A stretch of 64,000 bases of DNA from Arthrobacter sp. Leaf337 (GTDB lineage: Bacteria; Actinomycetota; Actinomycetes; Actinomycetales; Micrococcaceae): the NCBI RefSeq assembly GCF_001423745.1, contig NZ_LMPC01000012.1, positions 189,981-253,980 on the forward strand. Reading direction: 5' to 3'. Position 1 is the stretch's first letter. Each line of letters starts with the position of its first letter. Under the pieces are notes generated by a model, which saw only the letters and a program-made list of their open reading frames with translations, was not told the DNA's origin and ran no database searches. Of the stretch, positions 1 through 64,000 are shown in pieces. A program made the translations under genes and the position numbers.

Positions 1-72
1 AACGTCGAAAGCTCCGCGCCCGCGTCCTCTGCCCTCCCCGAGGACTGGGACCCCACCGCTTCCACCCTCTAG
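1..72 (+). CDS. 3' end of an upstream gene (partial)
   Basis: The first 72 bases read as an open frame of 23 residues ending ...PEDWDPTASTL and a TAG stop at 70-72. The next gene starts only 10 bases later behind an AGGAA site, so this is most likely the tail of the preceding gene of the same sugar operon. There is too little sequence to name the product. Confidence 0.6.
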   Translation, partial: NVESSAPASSALPEDWDPTASTL

Positions 73-82
73 GAACCAGGCA

Positions 83-1279
83 ATGAACTCCCCCGAAAGC
101 ACGGACGGCACCAACCCCGACAACTCACCGCTGGGTGTGGCGATGATCGGCTACGCGTTTATGGGCAAGGCCCACTCGAACGCCTGGCGGAACGTCGCGT
201 CCTACTTCGACGTCCCGGCCTTCGAGCAGAAAGTGCTCGTGGGCCGCGACGCCGGCCAGGTCGCGGCGGCCGCCAAGAAATACGGCTGGGCGGAAACAGC
301 GACCGACTGGCGCTCGGTCCTGGAGCGGGACGACATTCATATTGTGGATATCTGCGCCCCGGGGTGGATGCATGCCGAGATCGCCGTCGCGGCGCTCGAG
401 GCCGGCAAACATGTCCTGGTCGAGAAACCCCTGGCCAACACCCTGGCCGAGGCCGAAACGATGGCGGACGCCGCCCGGTCCGCCCGGGAACGCGGCGTGC
501 AGTCCATGATCGGCTTCAACTACCGCCGCGTCCCGGCACTGGCCCTCGCGAAAGAGCTCATCGCCGAAGGCCGGCTCGGTACCGTCCGGCACGTCCGCGC
601 CGCCTACCTGCAGGACTGGCTCGTGGACCCGGACTCCCCCATGACGTGGCGGCTGAACAAGGAAACCGCCGGGTCCGGCGCGCTGGGCGACATCGCCTCG
701 CACGCGATCGACCAGGTCATGTTCCTGCTCGGCGGCACCGTCACGGAGGTCTCCGGCCGGCTGCACACTTTCGTTTCTCACCGCCCCGGCGCGGACGGCC
801 CCGAAGAAGTAACGGTCGACGACGCCGCCTGGGCCACGCTCACCCTGGACTCCGGGACCATCGCCTCCGTTGAGGTCTCCCGCATGGCCACCGGACAGAA
901 GAACTCCCTGAAACTGGAGATCTACGGGGACAAGGGCTCCCTCCTGTTCGACTTGGAAACCATCAACGAACTCGGCTTCCTGGACGCCACCCTCCCTGTC
1001 CGCGAACAGGGCTTCCGCCGGATCCTGGTCAACGAACCCGAGCACCCGTACATGGCCGCCTGGTGGCCGCAGGGCCACGTGATCGGCTGGGAACACACCT
1101 TCACGCACGAAATCCGGGACTTCCTTACCGCGATCGACGGCGGCACCCCGCCGTCGCCGTCGTTCGAAGAGGGCCTGGCCGTGCAGCGGGTGCTGGCCGC
1201 CATCGAAGAATCCGCCAACGCCAAGTCCTCCATCATCCAGCTCACCACTTCCCCCGTCCCCGCCATTGAAGGAGCCTGA
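83..1279 (+). CDS. Gfo/Idh/MocA family NAD(P)-dependent oxidoreductase
   Basis: 398-residue protein with an N-terminal Rossmann fold (glycine-rich GYAFMGKAHS near residue 23) and the EKPLAN motif near residue 116 typical of Gfo/Idh/MocA dehydrogenases. The C-terminal half is the usual substrate-binding alpha/beta domain with a conserved SHAIDQ-type segment. Family members oxidise a hydroxyl of a sugar or cyclitol, often at C3. The start has AGGAA 8 bases upstream. The stop lies one base before the next start, so the two are co-translated. Together with the isomerase, DUF1080 and second Gfo/Idh genes this suggests a 3-keto-sugar or glycoside pathway, known for related Gfo/Idh plus isomerase-like pairs in soil actinobacteria; the substrate cannot be read from sequence. 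Confidence 0.9.
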   Translation: MNSPESTDGTNPDNSPLGVAMIGYAFMGKAHSNAWRNVASYFDVPAFEQKVLVGRDAGQVAAAAKKYGWAETATDWRSVLERDDIHIVDICAPGWMHAEIAVAALEAGKHVLVEKPLANTLAEAETMADAARSARERGVQSMIGFNYRRVPALALAKELIAEGRLGTVRHVRAAYLQDWLVDPDSPMTWRLNKETAGSGALGDIASHAIDQVMFLLGGTVTEVSGRLHTFVSHRPGADGPEEVTVDDAAWATLTLDSGTIASVEVSRMATGQKNSLKLEIYGDKGSLLFDLETINELGFLDATLPVREQGFRRILVNEPEHPYMAAWWPQGHVIGWEHTFTHEIRDFLTAIDGGTPPSPSFEEGLAVQRVLAAIEESANAKSSIIQLTTSPVPAIEGA

Positions 1280-1280
1280 C

Positions 1281-2282
1281 ATGCCCCGCCCGTACACCCT
1301 GTTCACCGGCCAGTGGGCCGACCTCCCCTTCGAGGAAGTCGCCAAACTCGCCTCAGGCTGGGGCTACGACGGCCTCGAAATCGCCGTCTCCGGGGACCAC
1401 CTGGACGCCTGGCGCTGGGACGAACCCGGCTACGTCGAGTCCAAACTTGCCGTCCTGGAGAAGTACAACCTGAAGGTCTGGGCCATCTCCAATCACCTCA
1501 AGGGCCAGGCTGTCTGCGATGACCCCATCGACTTCCGCCACGAAGCGATTGTCGGGTCCAAGGTCTGGGGCGACGGCGACCCCGAAGGCGTCCGCACCCG
1601 CGCCGCCGAGGAAATGAAACACACTGCCCGGCTTGCCAAAGCCCTCGGCGTGGACACCGTCGTCGGGTTCACCGGCTCCTCCATCTGGCAGTACGTCGCC
1701 ATGTTCCCGCCCGTCCCCGAGAAAGTCATCGAGGCCGGCTACCAGGACTTCGCGGACCGCTGGAACCCCATCCTGGACGTCTTCGACGAATGCGGGGTCC
1801 GCTTCGCCCACGAAGTCCACCCGAGCGAGATCGCCTACGACTACTGGACCACCGTCCGCACCCTCGAAGCGATCGGCCACCGGCCCGCGTTCGGGCTGAA
1901 CTGGGACCCGTCCCACTTCATGTGGCAGGGCATCGACCCGGTCTCCTTCATCTGGGACTTCAAGGACCGGATCTACCACGTGGACTGCAAGGACACCAAG
2001 CTCCGCCCCACCGGCCGCAACACCGTCATGGGCTCCCACCTGCCCTGGGGCGACCCCCGACGCGGCTGGGACTTCGTCTCCGCCGGACGCGGCGATGTCC
2101 CCTGGGAATCGTCCTTCCGCGCCCTCACCGCGATCGGCTACAACGGCCCCATCTCCGTGGAATGGGAAGACGCCGGCATGGACCGCCTCCACGGCGCCCC
2201 CGAGGCCCTGGCAGCGCTGAAGAAGTTCGACTTCCCCGCCTCGCAGACCAGCTTCGACGCCGCCTTCAGCAGCAAGGACTAG
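1281..2282 (+). CDS. Sugar phosphate isomerase/epimerase family protein (AP-endonuclease-2 TIM barrel)
   Basis: 333 residues from the ATG at 1281, chosen because AAGGAGCC lies just upstream; an in-frame start at 1266 would overlap the previous gene. The sequence has TIM-barrel isomerase features: WGYDGLEIAVSGDHLD near the N-terminus, a likely metal site made of the Glu in HEVHPSE, the Asp and His in NWDPSHF, the HVDCKD strand and VEWED near the C-terminus. Relatives include xylose-isomerase-like enzymes and the catalytic subunits of C-glycoside deglycosidases that act on 3-keto-glycosides made by a Gfo/Idh partner. Because it is directly fused by spacing to a Gfo/Idh gene, a keto-sugar eliminase or isomerase role is a fair inference. 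Confidence 0.85.
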   Translation: MPRPYTLFTGQWADLPFEEVAKLASGWGYDGLEIAVSGDHLDAWRWDEPGYVESKLAVLEKYNLKVWAISNHLKGQAVCDDPIDFRHEAIVGSKVWGDGDPEGVRTRAAEEMKHTARLAKALGVDTVVGFTGSSIWQYVAMFPPVPEKVIEAGYQDFADRWNPILDVFDECGVRFAHEVHPSEIAYDYWTTVRTLEAIGHRPAFGLNWDPSHFMWQGIDPVSFIWDFKDRIYHVDCKDTKLRPTGRNTVMGSHLPWGDPRRGWDFVSAGRGDVPWESSFRALTAIGYNGPISVEWEDAGMDRLHGAPEALAALKKFDFPASQTSFDAAFSSKD

Positions 2283-2285
2283 GTC

Positions 2286-3149
2286 ATGCCAGGAATTGAA
2301 ACGCCCGACGGCGGCGACGGTTTTGTCCCGCTGTTCGACGGCGCCACCTTGGCCGGCTGGCGCTCGGTACCCCGTGTCTACGGCACCGAGTATCCGGGCG
2401 GTCCGCCCCTCCTGGAACGCTTTGCCGACCTTGGTTTGATGCCGCCTGTGGAACCCGAGAAGCACCCGGCCCGCTGGTTCGTGGAAGACGGCGTCGTGGT
2501 CGGCGAGCAGGACTCCCCCGGCAGCGGCTACGGCGGCTACCTGGTGAGCGAGCAGGCATACGGCGACTTCGAACTCGTGCTGGAAATGCGTCCCGACTGG
2601 CCGGCAGACACCGGCGTGATGATCCGGCGCCGGCCGGATACGTGGGAAGGTTTCCAGGTCCTGGTGGACCACCGTCCCTCTGGCGGCATCGGCGGGTTCT
2701 TCGGCAACGGGCTGGCGAGCTTCTCCGCCGTGCCCTTCGCCGTCAACGTGGCCACGGACGCCGACGGGCGGCCCACCGGTTTGATAGCGGACGATCCGGC
2801 CACGTCGGTGGAGCCCGTCACGGAAGAAAAGCGTGCACGCCTGAAGCACGCCGCCGACGTCGAGGACTTCCTCAGCGTCTGGCGCTGGAACGACTGGAAC
2901 GAACTCCGCATCCGCTGCGTCGGCGCGCTGCCGGTCATCACCACCTGGGTCAACGGCCTCAAGATCGCCGAACTGGACACCGCTACGCTGGACTCGCCGA
3001 ACTACGACCCGGCGGATGTCCTGGCTGTTCTCGGCGAGCGCGGGCATATCGCGTTGGAAGTCCACGACAACGACTCCATGTTCGGCGAGGCCCGCTGGGG
3101 CAAGGGCGCGCAGTGCCGGTGGCGGAACATCCGGATCAAGGAGCTCTGA
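2286..3149 (+). CDS. DUF1080 (3-keto-disaccharide hydrolase fold) protein
   Basis: 287 residues. The opening GFVPLFDGATLAGWRSV is the hallmark of DUF1080, a concanavalin-like beta-sandwich often called 3-keto-disaccharide hydrolase. Further family features are WFVEDGVVVG, the DFELVLEMR strand, the tract TGVMIRRR, and a closing GHIALEVHDND segment. No signal peptide is visible, so it appears cytoplasmic, unlike many secreted Bacteroidetes members. It starts 3 bases after the isomerase stop and belongs to the same operon. The pairing with two Gfo/Idh dehydrogenases fits hydrolysis or elimination of an oxidised glycoside; the exact bond is unknown. Confidence 0.85.
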   Translation: MPGIETPDGGDGFVPLFDGATLAGWRSVPRVYGTEYPGGPPLLERFADLGLMPPVEPEKHPARWFVEDGVVVGEQDSPGSGYGGYLVSEQAYGDFELVLEMRPDWPADTGVMIRRRPDTWEGFQVLVDHRPSGGIGGFFGNGLASFSAVPFAVNVATDADGRPTGLIADDPATSVEPVTEEKRARLKHAADVEDFLSVWRWNDWNELRIRCVGALPVITTWVNGLKIAELDTATLDSPNYDPADVLAVLGERGHIALEVHDNDSMFGEARWGKGAQCRWRNIRIKEL

Positions 3150-3151
3150 AC

Positions 3152-4054
3152 ATGCTGCGTACCCTTCAGCCCGGCCAGCGCTGCGAGGTGTGGATAGCGT
3201 CCGCCACGGGCGAATCCGAACTTGTCTACAGCACCGAGGAGCTCCTCCTCGAAGCACCGAACTGGACCCTGGACGGCTCGGCCCTCATCCTCAACGGGGA
3301 CGGGAAGCTGTGGAGCTTTGATGTGGCGGACCGGACACTCGACCAGGTCCCCCTGGCCGGCATCCCCGACCTCAACAACGACCACGTCCTGGCACCCGAC
3401 GGTCAGGCGATCTACCTCTCGGCGAACGACGGCCACATCTACCGTGCAGCTTTGAGTGGAGGCCCGGCGGCGCGGGTCACCCCCGACGACGGTTCGTTCC
3501 ATTTCCTCCACGGCGTGAGTCCCGACGGCGGCGAACTCGCTTACGTGGGTATCGAGGCGGGCGACTTTACGCAGCCGGGCCGCCTCAGGACCATACCGTC
3601 CGACGGCGGCGCTACCGCCGGGGTTGATGTCGGACCCGGCCATTGCGACGGACCGGAATACTCGCCCGACGGAAAGTGGCTCTACCTGAACACGGAGTCC
3701 TTCAGCTCTCTCCCCGGCCACGCCCAGCTTGCCCGCGTGCAGGTTGACGGAAGCGGTTTCGAGCGCCTCCTTGAGAGCGAAACCGTCGACTGGTTTCCCC
3801 ATCTCTCCCCCGATGGCGAGCTGGCCAGCTACATCCGCTTCCCCGGCGGCACGGAGGGCCACCCCGCGGACCTGCCGGTCGCCGTCGTGCTTGTCTCCAC
3901 GAGCGACTGGACCGCACCGCTTCACACCTGGCCTCTCTTCGGCGGCCAGGGAACCCTCAACGTCAATAGTTGGTCGCCGGATTCCAGGCGCTTTGCGTTT
4001 GTGGCGTACCCGCTGGCCAACACCGACTCACCAAAGGACAACGTTCTTGACTAA
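3152..4054 (+). CDS. TolB-like / oligogalacturonate-lyase-like beta-propeller protein
   Basis: 300 residues from the ATG at 3152, two bases after the DUF1080 stop; longer upstream reading is out of place because it would run through that gene. Repeated WD40-like/TolB blades are visible: APNWTLDGSALILNGDGKLW, PDGQAIYLSANDGHIYRA, SPDGGELAYVG, SPDGKWLYLNTE, SPDGELASYIRFPGG, WSPDSRRFAFVAYP. No signal peptide is seen. Such propellers serve as sugar-binding or lyase-like scaffolds. In this operon it may act on the same glycoside as the DUF1080 and Gfo/Idh proteins, but no catalytic residues can be assigned. Confidence 0.75.
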   Translation: MLRTLQPGQRCEVWIASATGESELVYSTEELLLEAPNWTLDGSALILNGDGKLWSFDVADRTLDQVPLAGIPDLNNDHVLAPDGQAIYLSANDGHIYRAALSGGPAARVTPDDGSFHFLHGVSPDGGELAYVGIEAGDFTQPGRLRTIPSDGGATAGVDVGPGHCDGPEYSPDGKWLYLNTESFSSLPGHAQLARVQVDGSGFERLLESETVDWFPHLSPDGELASYIRFPGGTEGHPADLPVAVVLVSTSDWTAPLHTWPLFGGQGTLNVNSWSPDSRRFAFVAYPLANTDSPKDNVLD

Positions 4055-5081
4055 TCAACCCACCGGCACTTCCGACGGAGCAATCCGCTGGGGCATCCTC
4101 GGCACCGGATTCATTGCGGGGCTGCAAGCGCAGGACCTGAACGAGAACGGCTTCACGGTGCAGGCCGTCGGGTCACGCGCGCTCGACTCCAGCAAGTCGT
4201 TTGCAGAGCAGTACGGCGTGGCAACCGCGCACGGCAGCTATGAGGACTTGGTGGCAGACCCGTCGGTTGACGTGGTCTACATCGCCACGCCGCACCCGTT
4301 CCACCATGCCAATGCCGTGCTGGCGTTGAATGCCGGCAAGCATGTGCTGGTGGAAAAGTCGTTCACCATGAACGCCCGCGAAGCCCAGGACATTGTTGAC
4401 CTCGCGGAATCCAAGGGGCTCGTGGCCCTGGAAGCCATGTGGACCCGGTTCCTCCCGCACATGATCCGCCTCCGCGCCATCATCCAGGAAGGCACCATCG
4501 GCGAGGTCCGGAAGGTGGTCGCCAGCCACAACCAGAGCCTGCCCAAGGACCCTGCCCACCGGCTGAACGATCCTGCACTGGGTGGCGGAGCGCTGCTGGA
4601 CCTCGGCATCTACCCGATCTCCTTTGCGTTCGACATCCTGGGCACCCCGGAGACCATTCGCGCCAGTGCCTCCATGACCGCGACGGGTGTGGACCGGCAG
4701 ACTGCGGCCATCTTTGAATACGCCGGCGGCCGGCAGGCCATTGTGGACTGCGAACTGGACGCCGCCAGCGCCAACCGGGCCATGGTCATCGGGACCGAAG
4801 GGTGGATCGACATCGAATCCACCTGGTACAACCCCGTGCCATTCACCGTTCATACGCTGGATGGCAGCGTTATTGAACGGTACGAGCAGCCCGTCAACAG
4901 TCGCGGTATGCAGTACCAGGCTGCAGAGCTGGAACGCCTGATCCGCGCGGGCGATACCGCCGGCACCATCCTTCCTCCGAGTGAATCAGTCGCCGTCATG
5001 GCCGCCATGGACGAAATCCGCCGCCAGATCGGCCTCAGCTACGACGCCGACGCCACACCCGACGGGACTTCCCTTGACTGA
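4047..5081 (+). CDS. Second Gfo/Idh/MocA family oxidoreductase (trans-dihydrodiol dehydrogenase-like)
   Basis: 344 residues from the TTG at 4047 (TTG ACT AAT CAA), overlapping the propeller gene by 8 bases, with AAAGGAC just upstream. The Rossmann motif is IRWGILGTGFIAG; a VEKSFTMN motif replaces the usual EKP (EKS), and WTRFLPHM plus GGGALLDLGIYPI match the subgroup close to dimeric dihydrodiol dehydrogenases and glucose-fructose-oxidoreductase-like enzymes. It is clearly a different subgroup from the first Gfo/Idh gene of the operon. The 3' end overlaps the next gene by 8 bases (TTGACTGA). It could carry out the reverse redox step, returning a keto-sugar to a sugar. Confidence 0.85.
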   Translation: MTNQPTGTSDGAIRWGILGTGFIAGLQAQDLNENGFTVQAVGSRALDSSKSFAEQYGVATAHGSYEDLVADPSVDVVYIATPHPFHHANAVLALNAGKHVLVEKSFTMNAREAQDIVDLAESKGLVALEAMWTRFLPHMIRLRAIIQEGTIGEVRKVVASHNQSLPKDPAHRLNDPALGGGALLDLGIYPISFAFDILGTPETIRASASMTATGVDRQTAAIFEYAGGRQAIVDCELDAASANRAMVIGTEGWIDIESTWYNPVPFTVHTLDGSVIERYEQPVNSRGMQYQAAELERLIRAGDTAGTILPPSESVAVMAAMDEIRRQIGLSYDADATPDGTSLD

Positions 5082-5556
5082 CACCGACTCACCTCGAATC
5101 ATCGAACTGCGCCGGCACGAGGAAGAGCTCGTCTTCCCGGGCTTTGACCATCACGACGCCTGGCGCCTCGGCTCGCTCATCGCCAACCGCGCCATCGCCG
5201 AGGGCCATTCCGTGGCCATCGATATCCGGCGCCACAACGTGGTTCTCTTCCGCTGTGTCCTGCCCGGCGCCACCGCCGACCAGGAGGAATGGATCCGCCG
5301 CAAGTCGGCAAGCACCCTGCGCTTTGAACGCAGCACGGCCCTGATGTCCGAGGAGTTCGCTGCCAAGCGCTTCGACCCCACGCAGGGAGGGTGGCTCACG
5401 CCGGAGGACTACACGCTGGCCGGAGGCTCCTTCCCGATCCGGGTCCGGGGCACGGGCGTCGTCGCTGCAGTCACGGCGTCCGGACTGTCCTCGGACGACG
5501 ACCACCAGCTGGTGGTCGACAGCATCAGGACCTACCTCGCGGAGGTCGCGGACTAG
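5074..5556 (+). CDS. HbpS-like heme-degrading domain protein (UPF0303)
   Basis: 160 residues from the TTG at 5074, which overlaps the previous stop codon; this mirrors the start of the preceding gene. The protein has the compact UPF0303/HbpS-like layout: an N-terminal helix RIIELRRHEEEL, LGSLIANRAIAEGHSVAIDI, then RRKSASTLRFERSTA and a final GVVAAVTASGLSSDDDHQLV segment. HbpS relatives bind heme or cofactors, and UPF0303 members are often encoded with sugar dehydrogenases. No signal peptide. It is the last gene of the sugar operon by spacing. Confidence 0.8.
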   Translation: MTDTDSPRIIELRRHEEELVFPGFDHHDAWRLGSLIANRAIAEGHSVAIDIRRHNVVLFRCVLPGATADQEEWIRRKSASTLRFERSTALMSEEFAAKRFDPTQGGWLTPEDYTLAGGSFPIRVRGTGVVAAVTASGLSSDDDHQLVVDSIRTYLAEVAD

Positions 5557-5566
5557 GATTTTGGGC

Positions 5567-6148
5567 ATGACGCACACCATCCGCAAAGCAACAGCGGACG
5601 ACGCCGGCCGGCTGGCTGCACTCGCCGCCGTCACCTTTCCGCTGGCCTGCCCGCCGCAGTCCTCCCCCGCCGATATCGCGGCGCACCTTGCGAACACGCT
5701 CAGCGACGCGAACTTCCGGAGCTATCTGGCGGATCCCGGCATCACTGTCCTGGTAATCGATGCCGACGGCGACCTCCGCGGCTACAGCATGCTCGTGGAC
5801 CGTCCGGCCGCTGACCCGGACGCTGCCGCCGCACTGACCATCCTGCCGTCGGCGGAGCTCAGCAAGTGCTACGTCCACCCCGACCATCACGGGCTCGGTG
5901 CCGCGGCCGAACTGATGCACGCGAGCCTGGGCGAGGCCGCAGCATCCGGTGCCCGCGGCATGTGGCTTGGCGTCAACAGCCAGAACGCCAAGGCCATCCG
6001 CTTCTACGAAAAATCCGGCATCCGGAAAGTCGGCACCAAATCGTTCAACCTGGGAGCCACGGTGGAGCACGACTTCGTGATGGAGCGGGCAGTCCCAGGT
6101 GTGCCCAGTGACGAACGCGACATGCCCGCCGGGGAATGGACCCGGTAA
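5567..6148 (+). CDS. GNAT family N-acetyltransferase
   Basis: 193 residues from the ATG at 5567; a TTG six bases earlier is possible but less likely. GNAT features are the N-terminal RKATADDAGRLAAL, the strand SKCYVHPDHHGLGAAAELM, whose HHGLGAA is the acetyl-CoA pyrophosphate loop, and NSQNAKAIRFYEKSGIRKVG, the motif B end with the conserved Tyr. It starts 10 bases after the HbpS-like gene but on a different theme, so it may be read through from the sugar operon. The substrate is not predictable. Confidence 0.85.
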   Translation: MTHTIRKATADDAGRLAALAAVTFPLACPPQSSPADIAAHLANTLSDANFRSYLADPGITVLVIDADGDLRGYSMLVDRPAADPDAAAALTILPSAELSKCYVHPDHHGLGAAAELMHASLGEAAASGARGMWLGVNSQNAKAIRFYEKSGIRKVGTKSFNLGATVEHDFVMERAVPGVPSDERDMPAGEWTR

Positions 6149-6167
6149 GCAAGCGGTTGTCGCCAGC

Positions 6168-6893
6168 ATGAAGATTGAGATCTGGTCCGACGTCGCGTGC
6201 CCCTGGTGCTACATCGGCAAGCGCCGTTTCGAAGCCGCCCTGGCCGAGTTCCCGCACCGCGAGTCCGTGGAGGTGCAATGGCGCAGCTACCAGCTGGACC
6301 CCACCCTGCCCGGGCACTACGACGGTACCGAACTGGAGTACCTCAGCACTCGTAAAGGCATTGCACCGGCACAGGTCTCCCAGATGTTCGAACATGTGGC
6401 GGAACAGGCCAAGGGCGAGGGCCTCAACTACCGGTTTGACGCCGTCGTGGTTGCCAACAGTTTCACGGCCCACCGGTTGATCCACCTGGCTGCCGCCCAC
6501 GGCAAGCAGGATGCCGCCAAAGAGCGCCTGCTGAGCGACCACTTCGAGCACGGCAAGGACATCGGCAGCCGCGAGTACCTCACGTCCCTGGGCCAGGACC
6601 TGGAGATCGACGCCGGCGAACTGGACGAGCTGTTCACCACCGACAAGTACGCGGACGACGTCCGGTCCGACTTCGAGGAAGGCCGCGCCCTGGGCATCAG
6701 CGGCGTGCCGTTCTTCGTGATCGACCGCAAGTACGGCCTGTCCGGCGCCCAGCCGTCAGCGATGTTCAGCCAGGCACTCAACCAGGCGTGGCAGGAAAAG
6801 CAGCCCCTGGTCATGGCGGGCGCCGGCGCTCCGGGCAGCAAAGTCAGCGACGGCGGCGCGGAAGCCTGCGGCCCCGACGGCTGCGCCGTCTAA
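6168..6893 (+). CDS. DsbA family oxidoreductase, FrnE type
   Basis: 241 residues from the ATG at 6168. The opening KIEIWSDVACPWCYIGKRRFE carries the thioredoxin-like CPWC redox motif characteristic of FrnE/2-hydroxychromene-2-carboxylate isomerase-like DsbA proteins. The helical insertion follows, and the C-terminal part has GISGVPFFVIDRKYGLSGAQP with the cis-Pro of the thioredoxin fold. There is no signal peptide, so it acts in the cytoplasm, as expected for the FrnE group. Two more cysteines (CGPDGC) close the protein. Function is probably thiol redox or detoxification; the partner is unknown. Confidence 0.88.
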   Translation: MKIEIWSDVACPWCYIGKRRFEAALAEFPHRESVEVQWRSYQLDPTLPGHYDGTELEYLSTRKGIAPAQVSQMFEHVAEQAKGEGLNYRFDAVVVANSFTAHRLIHLAAAHGKQDAAKERLLSDHFEHGKDIGSREYLTSLGQDLEIDAGELDELFTTDKYADDVRSDFEEGRALGISGVPFFVIDRKYGLSGAQPSAMFSQALNQAWQEKQPLVMAGAGAPGSKVSDGGAEACGPDGCAV

Positions 6894-6922
6894 CCCCCGG
6901 CGCCGGCGGCCGCAGTTTGCTG

Positions 6923-6945
6923 ACAGATCACTGTAAAGTGTCTGT
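6923..6945. promoter_or_regulatory. Candidate TetR operator overlapping the -10 region
   Basis: An imperfect inverted repeat (ACAGA-T-CACT-GTAA-AGTG-TCTGT) ends on the base before the TetR start codon. The embedded TAAAGT at 6934-6939 could be the -10 element, which would place transcription start at or near the ATG and give a leaderless message, common in actinobacteria. No Shine-Dalgarno sequence is present. Autorepression is inferred from position only. Confidence 0.5.
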
Positions 6946-7569
6946 ATGCCTAGGATTTCGGCCGCCACGAATGCTGCCCAACGAGCCGAGACCCAACGCC
7001 GCATCCTGACCGGCTTCGGAGAGCTCCTCTTCACCCACGGACTGCCCGGGCTCACCATGACGGATGTTGCCCGCCATGCCGGCATCGGACGCACCGCCGT
7101 GTACAACTACTACGCGGACATCGAAGAACTGCTGATCGCCTACGCGCTGGACGAAACCGAGCGCTTCCTCGACGGCCTGCGGGAGTCGCTGCAGTCCCTG
7201 GAGAACCCGGTGGAGCGCCTGGCACTGTACGTCCGGACCCAGGTGGAGGACCTGAGCCGCCGCCACCTGCCGCCCGGTCCGGCCATGGCCGCCGTGCTTT
7301 CGCCCACGTCCTTTTCGAAGCTCGCGGACCACGTGGGCGAACTCAGCCTCCTCCTGCAGGACATCCTGCGTGACGCGATGGCGCAGGGCTACCTTCCCGA
7401 GGCGGACATCACCCAGCTGGCCCAGCTCATCCACGGCACGCTGTCCTCCAGCGCCGCCCGCGGCGACGGCACGCCGGAAGCAGTGCTCCGCACCGTCCGG
7501 TTCATCCAGCTGGGCGCGGGGGCACGGTTCGACGACGACGGCCGTCCCGTCAGGCTTGCCACGCCGTAG
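6946..7569 (+). CDS. TetR/AcrR family transcriptional regulator
   Basis: 207 residues. The N-terminal helix-turn-helix is typical: RRILTGFGELLFTHGLPGLTMTDVARHAGIGRTAVYNYYADIEELLIAY. The remainder is a helical ligand-binding domain with no recognisable specificity. There is no ribosome binding site, and an inverted repeat sits directly against the start codon, so a leaderless, autoregulated transcript is likely. The preceding FrnE-type gene ends 52 bases upstream on the same strand; nothing else nearby is an obvious target. Confidence 0.9.
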   Translation: MPRISAATNAAQRAETQRRILTGFGELLFTHGLPGLTMTDVARHAGIGRTAVYNYYADIEELLIAYALDETERFLDGLRESLQSLENPVERLALYVRTQVEDLSRRHLPPGPAMAAVLSPTSFSKLADHVGELSLLLQDILRDAMAQGYLPEADITQLAQLIHGTLSSSAARGDGTPEAVLRTVRFIQLGAGARFDDDGRPVRLATP

Positions 7570-7630
7570 CTGGACTCAGCCTGGCGGCTCCAGCATCCCC
7601 GGCTGAGCACGTCTGGTCAACATCCCCGGC

Positions 7631-8296
7631 TCAGCCCGCTTTCGGAATCACCGGCCACTTGGAGCTGTCGACGATCCGGCGGCTCTCCCGCGGGCAGCTG
7701 AGCTGGCCGGGCGTCTGGTCCACGAGGTCCGGCGCAGTCAGTGCCTTGAATTCTCCGGTGAGGATCACATCCACGCTGCCGTCCGAACGGCCATCCTGGA
7801 AGTAGTCCGACTTTGGCAGGTTCCGCTGGACACTGAAGGCGGCCGACTGGCCCGCGGCACCGGAAACCACTGCGGCCACACCCCGGTAACCGGACTGGGT
7901 GTTGTCCACCACGGCCACCGCGAATTTCCTGGCCAGGAACTCGTCGGCCACGGACCGCGCCAGGCCGGGCCGGTTGGTGGCGTTGTAGACGTTGAGGCTG
8001 ACCTTGTCGTTCGGTGTGTAGTCAAACGTTGTTGCGGGACACGCCGAGACGGCAGACCGGCTCCGCTCCGCCGTCGGAATCTTGATCTGTCCGTTGATGA
8101 TGGCCAGCGCTACGAAGATCGCGGAGATGATCAGCCCCACCAGCAGGACCAGCACCACCCCGTGCAGGATCCGCCGGCGCAGCCGGACAGGGTTTTCTTC
8201 GGTGTCGTCATGCTCAACGAAAGTGGCCCTGAGTTCCTGCCCCGAGACCACGCGGTGGCCGTGCAGGACAGTGATGTCCTTGGGTTTCCTAGCCAT
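7631..8296 (-). CDS. LytR C-terminal domain membrane protein
   Basis: 221 residues. One transmembrane helix near residues 44-68 (ILHGVVLVLLVGLIISAIFV) is followed by an extracytoplasmic LytR_C domain, seen in KVSLNVYNATNRPGLARSVADEFLARKFAVAVVDN and the GVAAVVSGAAGQSAAF segment. The LytR-CpsA-Psr catalytic domain is absent; only the C-terminal accessory domain is present, as in many actinobacterial orthologues. Its first 8 bases overlap the VapB-like gene upstream, so both are translated together. A cell-wall polymer-related role is inferred from the domain. Confidence 0.85.
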   Translation of the reverse strand: MARKPKDITVLHGHRVVSGQELRATFVEHDDTEENPVRLRRRILHGVVLVLLVGLIISAIFVALAIINGQIKIPTAERSRSAVSACPATTFDYTPNDKVSLNVYNATNRPGLARSVADEFLARKFAVAVVDNTQSGYRGVAAVVSGAAGQSAAFSVQRNLPKSDYFQDGRSDGSVDVILTGEFKALTAPDLVDQTPGQLSCPRESRRIVDSSKWPVIPKAG

Positions 8297-8588
8297 CTAT
8301 CACCAGCACACGGGCGTGGATGGCGGTGCGCTGATGCAGTGCGGTCCGGACGGCACGGTGCAGGCCGTCCTCGAGGTACAGGGTTCCCCGGTATTGCACA
8401 ACGTGGGGAAAGAGGTCACCGAAGAACGTGGAGTCCTCGGCGAGGAGGGCCTCGAGGTCGAGGGTGCGCTTGGTGGTCACCAGCTCATCGAGCCTGACGG
8501 GGCGCGGAGGAAGGGCGGCCCACTCCTTGGGAGTGTTGTAACCATGGTCGGGGTAAGGGCGGCCCTCGCCCACAGCTTTGAATATCAC
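8289..8588 (-). CDS. Conserved actinobacterial small protein, usually labelled VapB-family antitoxin
   Basis: 99 residues, highly conserved in actinobacteria together with the LytR_C gene downstream (from memory of family context). Key stretches are MIFKAVGEGRPYPDHG, LDELVTTKRTLDLEALLAEDSTFFGDLFPH and YLEDGLHRAVRTALHQR. The last stretch resembles ParB/sulfiredoxin-type motifs (DGxHR) more than a DNA-binding VapB antitoxin, and no toxin (PIN protein) is adjacent. The antitoxin label therefore looks doubtful; a real function is unknown. Confidence 0.75.
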   Translation of the reverse strand: MIFKAVGEGRPYPDHGYNTPKEWAALPPRPVRLDELVTTKRTLDLEALLAEDSTFFGDLFPHVVQYRGTLYLEDGLHRAVRTALHQRTAIHARVLVIDG

Positions 8589-8734
8589 CCTGCAAGCCTA
8601 AAGACGTTGCCCGCCCAAGGGAACGAATGACCGCGCACAGTTCCAAGGTTGTAGCCAAACAGTGACCATTGACCGGCAGCAACCCTCAAGGCAACATTCT
8701 GCACCGGCCCGTCCCGGACTGAGAGAATGGAGCC

Positions 8735-9649
8735 ATGACTGCACCCGAAAACCAGGCGGCCGCGTCGTCGTCGGCCCCTCCCCTTGCCCTCCTGCTCGAC
8801 GTCGACGGTCCGGTGGCGAGTCCCGTCACCCGCAACGTCAAGCCGGAGATCATCGCGGACATGGTGGCGCTGGCCACCGCGGGCATTCCCGTCATCTTCA
8901 ATACGGGCCGCTCGGACGCATTCATCCGCGAACAGGTGATGGAGCCGATGATCGCTGCCGGCATGCCCGCCGGAACCATCATCCACGCCATCTGCGAAAA
9001 AGGTGCCGTCTGGTTCAGCTACACGGCTGCCGGACCCGGTCCCGTCCATGTGGACCACGAACTCGCCGTCCCCCGCGCCTATGGCGATGACGTCCGCCGG
9101 CTGGTCTCCGAGGACTACGCGAAACACATGTTCTACGACGAAACCAAGCGTGCCATGGTCTCCGTGGAGCAGCATATCGAGGTGGCCAGCAAGGACTACC
9201 TCGAAGAACAGAAACTGTTCGACGCCGACGCCATGGAACTGATGGCCCGTCACGGCCTGGGCGTGGTCCGGCTGGACCACCACGCACCCGATTCAGACGA
9301 CCAGGTGGACTACCGTGTCGATCCCACCATCATTTCCACGGACATCGAGTCTGTTCGCCTGGGCAAAGACCTGGGGGCCAGCCGCGCCGTCGAAATGCTT
9401 GCAGCGCAGGGCATCCGGCCCCTCGCGTGGCGCACCGTGGGCGATTCACGCACCGATTACGCCATGGCCGACTGGCTGCACCACAACGACCACGCCGTGA
9501 AACACGTGGACGTCCGCCCCGCGGACGGAGTGCCCGTCAAGCCGTACACGATCCTGACAGCCGCCGATCTGGGGCTCGCCGAAGACGTGATCCACGACGA
9601 CGCCGGCGGGGCTTTCCTGCGCAGCTGGCGGGACGCCCTGGCCGGCTAA
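8735..9649 (+). CDS. HAD-superfamily hydrolase, Cof/sugar-phosphatase-like
   Basis: 304 residues. HAD motif I is LLLDVDGPV (nucleophile Asp and acid Asp), motif II lies at FNTGRSD, and motif IV is TVGDSRTDYAMAD near residue 240, the pattern of Cof-type and sucrose/trehalose phosphatase-like members with a C2 cap. The fourth motif has the acidic residues needed for Mg2+. No signal peptide. The promoter region 8589-8734 is shared with the divergent VapB/LytR_C operon. The physiological phosphate ester is unknown. Confidence 0.8.
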   Translation: MTAPENQAAASSSAPPLALLLDVDGPVASPVTRNVKPEIIADMVALATAGIPVIFNTGRSDAFIREQVMEPMIAAGMPAGTIIHAICEKGAVWFSYTAAGPGPVHVDHELAVPRAYGDDVRRLVSEDYAKHMFYDETKRAMVSVEQHIEVASKDYLEEQKLFDADAMELMARHGLGVVRLDHHAPDSDDQVDYRVDPTIISTDIESVRLGKDLGASRAVEMLAAQGIRPLAWRTVGDSRTDYAMADWLHHNDHAVKHVDVRPADGVPVKPYTILTAADLGLAEDVIHDDAGGAFLRSWRDALAG

Positions 9650-9726
9650 GTCCGGATTAGTCGAGTTTTTTTAGGCGGGTTATCATGCAGGTAGGACCTC
9701 TATAAACAAAAGCTCGGAGAAACACC

Positions 9727-11322
9727 ATTACAGACGCACTGGTACAGGATGAGATCTACTACGGCGGCCAGCCGTCCGACGACGGCAGGAGCCACGCCGA
9801 GGTAACGTCGCCGGCCGCTGTCGCGCGGCTGAAAAACCGTCCCGACGTGGTCCGCCACCGGGGGCGCTATGCGCTGATCAATTCCACCCGCACTCCGTAC
9901 CAGGCCATGGTGGAGGACCTGCTGTTCATCCGCGGCGTCCTCGCCAACGCGGGCCTGGACTACCTGCTGGTCCGCGGCAACAACCACCGGCCCGTTATCG
10001 CGCTGGACTGGGAGAACCGGAAGAAGCTCCGCAACGCGCTCGTTGAGGCGTGCCGCGACGAGCCCGTTTACTCCATGACCGTGGATGCCAAGAAGAAGTC
10101 CTCCGTCCTGGTTGCCGACGGCGAGCTCTCCCCCAACCGCCAGGCCCGGATTTTCCGGCTCTACCGCCCGCGCGTGGAACCGGACGGCGGCTTCGACTTC
10201 GGCTCGTCGGCCGGCGTGCAGATCGAGCTGTGGAGCTTCGAAGGCAACCAGTTGATCCTGCCGATCGAAAACTCGCTCACCCGCCGCACCATGCTCACCA
10301 GCGACGCCAAGCGTGGCACTGTGGAGCGGTACGGCCACACCTGGCCCACCATCGAGAACATGTTCGCGGACCATGCCAGCGACATCAGTTTCGATATTGA
10401 CATGGTGTTTTCCTGGGTGGACGGCAGCTCGCCGGAGTACATCGCGGCACGGCGCGCGCGGATGGCCGGCGTTGTGGTGGGCGAAGGCGATGACCACGAG
10501 GCCCGCTTCCGCCAGATCAACGAACTGAAGTATGCCCTGCGCTCGGTGTACATGTTCGCGCCGTGGGTGCGGCGCATTTTCATCGCAACAGACTCACCCA
10601 CACCCGAGTGGCTGGCTGACCACCCCTCGGTGACCATTGTGCGCAGCGAGGAGTTCTTCGCGGATCCGTCAGTGCTCCCGACCCACAACTCGCAGGCGGT
10701 CGAATGCCAGCTGCACCACATCGAAGGGCTCTCTGAGCACTTCCTGTACTCCAACGACGACATGTTCTTCGGCCGCGCCGTGGGCCCGGACATGTTCTTC
10801 ACCCCGGGCGGCGTCACCAAGTTCATCGAAGCGGAAACCCGCATCGGCCTGGGCGACAACGACGCCGAGCGAAGCGGTTTCGAAAATGCCGCCAGGGTGA
10901 ACCGTAAGCTCTTGTGGGACCGGTTCGGCCGTATCACCACCCGGCACCTGGAGCACACCGCAGCTCCGTTGCGGCGCAGCGTGGTGGCCACCATGGAGAA
11001 GGAATTCCCGCAGGAGTTCGCCAAAACCGCCGCCAGCCGGTTCCGGGCGGCAGACAACATCTCCGTGACGAATTCGTTCTACCACTATTACGCCCTGTTG
11101 ACCGGACGGGCGGTGACCCAGACGGCAGCAAAGGTGAGGTACATCGACACCACCATGCGGTCCGGCCTCAATTACCTGCCCAAGCTCCTGGCCAAGCGCA
11201 ACATGGACTTCTTCTGCCTAAATGACGGCAGCTTCCCCGAAGTGGAGGCCGAGGAGCGCGCCGAGCTGGTGACGGACTTCCTGGAAAAGTACTACCCCAT
11301 CAAAGCGCCCTGGGAAAAGTAG
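9727..11322 (+). CDS. Stealth family sugar-phosphate transferase (probable ATT start)
   Basis: 531 residues if read from the ATT at 9727. Stealth conserved regions are visible: CR1 IDMVFSWVDGSS near residue 222, CR2 RFRQINELKYALRSVYMFAPWVRRIFIATDS, then FLYSNDDMFFGRAV, CR3 HLEHTAAPLRRSVV, and a CR4-like C-terminus. Family enzymes transfer sugar-1-phosphate when building capsule or cell-wall phosphoglycans. The good coding frame extends upstream to 9706, right after a TAA at 9703-9705, but contains no ATG. Candidates are ATT (9727, 10 bases after CGGAGA), CTG (9739) and GTG (9847). The ATT in ACCATTACAGACG looks like a mutated ATG. A tiny ATG frame of six codons (9685-9705) ends just upstream. 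Confidence 0.88.
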   Translation: MTDALVQDEIYYGGQPSDDGRSHAEVTSPAAVARLKNRPDVVRHRGRYALINSTRTPYQAMVEDLLFIRGVLANAGLDYLLVRGNNHRPVIALDWENRKKLRNALVEACRDEPVYSMTVDAKKKSSVLVADGELSPNRQARIFRLYRPRVEPDGGFDFGSSAGVQIELWSFEGNQLILPIENSLTRRTMLTSDAKRGTVERYGHTWPTIENMFADHASDISFDIDMVFSWVDGSSPEYIAARRARMAGVVVGEGDDHEARFRQINELKYALRSVYMFAPWVRRIFIATDSPTPEWLADHPSVTIVRSEEFFADPSVLPTHNSQAVECQLHHIEGLSEHFLYSNDDMFFGRAVGPDMFFTPGGVTKFIEAETRIGLGDNDAERSGFENAARVNRKLLWDRFGRITTRHLEHTAAPLRRSVVATMEKEFPQEFAKTAASRFRAADNISVTNSFYHYYALLTGRAVTQTAAKVRYIDTTMRSGLNYLPKLLAKRNMDFFCLNDGSFPEVEAEERAELVTDFLEKYYPIKAPWEK

Positions 11323-11340
11323 GGCGAAAAGCAGTACGGG

Positions 11341-12351
11341 TCAGCGGCCCGCGCGGATCATCGGGATGGTCTGCGTCGGCGGGTTGCCATGTTTCGCCTG
11401 CCGCGGGATCCGGATGCCGGCCGCGGCCAGCCGGCGCTGGGTTTCGGCCGCACTGACCACTTCGCCCACTGCCGCCGCGCTGCCGATCGGCACCACGGAA
11501 TGCACGATCGTGTGTTCGTACACGTGCACCAGGTTGAAAGCCTGTCCGCCGTCGCGCGGCCGGGTGCCGCCCACAGGGACGTTCAGGTCCTGGGTGTAGC
11601 AGGTGGCGGAGGCCACCGATACCGGAATGCCGGCGAAGGTGGCAGTGGTGGAGTAATGCAGGTGCCCGGCCAGGATGGTGCGGACATCCGAGTTGCGGAG
11701 CACTGCAGCGAGGGCCGGCTGGTCCCGGAGCTCCACGAGGACGGCAAGGTCCAGCACCGACGGCACCGGAGGATGATGCAGGGCCAGGATGGTGCCGTCC
11801 GGAGCGGGAGTGGAGAGCTCCTCGGCAAGCCAGTCGAGCTGCGCCTGGCTCAGTTCGCCGTGGTGGAATCCCGGCACTGACGTATCCAGGGTGATCACCC
11901 GGAGTCCGTTGATGAAGTAGCTGTGGTCCACCGGCGCGTCGTTGCCGGTCTGGTCAAGCAGCCCGGTCCGGAAATTCTCACGGTCATCGTGGTTTCCCAT
12001 GGCCCAGATGACCTGAGCGTTCATTGCCTTGCACGCGGGCTCAACGATGGCCCGGAGTTTCGCATACGCCTCGGCCTCGCCCTGGTCAGCAAGATCGCCG
12101 GTGAAAATCACGGCTTCCGGACGGGCCCCTGAGGCTTTGACTTCCTCAAACAGTTGTTTCAGGCGGGCTTCGCTGTCTACTGCGCCATAAAGATGATCCG
12201 GACCTCCCAACAGGTGGGGGTCGCTCAGGTGGAGAAGAAAATGACGCGGCCGCGGGTGTTCGGCCTCGATGAGCTCCATTACTGCCTTCGTGGTTGGTTG
12301 GAAGCCGGTGCTTCCAGTGTCCCTCTCAGTAAGGTCTATCCAATCAGACAT
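11341..12351 (-). CDS. Icc/CpdA-type metallophosphoesterase (3',5'-cyclic nucleotide phosphodiesterase-like)
   Basis: 336 residues from the ATG at 12351; an in-frame TTG at 12369 is an alternative. All calcineurin-type metal motifs are present: [11 protein letters not shown] (DxH), [10 protein letters not shown] (GD), MGNHDDRE (GNHD), LALHHPPVP (H) and LAGHLHYST (GHLH). This matches the CpdA/Icc group of cyclic-nucleotide or phosphodiester hydrolases. Cytoplasmic. It converges with the Stealth gene (18-base gap) and lies 3' of the formaldehyde dehydrogenase on the same strand, separated by a hairpin. True substrate uncertain. Confidence 0.88.
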
Positions 12352-12411
12352 TCGGCCAACAATGTGCAAACTCCAGTAGGCATGTTTGAAAATATGGGAA
12401 AAACAAGTAGT

Positions 12412-12449
12412 CCGGCGGACACACTCCGTGCTCAGAATGCGTCCGCCGG
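12412..12449 (-). terminator. Hairpin after the formaldehyde dehydrogenase gene
   Basis: A 9-bp stem (CCGGCGGAC at 12412-12420 with GTCCGCCGG at 12441-12449) around a 20-base loop lies 27 bases past the minus-strand stop at 12476. On the minus strand it is followed by a T-rich stretch (TTGTTTTTCC). The long loop makes it a moderate-quality intrinsic terminator. Confidence 0.55.
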
Positions 12450-12475
12450 CACGTGGTTACTCGGTCCTTGACGGC

Positions 12476-13687
12476 TTAGCTTAGGTAGCCGTTCGGGTTC
12501 AGGACATACTTCGTGGCGGCGCCGGCGTCGAACTCGGCGTAGCCCTTGGGCGCATCCTCCAGGGTGATTGCCTTGGCGTTAACGTTCTTGGCGATATGCA
12601 CCTTGTCGTGCAGGATCGCCATCATCAACTGGCGGTTGTACTTCATGACGGGACACTGGCCCGTGGTGAAGCTCAGCGACTTGGCCCAGCCCGTTCCCAG
12701 GCTGAGGGACAGCGCGCCCTTTTTGGCAGCCTCGTCAATACCGCCCGGGTCTCCCGTGACGTAGAGCCCTGGGATGCCCAGCGCGCCGCCCGCCGCGGTG
12801 AGTTCCATCAGCGAGTTGAGCACCGTGGCCGGAGCCTCCTTGGCGTCGTGGCCGTGGCCCCTGGCTTCGAAGCCGACCGCGTCGACGCCGCAGTCGACTT
12901 CCGGGACACCCAGGATCTGTTCGATCTGCTCGGCGGGCCCGCCCTCGGACAGGTCAATGGTTTCGCAGCCGAAGCTGCGCGCCTGCGCCAAACGACCCTC
13001 GTTCAGGTCGCCCACGATCACGACGGCGGCACCGAGTAGGTGGGCGCTTGTTGCCGCTGCCAGGCCAACCGGGCCGGCCCCGGCAATGTAGACGGTGGAG
13101 CCGACCCCGACGCCGGCGCTCACAGCCCCATGGAATCCCGTGGGGAAGATGTCCGAAAGCATGGCCAGGTCGAGGATCTTTTCCATGGCCCGGTCCTTGT
13201 CCGGGAATTTCAGCAGGTTCCAGTCCGCATAGGGCACCAGGACGTAGTTGGCCTGGCCGCCCACCCAGCCGCCCATGTCGACGTAGCCGTAGGCGCTTCC
13301 CGGCCGGTCCGGGTTGACGTTGAGGCAGATGCCGGTCTTGCGTTCCTTGCAGTTCCGGCAGCGGCCGCAGGCGATGTTGAAGGGAACGGAGCAGACGTCC
13401 CCCACCTTGATGAATTCGACGTCGGGTCCTACTTCCACCACTTCACCGGTGATTTCGTGGCCCAGCACGAGGTCCGGAGGTGCGGTGGTCCGGCCGCGAA
13501 CCATGTGCTGGTCGGAGCCGCAGATGTTGGTGGCGACGGTCTTGAGGATGACGCCATGACGTACTGAACGGCCCACGTTGGCGGGGTTGACGCCCGGCCC
13601 GTCCTTGAGTTCGAAGCTGGGATAGTCAATGTCGATCAGTTCGACTTTGCCAGGCCCCTTGTAGGCAACGGCTTTGTTCCCTGTCAT
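12476..13687 (-). CDS. fdhA: Glutathione-independent formaldehyde dehydrogenase (zinc-dependent alcohol dehydrogenase family)
   Basis: 403 residues, the normal length of Pseudomonas-type formaldehyde dehydrogenase/dismutase. The catalytic zinc region is NICGSDQHMVRG with VLGHEITGEVV, the structural zinc lobe is CGRCRNCKERKTGIC, and the NAD-binding motif is GAGPVGLAAATSAHLLGA. The N-terminus GNKAVAYKGPGKVELIDI and the GGWVGGQANYVLVPYAD segment are typical of this subfamily rather than of glutathione-linked AdhC. It oxidises formaldehyde to formate without a thiol cofactor. It starts with ATG at 13687 behind AGGAGG; about 230 bases of non-coding DNA upstream hold the promoter. Confidence 0.93.
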   Translation of the reverse strand: MTGNKAVAYKGPGKVELIDIDYPSFELKDGPGVNPANVGRSVRHGVILKTVATNICGSDQHMVRGRTTAPPDLVLGHEITGEVVEVGPDVEFIKVGDVCSVPFNIACGRCRNCKERKTGICLNVNPDRPGSAYGYVDMGGWVGGQANYVLVPYADWNLLKFPDKDRAMEKILDLAMLSDIFPTGFHGAVSAGVGVGSTVYIAGAGPVGLAAATSAHLLGAAVVIVGDLNEGRLAQARSFGCETIDLSEGGPAEQIEQILGVPEVDCGVDAVGFEARGHGHDAKEAPATVLNSLMELTAAGGALGIPGLYVTGDPGGIDEAAKKGALSLSLGTGWAKSLSFTTGQCPVMKYNRQLMMAILHDKVHIAKNVNAKAITLEDAPKGYAEFDAGAATKYVLNPNGYLS

Positions 13688-13921
13688 CTCTTTCCTCCTG
13701 GTTTCACGGTCACCCGCAAGGATGCCCCGTGTGATTCACGAAGTACTGATGCGCCCTCCCAGGCAGGTATTGACCGGCCGCGCCGTCCGCTGTGCCGCCG
13801 CCGGGAAGCCGCGGCCGTGCTGACAGATTGGAGGGTCCGGCCAGTCTAGGCGGTAAGCATACTTAGGAACAGGGGCCGTTGGGCCCTAGCGGCCGGAACA
13901 GATTGCTCCGGCGGGAGCCCG

Positions 13922-14434
13922 TCATGCCAGTGCATCTTCAATGGCGGCGATGACCTCAGGTGAGTCAGGCTCTACCGTGGGAGCGAAGCGTGCCACCACC
14001 ACGCCGTCGCGGTTTACCAGGAACTTTTCAAAGTTCCACTTCACGAGGCCGGGAAGGAGTCCGGCCTTAAACCGGGTGAGCTCGGTGTACAGCGGGTGCT
14101 GGTCCTTACCGCGCACGTCTGCCTTCGCGGTCAGCGGGAAGGTGACACCGAAGTTGCGTTCGCAAAACTCGGCAATTTCAGCGTCGTTGCCCGGCTCCTG
14201 CCCGGCGAACTGGTTGCACGGGACGCCCAGGACCTCGAATCCGCGGTCCCGGAACTTCCCGTACAGCAGTTCCAGGCCGGCGTACTGCGGCGTGAAACCA
14301 CATTGGGAGGCCACGTTGACCACCAACACCACGCTTCCCTTGAAGCGGCCAAAATCAGTTTTCGTGCCGTCGTTGAGGGTCAGCGGAATGGAGTGGATCG
14401 AATTCACGGTGGGCTTCCTTAAGAAACTGGTCAT
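13922..14434 (-). CDS. Glutathione peroxidase family protein (Cys type)
   Basis: 170 residues. The peroxidatic cysteine is in NVASQCGFTPQY, the second conserved motif is VPCNQFAGQEPG with the Gln of the catalytic tetrad, and VKWNFEKFLV gives the Trp and Asn. It uses Cys instead of selenocysteine and probably takes electrons from thioredoxin or mycothiol-linked proteins, since actinobacteria generally lack glutathione. Cytoplasmic, no signal peptide. It is separated from the M23 gene by 90 bases on the same strand. Confidence 0.93.
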   Translation of the reverse strand: MTSFLRKPTVNSIHSIPLTLNDGTKTDFGRFKGSVVLVVNVASQCGFTPQYAGLELLYGKFRDRGFEVLGVPCNQFAGQEPGNDAEIAEFCERNFGVTFPLTAKADVRGKDQHPLYTELTRFKAGLLPGLVKWNFEKFLVNRDGVVVARFAPTVEPDSPEVIAAIEDALA

Positions 14435-14524
14435 GGCTGCTATTCGTTGACAACGGCCAAGTGTATGGGTTGGTGCCCGGGGTGAGTTCGGCGGCCGGCT
14501 TCCAGCCGGTGAAGGGAGATGCTG

Positions 14525-15877
14525 TCAGGGAGTGGGGGTGGCTGTCTCGGTTGGTGACGGTTCAACCGTGGCTGTCGGCTCGGGCCCGGCTGTTTGAGTG
14601 AGCGTGGGTTCAGCTGTGGGGATGAGCGTGGGCTCGGCTGTCGGCTCGGCTGTGGGCTCGGCTGTCGGCGTGTACGTGGGCTCGGCCGGGGGCGCCGTCG
14701 GCACGGTCTCCGTCGGAGTCGCCGTCGCAGTGGACGGCTCTGTCTGGGTTGGCCACGGCGTTTCAGTCGGTGAAGGAGTGGTCGACGGCGTTGCCGTTGA
14801 GGTGCCCGTGGGTGGCGGCGTAGTGGTCGCCGTCGGGCTTCCCGACGTCGCCGGAGCGGCCGACGTAGTCGTCGTCGCCGCCGCACTCGCCGATGGCGAA
14901 GGCGAAGGCGAAGGCGAAGGCGTCGCCGAGGTGGAAGGCGTCGCCGTGGCCGACGCCGAAGGCGACCCCGGAACGGGTGCTTCCGCGTCCCCGCCCTCCA
15001 CCGCGTGCGAATTGCTTGCCGAGACGGGAATGGCCCAGGTGGGATCTCCCGCAGGGGCGCCGGCCCCGGGGACGTAACTGATCATGTCTATGTTCCCGAG
15101 CTCATCCACTTGCTTAGTGGGCAGGAGCGTCCAGTCCAACGGGTTCGCATGGACGCCGTTGAGGATGGTCTCGAAATGCAGGTGGCACCCTGTGGATGAT
15201 CCTGTGGTGCCCACTTTCGCGATGACCTCGCCCACTTGGACGGAGTCGCCCTTCTTGACGGCAATTCCCTCCAGGTGGTTGTAGGTGGTGATCAGCCCGT
15301 TGCCGTGGTCGATCTCCACGCGGTTGCCACCGCCCCAGGGGTGCCAGCCAACGGCCCTGACCACGCCGGCGTCGGCCGCGTAGACCCGGGTGCCACAGGC
15401 AGCCGCGAAGTCCTGCCCCCAGTGGAACTCACCCGCAGTAGCCGTCAAAGGGCTGACCCGGAGGCCGAAGCCTGAGGTTTCCGTCAGCACTTCCAAGGGG
15501 GCCATCAGCGAGCCGGCGGGTGGCCGCCGCGCTTCGTCGGAGGCAACGTTCAGTTCGCGGTGGCCGCTTTTGGATATGGTCCGGATATCGCTGCGGCTGT
15601 ACGAAACCAGAGCATTGATATTGGCGCTAATGGCCGCCGGTGCAATACCCAGCGGTTTCATAAAGGCATCCGGCCACCAGGGCGCATTTCCTGCACCGCC
15701 CATCGGGGCCTGTTGCGAGGTTGCACCAACTGCTGCCGACGGCGGTGAGGCGGGGCCCTGGAGGCCAAGGGCAATCACGCCAAACGTTGAAACAGCGCAG
15801 ACGCCAAGTATCCGTGCAGCGACGAGGCAAGGCCTGCCGGGATGTTCGTCGTGTCCATATCCCCAGTGATTTCCCAC
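14525..15877 (-). CDS. Secreted M23 (LytM-type) peptidase with long Pro/Thr-rich C-terminal tail
   Basis: 450 residues from a GTG at 15877 with AGGAG 7 bases upstream. An N-terminal hydrophobic segment (ARILGVCAVSTFGVIALGL) acts as signal or anchor. The M23 domain at about residues 130-255 has FHWGQDFAAACGT and the HLHFE zinc motif. From about residue 300 the protein is a low-complexity tail rich in Pro, Thr, Ser, Glu and Ala with repeated AEPT units, likely spanning the cell wall. The tail shows no sortase signal. It probably cleaves peptidoglycan cross-links or regulates amidases; the zinc ligands look intact. Confidence 0.88.
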   Translation of the reverse strand: MGNHWGYGHDEHPGRPCLVAARILGVCAVSTFGVIALGLQGPASPPSAAVGATSQQAPMGGAGNAPWWPDAFMKPLGIAPAAISANINALVSYSRSDIRTISKSGHRELNVASDEARRPPAGSLMAPLEVLTETSGFGLRVSPLTATAGEFHWGQDFAAACGTRVYAADAGVVRAVGWHPWGGGNRVEIDHGNGLITTYNHLEGIAVKKGDSVQVGEVIAKVGTTGSSTGCHLHFETILNGVHANPLDWTLLPTKQVDELGNIDMISYVPGAGAPAGDPTWAIPVSASNSHAVEGGDAEAPVPGSPSASATATPSTSATPSPSPSPSPSASAAATTTTSAAPATSGSPTATTTPPPTGTSTATPSTTPSPTETPWPTQTEPSTATATPTETVPTAPPAEPTYTPTAEPTAEPTAEPTLIPTAEPTLTQTAGPEPTATVEPSPTETATPTP

Positions 15878-15959
15878 GTGCTGACTCCTGCGATAGGCCC
15901 GCCAGACCCCAATCTCGACGGACTTACGATTCCTATGGGAACACAGCCCCCTCCCGTCT

Positions 15960-17045
15960 GTGAACCCCCAGCATCGGGACCGTCAGAACGCTACCGCGGG
16001 ATTCCGCCATTTCCGGCCGGAATTCCCAGCTGATTCACAGGCGCCGGGGGTTCTTTGGGCTCCTCCGGAGCTGACCCCGGACGAATATTTGGACCCGAAT
16101 GCGCAAGAATGGACCATGCGCAATGTCCTCAGGGAGTGGCAGGCCGAGCTCAGGCAAACATTCACCGGTACACGGGGGGCAGTGCCGGGCTGGGTTCCCC
16201 GGCTGGAAGAGGGTGACGACGCCGGTTATCACCTTCCGGGGTCCGCCGTCTGGGCGGTCCACGGCTCCATGACCACCATTGTGGCGGGAATCCGCGCCCT
16301 CCTGATGCAGGCCCTCCATCCGGGCGCCCTTGCCGGCGTCCAGGACCATTCACGGTTCCGCGAAGATCCGCTGGGGCGGCTGGCTGGAACAATCCGCTGG
16401 ATCTTCACCGTGTCCTATGGCTCCACGTCCGCCGCGCATGAAGCATCCGGCTTCGTCCTGCGGCTGCACGAATCGGTGCGGGGAGACTACGTGGACGCCC
16501 ACGGCATCGCCAGGAGCTACGCGGCCAACGACCCCGAGCTGCTCCGGTGGGTACACATCGCGTTCACTGACGCGTTTCTCTCGGCACACAAGATCTGGGG
16601 CCGGCCCATCCCCGGCGGCCCGGATGCCTACGTTCGGGAGTGGGCGCACGCGGGACGGCTGATGGGCGTGGATTCGCCGCCCCTCAGTGAGGCGGAAATG
16701 CGGGAGCAGCTGGACAGCTGGTACCGCGCCGGCGACCTCCGTTCCGATGAAAGGGTGGCCGAAATTGTGGCCTTCATCCGCAATCCCCCGCTTCACCCAT
16801 CACTGCGGCCCGGATACAAGATGCTGTTTGCCGCCGCGGTTTCAAGCCTCGAACCGAAATACCGGGACATGCTGGGACTCCGGGCGCCTCGGCTGGGCCC
16901 CTTCCCGCTTCCGGTGAGGTTTGGCACCAAAGTGACGCTCGCCGTCGTCGGGGTGGCCCTGGGCGGGGTCCGTCCCGGCGGCAGGATGGGACCGAGCGAG
17001 CAGGCCGCACGACGGCGGCTTCGTCGGCTGGGATTTGCCGCCTAG
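15960..17045 (+). CDS. MpaB-type oxygenase (DUF2236, latex-clearing-protein-related)
   Basis: 361 residues from the GTG at 15960; a start further in is possible. DUF2236/MpaB features include GSAVWAVHGSMTTIVAGIRALLMQALHPGALAGVQDHSRFREDPLGRL, RTIRWIFTVSYGS, VDAHGIARSYAANDPELLRWVH and the conserved late HPSLRPGYKMLF. These proteins bind a b-type heme or metal and are linked to oxidation steps in fungal and bacterial secondary metabolism; bacterial ones are mostly uncharacterised. Divergent from the M23 gene with only 82 bases between starts, so they share a promoter region. Confidence 0.88.
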   Translation: MNPQHRDRQNATAGFRHFRPEFPADSQAPGVLWAPPELTPDEYLDPNAQEWTMRNVLREWQAELRQTFTGTRGAVPGWVPRLEEGDDAGYHLPGSAVWAVHGSMTTIVAGIRALLMQALHPGALAGVQDHSRFREDPLGRLAGTIRWIFTVSYGSTSAAHEASGFVLRLHESVRGDYVDAHGIARSYAANDPELLRWVHIAFTDAFLSAHKIWGRPIPGGPDAYVREWAHAGRLMGVDSPPLSEAEMREQLDSWYRAGDLRSDERVAEIVAFIRNPPLHPSLRPGYKMLFAAAVSSLEPKYRDMLGLRAPRLGPFPLPVRFGTKVTLAVVGVALGGVRPGGRMGPSEQAARRRLRRLGFAA

Positions 17046-17085
17046 GTGCGGAACGGATGTGCCGCCAAGGTCCGGAACGCAAAAA

Positions 17086-17109
17086 GGCCCCGGTCCAAGG
17101 ACCGGGGCC
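17086..17109 (-). terminator. Intrinsic terminator of tRNA-Ser
   Basis: Perfect 11-bp GC-rich stem (GGCCCCGGTCC / GGACCGGGGCC) with a 2-base loop. On the minus strand it is followed by five Ts (AAAAA at 17081-17085 on plus). It sits 6 bases past the 3' end of the minus-strand tRNA gene. Confidence 0.85.
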
Positions 17110-17115
17110 AATACG

Positions 17116-17200
17116 CGGAGAATGGGGGATTTGAACCCCCGAGGGCGTTAACCCAACACGCGTTCCAGGCGTGCGCCATAGGCCGCTAGGCGAATTCTCC
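17116..17200 (-). tRNA. tRNA-Ser, anticodon GGA
   Basis: 85-nt class II tRNA on the minus strand. The acceptor stem pairs GGAGAAT (from 17200) with ATTCTCC, followed by discriminator G at 17116. The T arm GGGGGTTCAAATCCCCC is canonical, a long variable arm is present, and the anticodon loop CTGGAAC gives GGA at 17164-17166. CCA is not encoded directly after it. It reads UCC/UCU serine codons. Confidence 0.95.
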
Positions 17201-17604
17201 AGTAGCTTCTGAATCAAAAGCAGATACTAGAATACCTGAACTTTTCGGCATCACCCAATTGGGCCGGATTGAACGTGACGGCTGCGAGTTCAGCGGCCGC
17301 CCACACCCGTGCACTGCAAGGGCAATCCCACTGCCCGAAAGCGCCATTAACGCAAAAATGGACGCCCCCAATGCGCCCACTCTTCCGGAACACCGTTGAG
17401 CTGCCGGGTCCGGCCCTCGCGCCAGGCCCTGCAGCTCACAACCTTGAGTTCAAGTTGAGATTGCCCCAATCGGTGTACATATCCATCGTCCGCTTTGTGC
17501 CGATGATAAGCAAGGGTTCCTACCGCATTATCGGCCGACCGTTATCGACTTGTGGCGTTAGCCATTTGTCACTGCCCTTCCGCAGCTACTGAGAAGATGG
17601 GCGG
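17201..17604. other. Intergenic region upstream of tRNA-Ser and the NIF3-like gene
   Basis: About 400 bases with no convincing gene. It must hold the minus-strand tRNA promoter and the plus-strand promoter of the NIF3-like gene. A weak plus-strand sigma-70-like pair (TTGAGA, then CATATC after 17 bases) starts near 17457. A minus-strand frame from 17380 begins like a signal peptide but runs into the tRNA and is not supported. Confidence 0.5.
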
Positions 17605-17958
17605 ATGACGCAACTGCATGCCCTGGTGACCTACGTTCCCGCAGACCACGCGGAGGCTGTCCTGGCAGCCGTGGGCGATGCGGGCGCCGGGCGGATCGGG
17701 AATTATTCGCACTGCGCGTTCACCGCCCCTGGCACCGGCCGGTTCACTCCGCTCGCCGGGTCCCGGCCGTTTATCGGTTCGGAGGGCCACAGCGAACAGG
17801 TTCCGGAAATAAGGATCGAATGCGTTGTTGACGAAGACGTGCTCGACGCCGTCGTGGCTGCCCTGCGTCTGGCCCACCCCTACGAGGAGCCCGCACTGAT
17901 GAGCTGGGCGGTCAACGGGCACCCATTCTCGACAGCCCAGAATGGCCCGGGGAGGTAA
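17605..17958 (+). CDS. NIF3/YqfO-domain small protein
   Basis: 117 residues. It resembles the inserted PII-like (CutA-like) domain of NIF3/YqfO proteins standing alone: HALVTYVPADHAEAVLAAVGDAGAGRIGNYSHCAFTAPGTGRF, RPFIGSEGHSEQVPEIRIECVV and LRLAHPYEEPALM are the diagnostic stretches. Orthologues are annotated NGG1p-interacting factor 3. The two dinuclear-metal half-domains of full NIF3 are missing, so it cannot be the complete protein. Cytoplasmic; function unknown. Next downstream is the SRP RNA gene. Confidence 0.8.
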   Translation: MTQLHALVTYVPADHAEAVLAAVGDAGAGRIGNYSHCAFTAPGTGRFTPLAGSRPFIGSEGHSEQVPEIRIECVVDEDVLDAVVAALRLAHPYEEPALMSWAVNGHPFSTAQNGPGR

Positions 17959-18029
17959 CCGGAGCGGGCTGAAACGGGCCGCCAGGAGCCGATTCGGGGC
18001 ACACCAAATCATCGGGTAAACTCATTGAC

Positions 18030-18117
18030 GGCCCCTCATGTGGCGTCATCCTGTTGAACTCCCCCAGGACCGGAAGGTAGCAAGGGTAAATGGGCTCTGG
18101 CGGGTGCATGGGGGGTC
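18030..18117 (+). ncRNA. ffs: Bacterial small signal recognition particle RNA (4.5S)
   Basis: The ends pair over 11 bp (GGCCCCTCATG with CATGGGGGGTC), and the conserved apical domain CCAGGACCGGAAGGTAGCAA with GGAA tetraloop and the symmetric internal loop is present at about 18064-18083. It lies directly upstream of dnaX, the usual place in actinobacteria. It binds Ffh for co-translational membrane targeting. The exact 5' and 3' ends are estimated from pairing; a short T run follows. Confidence 0.93.
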
Positions 18118-18174
18118 TTTACTATTCCCCCACAGGGCGGCAAACTGTCAGCCCGGATTGGTAGGGTTTTCTCT

Positions 18175-21100
18175 GTGAGTGTTACAACCGCCCTTTATCG
18201 CAGATACCGTCCAGACTCCTTTGCTGACGTTATCGGGCAGGAACACGTCACGGAGCCGCTGATGACGGCGCTGCGCAAGAACCGCGTCAATCACGCCTAC
18301 CTGTTTTCCGGTCCGCGCGGCTGCGGCAAGACCACCTCGGCCCGCATCCTGGCCCGTTGCCTGAACTGTGCCGAGGGCCCCACGGACACCCCCTGCGGCA
18401 CGTGCCCCAGCTGCATCGAGCTTGCGCGCGGCGGCTCCGGTTCCCTTGACGTGATCGAGATCGATGCTGCGAGTCACGGCGGCGTGGACGACGCCCGAGA
18501 CCTTCGCGAACGCGCCACGTACGCTCCTGTCCGGGACCGGTACAAGATCTTCATCATCGACGAAGCCCACATGGTCACTTCGGCAGGCTTCAACGCCCTG
18601 CTCAAGATCGTGGAAGAGCCGCCGGAACACATCAAGTTCATCTTTGCCACCACGGAGCCGGACAAGGTGATCGGCACCATCCGTTCGCGGACCCACCACT
18701 ACCCGTTCCGGCTGGTCCCGCCCGAGCCCCTCATGGCCTATCTTGAGCTGCTCTGCAACCAGGAAAACGTTCCCGTGGCGCCGGGAGTGCTGTCCCTGGT
18801 GATCCGCGCCGGCGGCGGTTCCGTCCGGGATTCACTGTCAGTCCTGGACCAGTTGATGGCCGGCGCCGGCCCCGCGGGACTGGACTATGAACTCGCTGTC
18901 GCACTGCTGGGCTACACCCACGCATCCCTTCTGGATGACGTCGTTGAAGCGGTGGCAGCCTCGGATGCAGCCACTGTCTTCCGTGCTGTGGACCGCGTCA
19001 TCCAGACCGGCCACGATCCGCGCCGCTTCGTGGAGGATCTGCTGGAGCGCTTCCGCGACCTCATCATCGTCCAGGCCATGCCGGAGAGCGCCCAGTCGAT
19101 CCTGCGCGGCATGCCGGCTGACCAGATAGCCCGGCTGAAGAACCAGGCCCACAACCTGGGCGCAGCCGAGCTGTCCCGGGCGGCAGACGTCACCAACACT
19201 GCACTCACCGAGATGACCGGGGCGACGTCGCCGCGGCTTCACCTTGAGCTGCTGTGCGCCCGCATCCTCCTCCCCAATTCCGAGCAGACCGAACGCGGCA
19301 TCGCCGCCCGGATCGACCGCGTGGAGCGGCGCCTGAACTACGGTGGGAACGACGTCGGCGCTCCCGCCGCTGCTTCAGCACCGACCCCGCCGGCCGCACC
19401 TGTGCCTGCCCCGGCGGCTTCCGCTGGCCCCGCTGTTTCCCCCCCGCCCGCCGCCGCACCCGAACCCGCTCCGGCGGCACCGGTACAGGCACCTCCGGTT
19501 CAGGCACCGCCGGTTCAGGCAGCGCCGGTTCAGTCCGCGCCGGTTCAGGCAGCGCCGGTTCAGGCACCCGTCCCCGCGGTCGAAGCCGCCGCAGGACGAA
19601 GCGAAGCGCCCGCGCGCGAATCCATCACTCCGCCGCGGCTTTCCACCACCGACTGGCCCGTTGACGAGCCCTCCGCGGCGAATCGGGGCACGGCAAGCCA
19701 GGCGCCCTCCCGTTCCGCGGCTCAGCAGGTCCCGCCTGCACCTGCCGCGGCTTCCGCGCCCGCAACGCCAACACCGGCTGAACCGGTTGCGGCTGAGCGC
19801 ACACCCCTGAAGTCCGAAGCGGCCCAGACGGCGGCGGCCGGCAACCCTGCGGCCCACGGCCCCGCCGGCGACGTCGAGGTCCTGCGCCGTGCCTGGCCTG
19901 ATGTCCTGCAGACCCTGAGCAAAATCAAGCGCAGCACCTGGGCCCTTGTGGAGCCCAACGCCCAGGTGAGCCAGTTCGACGGTCAGGTGCTCACCTTGGC
20001 CTTCACCACGTCCGGACTGGCCGGTGCCTTCGGCCGGGCAGACCATTCGGAAAATCTTCGCCAGGCAATCCACAAAACCGTGGGGATCGACTGCCAGATC
20101 AATGCAGTGTCCGGCGGCGCCAGCAGCTCAGCGAGCTCTGAGCCAAACCCAAAAGCACCCGCTAGCCAGGAACCTCCGGCGACGTCCGCTGACGTTGCCT
20201 GGGGTCTTGCCCCCGCAACCGCTGCGCCGGCCGCAGGCCCCGCGGTGAGCCCTGCGGCTCAGCGCCCGGCCGCCACGCCTGCCGGCCGTCAGGTCGCGGA
20301 CACCTCTCCGCTCCGTGCCGCCGACCCTGCCGGCCCTGCCGACGCGCTCAAGGCCACAAACATTGCCAACGCTGCCAACGAGGCCAACGAGCTTGAGCCC
20401 GCGAAGGTCCGCCCGGCACAGCGGCCGCAAGATGACGCGTCCGGTTCCTACAGCTACCCCGACGATGACTGGGGCCCGCCCCTGGACGAAGATGCTCCCC
20501 CGCTGGACGAGGAGCCGCCCATGGACTGGGCTCCGTCCGCTCCGGCGCAGTCAGGTTCGGCGCAGTCAGGGCCGATCCAATCAGGGCCGGTCCAATCAGG
20601 GCCGGTCCAGTCCGGCAGGACCTCTCCCGGCGCACCGGAACGTGCACGCGCGGATAGTAGGATCTCCCGCGAACAGCCTTCCGGGAGGTCGACTTCCGCC
20701 GACTCTTCACGTGCTGCGGGCGAGCTCTCCAACGACGATCCATGGTCCCGTGCCAAGGAAGAGGCTCCGGGCGTCTGGACCGTAGGTGCCGAGTCGAACG
20801 TTGGCAAGTCCGTGGAAGACCCGGACCGCGCCGGCATTCCTGTGGTTCCAGAACCTCAGGCGCCCCAGTACGAGCCGGCGGCGGCCCAGCTCCCCCGGCC
20901 CGGCGGGACGCCTGACGAAGCCTCCGCCCACCAACCGGACGGCTCCCCGCGCCCGGCCGAAATCCGGCAGCCGGTGGGTGCACTGGCTGGTGCGAACAGT
21001 GCACCCGGCGCAGGCTGGGCAACGTCCGCGCAGTATGTTCCCGCCACGGCCACTGACCCGTCGACAGCGATGGCCGGCCCGGATGTCCGGAACGTCGCGT

Positions 21101-21414
21101 CCGCAACTGCACCGGCGTCTTTCGCGTCCGCTCCCGCCCAAACGGCCCAGGCCCCTGCAACCGCGCCCGGCGCGGTGAAGCAGAGCCTGTACCAGCGGCT
21201 GTCCAACAGCCCCGAGGCCGAAGCCGGCAGGGCCAAGGCCCCTGCGCGACAGGCCGAGGCGGTCAAGACCTATGTCCAGGACACACCCAGCCCGGACGAC
21301 GAAACGATCGAGGAATCGAGCGTGTTTGGACGCGCCGCCGTCGAGCGTATTCTGGGCGGAAAACTGGTGGAGGAACGGTCCTTGGACGGCAGCCCGATCG
21401 CCCCCCGCTTCTAG
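18175..21414 (+). CDS. dnaX: DNA polymerase III subunits gamma and tau
   Basis: 1079 residues, GTG start. The AAA+ clamp-loader core covers about residues 1-370: RYRPDSFADVIGQ, Walker A GPRGCGKTTS, a zinc site CLNC...CGTCPSC, Walker B IIDEAHMV, and sensor-1 IFATTEPDKV. Residues 400-570 and 650-1010 are low-complexity Ala/Pro linkers with repeats (APVQ and QSGPVQ units near 440-465 and 790-810). A tau-like domain with LRRAWPDVLQTLSKIKR sits between them near residue 570, and the last 70 residues (LYQRLSNSPEAE ... GRAAVERILGGKLVEE) form the polymerase-contacting end. It loads the beta clamp. No slippery A-rich frameshift site was noticed. Confidence 0.96.
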   Translation: MSVTTALYRRYRPDSFADVIGQEHVTEPLMTALRKNRVNHAYLFSGPRGCGKTTSARILARCLNCAEGPTDTPCGTCPSCIELARGGSGSLDVIEIDAASHGGVDDARDLRERATYAPVRDRYKIFIIDEAHMVTSAGFNALLKIVEEPPEHIKFIFATTEPDKVIGTIRSRTHHYPFRLVPPEPLMAYLELLCNQENVPVAPGVLSLVIRAGGGSVRDSLSVLDQLMAGAGPAGLDYELAVALLGYTHASLLDDVVEAVAASDAATVFRAVDRVIQTGHDPRRFVEDLLERFRDLIIVQAMPESAQSILRGMPADQIARLKNQAHNLGAAELSRAADVTNTALTEMTGATSPRLHLELLCARILLPNSEQTERGIAARIDRVERRLNYGGNDVGAPAAASAPTPPAAPVPAPAASAGPAVSPPPAAAPEPAPAAPVQAPPVQAPPVQAAPVQSAPVQAAPVQAPVPAVEAAAGRSEAPARESITPPRLSTTDWPVDEPSAANRGTASQAPSRSAAQQVPPAPAAASAPATPTPAEPVAAERTPLKSEAAQTAAAGNPAAHGPAGDVEVLRRAWPDVLQTLSKIKRSTWALVEPNAQVSQFDGQVLTLAFTTSGLAGAFGRADHSENLRQAIHKTVGIDCQINAVSGGASSSASSEPNPKAPASQEPPATSADVAWGLAPATAAPAAGPAVSPAAQRPAATPAGRQVADTSPLRAADPAGPADALKATNIANAANEANELEPAKVRPAQRPQDDASGSYSYPDDDWGPPLDEDAPPLDEEPPMDWAPSAPAQSGSAQSGPIQSGPVQSGPVQSGRTSPGAPERARADSRISREQPSGRSTSADSSRAAGELSNDDPWSRAKEEAPGVWTVGAESNVGKSVEDPDRAGIPVVPEPQAPQYEPAAAQLPRPGGTPDEASAHQPDGSPRPAEIRQPVGALAGANSAPGAGWATSAQYVPATATDPSTAMAGPDVRNVASATAPASFASAPAQTAQAPATAPGAVKQSLYQRLSNSPEAEAGRAKAPARQAEAVKTYVQDTPSPDDETIEESSVFGRAAVERILGGKLVEERSLDGSPIAPRF

Positions 21415-21474
21415 CCTTCCCCGCGGGATGTACGGGCATCCTTCAAACAAACGAGTCAAACGAACGAGGACATT

Positions 21475-22074
21475 GTGTACGAAGGTGCAGTTCAAGAGCT
21501 GATCGACGAACTGGGCCGCCTTCCCGGGGTGGGGCCCAAGTCCGCCCAGCGGCTGGCTTTCCATATCCTCGAGGCGGACCCGCAGGACATGAAGCGGCTC
21601 GTCGAGGCCATCACCACGGTGAAGGAACGAGTGAAGTTCTGCACGGTGTGCGGCAACGTCACCGAGCAGGAATTGTGCAACATCTGCCGCGATACGCGCC
21701 GGGATCCCTCGGTCATCTGCGTTGTGGAGGAGTCCAAGGACGTCCTGGCAGTCGAGCGAACCCGTTCCTTCCGAGGCCGCTACCACGTCCTCGGGGGCGC
21801 GATTAACCCCATCGCCGGAGTCGGCCCGGAGCAGCTGCGCATCAGGGAACTCCTCACCCGGCTGAACGACGGCGCCATCCAGGAAATCATCATCGCCACG
21901 GACCCCAACCTTGAGGGCGAGGCTACCGCCACCTACCTGGCCAGGATGCTGAAGTCGATCGGCATCACCGTCACCCGGCTGGCTTCCGGCCTGCCGGTGG
22001 GCGGAGATTTGGAGTACGCGGATGAGGTCACCCTGGGGCGCGCCTTCGAGGGCCGCCGCAACGCCCTGAGCTGA
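21475..22074 (+). CDS. recR: Recombination mediator protein RecR
   Basis: 199 residues from a GTG behind a GAGGA site. Complete domain set: helix-hairpin-helix [16 protein letters not shown]4 zinc finger [16 protein letters not shown], Toprim core starting [16 protein letters not shown], and Walker-B-like C-terminus. RecR with RecO loads RecA on gapped DNA. It follows dnaX by 60 bases, the standard dnaX-recR order. Confidence 0.97.
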
Positions 22075-22095
22075 TCCCGACAGCGACGGCACACC

Positions 22096-22683
22096 ATGGA
22101 ATCGATTGCCTCCATCGTCACTGAACGCCTGGAACTGCGCCTCGTGGCGCAAGCCGACGCAGCCGCCCTCCGAGGATTCCGGGGCCATCCCGAAGCAGTC
22201 CGCTATTTGTCGCACCAACCCCTGACGGCGGGGCAAACGGACCGGCTCCTCGCTGAACTGCTGGTCCGCGCAGAACGCTCCACGGCCGCTTGGTTCCACT
22301 ACGCCTGGGCGGTAGTCCTCCGCTCGAGCGGCGCCGTGATCGGCGATGCCCGCACATGGAACACGGCCGAGCCGCCGCTGCCGGGCGGCATTCCGGCGGA
22401 CTTTGCCAGCCTTGGCTACCTCCTCCACCCGAACCACCACGGCAAGGGGTACGGCAGCGAAGCCGCCGGGGCACTGGTCCGCTGGCTCTTCACCGAGCGC
22501 GGAACGAACGCCATCTACGCTGGCGTCTACGAACCGAACACCGCTTCGCGGCGCCTCCTGGAAGGTCTCGGCTTCGTCCAGGATCACTATTTCACCGCCG
22601 CCCAGGACACCCATGGCAAGGGGCTGGCCTCGTGGCGCTACCGTCTGGACCGCACGGCGTGGCCCCTTGTCGAAGATGACTAA
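22096..22683 (+). CDS. GNAT family N-acetyltransferase (RimJ/RimL type)
   Basis: 195 residues. ERLELRLVAQADAAALRGF begins a RimJ/RimL-like acetyltransferase; the acetyl-CoA loop is HPNHHGKGYGSEAAGALVRW, and NTASRRLLEGLGFVQD closes the fold. Such enzymes acetylate N-terminal or small amines. It starts 21 bases after recR and may be co-transcribed. Specific target unknown. Confidence 0.88.
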   Translation: MESIASIVTERLELRLVAQADAAALRGFRGHPEAVRYLSHQPLTAGQTDRLLAELLVRAERSTAAWFHYAWAVVLRSSGAVIGDARTWNTAEPPLPGGIPADFASLGYLLHPNHHGKGYGSEAAGALVRWLFTERGTNAIYAGVYEPNTASRRLLEGLGFVQDHYFTAAQDTHGKGLASWRYRLDRTAWPLVEDD

Positions 22684-22711
22684 CGGGGGGCCACCATGCG
22701 GTCACAATTCA

Positions 22712-22770
22712 GCGCGGCGCTGTTCCCGGCGATAAACTGGGCACATCAGTTACGCCGTCGCGCCGTTTTT
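22712..22770 (+). terminator. Nested hairpin with T-run between the acetyltransferase gene and lysC
   Basis: Outer stem CGGCGC (22715-22720) with GCGCCG (22760-22765), followed by TTTTT. Inside it a second hairpin pairs GGCG with CGCC and AACTG with CAGTT (22728-22756). It lies 29 bases after the preceding stop and 48 bases before lysC, so it either terminates the recR-acetyltransferase transcript or acts as an attenuator in a lysC leader. The sequence does not decide. Confidence 0.5.
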
Positions 22771-22817
22771 GGTTGCTTGGCCCCGGAACCCCGATTTGAT
22801 GCAGTGAGGGTGCGCGC

Positions 22818-24176
22818 ATGAGTATGCCCACTACCGAAGTGAAAACCGAGAACCAGCCCGGCGTGCTGCCTGTCGCTACTGCCCGCACCAAACAGCTCAT
22901 CGTGCAAAAGTTCGGCGGCTCATCAGTTTCCGACGCGGACGGCATCAAACGGGTTGCCAAGCGCGTCGTCGATGCACAAACGGCCGGCAACGAAGTCGTC
23001 GTGGTGGTCTCCGCCATGGGTGACACCACGGACGAATTGCTGGACCTTGCCGCCCAGGTCACCGACGCTGCCCCCGCGCGTGAAATGGACATGCTCCTCT
23101 CCGCCGGTGAGCGCATTTCCATGGCCCTGGTGGCCATGGCCATCAACAAGCTCGGTGCCTCTGCCCAGTCGTTCACGGGCTCGCAGGCCGGCATGATCAC
23201 CGACGGCATCCACGGCAAGGCGCGCATCATCGACGTCGACCCCCACCGGATCCGCACCGCCCTGGACAAGGGGCACATCGCCATCGTGGCTGGTTTCCAG
23301 GGAATGAGCCGCACCACCAACGAGATCACCACCCTGGGACGCGGCGGATCCGATACCACCGCGGTGGCCCTCGCCGCCGCCTTGGACGCCGATGTCTGCG
23401 AGATCTACACGGACGTGGACGGCATCTACACGGCGGATCCCCGCGTTGTGCCCTCCGCCCAGAAGATCGACCGCATCTCCAGCGAAGAAATGCTGGAGCT
23501 GGCAGCTTCCGGCGCCAAGATCCTGCACCTGCGTTGCGTGGAATACGCGCGGCGATTCGGCGTGCCTTTGCACGTTCGTTCGTCATTCAGCCAGAACGAA
23601 GGCACCTGGGTCATGCCCGGAGCCGACGACAAGATCAAGACTCAAGAGGGAGTTGCCTTGGAGCAGCCAATCATCTCCGGCGTTGCACACGACCGTTCCG
23701 AAGCCAAGGTCACTGTGGTGGGCGTCCCGGACATCCCGGGCAAGGCCGCCGCGATCTTCCAGGTGATCGCCGATGCACACTCCAACATCGACATGATCGT
23801 TCAGAACGTCTCCACGCATGGCACGGGCCGGACGGACATTTCCTTCACGCTCCCCATCGTGGAAGGTGCCGACGCCCTCGCCGCCCTCCGTGCGGCCCAG
23901 CCGGAAATCGGCTTCGAAAGCATCGAGTACAACGAACAGATCGGCAAGCTTTCGCTGATCGGCGCCGGCATGCGCTCCCACCCCGGCGTCTCGGCCACGT
24001 TCTTCAAGGCGCTTTCCGATGCCGGCATCAACATCAACATGATCTCGACGTCGGAAATCCGCATCTCCGTGGTGACGCACGCCGACCTGCTGGATGATGC
24101 AGTCCGGGCCATCCACAAGGCTTTTGACCTGGACAGCGAAGACGAAGCAACTGTGTACGGCGGCACCGGCCGCTAA
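22818..24176 (+). CDS. lysC: Aspartate kinase
   Basis: 452 residues. The kinase domain has [19 protein letters not shown] at the start and [16 protein letters not shown] (ATP/aspartate site). Two ACT domains follow: [36 protein letters not shown] and [20 protein letters not shown] with [14 protein letters not shown]. This is the alpha form of the feedback-regulated aspartokinase; in related actinobacteria an in-frame internal start makes a beta subunit, and an internal ATG near residue 266 (WVMPGADD) would fit. It starts lysine, threonine and methionine synthesis. The usual asd partner is not adjacent here. Confidence 0.96.
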
Positions 24177-24220
24177 GGCAGGCCCGCCCGGGTCCCAGGA
24201 CCAGCGCAATAAAAGAACAC

Positions 24221-24269
24221 CACAAAAGGAACGGCACCGCGGGGAACCCGCGGTGCCGTTCCTTTTGTG
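24221..24269. terminator. Strong bidirectional terminator after lysC
   Basis: A near-perfect palindrome: GGAACGGCACCGCGGG (24228-24243), a GAA loop and its complement (24247-24262), extended outside by CAAAA on the left and TTTTG on the right. Because A and T tracts flank the stem on both sides, it can stop transcription from lysC and from the minus-strand small gene on the other side. Confidence 0.92.
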
Positions 24270-24320
24270 CCGTTGATGGGCTGCAAAGGGGTTGCAGCTC
24301 CGGCCTTGCGCCGCAACGGT

Positions 24321-24536
24321 CTACGTGATGTCTTCCTTGCGGACTGCGTAGTGGTGTCCCTCGGAGTCTGTCTCTACCTCGAAATGGGCCAGGTCCTCTT
24401 CGGAAGCAGCCTCAAAGTCGTCGTGCTTGTGAACAACGGGGACTGTTGGATCACCGCGGGTGGCTGGTCCAAAGAAGAACCGCAGCTTGTCGGTCTTCAT
24501 CATGAAGCGCTGTATCGCCTTTGCCACAATTCCCAC
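24321..24536 (-). CDS. Small conserved protein, paralogue of the next minus-strand gene
   Basis: 71 residues. The first part, GIVAKAIQRFMMKTDKLRFFFGPATRG, shares the pattern RFM..T.KLR..FGPA.R with the 75-residue protein encoded just upstream on the same strand (24663-24890). The second half is acidic (HKHDDFEAASEEDLAHFEVE) and differs. There is no signal peptide. No known domain recognised; related to small uncharacterised Arthrobacter proteins. The start is ATG at 24536. Confidence 0.65.
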   Translation of the reverse strand: MGIVAKAIQRFMMKTDKLRFFFGPATRGDPTVPVVHKHDDFEAASEEDLAHFEVETDSEGHHYAVRKEDIT

Positions 24537-24662
24537 CCCCTTTCCCTTGCTCGGGTCAAGCAGTGATGCATTGGCCGGTTGGTATCTGTGCCCATATTTT
24601 ACGCCCGGGGACAGAAAAAGGCCCCGGCCCGCATGCCAGTGTGCGGCACCCCGGTTCGCAGG

Positions 24663-24890
24663 CTAGCGGAGGGACTTATCCTCCGGATTCCTGGGCACTA
24701 CATACGTGCTGCCGTCCGGCCTGCGGATGGTTTCCCACTGCTGGGACTCCGCTTCCCGGCGCAAAAGCAGCGCCTTGTTCTCGTCGGTCATCTCATGGCC
24801 CAAGGCACTGCGGTTCGCCGGCCCGAAGATGGCACGGAGCTTGCCGGTGGCGCGCATGAACCTTTGGGAGGCGTTTTCCTTGTTAGCCAT
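24663..24890 (-). CDS. Small conserved protein with RFM-KLR-FGPA motif
   Basis: 75 residues. Its N-terminus ENASQRFMRATGKLRAIFGPANRS matches the shorter paralogue downstream, and the C-terminal half (RREAESQQWETIRRPDGSTYVVPR) carries the basic/aromatic motif that ends in a YVVPR turn. RBS GGGAAC near the ATG is weak (AAGGGAACCCGC). It starts divergently from the OhrR-type gene, 72 bases away, so it may be under that regulator. Function unknown. Confidence 0.7.
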   Translation of the reverse strand: MANKENASQRFMRATGKLRAIFGPANRSALGHEMTDENKALLLRREAESQQWETIRRPDGSTYVVPRNPEDKSLR

Positions 24891-24931
24891 TGCGGGTTCC
24901 CTTCAGAACGGTCGAGTCCAATCCAGTGTAC

Positions 24932-24959
24932 GCTAATGATTAGCCCACTAACGATTGAG
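24932..24959. promoter_or_regulatory. Candidate MarR/OhrR operator pair between divergent genes
   Basis: GCTAATGATTAGC at 24932-24944 is a perfect 6-1-6 inverted repeat, followed 4 bases on by CTAACGATTGAG (24948-24959), a degenerate copy. The A/T-rich form and place directly before the MarR-type start, in the 72-base gap to a divergent gene, suit an autoregulatory operator. No binding is proven. Confidence 0.55.
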
Positions 24960-24962
24960 AGT

Positions 24963-25487
24963 ATGCCGATGAATCAGCGCTCGGCCGCGGCCATCGAAGC
25001 GTCTGACGAAGACCTACTGCTGGAACACCAGCTCTGCTTCGCCCTGACGGTAGCGTCCCGAAGCGTCGTGGGCGCGTACAAGCCGGTTCTGGACACACTG
25101 GGACTGACCCATCCGCAGTACCTTGTGATGCTGTGCCTGTGGGAGTCCAGCCCCCGCACCGTCCGGGACATCAGCGATGCGCTGGCCCAGGAACCGGCCA
25201 CGATCTCGCCGCTGTTGCGCCGCCTCGAGGCGGCCGGATACATCACCCGCGGCCGCGCTGCCGGCAACGAGCGCGCTCTGGCCGTTGGGCTGACACCGAG
25301 TGGCGCTGCTCTCCGGCAGCGGGCGACGGCGGTTCCCGGCACCATGATGGAACGCCTGGGCCTGACCCGCGACCAGGTAGGCGCACTGCACCAGGCGATG
25401 ACGGACCTGATCGCCGCCACCAGGGCCGCAGCCGAACGGGACGCCGCCGGATGGGACAACACAGGCGAAGATACCGCCGGAGCTTAG
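24963..25487 (+). CDS. MarR family regulator, OhrR type
   Basis: 174 residues from the ATG at 24963 (a second ATG lies at 24969). The N-terminal segment LLLEHQLCFALTVASRSVVGAYKP matches OhrR, where the Cys in QLCFAL senses organic hydroperoxides; LTHPQYLVMLCLWE is the usual dimer-domain stretch. The winged helix reads VRDISDALAQEPATISPLLRRLEAAGYITRGR. In most genomes ohrR is next to ohr, but no ohr gene is present here. Its target may be the divergent small protein or a distant gene. Confidence 0.85.
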   Translation: MPMNQRSAAAIEASDEDLLLEHQLCFALTVASRSVVGAYKPVLDTLGLTHPQYLVMLCLWESSPRTVRDISDALAQEPATISPLLRRLEAAGYITRGRAAGNERALAVGLTPSGAALRQRATAVPGTMMERLGLTRDQVGALHQAMTDLIAATRAAAERDAAGWDNTGEDTAGA

Positions 25488-25527
25488 CCCGGACCCGCCC
25501 CGCCAGGAAGGCAGCCGCGGCCGGCAA

Positions 25528-28500
25528 TCACTGCGCTGTTACGCCGACATTCAGCTGCGTTGTCGGCCCCGTTCCGTACTCGATCAGGCCCACCCAGTTG
25601 CCCGCCGCCAGTCCGGCCCAGCTGGCCGTAAGCTCACCGGTGGTGCCGTTTTCAATGTTGAGTGGATTAGGGCTCACCGTCAGGTTTCCGGCGTCCCCGC
25701 CAAGGATCATCACGTCAACCGAAGCTGCAGTCGCCGCGCCGCCGGGGCTGGCGAAAAGGTTGGTGGTCACCTTCCAGTCACCTGCCACGGGATCCGTGAT
25801 GGACACTGCCTCGCTGGCAGCAGGCGTAGCCCCTGGATACAAGAGCCCCGCCGGAGAGACCACGTACAGATCGAAGTCCGCTGCCGGGTTGGCGGAGTTC
25901 ACCGCAAACTTGGCCAGCGAAGAGCCTGCCGCAACGGTGACGATCTGAACGTCGTTCGCGGCGTCCTTGACCCCGGTGTATGGCCCGGGAACCAGGCTGA
26001 TCGCCGTCGAGTTTGCCTTGGCGAGCCCCTTCACGGTGACGTCGATCGGCTCGGGGCTGCCGGACGTTACCGGAATGACGATGCTGCCCGTGCCGCCCGC
26101 GGAAGCGGCATTAACCACCGCCGGCGCAACAGCGGTCACTGAACGGATTGCCACTGGCGCCCGGACAGTGGCTTCGTCCGAGCTCCAGGTCAGCGATCCG
26201 CCAACAAAGGCGTCCAAGGCGGCGCCGGAGTTCGTGAACTGCACCGTGAATGTGGCTTTCTCGCCTTCGGCCAGGGTCAGCACGTCCGGGGTCACCTCCG
26301 CCGTGATTCCGGGAACATCGACTTCCGCGCTGTAGGTTCCGGCCGTCAACGCGGTCACTGTCCGCGTCACGGTTTGCGTGCCGGTGAGCCCGCCGATCGC
26401 GATGGAGGGCAGGTTGACGTCCTTGGCGGCCACCGGGGCAACGCCCAGCTGATAGCCCTGGCCCTGCAGGAAGCCGAGCCAGTCGCTGGGGCCGGCGTCG
26501 TACACCAGCCCCGGCGTTGCCATCCGTGCCGGATCGATCTGTCCGGCGCCCTGGGCAAAGGCGTCGTGGACGGGAGATCCCTCGGCATCCACCAGATCGT
26601 AGGCCGTGGTCATCATGGCTGATTTGACCGTGGCCGGGGACCACAGGGGGTTCTTGCCCAGCAACAGTGCCCCGAGTCCGGCAATATGCGGCGCTGCCAT
26701 GGACGTCCCGGACAGGAACCCGAAGTTCTGGCCGTTGGAACCTGCCGGCGAGACAGCGGCAAGGACGCCCACGCCGGGAGCCGCAATGTCAGGTTTCAGG
26801 AGGTCACCACTGGCCGCAAGGGTGGGCCCGCGGGAGGAGAACCCGGCGATCTGCGGGACCGGTGGCGGGTCCTGGCCGGTGGTATCGGTGGACACCAGGC
26901 TCGCCGTCAACGCCGTGTCCGCCCCTACGGCCTCCTTGATGGCGGGATCGTCGAGGTGGACCGTGGGAACGCTGTGCAGGTCCACGTCCAGCGAGTTGGT
27001 TGTCAGGTTGACCAGGACCATGCCGACGCCGCCGGCCTGGGCCACGGTCATGCTCTTGGCCGTCCGGTCCACCACACCCCGGTCGCAGACTACGATCTTG
27101 CCGGTTGTCTTGGCCGGGTCAAGCGTGCCGGGCGCGCACAGTGCGGCATTGGCATCCAGTGCGCCTGCGGCCTTTACAGTGGCAGCGAGCGCGATGGGCG
27201 CATCCGCAACTTCAGTGGCCATGATGCTGGCGCCCGCGAACTTCTCTCCGCTGGACAGCTCCACTGTGCCGCGGAGGCTGCTGCTGTGGGTGGAGGCGGC
27301 CACGCTGGTAATCCACGGAGCGGCGTGGTTGACGGTGCCGGCCGCCGGGCCGGAGTTGCCGGCTGAAGCGGCCACGAAGATCCCGGCCGCCGCAGCATTC
27401 AGGAAGGCGATGGACACCGGGTCGGCGGCGGAGTTGTTGGTGCCGGAGATGGAGTAGCTCAGGACGTCGACCCCGTCCCTGATCGCATCCTCAATGGCCT
27501 CCACTGCACTGGAGGCGAAGCAGCCGGTGGTTGCGGGGCTGACGCCCTCCCAGCAGATCTTGTAGACGGCGAGCTTCGCACCCGGGGCAACGCCAGAACC
27601 CTTGCCGAAGTCCCGGCCGCCCACGGCCTGGCTGACATCGGTGTTTCCCGCGGCGGTGCTGGCAGTGTGCGAGCCGTGGTTGTTGATGTCCCGTGGTGAG
27701 AACGTCTCCCTCGGCGAGCGCAGCCCCGGCGGTACGCCTGCCTTGAAGGCTTCGTCGTAGTACCGGGCGCCGATAACCTTGCTGTTGCACTCTGTTCCGG
27801 CGAATTCGACGCCCGCCTCGCAGACGCCCGTGAAAGTGCTGCCGTCCGCTTTCAGCATGGTGATCTGGTTTGCGGGCGACAGGTACGGCTCGCCCACTTG
27901 GGGCGCTCCGGCCAGCGGCTTCACCTGTTCGCCGGCAAAGAACGGATTGCCCGGTGTGTAGCCCGTGTCCAGGACTCCCACGACAGTTCCCTTGCCTGCG
28001 TTGGCGACGCCGGCAAACTGTTGTGCCCAGACCCCATCAGGACCTGGCAGACCCAGGAAATCGGTGCTGGAGTAGTCAATTTTGTTCAAGCTGTCCTTAA
28101 CGACAGCAAGGACGCTTCCGTCCTTGCTTAACGCGCTGGCCTGCTCCGCGGACAACTCCGCACTGAAGCCGTTCACCGCCAGTGTGTAGTTGTCGTCGAT
28201 GGCCACACCCTCCTCCGCGGCCAGCCTGCTTTGCTCTAACTCCAGGTGTGCCGAGTAGCGCTGGGACTCAGCGCTGCCGGCGTCGAGCTTTCTGCCGTTG
28301 GACGCGGCCGTCCCGGGGATGCCTTCGATGCCGCCCGTGTAGGCGGCCAGGGGTTTGTCCTTCAACATCACGATGTAGCGGCCGGCGTCGAGCGACGGCG
28401 TGTCTTCCACAACGGGGTCCGCGGCTGCCCGGGCGGGCGCCGCCAGCCCCTGGCCGATCATGAGTGCAATTCCCAAAGCGACGGCGGCGCCGAGGCGTGT

Positions 28501-28548
28501 GGCTGGATTTCTGCTTTGAAGGCGGAAGCCCACAGGCGGGTGAGTCAT
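25528..28548 (-). CDS. Secreted S8 family (subtilisin-like) serine peptidase, first copy
   Basis: 1006 residues from the ATG at 28548, which has AGGAGG 9 bases upstream. A signal peptide covers about residues 18-44 (ATRLGAAVALGIALMIGQG). An inhibitor_I9-like propeptide precedes the catalytic domain with Asp194 (GVLDTGY), His291 (NNHGSHTAS), Asn398 (SAGNSGP) and Ser616 (SGTSMAAP). A PA domain (GKIVVCDRGVVDRTAK) is inserted before the serine. The last 350 residues are beta-rich Fn3/PPC-like modules. It is a paralogue of the peptidase at 30825-33962 and is divergent from an SSI-like lipoprotein gene. Confidence 0.93.
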   Translation of the reverse strand: MTHPPVGFRLQSRNPATRLGAAVALGIALMIGQGLAAPARAAADPVVEDTPSLDAGRYIVMLKDKPLAAYTGGIEGIPGTAASNGRKLDAGSAESQRYSAHLELEQSRLAAEEGVAIDDNYTLAVNGFSAELSAEQASALSKDGSVLAVVKDSLNKIDYSSTDFLGLPGPDGVWAQQFAGVANAGKGTVVGVLDTGYTPGNPFFAGEQVKPLAGAPQVGEPYLSPANQITMLKADGSTFTGVCEAGVEFAGTECNSKVIGARYYDEAFKAGVPPGLRSPRETFSPRDINNHGSHTASTAAGNTDVSQAVGGRDFGKGSGVAPGAKLAVYKICWEGVSPATTGCFASSAVEAIEDAIRDGVDVLSYSISGTNNSAADPVSIAFLNAAAAGIFVAASAGNSGPAAGTVNHAAPWITSVAASTHSSSLRGTVELSSGEKFAGASIMATEVADAPIALAATVKAAGALDANAALCAPGTLDPAKTTGKIVVCDRGVVDRTAKSMTVAQAGGVGMVLVNLTTNSLDVDLHSVPTVHLDDPAIKEAVGADTALTASLVSTDTTGQDPPPVPQIAGFSSRGPTLAASGDLLKPDIAAPGVGVLAAVSPAGSNGQNFGFLSGTSMAAPHIAGLGALLLGKNPLWSPATVKSAMMTTAYDLVDAEGSPVHDAFAQGAGQIDPARMATPGLVYDAGPSDWLGFLQGQGYQLGVAPVAAKDVNLPSIAIGGLTGTQTVTRTVTALTAGTYSAEVDVPGITAEVTPDVLTLAEGEKATFTVQFTNSGAALDAFVGGSLTWSSDEATVRAPVAIRSVTAVAPAVVNAASAGGTGSIVIPVTSGSPEPIDVTVKGLAKANSTAISLVPGPYTGVKDAANDVQIVTVAAGSSLAKFAVNSANPAADFDLYVVSPAGLLYPGATPAASEAVSITDPVAGDWKVTTNLFASPGGAATAASVDVMILGGDAGNLTVSPNPLNIENGTTGELTASWAGLAAGNWVGLIEYGTGPTTQLNVGVTAQ

Positions 28549-28601
28549 GACGAACGGCCTCCTAGGTTGCCGGACCGGGGGCATAGCCGGTCCCACCTCC
28601 C

Positions 28602-28650
28602 GGATGTATCCGTCCACGTCGGCGAAACGTGGGCGTGAGGCCATACATCC
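28602..28650. promoter_or_regulatory. Interrupted palindrome upstream of the first subtilase
   Basis: GGATGTAT (28602-28609) and ATACATCC (28643-28650) are exact inverted copies around an inner pair CCACGT / ACGTGG. It lies 54 bases before the subtilase start in the divergent region shared with the SSI lipoprotein gene. It may be a regulator site or a leader hairpin in the protease message. Confidence 0.4.
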
Positions 28651-28828
28651 AGTGATGTGAGAAACATACCGGAGTAGGGCCGCGGAATCGAGATGTTCGG
28701 GACAGATTTAATCGCCGGCCGCGCCGGGGTGCCCGGACTGGCGGGCCCAAGACCGGGGCCGGGCCGAACGGCAGGGTTCATCGTGGGCCTACGGCGATAG
28801 AATGGACCAAAAATGAGGAGGACCGGTA

Positions 28829-29380
28829 ATGCGTAAGGCATGGATTCACGCGCTCGTCCTGGTATCCGTCGCCGGTCTCGCTGCCTGCTCGCCGGGCGGT
28901 GGCGGCCCAACCCCTTCTCCCTCTGCCACCTCCAGCACCGCCAGCCCCTCGGCTACGCCCTCGCCGGACACAGAAACTACGGTCCCGGCCCCCTCTCCTC
29001 CGCCGTCGTCGGCGCCCGCCACATCCGGGCCTGGCATGGGGGACGCCGAGCTCGCCATTATGGTCAAGCCGTCGGAATCGGAAGCCGCGCTGAACTACAC
29101 GCTGGTGTGTAGAGACGGCGTTCCGACGGCCGAAAGCAGCCACCCCTCGGCTGCTGCGGCCTGCACCGCATTGAAGGACAACCCGGCGGCGCTCAGCCCG
29201 GCTCCCCGCAGCACGGACCAGGCCTGCACCCAGCAATATGGCGGCCCGCAGGAGGCCACTGTCACCGGGATCGTGGACGGGTCCCCGGTGGATTCATCCT
29301 TCGCCCGCAGGGACGGCTGCGAAATCGGCCTGTGGAATGCGGCCAAGGACATCCTGGGCTCCGCAGGCGGGGTTTCCTAG
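28829..29380 (+). CDS. Lipoprotein with Streptomyces subtilisin inhibitor (SSI) domain
   Basis: 183 residues. A lipoprotein signal with lipobox LAAC (Cys20) is followed by a Ser/Pro/Thr linker (residues 27-66) and an SSI domain (about 70-180). The four SSI cysteines are Cys94, Cys112, Cys133 and Cys164, forming by homology the two canonical disulfides. The reactive loop lies just after Cys133: CTQQYGGP. Aligned with SSI (Cys71-Pro-Met73), the P1 residue would be Gln135. SSI proteins block subtilisin-type serine proteases. The gene is divergent from a large subtilase and near another, so an inhibitor or self-protection role is the natural inference. Confidence 0.88.
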   Translation: MRKAWIHALVLVSVAGLAACSPGGGGPTPSPSATSSTASPSATPSPDTETTVPAPSPPPSSAPATSGPGMGDAELAIMVKPSESEAALNYTLVCRDGVPTAESSHPSAAAACTALKDNPAALSPAPRSTDQACTQQYGGPQEATVTGIVDGSPVDSSFARRDGCEIGLWNAAKDILGSAGGVS

Positions 29381-29384
29381 GCTG

Positions 29385-30329
29385 ATGCAGATTCTGAAGC
29401 ACGGCCAGCAGAAGGCGCTGCCGGCGGACGCCTGGCAGCGCCTCGAAGCATCCCATCAGGCCCGGGTCCGGCGCTATGCCGACCCCTACCTTGCCCGCCG
29501 CTCGGCCGGCAAAAAACACCCCGTGGAGGATTTCCTTTTCACGTACTACACCCAGAAACCGGGCCAGCTCCTGCGCTGGCACCCGGGCGCCGGCGTCGTC
29601 CTGACCGGGCCGGAAGCCGCCGCCCGCTCCGGCTGGAAGTATTACAAAATGCTCGACGACGGCGACCTTGCCGCCGCAGGCCTGCCGCCCAGCACCACGG
29701 CCGCGACTGTCGACCTCACCTCGTTCCTGGCCGAACGCAAGGAGGCGTTGCAGTTCGCCGGGATCATCCTGCGCGGCACGGCGTTGCGGCCCGCCCAGTT
29801 TGGCTGCTTCGGCCTGCACGAGTGGGCGATGGTGTACCGCCAGGACAAGTTTGAATTGCGCCACGAATACCTGCAGCTGCGCCTGGGGGCGGCTGGCACC
29901 GACCGGGTGGTGGAGGACAACAGGATCCGGTGCTCCCACTTTGATGCCTTCCGCTTCTACACTCCGGATGCCACACCCCTGAACGAACTCACTCCGAGCC
30001 GGGACAACCAGCGGTCCATGGAGCAGCCCGGCTGCCTGCACGCCAACATGGACCTGTACAAGTGGGCCTACAAGCTGGCGCCCGCCCTTCCCAGTGAACT
30101 CGTGATGGACTGCTTCGAACTGTCCTGGCGCGTCCGCGCCATGGATATGCAGGCGTCCCCCTACGACCTCGAAGAGTGGGGCTACCCGCCCATACCGATA
30201 GAAACCGCCGCCGGCAAGGCGGAGTACGTTGAATATCAGCGTGGATTCTCCGCCGAGGCCCAGGAACTGCGGGGACGGCTACTGGAAGCCCTGGCGCCGC
30301 TGATCGACGAGCTTGGGGACGGCGAATGA
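29385..30329 (+). CDS. Conserved actinobacterial protein, often labelled 3-methyladenine DNA glycosylase
   Basis: 314 residues from the ATG at 29385, 4 bases after the SSI lipoprotein. The sequence HPVEDFLFTYYTQKPGQLLRWHPGAGVVL, CFGLHEWAMVYRQ, IRCSHFDAFRFYTP, GCLHANMDLYKWAYKLAPALPSELVMDCFELSWRVRAMDMQASPYDL is well conserved across actinobacteria. I see none of the helix-hairpin-helix or catalytic motifs of AlkA, Tag or AAG, so the common label is not supported by visible sequence. No signal peptide. Its 3' end overlaps the SSI-like gene by 4 bases (ATGA), so both proteins are translationally coupled. Confidence 0.8.
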   Translation: MQILKHGQQKALPADAWQRLEASHQARVRRYADPYLARRSAGKKHPVEDFLFTYYTQKPGQLLRWHPGAGVVLTGPEAAARSGWKYYKMLDDGDLAAAGLPPSTTAATVDLTSFLAERKEALQFAGIILRGTALRPAQFGCFGLHEWAMVYRQDKFELRHEYLQLRLGAAGTDRVVEDNRIRCSHFDAFRFYTPDATPLNELTPSRDNQRSMEQPGCLHANMDLYKWAYKLAPALPSELVMDCFELSWRVRAMDMQASPYDLEEWGYPPIPIETAAGKAEYVEYQRGFSAEAQELRGRLLEALAPLIDELGDGE

Positions 30330-30709
30330 CGGCCGACGTGGACCTGGACGTGGACCTGACCGTCCGGCTGACCGAGGCTCCGGGCGCGCCGCAGTACGAG
30401 TTCCGCTTGGTCGTGCGCAGGGGTACCTCGCCGCAGGCCGCTGCGGTTGACGGCTCAACGCTGCCGGACCCTGCGGCGGCGCTTGCCGCCGTCGAACGTT
30501 TTGGTGAGGAAGCCTTCTTCACGCCGCGGCGGGCCGACATGCTCTGCACGCAGCAGTACGGCGGCCCGCAGGTGGCCGTGGTCACGGGGATGTTCCATGG
30601 CCGCCCCGTCAACTGTCATTTCAGCCTGACCGACGGGTGCGAAATTGCGCGGTGGCGCTCCCTCGCGCCGCTCTTCGGCGGCACACCCGGATCCACCGGC
30701 CAAACCTGA
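30326..30709 (+). CDS. SSI-like protein without signal peptide
   Basis: 127 residues. The C-terminal half, MLCTQQYGGPQVAVVTGMFHGRPVNCHFSLTDGCEIARW, clearly matches the SSI reactive-site half of the lipoprotein at 28829-29380, including the CTQQYGGP loop (Cys74, predicted P1 Gln76) and the partner DGCE (Cys105). The first SSI disulfide is lost: the two residues in the N-terminal half are Val and Ala. An extra Cys97 is present. It starts MTADVDLDVDLTVRL with no signal peptide. Overlap with the preceding gene argues for a cytoplasmic partner. SSI-type proteins without secretion signals are unusual; function unknown. Confidence 0.82.
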   Translation: MTADVDLDVDLTVRLTEAPGAPQYEFRLVVRRGTSPQAAAVDGSTLPDPAAALAAVERFGEEAFFTPRRADMLCTQQYGGPQVAVVTGMFHGRPVNCHFSLTDGCEIARWRSLAPLFGGTPGSTGQT

Positions 30710-30756
30710 GCAGTCCGGTCTAATCTGCCGGATCTGAGCGAACAGGCCCATCACGC

Positions 30757-30796
30757 AGGAACGTCCCGGGAGCCTTGCGGCTGCCGGGACGTTCCT
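30757..30796. terminator. Terminator between the SSI-like gene and the second subtilase
   Basis: A 13-bp stem (AGGAACGTCCCGG / CCGGGACGTTCCT) with a 14-base loop lies between converging genes, 48 bases after the plus-strand stop and 29 bases before the minus-strand stop. The T run is short, so efficiency is uncertain. Confidence 0.7.
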
Positions 30797-30824
30797 TACT
30801 GCTGTTTACAGTTGGTGCTCGGGG

Positions 30825-33800
30825 TTAGGTTCCCGGAACCGCGTCAGCAGTCGTGATCGCCGGAACTCCGGCAGGGTTGGACGCCGCTGCGGTGCCCACC
30901 TTGACGTTGATCCACGTCTTGATCCCGTTTCCGCCCAAGCTCAGGCGCCCCAGGTAGGATCCCGGTTCCAGGCCGGTCCAGCTGGCTGTCGCCGTGGTGG
31001 CCGTGCCGTTGGGGGCAACGATCGGGTTCGGGTTGACGGCGAGCTTCGCCTCCGGCTTTCCGGGGAACGAAACCGCCTGGACGACCGCCGAGGCAGGTCC
31101 GTTATCCGGGGTGGAGTAGAGGTTCGCCACGATGTAGTAGGTGCCTGCACGCGGCGATTCAAGGTCCAGGAACTCACTGGCGGACGCCGTTGCTACCTGG
31201 GTTGCCACGAGGCCTCCGCTTCCGTTGGGTGCGTAGACCACCATGTCCCAGTCGACGTCGTCCGTTCCGGCCTGGATGCCCAGCCGGGCGAACGTGGCGC
31301 CGGCGGGCACGTCCACTTTGACGAGTGCGTTGTGCTCGTCATTCTTTGCCGCATAGGCGCCGGGTGTCTTGGTGGCGGCCGTCTCGGACAGGGGCGCAAG
31401 CCCTTCGACTCCCACCGCGATGGGTGCGTCCGAGCCGGAGACCAGGTCCAGGGTTCCGCTGCCGGCGCCGGTGGCCGAGCTGAAGGCGAACGACGGTGCA
31501 ATCTGGGCGTCCACCGGACGGACCGCAATGGGCGAGCTGACCGTGCGCGGGCCCGTCCACGTCAGGGTGCCCGTGGTGAACTTGCCCACCGGCGCACTGA
31601 CGTTCTTGATGGTGAGGGTGACCTCGCGGGTCTGCCCTGCCTTGGCGAACTTCAGCATCTGCGGCTCCACGTGGACGCTGACGCCGGGCATGTCCACCAC
31701 GGGCCGGTATGTTCCCGGCACCAGCGCCGTGATCTGGCGCTTGACCTGGATCTCGCCCACGAGGCTGCCCAGTGCAATGGACGGCAGGTTGAGGTCGCGC
31801 GCGGCAATGGTGCCGGCCTGGGGTGCACCGGTCGCCGCGCCCTGGCCGTTCAGGAAGGCCAGCCACTGCTTGATGTCCGAGTTGTACACGAGTCCCGGGT
31901 CCAGGACCCGGGTGGCGTCAATGTGCCCGGCGCCGCCTTCGAACGGGTTCCGGTTGGGGGTGCCGTCGGCGTTGACCAGCGGGTAGGCGGTGGTCATCAT
32001 CGCGGACTTGACCATGGCAGGCGACCATTTGGGCTGCTTGCTGAGGACCAGGGCTCCAAAGCCGGCGATGTGCGGGGCAGCCATGGAGGTGCCGGACATA
32101 AAGCCGAACTGTGCGCCGTTGTTGCCGATGGTGGAAACGCCCGCGAGGACGTTCACGCCGGGAGCCGAAATGTCCGGCTTCAGGAGGTCGCCGCCGGAGG
32201 CCAGGCTGGGGCCGCGGGAGGAGAACCCTGCCACCTGGGGTGCCGGGGAGAGTGGCTGGCCGGTGAGGTCACCCTTGAGGAGGCTCACCGTGAGCGCCGG
32301 ATTGGCAGCAAGCTTGGATTTGAGTTCCAGGCTCTTGGGGGCATTGACGTGGACGGTGGGCAGCACGTGGTTGTCTGCATCTTCGGAGCTGGAGGACAGG
32401 TTGACCAGGATCATGCCCACGCCGCCCTTTGCCTGGATCTCGAGGCTCTTGGCCGTGCGGTCCACGACGCCGCGGTCACAGACTACGACCTTGCCGCTGA
32501 CCTTGGCGGCGTCCAGCGTTCCCGGGCCGCACAGGTTCGCGGCCGTTGGCGCATCCGGGGCCGCAGCGTCGGCTGCAACAATCACGCCGGCGTCCTTGAC
32601 TTCAGTCTTCATGATGGACGCACCGCGGTACATGCTGCCATCGGATACCTTGACCGTGCCCAGCAGGTCGCTGGGGAACGTTGAGGCTGCAACGGTGGTC
32701 AGCCACGGCGAGGCGTGGTTCACGGTGGAAACGGTGGGTCCGGAGTTGCCGGCCGAGGCCGAAACGAACACGCCGGCCGCGGCCGCGTTCAGGAAGGCCA
32801 GCGCAACGGGATCCGAGGTGCTGTTGGTGTTGCCGGAAATGGAGTAGTTGAGGACGTCCACCCCGTCCTTGATGGCCGCGTCAACAGCTTCGACCGAGGC
32901 GGAGGAGTAGCAGCCGCCCGTTGCGGGATTGTCGTCTTCCCAGCAGACCTTGTAGACGGAGACTTTCGCGGCCGGGGCAACGCCGGAGCTCTTGCCGAAG
33001 CTGGCGCCGTCGATGACCTGCTCCACGTTGGCGTTGCCGGCGGCGGTGGTGGCCGTGTGCGTACCGTGGCTGCCCACGTCCACCGGGGAGATCAATTCCT
33101 CCGGGGCGCGGTGTTCGGGCGTCACGTACTGACGGAAGGAGTCGGCGAAGTAGCGGGCGCCGACCACCTTGGAGTTGCAGAGCGTCCCGTCAAACGAAGC
33201 CCCTGATTCGATGCCCCTCTGGCATTCGCCTTCAAAGGTGGTGCCGTCCGACTTGAGCATGGCGATCCTACCGCCCGCGGTGAGATAGGGGACGCCCACC
33301 TCAGCCTTGCCCTTGAGCGGCTGCACCGCGTCCCCCTGCAGGAAGGGATTGTCCGGGGCGTAACCGGAGTCGATCACGCCGACCACCACCCCCTTCCCGG
33401 CACCGGCTTCGCCGCCGAACTGCTTCGCCCAGGCGCCCTCGCTGCCCGTGAGTTTCAGGAAGTCAGTGGTGGTGTAGTCCGGGGTGTTCTCCACATCCGG
33501 TGCCACCAGGAGCACGGCGGCGTCCTTGGCAAGTTCGGTTGCCTGTAGCGCGGTGAGCTCAGCTACGAAGCCGTTGAGCGCGCCCGTGAACTGCTTGGAC
33601 GGGGTGACGCCCTGCTTGGACGCGACGTCACGCTGGGCCTTGCGGAGGTGTGCGTCGTACGCCTTGTAGTTCTGGCTCCCGGCATCCAGCTTGCGGCCCT
33701 GCTGCGGTTTGGTTGCCGCTATGCCGTCCGTTCCGCCTTCGTAGGCTGCCGCGGCTTTCTCAGCCAGGACAACGATGTAGCGGCCGTCCTTGTAATCTGT

Positions 33801-33962
33801 CGGGTTGACGTTTTTTGCCTGTTCAACCCCGTTGGGTTCGGTGGGCGCCGCGGTAGCGGGACCCACTGCGACGGAGGAGAGCAACAGCGGTAGGCCCACA
33901 GCCAACGCTGCAGCCTTCCGGAGTCCCCCACCCCGGACAAGGCTTATTCCTTTTGATTTCAC
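30825..33962 (-). CDS. Secreted S8 family (subtilisin-like) serine peptidase, second copy
   Basis: 1045 residues from a GTG at 33962 (VKSKGISLVRGGG), where a signal peptide KAAALAVGLPLLLSSVAVGPATA follows; the frame further upstream lacks a good start. Propeptide, then catalytic Asp in GVIDSGYAP, His in VGSHGTHTATTAAGN, Asn in SAGNSGP, Ser in SGTSMAAPHIAGFG. A PA domain (GKVVVCDRGVVDRTAK) is inserted. Architecture and sequence closely follow the first subtilase, so they are tandem paralogues separated by the SSI cluster. The C-terminal beta modules differ more. Likely secreted for protein scavenging. Confidence 0.93.
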   Translation of the reverse strand: MKSKGISLVRGGGLRKAAALAVGLPLLLSSVAVGPATAAPTEPNGVEQAKNVNPTDYKDGRYIVVLAEKAAAAYEGGTDGIAATKPQQGRKLDAGSQNYKAYDAHLRKAQRDVASKQGVTPSKQFTGALNGFVAELTALQATELAKDAAVLLVAPDVENTPDYTTTDFLKLTGSEGAWAKQFGGEAGAGKGVVVGVIDSGYAPDNPFLQGDAVQPLKGKAEVGVPYLTAGGRIAMLKSDGTTFEGECQRGIESGASFDGTLCNSKVVGARYFADSFRQYVTPEHRAPEELISPVDVGSHGTHTATTAAGNANVEQVIDGASFGKSSGVAPAAKVSVYKVCWEDDNPATGGCYSSASVEAVDAAIKDGVDVLNYSISGNTNSTSDPVALAFLNAAAAGVFVSASAGNSGPTVSTVNHASPWLTTVAASTFPSDLLGTVKVSDGSMYRGASIMKTEVKDAGVIVAADAAAPDAPTAANLCGPGTLDAAKVSGKVVVCDRGVVDRTAKSLEIQAKGGVGMILVNLSSSSEDADNHVLPTVHVNAPKSLELKSKLAANPALTVSLLKGDLTGQPLSPAPQVAGFSSRGPSLASGGDLLKPDISAPGVNVLAGVSTIGNNGAQFGFMSGTSMAAPHIAGFGALVLSKQPKWSPAMVKSAMMTTAYPLVNADGTPNRNPFEGGAGHIDATRVLDPGLVYNSDIKQWLAFLNGQGAATGAPQAGTIAARDLNLPSIALGSLVGEIQVKRQITALVPGTYRPVVDMPGVSVHVEPQMLKFAKAGQTREVTLTIKNVSAPVGKFTTGTLTWTGPRTVSSPIAVRPVDAQIAPSFAFSSATGAGSGTLDLVSGSDAPIAVGVEGLAPLSETAATKTPGAYAAKNDEHNALVKVDVPAGATFARLGIQAGTDDVDWDMVVYAPNGSGGLVATQVATASASEFLDLESPRAGTYYIVANLYSTPDNGPASAVVQAVSFPGKPEAKLAVNPNPIVAPNGTATTATASWTGLEPGSYLGRLSLGGNGIKTWINVKVGTAAASNPAGVPAITTADAVPGT

Positions 33963-34040
33963 GAGCGACTGAAACCTTTCATGAGGTACGGGTCCGGCGG
34001 TGCGGCCGGTCTCGGTCAGCTGGGAAATGGCAGCCGGATC

Positions 34041-34053
34041 GACAGTTCCTGTC
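34041..34053. promoter_or_regulatory. Inverted repeat overlapping a -35-like box of the second subtilase
   Basis: GACAG-TTC-CTGTC is a perfect 5-3-5 inverted repeat. On the minus strand it overlaps a TTGACA box (GGTTGACAGGAACTGTC), about 80 bases before the subtilase start. It could be an operator controlling the protease; no regulator is adjacent. Confidence 0.4.
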
Positions 34054-34261
34054 AACCGGCGAGACCAGCCGAGTCAAACAGTACAGAGTGAGAGCCGGAT
34101 ATGACATAGGACACAAGTATCGTTTTGCTTTTGTCATCTCGGGCTTGGGCCGGGCACGACGGAGGGCGGCTTCCGCAGTGGAAACCGCCCTCAGTTCAAG
34201 TCAGATATTCAAGTCAGATGTTCAGGTCAGGGGTTCAGGTCCCGGGATCGGGAAACCGGCC

Positions 34262-34447
34262 TTACTGGCGCGGAGTCCGGACAACCTCGCTGATCCACTC
34301 GCGTGTCTTCGCGTCGATGGGGCCGGCTACGTTTGTTTCCCGGGCCGCGCGATCGGCTTTGATCTTCTGGATGACCATTCGGCCCAGGCCTGCGAACACT
34401 GCCGCGGCCATGACCGGAAGAAGGACGGATCTGGGTTTCTGAGCCAT
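34262..34447 (-). CDS. Small hypothetical protein with N-terminal hydrophobic segment
   Basis: 61 residues. MAQKPRSVLLPVMAAAVFAGLGRMVIQK opens with a basic end followed by a hydrophobic stretch, then a charged part ending REWISEVVRTPRQ. An AGGA site lies 8 bases before the ATG. The pattern suggests a single-pass membrane protein. It sits between the second subtilase promoter and purS. No family recognised. Confidence 0.6.
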   Translation of the reverse strand: MAQKPRSVLLPVMAAAVFAGLGRMVIQKIKADRAARETNVAGPIDAKTREWISEVVRTPRQ

Positions 34448-34711
34448 GCCGCAATCCTACTGAGCGCACCAGCGCACCACCAGAGCCGGCGTCGTTCTGC
34501 GCACTCCGGCGAGTGCCCCATTTCACAGTCCACGCACGAATGCGGCTTGACGCATTGCGCCCGGTAGAATGGGCAGGCAAGCTCGCGGAGCGCTCGTTCC
34601 CGCTGTCTTATGTTTGGAGTCCGCAGTGGCTGTGAATACAGCAGCAGACCAGCGTGAGACGGCATCACTCCGCTGCGCCCTTACCCAACGCTCACGCACA
34701 GGAGTTACCGG

Positions 34712-34963
34712 ATGCCCCGGATCGTCGTCGACGTCATGCCCAAGCCCGAGATTCTGGACCCGCAGGGGAAGGCCATCGTGGGTGCACTCCCGCGGCTGGG
34801 CTTCACTGCCTTTAGCTCTGTCCGCCAGGGCAAGCGCTTTGAACTCACTGTCGACGGCGAGGTGACCGAGGAAATCCTGGCCCAGGCCCGGAACGCCGCA
34901 GAAACCCTGCTGTCGAACCCCGTCATCGAGGATGTCGTCAACGTCGAGGTCGTCGAGGCCTGA
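34712..34963 (+). CDS. purS: Phosphoribosylformylglycinamidine synthase subunit PurS
   Basis: 83 residues, the standard PurS size. [21 protein letters not shown] and the small alpha/beta layout are diagnostic. AGGAG precedes the ATG by 7 bases. PurS bridges PurQ and PurL in the ammonia-channelling complex of purine synthesis. It is the first gene of a purSQL operon (1-base gap to purQ). Confidence 0.96.
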
Positions 34964-34964
34964 G

Positions 34965-35738
34965 ATGACTGAACTCCCCCTGATCGGCGAGGCAATCGCC
35001 GTCGCCGCGCACCCCCAGCTCGCGGGTGCGAAGATCGGCGTCGTCACCTTCCCCGGCACCCTGGACGACCGCGACGCCGCCCGTGCAGTCCGGCTGGCCG
35101 GCGGCACCGCAGTGCCGCTCTGGCACGCGGACAGCGCGCTGGGTGACGTCGACGCCGTCGTGATTCCCGGTGGATTCTCCTACGGTGACTACCTCCGCGC
35201 CGGCGCCATTGCCCGCTTTGCGCCGCTGATGTCCAAGATCATCGACGCGGCCAACTCCGACGCCAAGCTGCCCGTGCTGGGCATCTGCAACGGCTTCCAG
35301 ATCCTGACCGAATCTCACCTGCTGCCCGGTTCCATGATCAAGAACGACCACCTGAAGTTCATGTGCCGTGACCAGGTCCTGCGCGTTGAAAACAGCAACA
35401 CTGCGTGGACGCTCGACTACGAGGCCGGCCAGGAAATCACCGTTCCCTTGAAGAACCAGGACGGCCAGTACATCGCGGACGAGAAGGTCCTGGATGCTCT
35501 GGAGGCCGAAGGCCGCGTGGTGTTCCGCTACGTGGGCTTCAACCCGAACGGCTCGCGCCGCGACATCGCCGGCATCTCCAACGCCGCAGGCAACGTGGTG
35601 GGCCTTATGCCGCACCCCGAGCACGCAGTGGAGGCCGGCTTCGGCCCGGCATCCCTCGACGGCATCGGCGGCTCGGATACCGACGGCCTCGGTTTCTTCA
35701 CCTCCGTATTGAACAAGATTGTGGGAGGCGCAAAGTGA
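34965..35738 (+). CDS. purQ: Phosphoribosylformylglycinamidine synthase subunit PurQ (glutaminase)
   Basis: 257 residues from the ATG at 34965, right after the purS stop. Class I glutamine amidotransferase: the nucleophile Cys lies in [10 protein letters not shown], and PHPEH near the C-terminus gives the His and Glu. An N-terminal extension of about 20 residues ([17 protein letters not shown]) precedes the usual first strand [15 protein letters not shown]. It supplies ammonia for FGAM synthesis. The stop overlaps the purL GTG. Confidence 0.96.
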
Positions 35739-38053
35739 GTACTTCAGCTGAAACCGTCGGCAGGAAGTTCAACATCGACACGGTCGAAAACGCTGCCAAG
35801 ACCCCTGACACCGAACTCCCCTGGGCCGAGCTGGGCCTGAAGCAGAACGAGTTCGACGAGGTCGTCAAGGTCCTGGGCCGCCGCCCCACCGGCGCCGAGC
35901 TCGCCATGTACTCCGTGATGTGGAGCGAGCACTGCTCCTACAAGTCCTCGAAGAACCACCTGCGCCAGTTCGGCGAAAAGGTGACCGATGAGATGAAGAA
36001 GGACATGCTGGTGGGCATCGGCGAAAACGCCGGCGTCACCAACCTGGGCGACGGCTGGGCCGTGACGTTCAAGATCGAGTCCCACAACTCGCCGTCGTTC
36101 GTGGAGCCCTACCAGGGCGCCGCCACCGGCATCGGCGGCATCGTCCGCGACATCATCTCCATGGGTGCCCGCCCGGTGGCCGTGATGGATCCGCTGCGCT
36201 TCGGCGCCATCGACCACCCGGACACCGCCCGCGTCATGCACGGTGCCGTTGCCGGCATCGGCGGCTACGGAAACTCCCTGGGCCTGCCGAACATCGGCGG
36301 CGAAATGGTCTTCGACTCCGTCTACCAGGGCAACCCGCTGGTGAACGCGCTGGCTGTCGGCGTCATGCGCCACGAGGACATCCGCCTCGCCAACGCCTCC
36401 GGCAAGGGCAACAAAGTGGTGCTGTTCGGTGCCCGCACCGGCGGCGACGGCATCGGCGGCGCCTCGGTACTGGCCTCGGAGTCCTTCGACGACACCAAGC
36501 CGTCCAAGCGCCCCGCGGTCCAGGTGGGCGACCCCTTCGCCGAGAAGGTCCTGATCGAGTGCTGCCTGGAGCTGTTCAAGGGTTCACTCGTTGAGGGCAT
36601 CCAGGATCTGGGCGCCGCAGGCATCTCCTGCGCCACGTCCGAGCTCGCCTCCAACGGCGACGGCGGCATGCAGGTCGAGCTGACCTCGGTCCTGCTGCGC
36701 GACCCCACCCTGACCCCGGGCGAGATCCTCATGTCCGAGTCGCAGGAACGCATGATGGCTGTGGTGACCCCCGAGAACATCGCCGCCTTCGAAGCGGTCA
36801 TGGACAAGTGGGCCGTGGAGTACTCCTGGCTGGGCGAGGTGACCGACACCGGCCGCCTGATCATCACCTGGGAAGGCGAAGTCATCGTCGACGTCGACCC
36901 GCGCACCGTTGCCCACGACGGTCCGGTCTACGACCGTCCGTACGCCCGCCCTGAATGGCAGGACTCCGTCCAGGCCGACTCCTTCACCGGATCAGTCCAG
37001 GACGCCGGCCGGCCCGCCGCCCCTGCGGAACTCGCCGCTGCCGTGACCGAGCTCATTGCCTCGCCGAACATGTGCAGCAAGGACTGGATCACCAACCAGT
37101 ACGACCGCTACGTCGGCGGCAACACAGCGCTGGCGTTCCCGGACGACGCCGGTGTGGTCCGGGTGGACGAGGAAACCGGCCTGGGCGTGGCCCTGGCCAC
37201 CGACGCCAACGGCCGTTACACCTACCTCGACCCGTACCACGGCGCACAGCTCGCCCTGGCTGAGGCCTACCGCAACGTCGCCACTTCCGGCGCCGTGCCG
37301 ATGGCCGTCAGCGACTGCCTGAACTTCGGTTCCCCCGAGGACCCGGATGTCATGTGGCAGCTCGCCGAGGCCATCCGCGGCCTGTCCGACGCCTGCATGG
37401 TGCTGGGCATCCCGGTCACCGGCGGCAACGTCTCGCTGTACAACCAGACCGGCACCACCCCCATCCACCCCTCCCCCGTGGTGGCAGTGCTGGGCAAGCT
37501 CGACGACGTTGCCCGCCGCACGCCGTCGGGCTGGCGCGAAGACGGCCAGGCCATCTACCTGCTGGGCACCACCGCGGCAGAACTGGACGGATCCGAATGG
37601 GCGAACATGCGCGGCCACCTCGGCGGCCTGCCGCCCAAGGTTGACCTCGCCGCCGAACGCGCGCTGGGTGAAATCCTGATCAACGCCTCCCGCGACGGCA
37701 TGGTGGACTCCGCCCACGACCTCTCCGAGGGCGGCCTCGCGGCAGCCCTGGTGGAGTCCTCGCTGCGCTACGGCGTCGGTGCGCGGATTGCCCTGCAGGA
37801 CGTCATGGACCGCGACGGCGTGGACCTGTTCACGGCATTGTTCTCCGAGACGCAGGGCCGCGCGGTTGTTGGTGTGCCGCGTTCCGAGGAAGTCCGCTTC
37901 ACGGACATGTGCACCGCCCGCGGCTTCGCCCACACCCGCATCGGTGTGGTGGACGCGGCCAGCGGTCAGTTGGAGATCAACGGCGTGGACACCCTGTCCC
38001 TCGCCGCCCTCCGCGAAGCGCACGAGGCCACGCTGCCGAAGTACTTCGACTAG
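35735..38053 (+). CDS. purL: Phosphoribosylformylglycinamidine synthase subunit PurL
   Basis: 772 residues from a GTG at 35735, overlapping the purQ stop (GTGA) with GGGAGG just upstream. Small-type Pur[42 protein letters not shown], and the second repeat with [11 protein letters not shown]. It converts FGAR and ammonia to FGAM using ATP. A 56-base palindromic repeat follows the stop within 8 bases. Confidence 0.97.
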
Positions 38054-38060
38054 GCACCCT

Positions 38061-38119
38061 CATCGATTGCTCCGTAACCGCCCTTTTGAACCCTCAGAAC
38101 GGCAGTTACGGAGCAATCG
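38061..38119 (+). repeat. Gene-end palindromic repeat, copy 1
   Basis: Stem CGATTGCTCCGTAAC (38064-38078) with its exact complement (38105-38119), inner part CGCCCTTTTGA...CAGAACGGCA. It begins 8 bases after the purL stop and reads CATCGATTGCTCCG from that side. The same element occurs at 39119-39180 and 39491-39548. Confidence 0.9.
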
Positions 38120-38123
38120 TTGC

Positions 38124-39065
38124 TTAACGCCCGGGCCGCCAACCTGCTTGGACCAGCGCGGTACGAACCTTGGCCACCGCCGGCTTGGCGTCGTTCAGCA
38201 TGTGCCGTTTGGAAATTCGAACCTCAGTCCATCCCAGCATCTCGTAGCATTCAGAACGGGCAATGTCCCGGACGATTTGCACCTCGTCACCGTGATGCTC
38301 GCCTTCGTACTCGATCCCGACCCGGTACTCGCGGTATGACAAGTCAGGCTCGTGATGGCGGAGACCATCATGGCCGATGATGGGCACGTTCAACTCCGGT
38401 TCCGGCAACCCGGCTCTGACCACTGCCAACCGAAGGAGCGTCTCCTGCGGTGAGTCGGAGCCCACCCTGATGAGCTTGATGGCTTCCTTCGCCTTGCGCA
38501 ATCCGCGCTTTCCCTTGTGCCTGTCAATCATCCGCTGAAGGTCAGCCAGACAGCAGAGCGGCAAGGCCCTGTCCTCAAGGCCCGCCCGCGGCACTCGAAC
38601 ACAGCTGTCGCCCATGGCTATAAGCTCGTCCACTGACAGCGTCTCCGCCATGTCCAGCCAGGTCCGCTCCGGAGTGGTCACGGGCACGCCCTTGACGGTG
38701 GTGACCTCGTCGCTGTACAGCTTCATCCGGTGCACAATGACATGGGGCCGGTTCAGATGGGCCTCGCCCTCAGGCCTGATGACATGAAACATATCCTGCG
38801 ATCCCTTCTGCAGACGTCGCGGCAGCACGAGCAGTTCCGCCGCAGTGAGGTGCGATGCGGCGCATCGCTCGTTGACCTCAATGAAGGGCCGCACCCTGAT
38901 ACTCAAGGGGAGCTCCGCCGTCGCGCTTTCCGCGCGTATTCCCTTCCCAAGGCGCTTCAGGGAGCTGTGCCGTAGCCGTTTGGGTGATACTCCGGCGCGC
39001 GCCGCGTCCACCACGGTGAAAGGTCGATCCTGGAAATCAACGGGAAGTGGGCGCGGAGTCTTCAT
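38124..39065 (-). CDS. AbiEi-like / DUF559-type endonuclease-domain protein
   Basis: 313 residues from the ATG at 39065 (GTG at 39089 is an alternative). The N-terminal part FTVVDAARAGVSPKRLRHSSLKRLGKGI resembles the winged-helix AbiEi antitoxin-like domain, common in this type of protein. The C-terminal part HHEPDLSYREYRVGIEYEGEHHGD, then DIARSECYEMLGWTEVRIS, is the PD-(D/E)XK-like DUF559/Vsr-like nuclease domain with the acidic pair and E.x.E style residues. Such proteins are frequent and multi-copy in Arthrobacter; function unproven. No AbiEii toxin gene is adjacent. Copies of the gene-end repeat flank it. Confidence 0.75.
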   Translation of the reverse strand: MKTPRPLPVDFQDRPFTVVDAARAGVSPKRLRHSSLKRLGKGIRAESATAELPLSIRVRPFIEVNERCAASHLTAAELLVLPRRLQKGSQDMFHVIRPEGEAHLNRPHVIVHRMKLYSDEVTTVKGVPVTTPERTWLDMAETLSVDELIAMGDSCVRVPRAGLEDRALPLCCLADLQRMIDRHKGKRGLRKAKEAIKLIRVGSDSPQETLLRLAVVRAGLPEPELNVPIIGHDGLRHHEPDLSYREYRVGIEYEGEHHGDEVQIVRDIARSECYEMLGWTEVRISKRHMLNDAKPAVAKVRTALVQAGWRPGR

Positions 39066-39118
39066 GGGTTCATCAGAGCAGAACGCCACCCGAGTCCGCA
39101 GAAGTTATCCACAAGACC

Positions 39119-39180
39119 CATCGGCTGCTCCGTACCGGCCGTTTTGGGGTGTCAAAAGGGCCCGTGCGGAGCAATCGATG
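39119..39180 (-). repeat. Gene-end palindromic repeat, copy 2
   Basis: CATCGGCTGCTCCGTACCGGCC pairs with the complement ending GCGGAGCAATCGATG, mostly by Watson-Crick or G-T pairs. On the minus strand it starts with CATCGATTGCTCCG 3 bases past the stop of the DUF503 gene. Core CCCTTTTGAC...CAAAACGGCC as in the other copies. Confidence 0.88.
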
Positions 39181-39182
39181 AG

Positions 39183-39476
39183 TCAGTCGTCGCTGCGGAG
39201 CTCCCGCTGGCGGGCGCTGAGGAGCTCGAGTTCGGGGCGGAAGGCCACGAAGCGTTCGACGGCGGTAAGCACCTCCACGAGGTGCGCGCGGTCGGCAGCC
39301 ACCAGGCCTGCGCCCAGCTGCGTCCGCCGGTACTGTTCGTGGTCACCCACCTCGGCAACGGAGACCTCGAAGCGCCGCTTCAGCTCCGCCAGCAGGGGAC
39401 GCACCACGGAACGCTTCTCCTTGAGGCTGTGAACGTCGCCCAGGAGTATGTCGAACTCGATCCATCCGATCCACAT
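39183..39476 (-). CDS. DUF503 (YlxP-like) small protein
   Basis: 97 residues with the DUF503 pattern: MWIGWIEFDILLGDVHSLKEKRSVVRPLLAELKRRFEVSVAEVGDHEQYRRTQLG. Members of this family sit near infB/rbfA in Firmicutes and are linked loosely to ribosome or translation function. Cytoplasmic. It lies between two copies of the gene-end repeat. Confidence 0.88.
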   Translation of the reverse strand: MWIGWIEFDILLGDVHSLKEKRSVVRPLLAELKRRFEVSVAEVGDHEQYRRTQLGAGLVAADRAHLVEVLTAVERFVAFRPELELLSARQRELRSDD

Positions 39477-39490
39477 GCCATAAGCCTATC

Positions 39491-39548
39491 CATTGCTCCG
39501 TAGCGGCCGTTTTGAGGCCTCAAAAGGGCCGCCACGGAGCAATCGATG
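39491..39548 (-). repeat. Gene-end palindromic repeat, copy 3
   Basis: Near-perfect 52-bp palindrome (39492-39517 against 39518-39543), the best of the three: ATTGCTCCGTAGCGGCCGTT on the left. On the minus strand it begins CATCGATTGCTCCG 3 bases after the stop of the monooxygenase gene at 39552. Confidence 0.9.
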
Positions 39549-39551
39549 AAA

Positions 39552-39869
39552 TCAGACGGTGAGTTCGCCCATCTGGTCCCATCCGTCGCCGTCGAGCTGG
39601 CGGCTGATGATCCGGGGCGTTTCGGCGAGGGCCTGCGGCATGTCCGCCATGGCCTTCTGGAAGTGTGCGCTGTTGACGTGGTCGCCCGCGGCGTCGTCCT
39701 TGAAGGCCTCCACGAGGACGAACTCGTTGGGATCCTCCACGCTGCGGGACCAGTCGAACCACAGGTTGCCTGGCTCCTGCCGCGTCGCCTGGGTGAAGTC
39801 CTCCACCAGGCCCAGCCACTTCTCCGACCAGTCGGGCTTGACCTTGAACTTGACGACAATAAAGATCAC
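39552..39869 (-). CDS. Putative quinol monooxygenase (antibiotic biosynthesis monooxygenase domain)
   Basis: 105 residues from a GTG at 39869; upstream reading would enter the TPR gene. IFIVVKFKVKPDWSEKWLGLVEDFTQATRQEPGNLWFDWSRSVEDPNEFVLVEAFKDDAAGDHV is the ferredoxin-like ABM/YgiN fold with the usual HFQKAM end. Family members oxidise quinols or small aromatics without cofactor. It starts 5 bases after the TPR gene and shares its transcript. Confidence 0.85.
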   Translation of the reverse strand: MIFIVVKFKVKPDWSEKWLGLVEDFTQATRQEPGNLWFDWSRSVEDPNEFVLVEAFKDDAAGDHVNSAHFQKAMADMPQALAETPRIISRQLDGDGWDQMGELTV

Positions 39870-39874
39870 GGGGG

Positions 39875-40525
39875 TTATGCCTTTCGTTGTGTTTCTGCTG
39901 TCAGCCCGTCGGCAAGGGAATGCTCGCATTCCTCGATCGCCTCACGGGCCCATTTCTGCTGCTGGGGAGTGCCGACGCGTTCAGCCCATTGCTCGGCCAG
40001 CTGGAACTCCACCAAGGCTTCGGTAAAGCGCCCGGCCTGGTGCAGCGTCCAGCCGAGGTTGTTGTGCAGCGAGACCATCCAGCGTTTGGTCCGCGGATCG
40101 TGAACCGTGGAGGCGTACTCGAGGGCACTGCGGGTCCAGGACTCGGCATGCGCAGGGTCCGCAATGGCCAGCATGTGCAGCGCGTCAACGGCCAGGAATT
40201 CCTCGCTGAGGTGGTCCGCGAGTTCTGCGGCCTGTTCAAACAGAGGCACGGCCATGGCGGCATGGCCGCTGGAGTTCAGCACCCGGCCGCGTTCCAGCAG
40301 CACCCGCACGGCCACGGTGGGCTCGTCGGCGTCGATCGCGTCCAGGAGCGCATCGGCTTCCTCGTAGCGGCCCTGCAGGCCGATGGCCCGTCCCTCCTGG
40401 GTGGCGAGTTCCGCCTGTTCGTCGGCGTCGTAGTGTTCATCTGCAGCGGCCTTCCGGAAGCGGACTTCCGATCCGGCGGGGTCGTCAAAATTCCACAGTT
40501 GGTCAAGGGTTTTCTGTTCCAGCAT
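39875..40525 (-). CDS. Tetratricopeptide repeat protein
   Basis: 216 residues of helical repeats: AELATQEGRAIGLQGRYEEADALLD, VRVLLERGRVLNSSGHAAMAVPLFEQA, SLHNNLGWTLHQAGRFTEALVEFQLAEQWAER. About four TPR-like units cover the whole length. No signal peptide. It probably scaffolds or binds a partner; none is evident. It sits in a minus-strand run between DUF1990 (14 bases upstream) and the monooxygenase. Confidence 0.8.
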   Translation of the reverse strand: MLEQKTLDQLWNFDDPAGSEVRFRKAAADEHYDADEQAELATQEGRAIGLQGRYEEADALLDAIDADEPTVAVRVLLERGRVLNSSGHAAMAVPLFEQAAELADHLSEEFLAVDALHMLAIADPAHAESWTRSALEYASTVHDPRTKRWMVSLHNNLGWTLHQAGRFTEALVEFQLAEQWAERVGTPQQQKWAREAIEECEHSLADGLTAETQRKA

Positions 40526-40539
40526 CCACCTGCTCCTGC

Positions 40540-41136
40540 TCAGCTTTCACCTGCGGCCAGTTCGTGTGCACTCCCAATGTATCGGGAAGTGACATGCCTT
40601 TGTGCGCGGGCCGTGACGGCGCTGCCAGCGGCGTAAAACCAGTTCGACGGCCGGCTGAAAGCAGTGATCTTCAGGAACACCCGGCCCTGGCCGTCTAACT
40701 CCACCACAAAGGCTTCCTCGCCTTGGACCGGATGGCCGGGCAGGGTTCCGTAGCCGAAACCGGCGCTTTGCGGGCCCCCTCCGGGGACCGGGCGCCGCAC
40801 CCACACCACCTCGCAGGGAGCGTTGATCCGGAAAGGCCCGACGCCGAATCCGCTCACCACGCGCGCGCCGGGCCTCACGGTGTCGGAGTCCGTGCGGACG
40901 CGCAGCCCGGACCGTTTCTGCAGCTGCCAGGCCAGGATTCCCTGGGCCACCCTCCGGTAGAGGGCCGGCCCCTCGCCGAGGTAGGCCTGCGTGACCACGC
41001 AGGGCATGCCGTCCGGCGGTCTGCCGTCTTCGGTGGACCCGATGCCGGGGTAATTCAGGCTGCCGCGGGCAAGCCTGCGGGAGCCGCGGCTCAGGCGGAG
41101 GCTGCCGGTCCGGCCCGCCCCGCGGTCACGCCTCAT
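40540..41136 (-). CDS. DUF1990 domain protein
   Basis: 198 residues. The central region ALYRRVAQGILAWQLQKRSGLRV, VVSGFGVGPFRINAPCEVVWV and AGFGYGTLPGHPVQGEEAFVVEL matches DUF1990, a family with a SRPBCC-like fold found in actinobacteria and plants. The N-terminus is rich in Arg and probably disordered. It overlaps the YjbR-like gene by 4 bases. Function unknown. Confidence 0.85.
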   Translation of the reverse strand: MRRDRGAGRTGSLRLSRGSRRLARGSLNYPGIGSTEDGRPPDGMPCVVTQAYLGEGPALYRRVAQGILAWQLQKRSGLRVRTDSDTVRPGARVVSGFGVGPFRINAPCEVVWVRRPVPGGGPQSAGFGYGTLPGHPVQGEEAFVVELDGQGRVFLKITAFSRPSNWFYAAGSAVTARAQRHVTSRYIGSAHELAAGES

Positions 41137-41543
41137 TCGGCTTCACCCCGGGCGAGCCCTGCCCATCCCAGCTGTTCGCGCTGTTTCCGGCTCAGCGTGG
41201 CCACCACCAGGTCGTAGGAGTCCTCCACCATGTCCCGGATCATGTCGTCCGGCAGTGATCCGTCCAGCCTGACCCCGTTCCAGTGGGTCTTGTTCATGTG
41301 CCAGGCACCGGTGATCTCAGGGTGGATCGCGCGCAGCTGTTCGGCCAGCGCCGGTTCGCATTTGAGGCTCACGGACCAGTCCGCCAGGTCCATGGCGGAC
41401 GCAGCGAACATCTTGGCTTCGTGCCGCGCTCCGCCCGGCACCGCCGCGCGCACTTTAAAAACGGAGGTTTCAGGCCCAAACGGGAAGTCCTCGAAAGTGC
41501 CGGGAAAGCTCAGGCAGATATCGCGGAGGGTGGCAACGTCCAT
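41133..41543 (-). CDS. MmcQ/YjbR family protein
   Basis: 136 residues. DICLSFPGTFEDFPFGPETSVFKV at the start, then SLKCEPALAEQLRAIHPEITGAWHMNKTHWNGV and the C-terminal helix are the YjbR/CyaY-like pattern. The proposed DNA-binding role comes only from structural similarity. First gene of an overlapping series with DUF1990 downstream, 42 bases after the CoA-binding gene. Confidence 0.88.
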   Translation of the reverse strand: MDVATLRDICLSFPGTFEDFPFGPETSVFKVRAAVPGGARHEAKMFAASAMDLADWSVSLKCEPALAEQLRAIHPEITGAWHMNKTHWNGVRLDGSLPDDMIRDMVEDSYDLVVATLSRKQREQLGWAGLARGEAE

Positions 41544-41585
41544 GGCACGAGCCTATCCGGACTCCCGGGGCATTAGGCAGGGGCG

Positions 41586-42011
41586 CTAGATGCCCACACG
41601 CCACCCTTCGCGGGCAGGGCACTCGTTGACCACCACGTCCAGTCCGGCTGCCTTGGCACGCTCTACGGCGGCGTCGTCGAACACGCCGAGCTGCAGCCAC
41701 ACCGACTTGGCACCCACGGCTATTGCCTGGTCGATGACAGCCCCCACTCTGTGGGAGTTCACGAAGCAGTCCACGACGTCGATCGGGTGCTTCTCCGCGG
41801 GGATGTCCGCAAGGGAGCGGTACCCCTTCTCGCCGTGGACGTCGTCGCCGGGAAGGTTGACCGGGATGATTTCCATGCCCATCCGGTCACGGATGTACAG
41901 GGAAACGTCATACGCCGAGCGCCATTCGTTGGTGGTCAGGCCCACCACCGCCCACGTGCCTTTGGTTCGCATGAGTCGGTCAATGACTGCCGGATCGTTA
42001 ACATGGGCCAT
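41586..42011 (-). CDS. YccU-type CoA-binding domain protein
   Basis: 141 residues with a Rossmann CoA-binding domain: TKGTWAVVGLTTNEWRSAYDVSLYIRDRMGMEIIPVNLP, DVVDCFVNSHRVGAVIDQAIAVGAKSVWLQLG and AGLDVVVNECP. It is a paralogue of the last gene of the sulfur operon (47004-47501): both share the layout IV-G, a DVVD-F strand, KS/TLWLQLG and GLDVV. It is transcribed away from the SAM riboswitch, 140 bases from it. Function of YccU proteins is not known. Confidence 0.9.
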   Translation of the reverse strand: MAHVNDPAVIDRLMRTKGTWAVVGLTTNEWRSAYDVSLYIRDRMGMEIIPVNLPGDDVHGEKGYRSLADIPAEKHPIDVVDCFVNSHRVGAVIDQAIAVGAKSVWLQLGVFDDAAVERAKAAGLDVVVNECPAREGWRVGI

Positions 42012-42151
42012 GCATCAACCTTACTCCTGCGGCAATTCCGGCATATCCCCGAATATATGAATGAATCAACCGAGCGCAGCTAAGCGATGAACGAATATTA
42101 CAGCGCGAAAGCCGCAGATTTTGTGAAATCGTGCATCTCGGTTCTAGTTGG

Positions 42152-42240
42152 TAGTGACCATCCCGAGCGGCCGAGAGACCTGGATCGATGAAGCCGCAGC
42201 AACCCCCGGTGACGTGAGACGACCATTCCCACGGAACTGT
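42152..42240 (+). ncRNA. SAM riboswitch (SAM-I/S-box class) of the sulfur operon
   Basis: The aptamer core is clear: ATCCCGAGCGGCCGAGAGA, then CCTGGATCGATGAAGCCGC and AGCAACC (42160-42206), matching the S-box consensus GAGnGGnnGAGnGA-ctGG-CgATGAAgCC-GCAACC; P2 pairs GCGGC with GCCGC. A downstream CGACCATTCCC aligns with the conserved P3/P4 junction. I could not resolve P1 with certainty, so the ends are approximate. It lies 76 bases before the acetyl-CoA synthetase start. Whether control is at transcription or translation cannot be told; no strong terminator hairpin follows. Confidence 0.85.
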
Positions 42241-42315
42241 TCCTTCTCTCTCGATGAATTTCGAAGGAGCCCAGGGAACTAAGGGTGCTACTGCCAGGAC
42301 CGATGGAGTGCTGCA

Positions 42316-44448
42316 ATGACCCCAGAGATTTCTTCCGCCCTGCCCACCCTTGCCCGGATTCCGTCCGAGGCAACCCCACAAACCACTTCGGACGCGACGG
42401 CGAACGAAGCAGGGCTGCGTGACGCGCCCGGCTCCTCTCGCGGCTCTTCGGGATGGTCCCTGACCGAGCCCACGGACGGCGCAGTGCACGGCGTCCCCAT
42501 TGACGGACCGGCGCGTCACGGCAGTACCACCAACGTTGCATTCTGGGAAGAACAGGCCCTCCGCCTCGACTGGGCGGAGCCCTGGCACACCGCCCACCGG
42601 CGAGTTCCGGCAGACCTGGACGCCGGCACCGGCCCGGACATCACCTGGTTTGAAGGCGGCAAGCTCAACGTCGCCTACAACTGCGTGGACCGCCACGTCG
42701 CCGCCGGCCGCGGCGACAAAGTGGCCCTGCACTTCGAGGGCGAGCCCGGCGACCGCAGGGCCATCACCTACGCCGAACTGCAGCGCGAAGTGTCCAAGGC
42801 CGCCAACGCGCTCCTGGCCCTGGGCATCACCAAGGGCGACCGCGTGGTCATCTACCTTCCGGTCATCCCCGAAACCGTCATCATCACCCTCGCCGTGGCG
42901 CGCATCGGCGCCATCCATTCCCTGGTGTTCGGGGGTTTCTCCGCCGAGGCGCTGAAATTCCGCGTCGAGGACACCCGGGCCAAGCTCCTGGTCACCACGG
43001 ACGGCCAGTTCCGCCGCGGTGTGGCCGTACCGGTCAAGGACAACGCGGACGCCGCGGTTGCCGGGGACAACGCCGTCGAGCACGTCCTGGTGGTCAACCG
43101 GACCACCCCTGCTGACCAGCTGGCAACCGTCCCTATGACCGCGGGCCGCGACGTGTGGTGGCACGACGCCGTCGGGCGGGCATCCGACGTGCACGAACCC
43201 GAAGCGTTCGACGCCGAGACCCCCCTCTTCATCATGTACACCTCCGGGACCACCGGTAAGCCCAAGGGCCTGGTGCACACCTCCGGCGGCTACCTGACGC
43301 AGGCGTCCTGGAGCTTCGAGCACCTGTTCAGCAACCCGGACCCGGCGCTCCGGGACCAGGATGTGCACTGGTGCACCGCCGACCTCGCCTGGGTCACGGC
43401 CCACACCTACGAGATCTACGGCCCGCTCTCCAACGGGGTCACCCAGGTGATCTTCGAAGGCACCCCCAACACTCCGCACCCCGGCCGGCACTTCGAGATC
43501 ATCGAGCGCTACGGCGTGACCCAGTACTACACGGCACCCACCCTGGTCCGCTCGCTCATGGGCTGGTTCCCGGACGGCGTCCCGGACAGCTACGATCTCT
43601 CCTCCATCCGGATGCTCGGCACCGTGGGCGAAGCCGTGAACCCCGAGGCCTGGCGCTGGCTGCGCCGGAACGTCGGCGCCGGCACCGCCCCCATGGTGGA
43701 CACCTGGTGGCAGTCCGAGACCGGCGCCACCATCCTCTCCCCAGCCCCGACGGACACCGAGTTCAAGCCCGGCTGCGCTGCCCGCCCGCTGCCGGGCGTC
43801 AGCACCCGGATCGTGGACGACGCCGGCAATACCGTGCCGCCGGGCGTCCAGGGCTTCATTGTGGTGGACTCCCCCGGCCCGGCCATTGCCCGCACCGTTT
43901 GGGGCAACCCGCAGCGCTACTTCGATTCGTACTGGCGCAAGTACGCCGGGCAGGGCTGGTTCCTCGCCGGGGACGGCGCCAAATACGACGACGACGGCGA
44001 CATCTGGATCCTGGGGCGGGTGGACGACACCCTCAACGTCTCCGGCCACCTGCTGTCCACGATCGAAATCGAGTCCGCCCTCGTCTCCCACCCGGCCGTG
44101 GTGGAAGCGGGCGTCTGTCCGGTGGCGGATCCAAAGACGGGGCACGCGGTGGTGGCCTTTGTTGTCTTGAAGGGCGGGGTTTCCGGGGAAGTAGCTGCCG
44201 AGCTCCGCAACCACGTCGCCCAGGCGATCGGGCCGATCGCCAAGCCGCGCGACGTCGTCGTGGTTCCCGATGTGCCCAAGACCCGCAGCGGCAAGATCAT
44301 GCGCCGGCTGCTCACCCAGCTTTTCGAGGGAACCACCCTCGGCGACACCACGTCCCTCCAGAACGAGCCGGCAATCGCCGGCATCCAGGATGCCCTGGCC
44401 GGCTACGCCGCCACCGTCCCGGCATCTCCCCTCAACGGACAGAAGTAA
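42316..44448 (+). CDS. acsA: Acetyl-CoA synthetase (acetate-CoA ligase)
   Basis: 710 residues from the ATG at 42316, GGAG 8 bases before. Full Acs: N-terminal ACAS_N with NVAFWEEQALRLDWAEPW, P-loop-like YTSGTTGKPKG, DTWWQSETGA and the catalytic lysine in [11 protein letters not shown]. It has about 60 unusual residues at the N-terminus rich in Thr, Ser and Pro. It makes acetyl-CoA from acetate. Being first in a SAM-riboswitch operon with SfnG and MetY, it could supply acetyl-CoA for O-acetylhomoserine, the MetY substrate; this link is inference. Confidence 0.92.
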   Translation: MTPEISSALPTLARIPSEATPQTTSDATANEAGLRDAPGSSRGSSGWSLTEPTDGAVHGVPIDGPARHGSTTNVAFWEEQALRLDWAEPWHTAHRRVPADLDAGTGPDITWFEGGKLNVAYNCVDRHVAAGRGDKVALHFEGEPGDRRAITYAELQREVSKAANALLALGITKGDRVVIYLPVIPETVIITLAVARIGAIHSLVFGGFSAEALKFRVEDTRAKLLVTTDGQFRRGVAVPVKDNADAAVAGDNAVEHVLVVNRTTPADQLATVPMTAGRDVWWHDAVGRASDVHEPEAFDAETPLFIMYTSGTTGKPKGLVHTSGGYLTQASWSFEHLFSNPDPALRDQDVHWCTADLAWVTAHTYEIYGPLSNGVTQVIFEGTPNTPHPGRHFEIIERYGVTQYYTAPTLVRSLMGWFPDGVPDSYDLSSIRMLGTVGEAVNPEAWRWLRRNVGAGTAPMVDTWWQSETGATILSPAPTDTEFKPGCAARPLPGVSTRIVDDAGNTVPPGVQGFIVVDSPGPAIARTVWGNPQRYFDSYWRKYAGQGWFLAGDGAKYDDDGDIWILGRVDDTLNVSGHLLSTIEIESALVSHPAVVEAGVCPVADPKTGHAVVAFVVLKGGVSGEVAAELRNHVAQAIGPIAKPRDVVVVPDVPKTRSGKIMRRLLTQLFEGTTLGDTTSLQNEPAIAGIQDALAGYAATVPASPLNGQK

Positions 44449-44458
44449 AGGAACCATC

Positions 44459-45667
44459 ATGAACGACATCAGCAACGTTGCCCGTCTTTCCGAACCGCTC
44501 AAGTTCGCCTACTGGGTGCCGAACGTATCCGGCGGCCTGGTTGTCTCCACGATCGAGCAGCGCACCAGCTGGGACTTCGGCTACAACAAGAAGCTTGCAC
44601 GGATCGCCGAGAACTCCGGCTTCGAATACGCACTGACGCAGACCCGCTACGCCGCCTCCTACGGCGCGGACAAGCAGCACGAGGCCACGTCCTTCAGCCT
44701 GGCGCTGCTGGCGGCCACGGAGCGGCTCAAGGTCATCTCGGCCGTCCACCCCGGCATGTGGCACCCCGGTGTGCTTGCCAAGTACATCATCACCGCGGAC
44801 CACATCTCCAACGGCCGCGCCGCCGTCAACATCGTCTCCGGCTGGCTTAAGAACGAGTTCACCAACTTCGGCCTCGAATGGCTCGAGCACGACGAACGCT
44901 ATGTCCGCACCGAGGAATTCATCAAGGTGCTCCGCGGCCTCTGGACCGAGCAGGAATACAGCCAGTCCGGCAAGTACTACAACATCACCGACTTCACCCT
45001 GAACCCGGCGCCGGTGGACGTTCCGGGCCGTGCGCACCCGGAGATCTTCTTCGGCGGCAACTCCACCGCGGCCCAGGCAACCGCCGGCCGTGTGGCGGAC
45101 TGGTACTTCTCCAACGGCAAGGACCTGGAGGGCTTCAAGGAGAACATCGCCGGTGTTGTTGCAGCGTCCGGGGAGACCCGGCGCGGCACGTCCGGCCAGC
45201 TGGCCGCACCCCGCTTTGGCCTCAACGGCTTCGTCATCGCCCGCGATTCCGAAAAGGAAGCCCGCGACACCCTCCGCGAAATCGTGGAAAAGGCGCACAA
45301 GCCTGCAGTCCAAGGCTTCCGCGACGCGGTCCAGGAAGCCGGCGCGTCCACCAAGGACGGCAAGGGCATGTGGGCCGACTCGAGCTTCGAGGACCTGGTC
45401 CAGTACAACGACGGCTTCAAGACCCAGCTGATCGGCACCCCCGAGCAGATCGCGGAACGGATCGTGGAGTACAAGAAGATCGGCGTGAACCTGTTCCTCA
45501 CCGGCTACCTGCACTTCCAGGAGGAAGTGGCCGCATTCGGCCAGGACATCCTGCCGATCGTCCGCGAACTCGAGGCGGACCTCGCCCGCAGGAACGGCAC
45601 GGAACTGGACCTTTCCCAGACCCCGGTGGCAAACGCCGGCACTACCAGCAAGCTGGTGGACGCGTAA
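44459..45667 (+). CDS. sfnG: FMNH2-dependent dimethylsulfone monooxygenase
   Basis: 402 residues from the ATG at 44459 (AAAGGAACC upstream). It is a luciferase-like flavin monooxygenase; SEPLKFAYWVPNVSGGLVVSTIEQRTSWD, GFEYALTQTRY, WLEHDERYVRTEEFI and PEIFFGGNSTAA closely match SfnG of Pseudomonas. SfnG oxidises dimethyl sulfone to methanesulfinate, which is then turned to sulfite by methanesulfonate enzymes. It needs reduced FMN from a reductase not seen here. Its position between acsA and metY under a SAM riboswitch fits sulfur scavenging. The stop shares one base with the metY start. Confidence 0.9.
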   Translation: MNDISNVARLSEPLKFAYWVPNVSGGLVVSTIEQRTSWDFGYNKKLARIAENSGFEYALTQTRYAASYGADKQHEATSFSLALLAATERLKVISAVHPGMWHPGVLAKYIITADHISNGRAAVNIVSGWLKNEFTNFGLEWLEHDERYVRTEEFIKVLRGLWTEQEYSQSGKYYNITDFTLNPAPVDVPGRAHPEIFFGGNSTAAQATAGRVADWYFSNGKDLEGFKENIAGVVAASGETRRGTSGQLAAPRFGLNGFVIARDSEKEARDTLREIVEKAHKPAVQGFRDAVQEAGASTKDGKGMWADSSFEDLVQYNDGFKTQLIGTPEQIAERIVEYKKIGVNLFLTGYLHFQEEVAAFGQDILPIVRELEADLARRNGTELDLSQTPVANAGTTSKLVDA

Positions 45668-47007
45668 TGGCCGACCGCAAGTTCGGCTTCCGCACCCGCG
45701 CCCTGCACGCCGGCGGCACGCCCGACGCCGAGCACGGCGCCCGGGCGGTCCCGATCTACCAGACCACGTCCTTCGTGTTCAAGGACACCCAGGACGCTGC
45801 CAACCTCTTCGCGCTGCAGAAGTACGGCAACATCTACTCGCGCATCGGCAACCCCACGGTGGCGGCGTTCGAAGAGCGCATAGCCTCGTTGGAGGGCGGC
45901 ATCGGCGCTGTTGCGACGTCGTCGGGCATGGCTGCGGAATTCATCACTTTCGCCGCACTGACCCAGGCCGGCGACCACATCGTGGCGGCCTCCCAGCTGT
46001 ACGGCGGAACGGTCACCCAGCTCGATGTCACGCTGCGCCGCTTCGGGGTGGACACCACATTCGTCCCCGGCACCGATCCGGCGGACTACGCCGCCGCGGT
46101 CCGGGACAACACCAAGGCGATCTTCGTGGAGGTGGTGGCCAACCCGTCGTCGGAAGTCCAAGACCTTGACGGGCTGGCAAAGGTAGCGCACGACGCCGGC
46201 ATCCCCCTCGTGGTGGACGCCACCTTGAGCACGCCGTACCTCGTGCGGCCGATCGAACACGGGGCGGACATCGTGATCCACTCCGCCACCAAATTCCTGG
46301 GCGGACACGGCACCACGCTGGGCGGCGTAATCGTCGAAAGCGGCCGCTTCAACTGGGGCAACGGCAAGTTCCCCACCATGACCGAGCCCGTGGCGTCCTA
46401 CGGCAACGTCTCCTGGTGGGGCAACTTCGGCGAGTACGGCTTCCTGACCAAGCTCCGCTGCGAGCAGCTGCGCGACATCGGTCCCGCGCTGTCACCGCAG
46501 TCCGCCTTCCAGCTGCTGCAGGGCGTGGAGACGCTTCCCCAGCGTCTGGACGAGCACCTGAAGAATGCCCAGGCCGTGGCCGAATGGCTCGAAGCGGACG
46601 AGCGGGTGGCATACGTGAACTTCTCCGGGCTGCCCTCGCACCCGCACTTTGAGCGGGCACAGAAGTACCTGCCCCTGGGTCCCGGCTCGGTGTTCTCCTT
46701 CGGCGTGAAGGGCGGACGGGCAGCGGGCCAGAAGTTCATCGAGTCCCTGCAACTGGCATCGCACCTGGCCAACGTGGGCGACTCGCGGACTCTCGTGATC
46801 CATCCCGGCTCCACCACCCACCAGCAGCTGAGCCCCGCCCAGCTCGAGTCCGCCGGCGTCCCCGAAGACCTCGTCCGCATCTCCGTGGGCCTCGAAGACA
46901 TCGAGGACATCCTCTGGGACCTGGACCAGGCGCTGGATGCGGCGTCGGCCCTTGGTGCCGCCGAAACCGTCGCCGCCGATACCTGCACGATCGGAGCAAT
47001 CGCATGA
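45667..47007 (+). CDS. metY: O-acetylhomoserine aminocarboxypropyltransferase (sulfhydrylase)
   Basis: 446 residues from the ATG at 45667 (TAATG overlap). Cys/Met metabolism PLP enzyme: FRTRALHAGGTPD, TTSFVFKDTQDAANLFAL, YSRIGNPTVAAFEERIASLEGG, and the PLP lysine in SATKFLGGHGTT. Length and the ALQKYGN insertion match MetY rather than MetB. It joins sulfide to O-acetylhomoserine to give homocysteine. The SAM riboswitch leader puts it in methionine biosynthesis control. No metX follows. Confidence 0.95.
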   Translation: MADRKFGFRTRALHAGGTPDAEHGARAVPIYQTTSFVFKDTQDAANLFALQKYGNIYSRIGNPTVAAFEERIASLEGGIGAVATSSGMAAEFITFAALTQAGDHIVAASQLYGGTVTQLDVTLRRFGVDTTFVPGTDPADYAAAVRDNTKAIFVEVVANPSSEVQDLDGLAKVAHDAGIPLVVDATLSTPYLVRPIEHGADIVIHSATKFLGGHGTTLGGVIVESGRFNWGNGKFPTMTEPVASYGNVSWWGNFGEYGFLTKLRCEQLRDIGPALSPQSAFQLLQGVETLPQRLDEHLKNAQAVAEWLEADERVAYVNFSGLPSHPHFERAQKYLPLGPGSVFSFGVKGGRAAGQKFIESLQLASHLANVGDSRTLVIHPGSTTHQQLSPAQLESAGVPEDLVRISVGLEDIEDILWDLDQALDAASALGAAETVAADTCTIGAIA

Positions 47008-47501
47008 GCGCAGCAGAAACCAGGACCTGGGAAGGCCCTACTGCCCCGGAACGGCTGAACCTGCTCCGGCAGGCAAAGTCCATTGCCATTGTGGGCGCCT
47101 CGGACAAGCCGTCGCGGGCCAGCTACTTCGTGGCCACGTACCTGCAGTCCTCCACACGGTACAAGGTGTACTTCGTGAACCCCGTTGTTAAGGAGATCCT
47201 TGGCCAGCCTACCTACGCCTCCCTGGCCGACCTTCCCGAGAGCCCGGACATCGTGGATGTGTTCCGCAAGCACGACGACCTCCCGGGCGTCCTGGACGAG
47301 GCCGTCGCCGCGGGCGCCAAAACACTCTGGCTGCAGCTGGGCTCGTGGCACGAGGACGTGGCCAAGGAAGCCGAAGCCGCCGGGCTCGACGTCGTGATGG
47401 ACCGGTGCGTCAAGATCGAGCACGCACGCTTCCACGGCGGACTCCACCTGGCCGGTTTCGACACGGGTGTTATTTCCTCTAAGCGGCAGGTACTGGCCTA
47501 A
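47004..47501 (+). CDS. YccU-type CoA-binding domain protein, second copy
   Basis: 165 residues, 4-base overlap with metY. Rossmann motif SIAIVGASDKPSRASYFVATYLQ, DIVDVFRKHDDLPGVLDEAVAAGAKTLWLQLG, and VVMDRCVKIEHARFHGG. It is similar to the minus-strand protein at 41586-42011. In related genomes this gene often follows metY, suggesting a role with sulfur metabolism or CoA ligands; no catalytic residues can be seen. Confidence 0.9.
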   Translation: MSAAETRTWEGPTAPERLNLLRQAKSIAIVGASDKPSRASYFVATYLQSSTRYKVYFVNPVVKEILGQPTYASLADLPESPDIVDVFRKHDDLPGVLDEAVAAGAKTLWLQLGSWHEDVAKEAEAAGLDVVMDRCVKIEHARFHGGLHLAGFDTGVISSKRQVLA

Positions 47502-47524
47502 AGCCTGTAGAGCCCCTGGCGGTT

Positions 47525-48364
47525 TTACCGCAGCTTGCCGAGCCAGCGGCTGATTGGATCCAGGGAAGAGTCCAGTGCGGAGTCGAGCAGGCCCGTGCCG
47601 GACTTTTCGTTCTTCCGGCCGGACTCGCCGCGGACCTCACTGCCTTCCTCCGGAGCCGGAGCGGCTTGTTCGGAAAGCACGCCGGCCTCTTGCGCGGAGC
47701 CCTGACCGGACTGCCCCTCCGCTGAAGCGTCGCCCGTGCCTGCGCCGGCAGTTTCGGGGCCCGGCTGCCCTGCTTTGCCATGGCCGGAAGCCACGCCCGG
47801 AGCCCATTCCGGACGTTTGGCCGGCGGAAGCACGCGGGTATCCGGCGGTGTTGCCGCCGGCTGGCCATTGGCATGCTTCTGGGCCGCCGGGGGTGTCAGC
47901 GGTTCGGCTGCCCCGTGCGCGGTTGAAGGACTGTCCTGGTCAAGCCGCAGGAAGAGCGGTGAAACCCACCCCGCCGGCCCGTCCTGGTCCGTTGCGGCCG
48001 GGGCGAGGGGAAGCGTCCAGTCCGGGGCCCAGTCCGTGGTCAGCTGCTGCACGGACCAGAGGCCGGAGCCGTCTTCGGACACCTGGCCGGTGGCGGCAAC
48101 ACCCGTAACGCCGAGACCCATGCCGGCAAGGACTGCAAGGCCCACCACCGTTGGGCGGTATTGGCGCAGCCAACGCTTCCGGGTCAGTTCATCCCGTGGA
48201 CCGGCCAGCATGGCCGCAAGCTCGGCCCCGGGAGCGGGAACCGGCATCTGCGCCAGCGAAGCGATGGACAGGAGGGCGGCCCTGAGTTCGGGCACGTCCG
48301 TGTGGCCGGCGTCGAGGAGAATCCGGTCAACGGTCCCACCAGAAAAGTCATCCCTGGTTGTCAT
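47525..48364 (-). CDS. Probable membrane anti-sigma factor (Pro/Gly-rich extracytoplasmic domain)
   Basis: 279 residues. The N-terminal 70 residues are cytoplasmic (TVDRILLDAGHTDVPELRAALLSIA). One transmembrane segment lies near residues 72-91 (VVGLAVLAGMGLGVTGVAAT). The outside part is low in complexity, rich in Pro, Gly, Ala and Glu. It overlaps the sigma factor by 4 bases. The position behind an ECF-like sigma gene is the main evidence for an anti-sigma role; no ZAS motif (HxxxCxxC) is present. Confidence 0.6.
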   Translation of the reverse strand: MTTRDDFSGGTVDRILLDAGHTDVPELRAALLSIASLAQMPVPAPGAELAAMLAGPRDELTRKRWLRQYRPTVVGLAVLAGMGLGVTGVAATGQVSEDGSGLWSVQQLTTDWAPDWTLPLAPAATDQDGPAGWVSPLFLRLDQDSPSTAHGAAEPLTPPAAQKHANGQPAATPPDTRVLPPAKRPEWAPGVASGHGKAGQPGPETAGAGTGDASAEGQSGQGSAQEAGVLSEQAAPAPEEGSEVRGESGRKNEKSGTGLLDSALDSSLDPISRWLGKLR

Positions 48365-48915
48365 GGCGCTACGTAGTCCTTTACGGCCGAGTGTTCACGG
48401 AGTCTGTCCAAAGCACGTCGCTGAAGCTGTTTGACGGCTCCGGCACTTTTCCCCATGATTTCGGCCACCTGCTCCACAGTAAGATCAGCGATGATCCGCA
48501 GGGTCAGCACCTCTTTTTGGTCCTCACCCAGGACCTCAAGCAGTTCAAGCACTTCCCCCGGCGCAACCAGCAGCATCGCCGCGGCTTCAGCCGAGGAGGA
48601 TTCCCGCCGGTCAAACTCAGGTTCGAACGGTTGTTTCGGCGGTGTCCGGCTTTGCCTTCGGTGATCGTCAACCATCCGGGCATGGGCCACCGAGAACAGG
48701 AAAGTCCGAAGGCCGCTGGCTCCGCCGCTGATGGTATCTATCCGGGGCAGGACGGCCAGGAACACATCCTGCATGGTGGCCTCCGGGTCCTCGACGCCAC
48801 GGGCGGTCAGGTATCCCAGTACCTGGGACGCATAGCTCCGGTAGACCAGATTGAACAACTCGCCATCTCGGCCCTTGAGGGCCCGCAAGGCATCGTCGGT
48901 CAGCGCTTCGGTCAC
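48361..48915 (-). CDS. ECF-like RNA polymerase sigma factor
   Basis: 184 residues. Region 2: GELFNLVYRSYASQVLGYLTARGVEDPEATMQDVFLAVLPRID followed by LRTFLFSVAHARMVDDHRR. Region 4: EVLTLRIIADLTVEQVAEIMGKSAGAVKQLQRRALDRLRE with a clear helix-turn-helix. No further domain. It is followed by a probable membrane partner overlapping by 4 bases. An inverted repeat CTTTACCCCGGGTAAAG sits 84 bases upstream of the start and may regulate it. Confidence 0.9.
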   Translation of the reverse strand: MTEALTDDALRALKGRDGELFNLVYRSYASQVLGYLTARGVEDPEATMQDVFLAVLPRIDTISGGASGLRTFLFSVAHARMVDDHRRQSRTPPKQPFEPEFDRRESSSAEAAAMLLVAPGEVLELLEVLGEDQKEVLTLRIIADLTVEQVAEIMGKSAGAVKQLQRRALDRLREHSAVKDYVAP

Positions 48916-48998
48916 GGACGTGGGCTTTCGTTCAAGGGAGATGGCTACATCATTGTATGGCCATCATGTGGCGGCTGTGGGTTGAACCCGCTCAACAA

Positions 48999-49015
48999 CT
49001 TTACCCCGGGTAAAG
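48999..49015. promoter_or_regulatory. Perfect inverted repeat upstream of the sigma factor gene
   Basis: CTTTACCC-C-GGGTAAAG is an exact 8-1-8 palindrome, 84-100 bases before the sigma factor start on the minus strand. The size and symmetry fit a dimeric repressor or activator site. The cognate protein is unknown. Confidence 0.5.
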
Positions 49016-49086
49016 AAGGGGAAAGCCCACAGAGGCCGCGCACTCCTGGGCAGGCGTCCCGCTGAACCGGCCCCGGACAAAAAAGT

Positions 49087-49126
49087 GCCGGGCCGGAAAC
49101 ATGATGGGGGACAGTTCCGGCCCGGC
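49087..49126. terminator. Hairpin A with a shared loop (terminator-like)
   Basis: Stem GCCGGGCCGGAA (49087-49098) with TTCCGGCCCGGC (49115-49126), perfect 12 bp. Loop of 16 bases is ACATGATGGGGGACAG. A T run follows on plus (TCTCTTTTT) and A run precedes it (AAAAAAGT), so it can terminate on both strands. See finding on the conserved loop. Confidence 0.65.
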
Positions 49127-49141
49127 TCTCTTTTTGCAGTC

Positions 49142-49189
49142 AAGCGCCAGGTTCGAACCTGATGGGGGACAACTTCGAACCCGGCGCTT
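49142..49189. repeat. Hairpin B, same loop as hairpin A with a different stem
   Basis: Stem AAGCGCCAGGTTCGAA (49142-49157) with TTCGAACCCGGCGCTT (49174-49189), 15 of 16 pairs. Loop of 16 bases is CCTGATGGGGGACAAC, sharing TGATGGGGGACA with hairpin A 16 bases away. The stems have no related sequence. Confidence 0.7.
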
Positions 49190-49268
49190 TCATAGTGGTA
49201 ATCGTCACGGCACGGTCCAGGGTTACGCGGAATCCAAAAAACTTCAAAAAAGTTTTGAGCACCGTTCC

Positions 49269-49306
49269 GGGACCGGATCCGGCGCTGGCTCAGGGACCGG
49301 ATCCGG
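49269..49306. repeat. Direct repeat GGGACCGGATCCGG, two copies
   Basis: Identical 14-base units at 49269-49282 and 49293-49306, spaced by 24 bases start to start. Each holds the palindrome CCGGATCCGG. It lies just 3' of the HPt-like gene, 55 bases past the stop on the minus strand. Nothing further can be said. Confidence 0.6.
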
Positions 49307-49360
49307 GCATGGATCAGAGGGGGAACGGGCAACAATTTCCGGGAATTTCCGGGTTCGCTG

Positions 49361-49822
49361 TCAGCGGCCCGTCAGCAGCCGGGACAGGGCTGATGCCAGC
49401 TCGGCAGCATCCGGTCCGAGGCGCCGGCCGGTCTCGCGGGCCCGGTCCATCCGGCCGATGCGGAGATCGCTGTCGACGAGCAGGGCAACCAGCTCCAGCC
49501 GGGCTGCTCCGGCCATCGCGGCAGACGAGGCAAGGCTCTGGGCGGCCGCACTCGCGGCCTCAAGGTCTCCGCTGGCCAAGGCACCCGCCACATTGTTCAC
49601 TCTGGAGGGCAACAGGACCAGGAAGAGGTTAAGGAATTCAAGGAGCCGGCTTTGGGAATGGATATCCCCGGCAAGCTCCTGCACGCGCGTGCGGTCCAGG
49701 ACCGGTGCCCTGTTGATGCGGGCGCGGTACCGCCGCGGCCCCAGTTCGACCGTTGCGGTCCGGTCCGATTGCCCGGGCTCCGGAGCGGTCTTGTTCTTTC
49801 CTGACTTCACGCTGAGACCCAT
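49361..49822 (-). CDS. HPt-like helical protein lacking the phospho-histidine
   Basis: 153 residues from the ATG at 49822; an earlier ATG at 49831 is too close to the GGGAGG site. A helical domain near residues 55-125 (LLEFLNLFLVLLPSRVNNVAGALASGDLEAASAAAQSLASSAAMAGAARLELVALLVDSDLRIG) follows the spacing of histidine phosphotransfer domains (L..AL...D...A...AHSLKGSS..GA..L..L), but the position of the His is Gln (AAQSLAS). It would therefore not be phosphorylated. The N-terminal 30 residues are charged. Alone on its strand. Confidence 0.65.
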   Translation of the reverse strand: MGLSVKSGKNKTAPEPGQSDRTATVELGPRRYRARINRAPVLDRTRVQELAGDIHSQSRLLEFLNLFLVLLPSRVNNVAGALASGDLEAASAAAQSLASSAAMAGAARLELVALLVDSDLRIGRMDRARETGRRLGPDAAELASALSRLLTGR

Positions 49823-50106
49823 GACGTCCATCCCCTCCCGTTAGCAGTCCGACGATTTGCCTGTGGAAGCCCCACTCCCAGCACAGCGCCGGTGAGTCCA
49901 AGATAGGGAGGGAGGACAGTGGCGGTCACGAGTGGCCCCTACCCGAAACACACCCGCTACCACCTGCATCATGCGCACCACTACGTATCAGCCTCGTGGC
50001 CGGCGGCACGAGTACGGCGGCTCGTCCGGACAGGGGCAGGTTCCGATCCTGTAACGCTCCCGTGCCGGGGGTTACGGGCGGCGGGCGCGGGTGTCAGGAT
50101 ACCGGC
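49823..50106. other. Non-coding stretch between divergent small genes
   Basis: About 280 bases that hold promoters for the HPt-like gene (minus) and the 63-residue gene (plus). A T-arm-like string (CAGGTTCCGATCCTG near 50036) is present but the rest does not fold as a tRNA. No gene seen. Confidence 0.45.
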
Positions 50107-50298
50107 ATGAGCGAGGAAGTGATGGCCGTCCCTGCCGCCGGTCCGGCAGCGACCCCCAAACATGTGACCGGTTTGATGAATCCACTGGGTTCCGCCGCGA
50201 CGCGGGCCATGCGCGAGCAGGCCCGACGCCGGCGGGATGCCGAAGCAAAACTGCAGCAGCACCTGCTTCAGATCCGCAACAAGCAGTCCGGCGCCTAG
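50107..50298 (+). CDS. Small hypothetical protein with basic helix
   Basis: 63 residues from the ATG at 50107 (AGGA 7 bases before). The first 25 residues are Ala/Pro-rich (VMAVPAAGPAATPKHVTGLM), then NPLGSAATRAMREQARRRRDAEAKLQQHLLQIRNKQ forms a strongly basic amphipathic helix. It may bind nucleic acid. Convergent with purA, with a strong hairpin between. Family unknown. Confidence 0.5.
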   Translation: MSEEVMAVPAAGPAATPKHVTGLMNPLGSAATRAMREQARRRRDAEAKLQQHLLQIRNKQSGA

Positions 50299-50349
50299 CC
50301 GGCACCGGCGTGCGCCGGCAACCGCGTGCGCCGGCACCCCGGTTAACGA

Positions 50350-50391
50350 CGACGGCGGCGGGCCACCTTTCCAGGTGACCCGCCGCCGTCG
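50350..50391 (-). terminator. Hairpin after purA
   Basis: CGACGGCGGCGGG (50350-50362) pairs with CCCGCCGCCGTCG (50379-50391); the inside holds ACCT/AGGT. It lies between the convergent ends of purA and the 63-residue gene. There is no T run, so it may be a Rho-independent stop of low efficiency or an mRNA-protecting hairpin. Confidence 0.65.
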
Positions 50392-50409
50392 AACATCTGT
50401 TCTGAATCG

Positions 50410-51699
50410 TTAGTCGTTGATCAAATCGTTGACCACGATGGTCTGGTCGCGGTCCGGGCCGACGCCGATGGCCGAGAATCGCGTGCCGGACAGCTTCTCG
50501 AGGGCCAGCACGTAGTTCTTGGCGTTCTCCGGAAGGTCCTCCAGGGTGCGCGCACCGGTGATGTCCTCGGTCCAGCCCTCGAAGTACTCGAAGATCGGCT
50601 TGGCGTGGTGGAACTCGGTCTGGGTCATGGGCATTTCGTCGTGCCGCACGCCGTCCACGTCGTAGGCCACGCAGACAGGGATCTGTTCGATGCCGGTGAG
50701 CACATCCAGCTTGGTGACGAAGTAGTCGGTGAAGCCGTTGACGCGCGAGGCGTGGCGTGCCAGGACGGCGTCGTACCAGCCGCAGCGGCGGGGGCGGCCG
50801 GTGTTGACGCCGAACTCGCCGCCGGTCTTCTGCAGGTACATGCCCATCTCATCGAACAGTTCCGTGGGGAACGGGCCGGCGCCCACACGCGTGGTGTACG
50901 CCTTGATGATGCCGATGGAGCGCGAGATCCGGGTGGGGCCGATGCCGGAGCCCACCGACGCGCCGCCGGCGGTCGGGTTCGAGGAGGTCACGAACGGGTA
51001 GGTGCCGTGGTCCACGTCCAGGAAGGTGGCCTGGCCGCCCTCCATGAGGACAACCTTGCCCTCGTCCAGTGCCTTGTTCAGGACGAAGGTGCTGTCGATG
51101 ACCAGCGGGCGCAGACGTTCGGCGAAGGAGAGGAAATAGCTGACGATCTCTTCGACCTCGATGTCGCGGCGGTTGTAAACCTTGACGAGGAGTTCGTTCT
51201 TCTGGCGCAGTGACCCTTCCACCTTCTGGCGCAGGATGGACTCGTCAAAAACGTCCTGGACGCGGATGCCCAGGCGGGCCACCTTGTCCATGTACGCCGG
51301 GCCGATGCCGCGGCCGGTGGTGCCGATGGCCCGGCTGCCCAGGAACCGCTCGGTGACCTTGTCCAGCACCTGGTGGTACGGCGCCACGAGGTGGGCATTG
51401 GCGGAGACGCGGAGCTTGGAGGTGTCCGCGCCGCGGGCCTCCAGGCCGTCGATTTCCTGGAACAGGGCTTCGAGGTTCACCACACAGCCGTTGCCGATAA
51501 TCGGAACCGCGTTCGGGCTCAGGATGCCGGCAGGAAGGAGCTTGAGCTCATACTTCTCACCGCCTACGACGACGGTGTGCCCGGCGTTGTTGCCGCCGTT
51601 CGGCTTGACCACGTAGTCCACGCGGCCGCCAAGCAGGTCAGTGGCTTTACCTTTGCCTTCGTCGCCCCACTGGGCTCCGACGATCACGATTGCTGGCAT
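50410..51699 (-). CDS. purA: Adenylosuccinate synthase
   Basis: 429 residues from the ATG at 51699 (GGAGG 6 bases upstream). GTP site [26 protein letters not shown]-contact [25 protein letters not shown] and the C-terminal [12 protein letters not shown] are all intact. It converts IMP, aspartate and GTP to adenylosuccinate for AMP synthesis. It stands apart from purSQL in this window. Confidence 0.98.
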
Positions 51700-52135
51700 G
51701 GGATCCTCCCCCATTCGTTCGGGCTGGACCGCAGCCGGTTCACCGAAGTGACCGCCAGGGGACAGCGCCGTTCATGAGAATGCCCCGAATTCCACTGCCG
51801 CGCCTGTCCGGCCTACTGGCCGTCACGCGCAACGCAAGAGTTCCGGGGCTCTTACCACCCAAGTTTAGCCGATATGAGTGACAAGCACCGCTTTCGCCCG
51901 TTGGCGGAGCGGCTTCACACCGGGGCTGCCATCTGCGCCTGCTCCGGGGACGACAATGTGGCGAGATGCTACCGCCGCCCGGCATTTCGCTGGGCTTGAT
52001 AGACTGGTAATGATCGATCAGGAATCGGTCCACTCACCACATTTTCAAACCACACCGTATATGGCGTGCCCGGTACTTGGCATGCCTTAATCCGGTCTGG
52101 CAGCGTCACCGATCCCGCAGGAGACACAGCAATAC
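51700..52135. other. Divergent promoter region between purA and the UDG-like gene
   Basis: About 435 bases with no gene. It holds the promoters of purA (minus) and the UDG-like gene (plus). The stretch TTGATAGACTGGTAATGATCGATCAGG near 51996 is AT-richer and could contain a plus-strand promoter. No riboswitch recognised. Confidence 0.5.
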
Positions 52136-52768
52136 ATGACAGCCCTGGCTACTGAATCATTCCGCGAGCAGCTTCTGAGCCGCCGTTACGAACCCAACGT
52201 CGCAGTTGTCAACGAGCTGTGCGACACCTTCCAGAGCCTCAAGCCGGACACCGTGGTCCCGTACGTGGACCCGATGCACGACGTCGACGAGTGCCGCATC
52301 ATCAGCCTGTACTCCAACATCGGCACGGCCGATGAATCCGGTTTCATCACCGCCGGCGACAGCGAAGCTGCCACCCGCATGCTCGGCGTGCAGTGGAAGC
52401 TGGGCCTCCGCCCCGAATTCGTCATGCCCTGGAACGTGCACCCGTGGCACATCCCCGGCGAGCCCAACGGCAAGTTCACGCCTGACCAGATTTCGGCCGG
52501 CCTCAAGCCGCTGCTGAAGTTCCTTGCGCTGGTGCCCCGCGCCTCCGTCATCGTGGCCCACGGCACCGAGGCCAACCGCCTGGCCCAGCTGCTCCTGAAG
52601 ACCGAAGTGCCGCTGCTCTGGCGCCGCGGCCTCAAGACCTACAAGGTCCGTTCACTCAGCGGCCGCGCATTCGCCGGCACCGAGGCCCGCCAGCAGCAGT
52701 ACCTCGACGAAATGCACGTTGCGTACGCTGACGCCATGGCCCGCACCGGCCTGACCAAGGCGAACTAA
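52136..52768 (+). CDS. Uracil-DNA-glycosylase-fold protein
   Basis: 210 residues. DPMHDVDECRIISLYSNIG, VMPWNVHPWHIPGEPNGKFTPDQISAGLKPLLKFLALVPRASVIVAHGTEANRLAQLLL resemble the UDG superfamily: the PWNVHPWH motif (substrate-binding Asn) and the strand VIVAHG where a catalytic His would lie. Actinobacterial orthologues are labelled uracil-DNA glycosylase, but the family is distant from Ung. No iron-sulfur cysteines. Cytoplasmic. Convergent with the DUF3151 gene. Confidence 0.6.
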   Translation: MTALATESFREQLLSRRYEPNVAVVNELCDTFQSLKPDTVVPYVDPMHDVDECRIISLYSNIGTADESGFITAGDSEAATRMLGVQWKLGLRPEFVMPWNVHPWHIPGEPNGKFTPDQISAGLKPLLKFLALVPRASVIVAHGTEANRLAQLLLKTEVPLLWRRGLKTYKVRSLSGRAFAGTEARQQQYLDEMHVAYADAMARTGLTKAN

Positions 52769-52785
52769 CTGCGCTGAACCAACAA

Positions 52786-52828
52786 CGACGGCGGCTCCCC
52801 ACCCGGAAAGGTGGGGAGCCGCCGTCGT
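52786..52828. terminator. Bidirectional hairpin between the UDG-like and DUF3151 genes
   Basis: ACGACGGCGGCTCCC-ACC (52786-52803) pairs with GGTGGGGAGCCGCCGTCGT (52810-52828) with one bulge, a stem of about 18 bp. It lies 18 bases after the plus-strand stop and 9 before the minus-strand stop. Confidence 0.8.
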
Positions 52829-52836
52829 ATGTTCAG

Positions 52837-53259
52837 TTATTTGCCTTCGATGGCAGCCTTGGCGGCGGGATCGGAGTCATTGAGGAACTTCTCAATGCGT
52901 TCCGGTTCCTCGGCCTCGCCGATGGCCGACGATGCGCGGCCCAGGGCGTACAGGGCGCGCAGGAAGCCGCGGTTGGGCTCGTGCTCCCAGGGGATGGGTC
53001 CCACTCCGCGCCAGCCGTTGCGCCGCAGCGAATCCAAGCCCCGGTGGTAGCCCACGCGGGCGTAGGCGTAGGAGTCGACGGTCCGCCCCTCGTTCCAGGC
53101 TTCCTCGGCCAGGATGGCCCAGAGGAGCGAGGACGTGGGGTGCTTCGCCACAAGATCCAGTGCCTCCTGGCCGAGGGCCAAGTGCTGGTAGATCTCGGAC
53201 TCCGCGGGCAGGAGCGTGGGCTCCGGGCCCATCAGGTTCCTGCGGAATTCGTCGGACAT
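52837..53259 (-). CDS. DUF3151 protein
   Basis: 140 residues, actinobacteria-specific. MSDEFRRNLMGPEPTLLP, LWAILAEEAWNEGRTVDSYAYARVGYHRGLDSLRRNGWRGVGPIPWEHEPNRGFLRALYALGRASSAIGE is the standard DUF3151 core. It lies 2 bases after the aldolase stop in the same operon. Function unknown. Confidence 0.92.
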   Translation of the reverse strand: MSDEFRRNLMGPEPTLLPAESEIYQHLALGQEALDLVAKHPTSSLLWAILAEEAWNEGRTVDSYAYARVGYHRGLDSLRRNGWRGVGPIPWEHEPNRGFLRALYALGRASSAIGEAEEPERIEKFLNDSDPAAKAAIEGK

Positions 53260-53261
53260 GG

Positions 53262-54281
<1,020 letters not shown>

Positions 54282-54426
54282 GCTGACTCCTAAAGTGAAT
54301 TTCGTCTACGGGTTGTGTTGACCCTGGAGTGGACCTCGTCGGCTAGCACCCATCCTAGCCATTTCTGCGAAGGGGCAGTGTTTCGGGTCACTGGCCGGGT
54401 AACACTTTGCGCCGGGCCCGCTGCGT

Positions 54427-54495
54427 CGAGGTGGCACTCCGCGGCAGTTTCAGGCCTTCCAACTGCCGCGATCTGTCATCTCTGGCGCCACCTCG
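54427..54495. repeat. Nested hairpin X downstream of the TrmH-type gene
   Basis: Outer arms CGAGGTGGC (54427-54435) and GCCACCTCG (54487-54495); inner arms CGCGGCAGTT (54440-54449) and AACTGCCGCG (54461-54470). The right bulge holds ATCTGTCATC and GGCGCC, motifs repeated in hairpin Y at 56349-56398. It lies 8 bases past the minus-strand stop at 54503, where it can end transcription ahead of the fbaA promoter. Confidence 0.8.
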
Positions 54496-54502
54496 GCGGG
54501 GA

Positions 54503-55186
54503 CTAGACGGACTGGCTGAACACGTGCCGGCGGATCCAGGCGTGCATGGCGATGGCGGCCGCGGACGCCGCGTTGATGGACCGGGTGGAGCCGAACTGCT
54601 CGATCGACAGAGTGTCCAGGGCCGCTTCGTGGACCTCCGGAGTCAGGCCCGGACCTTCCTGGCCGAATACCAGGACGCAGTTCTTCGGGAGGTCGTAGGT
54701 TTCCAGCGGCACGGAATCGGGGAAGATGTCGATGCCGATAATCGCCAGGCCCTCCCCCTGCGCCCACGCCACGAAGTCCTCCACGGTGGGATGGTGGCGG
54801 ACGTGCTGGTAGCGGTCGGTGACCATTGCCCCGCGGCGGTTCCACCGGCGTCGTCCGATGATGTGCACTTCCTTGGCGAGGAACGCGTTGGCGGTGCGCA
54901 CCACGGTGCCGATGTTGAGGTCGTGCTGCCAGTTTTCGATCGCGATGTGGAAGTCGTGGCGTTTCGAATCCAGGTCCGCCACGATCGCCTCGTGCTTCCA
55001 GTAGCGGTACTTGTCCACCACATTGCGGCGGTCGCCGTCGGCGAGGAGGTCCGGGTCCCAGTGTTCCCCTACGGGAAGCTCGCCTTCCCAGGGCCCGACG
55101 CCGACCTCCGCCTTGGGCTCCGGTTCCCCGCCGGAGGGGGAATCAGGCGGGGAGGCGGGCGCTGTAGGGGTCTGGGGGTCAGTCAC
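54503..55186 (-). CDS. TrmH/SpoU family RNA 2'-O-methyltransferase
   Basis: 227 residues, GTG start. The SpoU motifs are NIGTVVRTANAFLAKEVHIIG (motif 1), CVLVFGQEGPGLTPEV (motif 2) and LSIEQFGSTRSINAASAAAIAMHAWIRR (motif 3, the SAM knot). The N-terminal 35 residues are Pro/Ser/Glu-rich. It methylates a tRNA or rRNA ribose; the site cannot be told. Confidence 0.92.
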   Translation of the reverse strand: MTDPQTPTAPASPPDSPSGGEPEPKAEVGVGPWEGELPVGEHWDPDLLADGDRRNVVDKYRYWKHEAIVADLDSKRHDFHIAIENWQHDLNIGTVVRTANAFLAKEVHIIGRRRWNRRGAMVTDRYQHVRHHPTVEDFVAWAQGEGLAIIGIDIFPDSVPLETYDLPKNCVLVFGQEGPGLTPEVHEAALDTLSIEQFGSTRSINAASAAAIAMHAWIRRHVFSQSV

Positions 55187-55206
55187 GCTTCAACTTTAGC
55201 CGCGGC

Positions 55207-56166
55207 TTAGCCGTCCAGCTTCCAGCGGTTCGCCCGGTACGAGTTGCCGATCTTCTCCAGTGCCTCCGGGTTGGCGGTCCAGTAGCTCTCGTGCCCGCTG
55301 ACGCCCATCATCTGCGGTGTGCCCCACGGAGTCACGGTGAACAGGTTGACGGCGCGGATGGCGTCTCCCCCGGCGTTGGTGCAGGTGAAGCCGACCACCA
55401 CGGCGGCCGCCCGGCGGAACTCCCTGATTTCCGGCGTCGACGCCTCAAAATTGCCGGTGCATTTGTGGCCGACCAGGTGCTGCGGCAGTTCGGCGGCGGG
55501 GATGGCCTTGAGCTTTGCTTCGATCTCCTTGATGGCTGCCTGGACCTTTTCAGGCTCCTTGCCGTATTTGCCTTCCTCTGCTTCGGCGAAGAACGAGAAC
55601 GCCGTGGAGATGCCGTCGCCGTCGCGCTCTTCAGTGCCCTTGGCGACTTGCTGCATGGGGGCGCCGGTGGCGGGGTCCTTGGTGATCCCGAACGTGTCGT
55701 CGCTGCTCCAGGCGGACAGGTAGGAGAACGAGGATTCCCCGGTGACAAACCGGTTGTAAAGCGGGTCGTCGCTGGCTGGAATGTTGGCGGGACCCTGCAG
55801 GTCATCCCACCCGGCCGGAAGCGGGAAGGCCCCGGCCGGCATGTCAGCCGCTCCGGCGTCTTCGGATGGTGCCACGGATTCCTCGGGGGCAGCACTGTCC
55901 TCTGCCGCTTCCGGGGACGCGGATTCGGCGGAAGTGGCCGCGGGCGCCGGGCTGTCCTCCGCCTGCGGTTTGCTGAACGCGGGAATGACCCAGACAAACA
56001 CGGCCACCAGCGCAACGGTCACGGCAGCGGCGACGGCGGCCAGGACAATGATCAGGTTCTTCTTGTTCCGAGGCTGATGGGGTTGCAGGGGGTGAGTCTG
56101 CGGCGGGAAGTTGTTCGATGGGTAGTGCTGCTGGGGCGGTGGCGGCGGGCCGTAGTTGTTGCTCAT
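55207..56166 (-). CDS. Membrane-anchored protein with Pro-rich N-terminus and extracytoplasmic domain
   Basis: 319 residues from the ATG at 56166 (AAAGGGAC upstream). The N-terminal 35 residues are rich in Pro, Gln and Asn (GPPPPPQQHY), then one transmembrane helix near 38-60 (LIIVLAAVAAAVTVALVAVF), an Ala/Ser/Glu-Pro linker, and an outside domain from about 105 (PLPAGWDDLQGPANIPASDDPLYNRF ... VVVGFTCTNAGGDAIRAVNLFTVTPWGTPQMMGV). Two cysteines in the domain (GHKCTG, GFTCTN) may form a disulfide. No family recognised; layout is common among actinobacterial surface proteins. Confidence 0.75.
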   Translation of the reverse strand: MSNNYGPPPPPQQHYPSNNFPPQTHPLQPHQPRNKKNLIIVLAAVAAAVTVALVAVFVWVIPAFSKPQAEDSPAPAATSAESASPEAAEDSAAPEESVAPSEDAGAADMPAGAFPLPAGWDDLQGPANIPASDDPLYNRFVTGESSFSYLSAWSSDDTFGITKDPATGAPMQQVAKGTEERDGDGISTAFSFFAEAEEGKYGKEPEKVQAAIKEIEAKLKAIPAAELPQHLVGHKCTGNFEASTPEIREFRRAAAVVVGFTCTNAGGDAIRAVNLFTVTPWGTPQMMGVSGHESYWTANPEALEKIGNSYRANRWKLDG

Positions 56167-56348
56167 GGCTGTCCCTTTCAGGTGCTGGCGGGCATCCTGC
56201 GGTTCCTTGGATGCCCGGAATGTCCTTGGGGATCTCCCGGCGCGGGCCGGCACAACAACCACCGCGAACTCCCCCGATCCGCGGCCGCTGGCACACTGGT
56301 GCCAGCCACGAGCCTAGTCCAACCAATGGCGCCACAACGCCGCACCGG

Positions 56349-56398
56349 GTCTGTCATTCTTCGGTGCCGGATGTTCCGGCGCCCCAAAAATGACAGAC
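56349..56398. repeat. Nested hairpin Y between divergent genes
   Basis: Outer arms GTCTGTCATT (56349-56358) and AATGACAGAC (56389-56398), perfect; inner arms GGTGCCGG (56363-56370) and CCGGCGCC (56376-56383), one G-T pair. It contains the unit GGCRCC-n-ATGACAGA in both orientations; a single unit occurs in hairpin X. It lies 40 bases before the HAD-IIA start. Confidence 0.8.
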
Positions 56399-56437
56399 TG
56401 GGAGCCGGAACCGGCACATCATCGTTGGAGGATCACC

Positions 56438-57268
56438 ATGGCAAAGTCAGACGAAGTACGTTCATCGGCAGCGCTTTACCGAAGCGGCCAGGAGATCGAA
56501 TGCTGGCTGACGGATATGGACGGAGTGCTGGTCCACGAAAACCAGCCCATCCCGGGAGCCGCGGAACTGATCCAGCGCTGGGTGGACACCTCCAAGCGCT
56601 TCCTGGTGCTCACCAACAACTCCATCTTCACTCCCCGCGACCTGGCCGCCCGCCTGAAGTCCTCCGGCCTGGAAATTCCCGAGGAGAACATCTGGACCTC
56701 GGCGCTGGCCACGGCGCAGTTCCTGAAGGACCAGGTGCGCGGCTCGGATTCCGGGAACCGCGCCTACACCATCGGCGAAGCAGGACTCACGACGGCGCTG
56801 CATGAGGCCGGTTTCATCCTCACCGACCAGAACCCAGACTTTGTGGTGCTCGGCGAAACACGCACCTACTCCTTCGAGGCGATCACCATGGCCATCCGGC
56901 TGATCCTTGCCGGCGCCCGCTTCATCGCCACCAACCCGGACGCCACCGGACCGTCCAAGGACGGCCCCATGCCCGCCACCGGCGCCATCGCAGCACTGAT
57001 CACCAAAGCCACCGGCCGCGAACCCTACATTGTGGGCAAGCCGAACCCCATGATGTTCCGCTCGGCCATGAACCAGATCGACGCCCACTCCGAGACCACC
57101 GCCATGATCGGCGACCGGATGGACACCGACATCATCGCCGGAATGGAGGCCGGGCTGCACACCGTGCTGGTCCTCAGCGGAATCACGCACAAGGACGACA
57201 TTGCCGCCTACCCGTTCCGGCCCAACCAAATCCTGAACTCGGTGGCTGACCTCAAGAGCCAGATCTAG
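56438..57268 (+). CDS. HAD-IIA family phosphatase (NagD-like)
   Basis: 276 residues from the ATG at 56438 (GGAGG at 56428-56432). HAD motif I is WLTDMDGVLVHENQPIPGAAELI, motif II VLTNNSIFTPRDLAARL, motif III-like lysine in GKPNPMMFRSA, motif IV MIGDRMDTDIIAGMEAGL. This is the NagD/AraL/4-nitrophenylphosphatase type IIA. The physiological substrate is often a nucleotide or sugar phosphate. Confidence 0.92.
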   Translation: MAKSDEVRSSAALYRSGQEIECWLTDMDGVLVHENQPIPGAAELIQRWVDTSKRFLVLTNNSIFTPRDLAARLKSSGLEIPEENIWTSALATAQFLKDQVRGSDSGNRAYTIGEAGLTTALHEAGFILTDQNPDFVVLGETRTYSFEAITMAIRLILAGARFIATNPDATGPSKDGPMPATGAIAALITKATGREPYIVGKPNPMMFRSAMNQIDAHSETTAMIGDRMDTDIIAGMEAGLHTVLVLSGITHKDDIAAYPFRPNQILNSVADLKSQI

Positions 57269-57340
57269 CCGGGTTCAAGGCGCGGGCCCGGGCGCCGGCC
57301 CGGGTTTCCGGGGTCGGGCCGAAGGGCCCGGGCGGCAGGG

Positions 57341-58384
57341 TCAGAATGCAGTCATCTTGGGCCCGCCGGTTGGCAGCGGGAAGATCTCATCCTGCAACTC
57401 CTCCAGGATGGGCCGGTAAACGAACGGGTTCCACTGGGGACTGGCGTGCGCGGGCAGGGCGTCATCGGTACGGCGGTCGTTGGACACCATGTTGGCCGCA
57501 AAGGTCCGCGCCCACGATTCGCGGGCCGTCTGATAGTTCACGGTGCCGTCCCGGGGATTGCCGATGAACGCCATCCGGGTCCCGCCCAGCTTGTCGGCGA
57601 ACCGGGTGGCGTCGAAGTGGTAGATGTACGCGGATTCGGATTGGATCAGCACGCTGGACGGCGCAATCGGTGACAGCTGCTCCAGGCTCTGGTCCACCAC
57701 CTGGCGCCAGGACCGTTCATCCTTGTGCACGATGCGTTCGCCCAGCTCGTACCCGCCGCGCAGCACCGTGGGAACCCGGAACCCGCCCTCGTAGAGCACC
57801 ACCACGCCTTCGAACCAGCTCTGGTCCAGGACGTCGTACTTGCTGTACGGGCTGGAGTCCAGCAGGATGAATTTCACCTCCACGCCGTGCAGCTCGCGAA
57901 GCCGGGCAGCCACCTGTGTTGCCACCATGCCGCCGAAACTGTGGCCGTAGAAGTACAGGCTGGTCAGCTGCTTCGCCCGGACGTGCTCAATCACCGCGAT
58001 CACGATCTGGTCTATGTCCAGCCCCTGGTTGGAATAGCCGACGGCGGCCAGCTGGCCGCGCTGGCGAAGTGCACCGCGCAGGGAATTGAGGATCCACTGC
58101 GCTTCCTCCCAGCTGGTCTTGTAGCCGGGAAACAGGATCCAGCTGGCGTTCGGGTAGTAGCTCTCCGCGAAATCGTCGCCCAACGTCAGGATCCTGTTGG
58201 TGCGGCGCTCTGCCTGGACATAACGGGTGAAGAACATGTCGGTGGCCAGCAGCGCTGCCGCCCCCGATCCCGCCAGGAAGTTTCGCCGGGAAAATCTCCT
58301 GAGTTCGGCGGCATGCTTGAGGAGGCGGCCCTCGGCTGTTCCGGGGCCGCCCTCAGGCTGTGGTGGCTCCTGGACTTGCGGCAC
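57341..58384 (-). CDS. Alpha/beta hydrolase with Tat-like signal
   Basis: 347 residues from a GTG at 58384. A twin-arginine-like signal SRRNFLAGSGAAALLATDM begins near residue 32. The alpha/beta hydrolase nucleophile elbow is YFYGHSFGGMVATQ near residue 150; an Asp in ILLDSSPYSKYD and a C-terminal His candidate exist but are not certain. It may be exported and act on lipids or esters. It is separated from the STAS gene by about 50 bases; no operon with it proven. Confidence 0.75.
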   Translation of the reverse strand: MPQVQEPPQPEGGPGTAEGRLLKHAAELRRFSRRNFLAGSGAAALLATDMFFTRYVQAERRTNRILTLGDDFAESYYPNASWILFPGYKTSWEEAQWILNSLRGALRQRGQLAAVGYSNQGLDIDQIVIAVIEHVRAKQLTSLYFYGHSFGGMVATQVAARLRELHGVEVKFILLDSSPYSKYDVLDQSWFEGVVVLYEGGFRVPTVLRGGYELGERIVHKDERSWRQVVDQSLEQLSPIAPSSVLIQSESAYIYHFDATRFADKLGGTRMAFIGNPRDGTVNYQTARESWARTFAANMVSNDRRTDDALPAHASPQWNPFVYRPILEELQDEIFPLPTGGPKMTAF

Positions 58385-58434
58385 ACCTCTACCGTAGCCA
58401 CAGCGGAAGCCGGATATGAAACGCGCGAAACCAG

Positions 58435-59028
58435 CTAGTTCGCGGGCTCGGCCGGAAGCGCCTGCAGGGGATCCGTTGCAGCGTTCCGGCTGGCTTCGGC
58501 ATTCTCCCGCCGCGAAATTTCCACCCCGATCGCGTCATACTGCGCCAGCAGCTCGGTGCCCGCAATCGCGGCGGGATCGTCCAGCAGTCCAAAGACGGAG
58601 TCGCTGGCAGCCAGGAGTTCGTCGTCGGAGTACTGGGCCAGCGGCCCGCATCCCGAGGGGTCGATGGAGGCTGCGAATTCACCGGTGATTTCAACGGTCT
58701 TCACACCGGGTCCGGCATCAGGGCCCAGGCCGTCCGGTCTGGGCATGAATTCGAGCGAAACGCCTGAACCCGCCGCGGAGCCGCCGCCGGAGATGTCGCC
58801 GTCGACCGCGTTGAGGTCGTTGCGGAGCCCCACCAAAGCGGGCGATTCCACGAACGCGGCCTGCGAGAGATCCACCCGGATGTGGGCAGTGACACCCATG
58901 CGGCGGATACGGCGGATGACGTGCACCAGGGCGGGTCGGGATTCCTGGTTGAGGCTGCCCCGGACGTCGATCCGAACAACATTTGCAGCGACGTCCAGCT
59001 TAACGAGGGCGTGAAGTTTGCGGTCCAT
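58435..59028 (-). CDS. STAS-like domain protein
   Basis: 197 residues. The first 100 residues have an anti-sigma antagonist (STAS) pattern: KLDVAANVVRIDVRGSLNQESRPALVHVIRRIRRMGVTAHIRVDLSQAAFVESPALVGLRNDL, but the usual phosphorylatable Ser (DxSG) is degenerate: VESPAL. The C-terminus is acidic with DDELLAASDSVFGLLDDPAAIAGTELLAQYDAIGVEI. No partner is adjacent. Probably a regulator; it is next to a GAF-ANTAR gene on the same strand. Confidence 0.7.
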   Translation of the reverse strand: MDRKLHALVKLDVAANVVRIDVRGSLNQESRPALVHVIRRIRRMGVTAHIRVDLSQAAFVESPALVGLRNDLNAVDGDISGGGSAAGSGVSLEFMPRPDGLGPDAGPGVKTVEITGEFAASIDPSGCGPLAQYSDDELLAASDSVFGLLDDPAAIAGTELLAQYDAIGVEISRRENAEASRNAATDPLQALPAEPAN

Positions 59029-59150
59029 AGGTACTCCAAAAAAGGGTGTCTATGGCCGACGGCTCAACCTCGGACAGCGTAGCTTCCGCGGCCCGTCCAA
59101 CACAAGCCTGCGGCGTGGCCCGGTTCAGCCGACCCGGACCTGCCGTGCGG

Positions 59151-59915
59151 TCAGCCGACCCGGGACTTGCCCTGCCTGGGCTCCTCGAAGTGGGTCCGGG
59201 TGCCCGCTCCGCCGACGGAATCCACCAAGGATCTGGCGATGTCCCGCAGCTTGACGTTGCTGTTGCTGGACGCGTCCGTCAGGATCTGCACGGCCGCCTC
59301 CTGGCTGCAGCGGTTCTGCGCCATGACGATGCCCACGGCGATGTCGATCGTGGTCCGGGACTCCAGCGTTGCCCGGAGGTTGGTGGCACTGTCTGTGTGC
59401 AGCGAGAACCTGACGGCCAGGCGCAGGGCCTGCGACACTTCGCGCGTGTACCCCCGGGCGCGCGCCGCCGCTTTCTCATCGAACTTGTGCGGGACATCCG
59501 AGTAGAGGTTCAGGGCAGCCTTCGCATCGCCCTGGAGGTGGAACGGGAGAGACAACACCGAACGCAGTCCGTGCGAGGCAACAGCATCGGCGTAGTCAGG
59601 GCCCCAGCGGTCCTCTTCGAAAAGGTCCGGAACGTGGACTTCCCGTTCTTCCTCGGCGGCCGTCAGGCAGGGCCCCTGCGAGAGCGAATACTGGATCTCA
59701 TCCACCTCGCGCGCGGAATCGCTGCTCCAGCCGATGGTGGCCGCCTTGCGGTCCCGGAGCAGCGTGATGCCGCAAAGGGCGTCGTCGCCGTCGCCCGCCA
59801 TCTGGTGCGCGGAAAAGCGCGCCAGTTCGTTGAGGAAGTCCTCGAAGTCGGCACTCTCCAGGATGAGGTTCTGGATCTGTTCGACGGTGTTGGGTGCTGG
59901 GTTGGACGGGAGCAT
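59151..59915 (-). CDS. GAF and ANTAR domain protein
   Basis: 254 residues from the ATG at 59915 (GGAGAG before). The GAF domain covers about 10-165 (ALCGITLLRDRKAATIGWSSDSA, SQGPCLTAAEEEREVHVPDL, LSLPFHLQGDAKAALNLYSD). The C-terminal ANTAR domain has LRATLESRTTIDIAVGIVMAQNRCSQEAAVQILTDASSNSNVKLRDIARSLVDS, the three-helix RNA-binding fold with conserved Ala and Arg. It binds RNA hairpins to stop termination; the target is unknown. Common in actinobacteria. Confidence 0.92.
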   Translation of the reverse strand: MLPSNPAPNTVEQIQNLILESADFEDFLNELARFSAHQMAGDGDDALCGITLLRDRKAATIGWSSDSAREVDEIQYSLSQGPCLTAAEEEREVHVPDLFEEDRWGPDYADAVASHGLRSVLSLPFHLQGDAKAALNLYSDVPHKFDEKAAARARGYTREVSQALRLAVRFSLHTDSATNLRATLESRTTIDIAVGIVMAQNRCSQEAAVQILTDASSNSNVKLRDIARSLVDSVGGAGTRTHFEEPRQGKSRVG

Positions 59916-60005
59916 GGCGCGGTCTCTCCAGGTGCGTGACTTGAATTTGAGCTACGCAAATTGTAGGGTGCCGCCTCTTGGCCATTCAAGCGGGGTTAGC
60001 TCCCG

Positions 60006-60035
60006 GCTGAATTGTCCGCCGCTGAATTGTCCGCC
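60006..60035. repeat. 15-bp tandem duplication GCTGAATTGTCCGCC
   Basis: Two exact head-to-tail copies, 60006-60020 and 60021-60035, in the 136-base gap between the GAF-ANTAR and pyrE genes. A simple slippage duplication is likely. Confidence 0.75.
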
Positions 60036-60051
60036 GCCGGCGGCACGCACG

Positions 60052-60636
60052 CTAGCTCAGGCCGAGCTCATCCTTGCCGAACGCGAACAGGTAGGGAACT
60101 CCGGTCTCCGCTTCGATTTTTTCCTTGGCGCCGGTGTCGCGGTCCACAATTACGGCGACGGCCACAACGTTGCCGCCGGCCTTGCGGACACCCTCGACGG
60201 CGGTCAGTGCGGACCCGCCGGTGGTGGACGTGTCCTCGAGCACCAGGACCTTGCGGCCCTCCACGGAGGGTCCTTCCACCTGGCGGCCCATGCCGTAGGA
60301 CTTCTGGGCCTTGCGGACAACAAACGCGTCCACGGTGCGGCCGGCGTCCACGGCGGCATGCATCACGGCGGTGCCCACCGGATCGGCGCCCATGGTGAGG
60401 CCGCCGGCGCACTCAAAGTCGATGCCGGCGTCGTCGATCAGCGAGAGCATGACCTGGCCCACCAGCTTGGATGCCTCGTGGTGCAACGTGATGCGTCGGA
60501 GGTCGATGTAGTAGTCGGCTTCGGCCCCGCTGGACAGGATCACCTTGCCGCGGACAACGGCGAGTTCCTTGATGAGTTCAAGCAGGCGGGCACGGGCGGC
60601 AGCAGCGTCAGCTGCACGGGGGCTGGTGGCAGTCAT
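60052..60636 (-). CDS. pyrE: Orotate phosphoribosyltransferase
   Basis: 194 residues. PRPP-binding loop is VLVLEDTSTTGGSALTAVEGVRKAG, and GKVILSSGAEADYYIDLRRITLH and VRKAQKSYGMGRQVEG are the OPRT signatures. It makes OMP from orotate and PRPP. The conserved Lys in RKAQKSYG is intact. It stands alone rather than in a pyr operon. Confidence 0.96.
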   Translation of the reverse strand: MTATSPRAADAAAARARLLELIKELAVVRGKVILSSGAEADYYIDLRRITLHHEASKLVGQVMLSLIDDAGIDFECAGGLTMGADPVGTAVMHAAVDAGRTVDAFVVRKAQKSYGMGRQVEGPSVEGRKVLVLEDTSTTGGSALTAVEGVRKAGGNVVAVAVIVDRDTGAKEKIEAETGVPYLFAFGKDELGLS

Positions 60637-60785
60637 GGGGTCCAGTTTAGTGGCTCCGCGGTTTGTGACGGCGCGTCCTGTGCTGGCGGGAGAACGGGCC
60701 GGAACATGGGCAGGAGAGCGGGCCGGGGCGTCCCACGGGACTTTCTACTCTAGCCAGTTCTCCCGGCGAGGAGTCCGATTGAACC

Positions 60786-62605
<1,820 letters not shown>

Positions 62606-62609
<4 letters not shown>

Positions 62610-63607
62610 GCGGCACATCAGCGCGGGGATCCGGAAGCGCGGACTCCGACCATACACGCCACCTGCTCCATCAGATGCTGCGCGTGCGGCGGCTCGAGGA
62701 GCAGTGCGTGGAGCTCTACAGCGCGGCGAAAATCCGGGGGTTCCTGCACGTCTACATCGGAGAGGAAGCGGTCGCCGCGGGTGTGATGAGCACCCTGGCT
62801 CCGGAAGACGCCGTGGTGGCAACATACCGGGAACACGGCCATGCGCTGCTGCGCGGTGTGTCCGCGGGAGCCATCCTGGCCGAGATGTACGGCTATGTGG
62901 AAGGCTGCTGCCGCGGCCGCGGCGGCTCCATGCACCTGTTCGACGCCGCCACCCGCTTCTACGGAGGCAACGCGATCGTGGCAGGCGGGCTGCCGCTGGC
63001 CGTGGGCCTGGCGCTCGCCGATAAAATGTCCGGACGCTCCCGGGTGACCGCCTGCTTTTTCGGCGAAGGCGCCGTAGCCGAAGGCGCATTCCACGAAAGC
63101 CTGAACCTCGCCGCGCTCTGGCAGCTGCCGGTCCTGTTCTGCTGCGAGAACAATCTGTACGCCATGGGCACCGCCCTGGCCCGCTCCGAATCGCAGACCG
63201 ATATTGCCCTCAAGGCCGCCGCCTACGAGATCTCCTCGTGGTCCGCGGACGGGATGGATGTGCTCGCCGTCGAAGAGGCTGCGCGCCGCGCCGTGGACGC
63301 CGTCCGGGCCGGCGGCGGACCGCACTTCCTCGAGCTCCGGACCTACCGGTTCAGGGCCCACTCCATGTTCGATCCCGAACGGTACCGGGAAAAAACGGAG
63401 GTCTCCCGCTGGATGGAGCGCGATCCGATCAACACGCTCCGGAACGCCCTGGAAACCGCCGGCCAGCTGACGGAGAAGGACTGGAAGAAGATCCAGCAGG
63501 ACGTGGACGCGGAAGTGAAGGCCGCCGTGGAGTTTGCCGAAGCCGGCACGCTGGAACCGGTGGAGGAACTGACCCGGTTCGTGTACAGCGAGCGGAGCCC
63601 GCAATGA
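62606..63607 (+). CDS. Thiamine-diphosphate-dependent dehydrogenase E1 alpha subunit (acetoin/2-oxoacid)
   Basis: 333 residues from a GTG, GTGA overlap with the ligase. [25 protein letters not shown] and the TPP motif [37 protein letters not shown] are diagnostic; [16 protein letters not shown] closes the fold. The length fits acetoin dehydrogenase or branched-chain/PDH E1 alpha; the substrate pocket cannot be read. With Acs as neighbour, acetoin cleavage to acetate and acetyl-CoA is a good guess. Confidence 0.9.
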
Positions 63608-64000
63608 AGACCACCTACCGCGAAGCCATGCGGGCTGCCATCCGGGACGCCCTCCAGCGCGACGAACGGGTGTTCCTCATGGGCGAGGATGTTGGCGCGT
63701 ACGGCGGATGCTTCGCGGTGAGCCTTGGCCTGTTCGAGGAGTTCGGCCCGGAGCGGATCCGGGACACTCCGCTGTCCGAATCCGGCTTTGTGGGCGCAGG
63801 CATCGGGGCGGCCCTGGGCGGGATGCGGCCCATTGTGGAGATCATGACCGTCAATTTCAGCCTGCTGGCGCTGGACCAGCTGGTGAACAACGCGGCCACC
63901 CTGCTGCACATGTCCGGCGGGCAGTTCAACGTGCCGCTGGTCATCCGGATGACCACGGGAGCCGGGCGCCAGCTGGGAGCCCAGCACTCACACAGCCTGG
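63604..64000 (+). CDS. 2-oxoacid/acetoin dehydrogenase E1 beta subunit (partial, runs off the window)
   Basis: The open frame begins ATGAAGACCACCTACCGC, overlapping the E1 alpha stop by 4 bases, and codes for at least 132 residues to the window end: [51 protein letters not shown] and [19 protein letters not shown] are the E1 beta signatures. It pairs with E1 alpha to form the decarboxylase component; E2 presumably follows beyond the window. Confidence 0.93.

Follow-up and report, generated by a model that had tools for sequence, protein, structure and literature searches.

A predicted lipid-anchored SSI-domain protein and a leaderless SSI-fold protein are kept beside a secreted subtilase in the Arthrobacter group

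In Arthrobacter sp. Leaf337, the gene for a predicted lipoprotein with an SSI domain (lipo-SSI) is followed by those for a conserved protein (P6), a leaderless SSI-fold protein (SSI') and a converging secreted subtilase (S8b), and nearly all members of the Arthrobacter group (hereafter, the genus) share this arrangement, lipo-SSI > P6 > SSI' > < subtilase. We see about an even chance that tethered lipo-SSI would protect the cell from its own secreted subtilase, with SSI' remaining inside the cell. The window, that is, the whole stretch of DNA analysed, comprises 64,000 nucleotides; the four genes occupy positions 28829-33962, and a second subtilase gene (S8a) adds an upstream divergent copy:

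25528-28548, minus strand: S8a, accessory secreted subtilase, a paralogue of S8b oriented away from lipo-SSI (from domains, motifs and genus survey)
28549-28828, no strand: intergenic stretch separating S8a from lipo-SSI, which diverge here, possibly a shared promoter region
28829-29380, plus strand: lipo-SSI, lipoprotein with C-terminal SSI domain (lipobox LAAC, Cys20)
29225-29248, plus strand: putative reactive-site-loop equivalent CTQQYGGP of lipo-SSI (from alignment to SSI and column variability)
29385-30329, plus strand: P6, conserved protein without a leader and without a Pfam or NCBIfam match
30326-30709, plus strand: SSI', another protein with the SSI fold, lacking a signal peptide
30545-30568, plus strand: CTQQYGGP loop of SSI', identical to that of lipo-SSI
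30825-33962, minus strand: S8b, secreted subtilase converging on SSI', the genus-conserved partner

The P6 and SSI' genes overlap by ATGA, and P6 is probably co-transcribed with the lipo-SSI and SSI' genes. An earlier, sequence-only reading had described two subtilases, an SSI-domain lipoprotein, a conserved protein and an SSI-like protein at this locus, and all of these are present, with three corrections needed. Its module, in which two subtilases surround a pair of exported inhibitors for self-protection or activation control, had to be given up in that form: SSI' is leaderless, P6 is an unrelated core protein, and an upstream subtilase copy in the position of S8a occurs in only 6/61 genus genomes, for which reason we rejected both subtilases together as the module. 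What stands is a lipid-anchored SSI linked with a subtilase.

The lipoprotein claimed at 28829-29380 was borne out. Its SSI domain scored above the curated cut-off of PF00720 (29.7 versus 23.9 bits, E = 6.6e-7), a family that we take to be MEROPS I16, and the protein starts with a type II signal peptide carrying the lipobox (MRKAWIHALVLVSVAGLAAC), as in bacterial lipoproteins. A spacer of about 50 residues, rich in Pro, Ser and Thr, precedes the domain, which begins at about residue 70; by rule, the median distance from the lipobox cysteine to the domain was 44 residues across the family and 52 within the genus. Four cysteines, as read from the sequence, lie at SSI-like positions, and the match to the sequences of solved SSI proteins was weak (E 0.018-0.037). 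Placed by what is presumably the P1 position of SSI, the P1 residue of lipo-SSI would be Gln135. Within the conserved C-T-x-x-Y-G-G-P, variability peaks at the column equivalent to P1 (2.2 bits, 159 sequences), which thereby resembles that of inhibitors whose P1 sets specificity; by eye, the P1 residue followed no pattern with subtilase type.

SSI proteins inhibit subtilisin-type proteases and are freely secreted in Streptomyces without a lipid anchor. The SSI proteins of this locus share with the Streptomyces family the domain family, the predicted fold and a Cys-flanked loop with P1 two residues past the cysteine, whereas lipo-SSI differs by its lipid anchor and long spacer, the loop is one residue longer in the alignment (YGGP versus YDP), and the gene adjoins a subtilase gene. 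The earlier reading set the lipid anchor against the free form secreted by Streptomyces, and this contrast holds for another family (f25), inferred to be Streptomyces-like, where SSI has a hydrophobic leader only in 8/8 fetched genomes, but does not extend to the class, since the rule found a lipobox in 20/41 SSI ORFs sampled outside the family. Within the family, 48/57 SSI ORFs had a lipobox by rule, and seven of the other nine were leaderless SSI'. The survey suggests that lipid-anchored SSI is widespread in the class and that there is a leaderless SSI as well; the textbook picture, in which the inhibitor is secreted in free form, includes neither. In the accessible portions of open-licence papers, nothing was found on lipid-anchored SSI, cytosolic SSI or this locus.

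SSI' remained below the threshold of PF00720 (14.1 bits) and matched lipo-SSI with 41% identity (E = 1.8e-16). With an AlphaFold (AF2) model of SSI' (pLDDT 87), Foldseek returned nothing but SSI structures at ranks 1-14 (TM about 0.5, prob 1.00), and fold comparison with SSI structures gave Z 7.1-8.0 at an rmsd of 4.6-5.9 over 98-107 residues, with unrelated structures from Z 4.2. The identity and the SSI fold predicted by the model agree with the earlier claim of a second SSI-like protein here. The best structural neighbours were sermetstatin (4HWX, 4HX2, 4HX3) and SSTI (6I0I), with Z about 8; to our knowledge, neither is lipid-anchored, and we know of no linked subtilase or cytosolic sister for them. 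As read from the sequence, SSI' has only the second pair of cysteines plus one extra, and the first disulfide is predicted to be lost. In the SSI tree, support for the SSI' clade was 93/95, below the star threshold, and the four SSI from another genus (g24) did not form one clade.

No export signal was found in SSI', which should therefore stay in the cytoplasm. That SSI' is secreted was rejected because inspection by eye of 30 genus loci showed no leader past the start codon; the rule flagged a stretch that is hydrophobic or resembles a lipobox in 1/20 and 4/79 SSI' ORFs, each time upstream of the start codon as read. CTQQYGG was retained by SSI' in all 30 of these loci, and with this invariant loop and a pN/pS of about 0.4, the possibility that SSI' is a decaying copy in the genus was also rejected. 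A cytoplasmic protein inhibitor is known for the Bacillus intracellular serine protease, and by description the two cases share the idea of a leaderless inhibitor facing a subtilisin-like enzyme in the cell; that protease is, however, intracellular, whereas S8a and S8b are exported.

S8a and S8b (P0004 and P0005) matched PF00082 at 6.3e-42 and 5.2e-46, respectively, and by Pfam both also contain I9 propeptide, PA and fn3_6 domains; in S8b, these are arranged as I9, S8 with a PA insert, fn3_6 and a weak PPC-like C-terminus. Both are peptidases of family S8 by their S8 domain and Asp, His and Ser motifs, and both have a signal-peptide-like N-terminus. With 52% identity between them, they are the paralogous secreted subtilases that had been claimed, and the starts assigned earlier (28548 and 33962) are plausible. 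They have the same domains as other secreted subtilases with I9, PA and fn3_6, and differ in that, on top of an I9 propeptide of their own, they are linked to SSI genes that stand separately. In the tree, S8a clustered with those subtilases of g8, g27, g4 and g14 that lie upstream.

The adjacency of a lipid-anchored SSI and a secreted subtilase proved to be conserved across the genus. Both lipo-SSI and an S8 match were found in 61/61 genus genomes, and SSI' in 60/61, the exception being a genome that is 68% complete (G027). S8 and SSI were on one contig in 60/61 genomes, with the SSI at a contig edge in the remaining one (G051). The order lipo-SSI > P6 > SSI' > < S8 was kept in 20/20 genus stretches read, and a convergent subtilase was present at 76/80 named loci, three of the other four ending at a contig edge.

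For the family, we counted as this subtilase type any S8 matching S8b (P0005) at E 1e-200 or better. All 33 family genomes with both an SSI and such a subtilase have the two within 10 kb, whereas the number of S8 genes and the size of the genomes predict about 0.8 (genome lists were compiled by hand and the genomes are related), and chance linkage was rejected on these figures. The subtilase can lie on either flank of the SSI gene and is still linked. In four genomes of genus g24, S8b and a gene of the SSI' type form a pair at a locus of their own. Ask-ohrR-P6 stands there without the two, and three of these four stretches also have purQ-purL beside it. The SSI' of g24 carries a lipobox, and gene and subtilase cluster in the trees with the SSI'/S8b pair of the Leaf337 locus. 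Neither SSI nor S8b was found in a fifth g24 genome (G135). In 3/3 loci fetched from g55 of the unrelated family f19, an SSI that has a hydrophobic leader is closely followed by a different subtilase. The conservation in the genus, the linkage in the family and the relocated g24 pair favour a functional pair.

The sequences show the genes and their domains, the lipobox of one SSI and the absence of a leader in the other, the conserved loop and the linkage; inhibition, its target, its location in the wall and its purpose we infer as follows. Lipo-SSI would stand on the external side of the membrane via its flexible spacer, paired with S8b (here also with S8a), and its reactive loop would most likely bind the subtilase as this folds and matures while still within the wall. 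With the subtilase bound there, the membrane and wall proteins of the producer would be spared, and the enzyme would act only after diffusing away. SSI', in the cytoplasm and with the same loop, would most likely act on a subtilase or related serine protease maturing or leaking inside. In the portions of the literature available to us, the role of SSI-type inhibitors for their own producers seems unsettled, and a tethered SSI fixed beside one subtilase offers a defined candidate enzyme-inhibitor pair for a genetic test of self-protection.

The pairing has exceptions. Whether SSI genes neighbour subtilases in relatives, on which the earlier reading would have let itself be refuted, gave a mixed picture: they did so in 33/65 family SSI genomes, the other 32 having no subtilase of the S8b type, and at only 3/40 class SSI loci sampled outside the family; at the other 37, no subtilase motif was found within about 9 kb (some contigs were short). 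Together with the frequent lipobox on class SSI and the conservation of the ask-ohrR-P6-purQL order itself, this speaks for a reading in which tethered SSI is a general shield against outside proteases (of competitors, predators or hosts) and its adjacency to the subtilase an inherited address in the ask-purQL region rather than a sign of a functional pair. Such a shield does not readily account for linkage wherever SSI and subtilase coexist, whichever flank the subtilase takes, for the g24 pair together at a new place, or for the independent SSI-subtilase neighbours in f19, and we regard it as possible but rather improbable. Conversely, 11 family genomes have an S8b-type subtilase without an SSI match. 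Active-site motifs are kept in the g4 and g14 examples of such subtilases that were read (two g14 rows fail the strict motif, yet have the His and Ser motifs on inspection), and loss of activity therefore does not rescue the self-protection model. Co-occurrence counted by genus was not significant (9, 2, 10, 11; p = 0.13), and the correlation of S8b distances beyond species distance was weak (0.32 for SSI', 0.24 for P6 and 0.20 for lipo-SSI; 17 taxa). The extra loop residue relative to classical SSI and the SSI tree, with its clade support and its scattered g24 SSI, also count against the self-protection model.

Self-protection could also take another form, which we put forward tentatively and with considerable doubt: a two-compartment self-immunity against the cell's own exoprotease, with one SSI anchored at the surface and a leaderless one in the cytoplasm. 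Both have the same loop, and they would accompany the subtilase much as immunity proteins accompany a toxin. The relocated internal-type SSI' of g24 would then carry the anchor and take the outside post.

P6 is the more frequent neighbour of SSI. It lies within 2 kb of SSI in 58/65 family SSI genomes (hand count), which is commoner than SSI beside a subtilase, and this, the missing leader of SSI' in the genus loci read and the ATGA overlap here would suit a leaderless SSI fold that (perhaps with the whole operon) has left protease inhibition and become a cytosolic partner of P6. In genus g19, SSI' has lost its cysteines and loop although the g19 subtilase retains its motifs, which also speaks against the self-protection reading. 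However, P6 relatives occur in 117/120 family genomes, 52 of them without an SSI match, no P6 was found near SSI in the 40 class loci outside the family, the genus SSI' keeps its loop, and in g24 SSI' adjoins S8b rather than P6 and has a lipobox; we consider a P6 partnership unlikely. No fold stood out in searches with P6, where Foldseek may have missed one, and one plasmid record labels P6 as 3-methyladenine DNA glycosylase.

That the SSI domains target another protease class, with the subtilase a second client or none, is very improbable. The structural neighbours sermetstatin and SSTI point that way, as both inhibit metalloproteases besides subtilisin: sermetstatin has been solved in complexes with subtilisin and with snapalysin, and the double specificity of SSTI is stated in PMC4757070. 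A loose scan, however, found HExxH-type ORFs in only 8/50 SSI loci of the family, and some of these ORFs are probably fortuitous.

As background, at least 64/67 class genomes have an S8 match among the matches listed. The Leaf337 genome has seven S8 matches, and a search for an intracellular subtilase covering part of them returned two other S8 genes with leader-like N-termini and a third stretch without a motif match. The same genome has a third SSI on another contig (C28), which by its sequence is likewise a predicted lipoprotein.

The locus comprises five genes, with lipo-SSI, P6 and SSI' on one strand and two paralogous secreted subtilases on the other:

25528-28548, minus strand: S8a, subtilase upstream of lipo-SSI, with I9 propeptide, S8, PA and fn3_6 domains
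28829-29380, plus strand: lipo-SSI, SSI-domain protein above the Pfam SSI cut-off, with a textbook lipobox (LAAC)
29385-30329, plus strand: P6, the protein encoded between lipo-SSI and SSI'
30326-30709, plus strand: SSI', second SSI-fold protein, without a leader and below the Pfam SSI cut-off
30825-33962, minus strand: S8b, subtilase converging on SSI', with I9 propeptide, S8, PA and fn3_6 domains

The best-supported reading of this arrangement is that a subtilase would be accompanied by its own tethered inhibitor for self-protection. A predicted cytosolic sister, SSI', is also present, and its purpose is less certain. SSI' is 41% identical to lipo-SSI across the domain, and solved SSI proteins were the nearest structures to its predicted model in a structure comparison. 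The P6 and SSI' genes overlap, the stop codon of the first sharing bases with the start codon of the second. A third SSI gene, on another contig of the same genome (C28, L004), encodes a lipoprotein by sequence that is 62% identical to lipo-SSI and carries the loop CTLQYGG; no subtilase was found near it in the 3.3 kb read.

Within the Arthrobacter group, to which the genome of the window belongs, lipo-SSI and an S8 match were present in 61/61 genomes and SSI' in 60/61, the genome without it (G027) being 68% complete. S8 and SSI lay on one contig in 60 of the 61; the exception was G051, whose S8 is on a different contig from the SSI genes, which stand at the edge of theirs. The subtilase was fragmented in G003, G030 and G053, the last two being the two assemblies whose contamination is 6%. 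Order and orientation of lipo-SSI, P6, SSI' and the convergent S8b were identical in all 20 stretches read, with a gap between SSI' and S8b of 178 to 376 bases in five genomes computed and of approximately 2 to 5 kb in five further genomes picked for their long gaps. An additional S8 upstream of lipo-SSI was found in 6/61 genomes; its match ended approximately 190 residues short of the S8a end in G002, G028 and G036.

Named loci were surveyed as the best 80 of the 363 found. Among these 80, the SSI-P6-SSI order with a convergent S8 was seen in 61, with an upstream S8 in addition in 13 further loci, and SSI' and its convergent S8 without all other parts in two more; a contig edge ended the locus in three cases, and L193 (Arthrobacter sp. 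ISL-72) alone had an upstream S8 and none downstream. The top relative by SSI' in this set was Arthrobacter sp. UNC362MFTsu5.1 (90% identity). Adjoining P6 and SSI matches also occur in Arthrobacter sp. StoSoilB13 (NZ_AP024649.1, ~646189-647416), on a 1.0 Mb replicon whose record is labelled plasmid. In the tree, S8b fell into separate groups inside the genus, and the window copy and six others clustered with genus g7, which suggests that the subtilase gene has been exchanged between lineages.

P6 is highly conserved and was present in 117/120 family genomes, with invariant Cys, His and Asp positions within CFGLHEW, CSHFD and CLHANMD. Its confident model (pLDDT 93) gave no outstanding match in a structure search. 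The label 3-methyladenine DNA glycosylase, carried by one record, was without support in these analyses.

For the family outside the genus, 50 of 59 SSI genomes were fetched. The usual SSI address was ask-(ohrR)-P6-SSI...purQ-purL, with a divergent subtilase upstream of P6 in genera g8, g25, g27 and g31, and a downstream, convergent one in g7 (3/4 genomes), g19 and g26 (2/4 fetched); g4 and g14 had the divergent subtilase upstream of P6 but no SSI hit. Counted by hand, with the subtilase type defined as a match to S8b (P0005) at E 1e-200 or better, the 120 family genomes comprised 33 with SSI and this subtilase, 11 with the subtilase only, 32 with SSI only and 44 with neither. In 33/33 genomes having both, the two lay within 10 kb of each other, against ~0.8 expected by chance as computed from the S8 number per genome. 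Co-occurrence gave p = 0.0006 by genome, these being related and not independent, and p = 0.13 by genus (table 9, 2, 10, 11).

This linkage, together with a separately placed pair in genus g24, is the strong point of the self-protection reading; its weak points are the many SSI genes without an S8b-type subtilase and the two genera with a subtilase and no SSI hit. Weak co-evolution of S8b with SSI' (distance correlation 0.32) and with lipo-SSI (0.20) also counts against it.

In four g24 genomes, the ask-ohrR-P6 region contained neither SSI nor an S8b-type subtilase (purQ-purL followed in 3/4 stretches), and an SSI'-type gene and a subtilase of this type stood together at another locus, convergent like the window pair. 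In the trees, the g24 subtilase fell inside the S8b group, with g19 and some of the g1 copies as its neighbours at starred forks. The g24 SSI belonged to the SSI' clade, whose 93/95 support earned no star in a tree built on few columns; the four g24 SSI did not form one clade there. As the pair lies away from the P6 region and the g24 SSI' bears a lipobox, SSI' goes with the subtilase and not with P6, and in g24 it probably works outside the cell. One g24 genome, G135, had neither an SSI hit nor an S8b-type subtilase.

Outside the family, where 40 of 67 SSI genomes were fetched, three loci of family f19, genus g55, had an SSI with a hydrophobic leader, followed on the same strand, 120 to 500 bases downstream, by a different subtilase; no subtilase motif was found at the remaining fetched SSI loci, some on short contigs. 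Since a rule-based call placed a lipobox on 20/41 SSI ORFs there and the g55 loci were the only linked ones, the tethered SSI, as predicted from its lipobox, is a common form, and the link to a subtilase looks like a local specialisation with at least two origins.

Across 159 SSI domains the motif C-T-x-x-Y-G-G-P was conserved, with the position corresponding to P1 as the main exception (2.2 bits, next column 1.4; outside the family, 2.9 and 2.0). The SSI' loop was CTQQYGG in 30/30 genus loci, and that of lipo-SSI was CTQQYGG in 20, CTEQYGG in 8, and CTQQFGG and CTQQWGG in one each. Median pN/pS over 20 loci, at high pS, was 0.36 and 0.40 for the two SSI proteins and 0.20 for P6. By these estimates, both lipo-SSI and SSI' are under purifying selection, and this and the loop conservation fit retained inhibitors, without being proof of inhibition. 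In g19 (L074, L089, L100 and L105), cysteines and reactive loop are both lost from the leaderless SSI', next to a subtilase with intact motifs.
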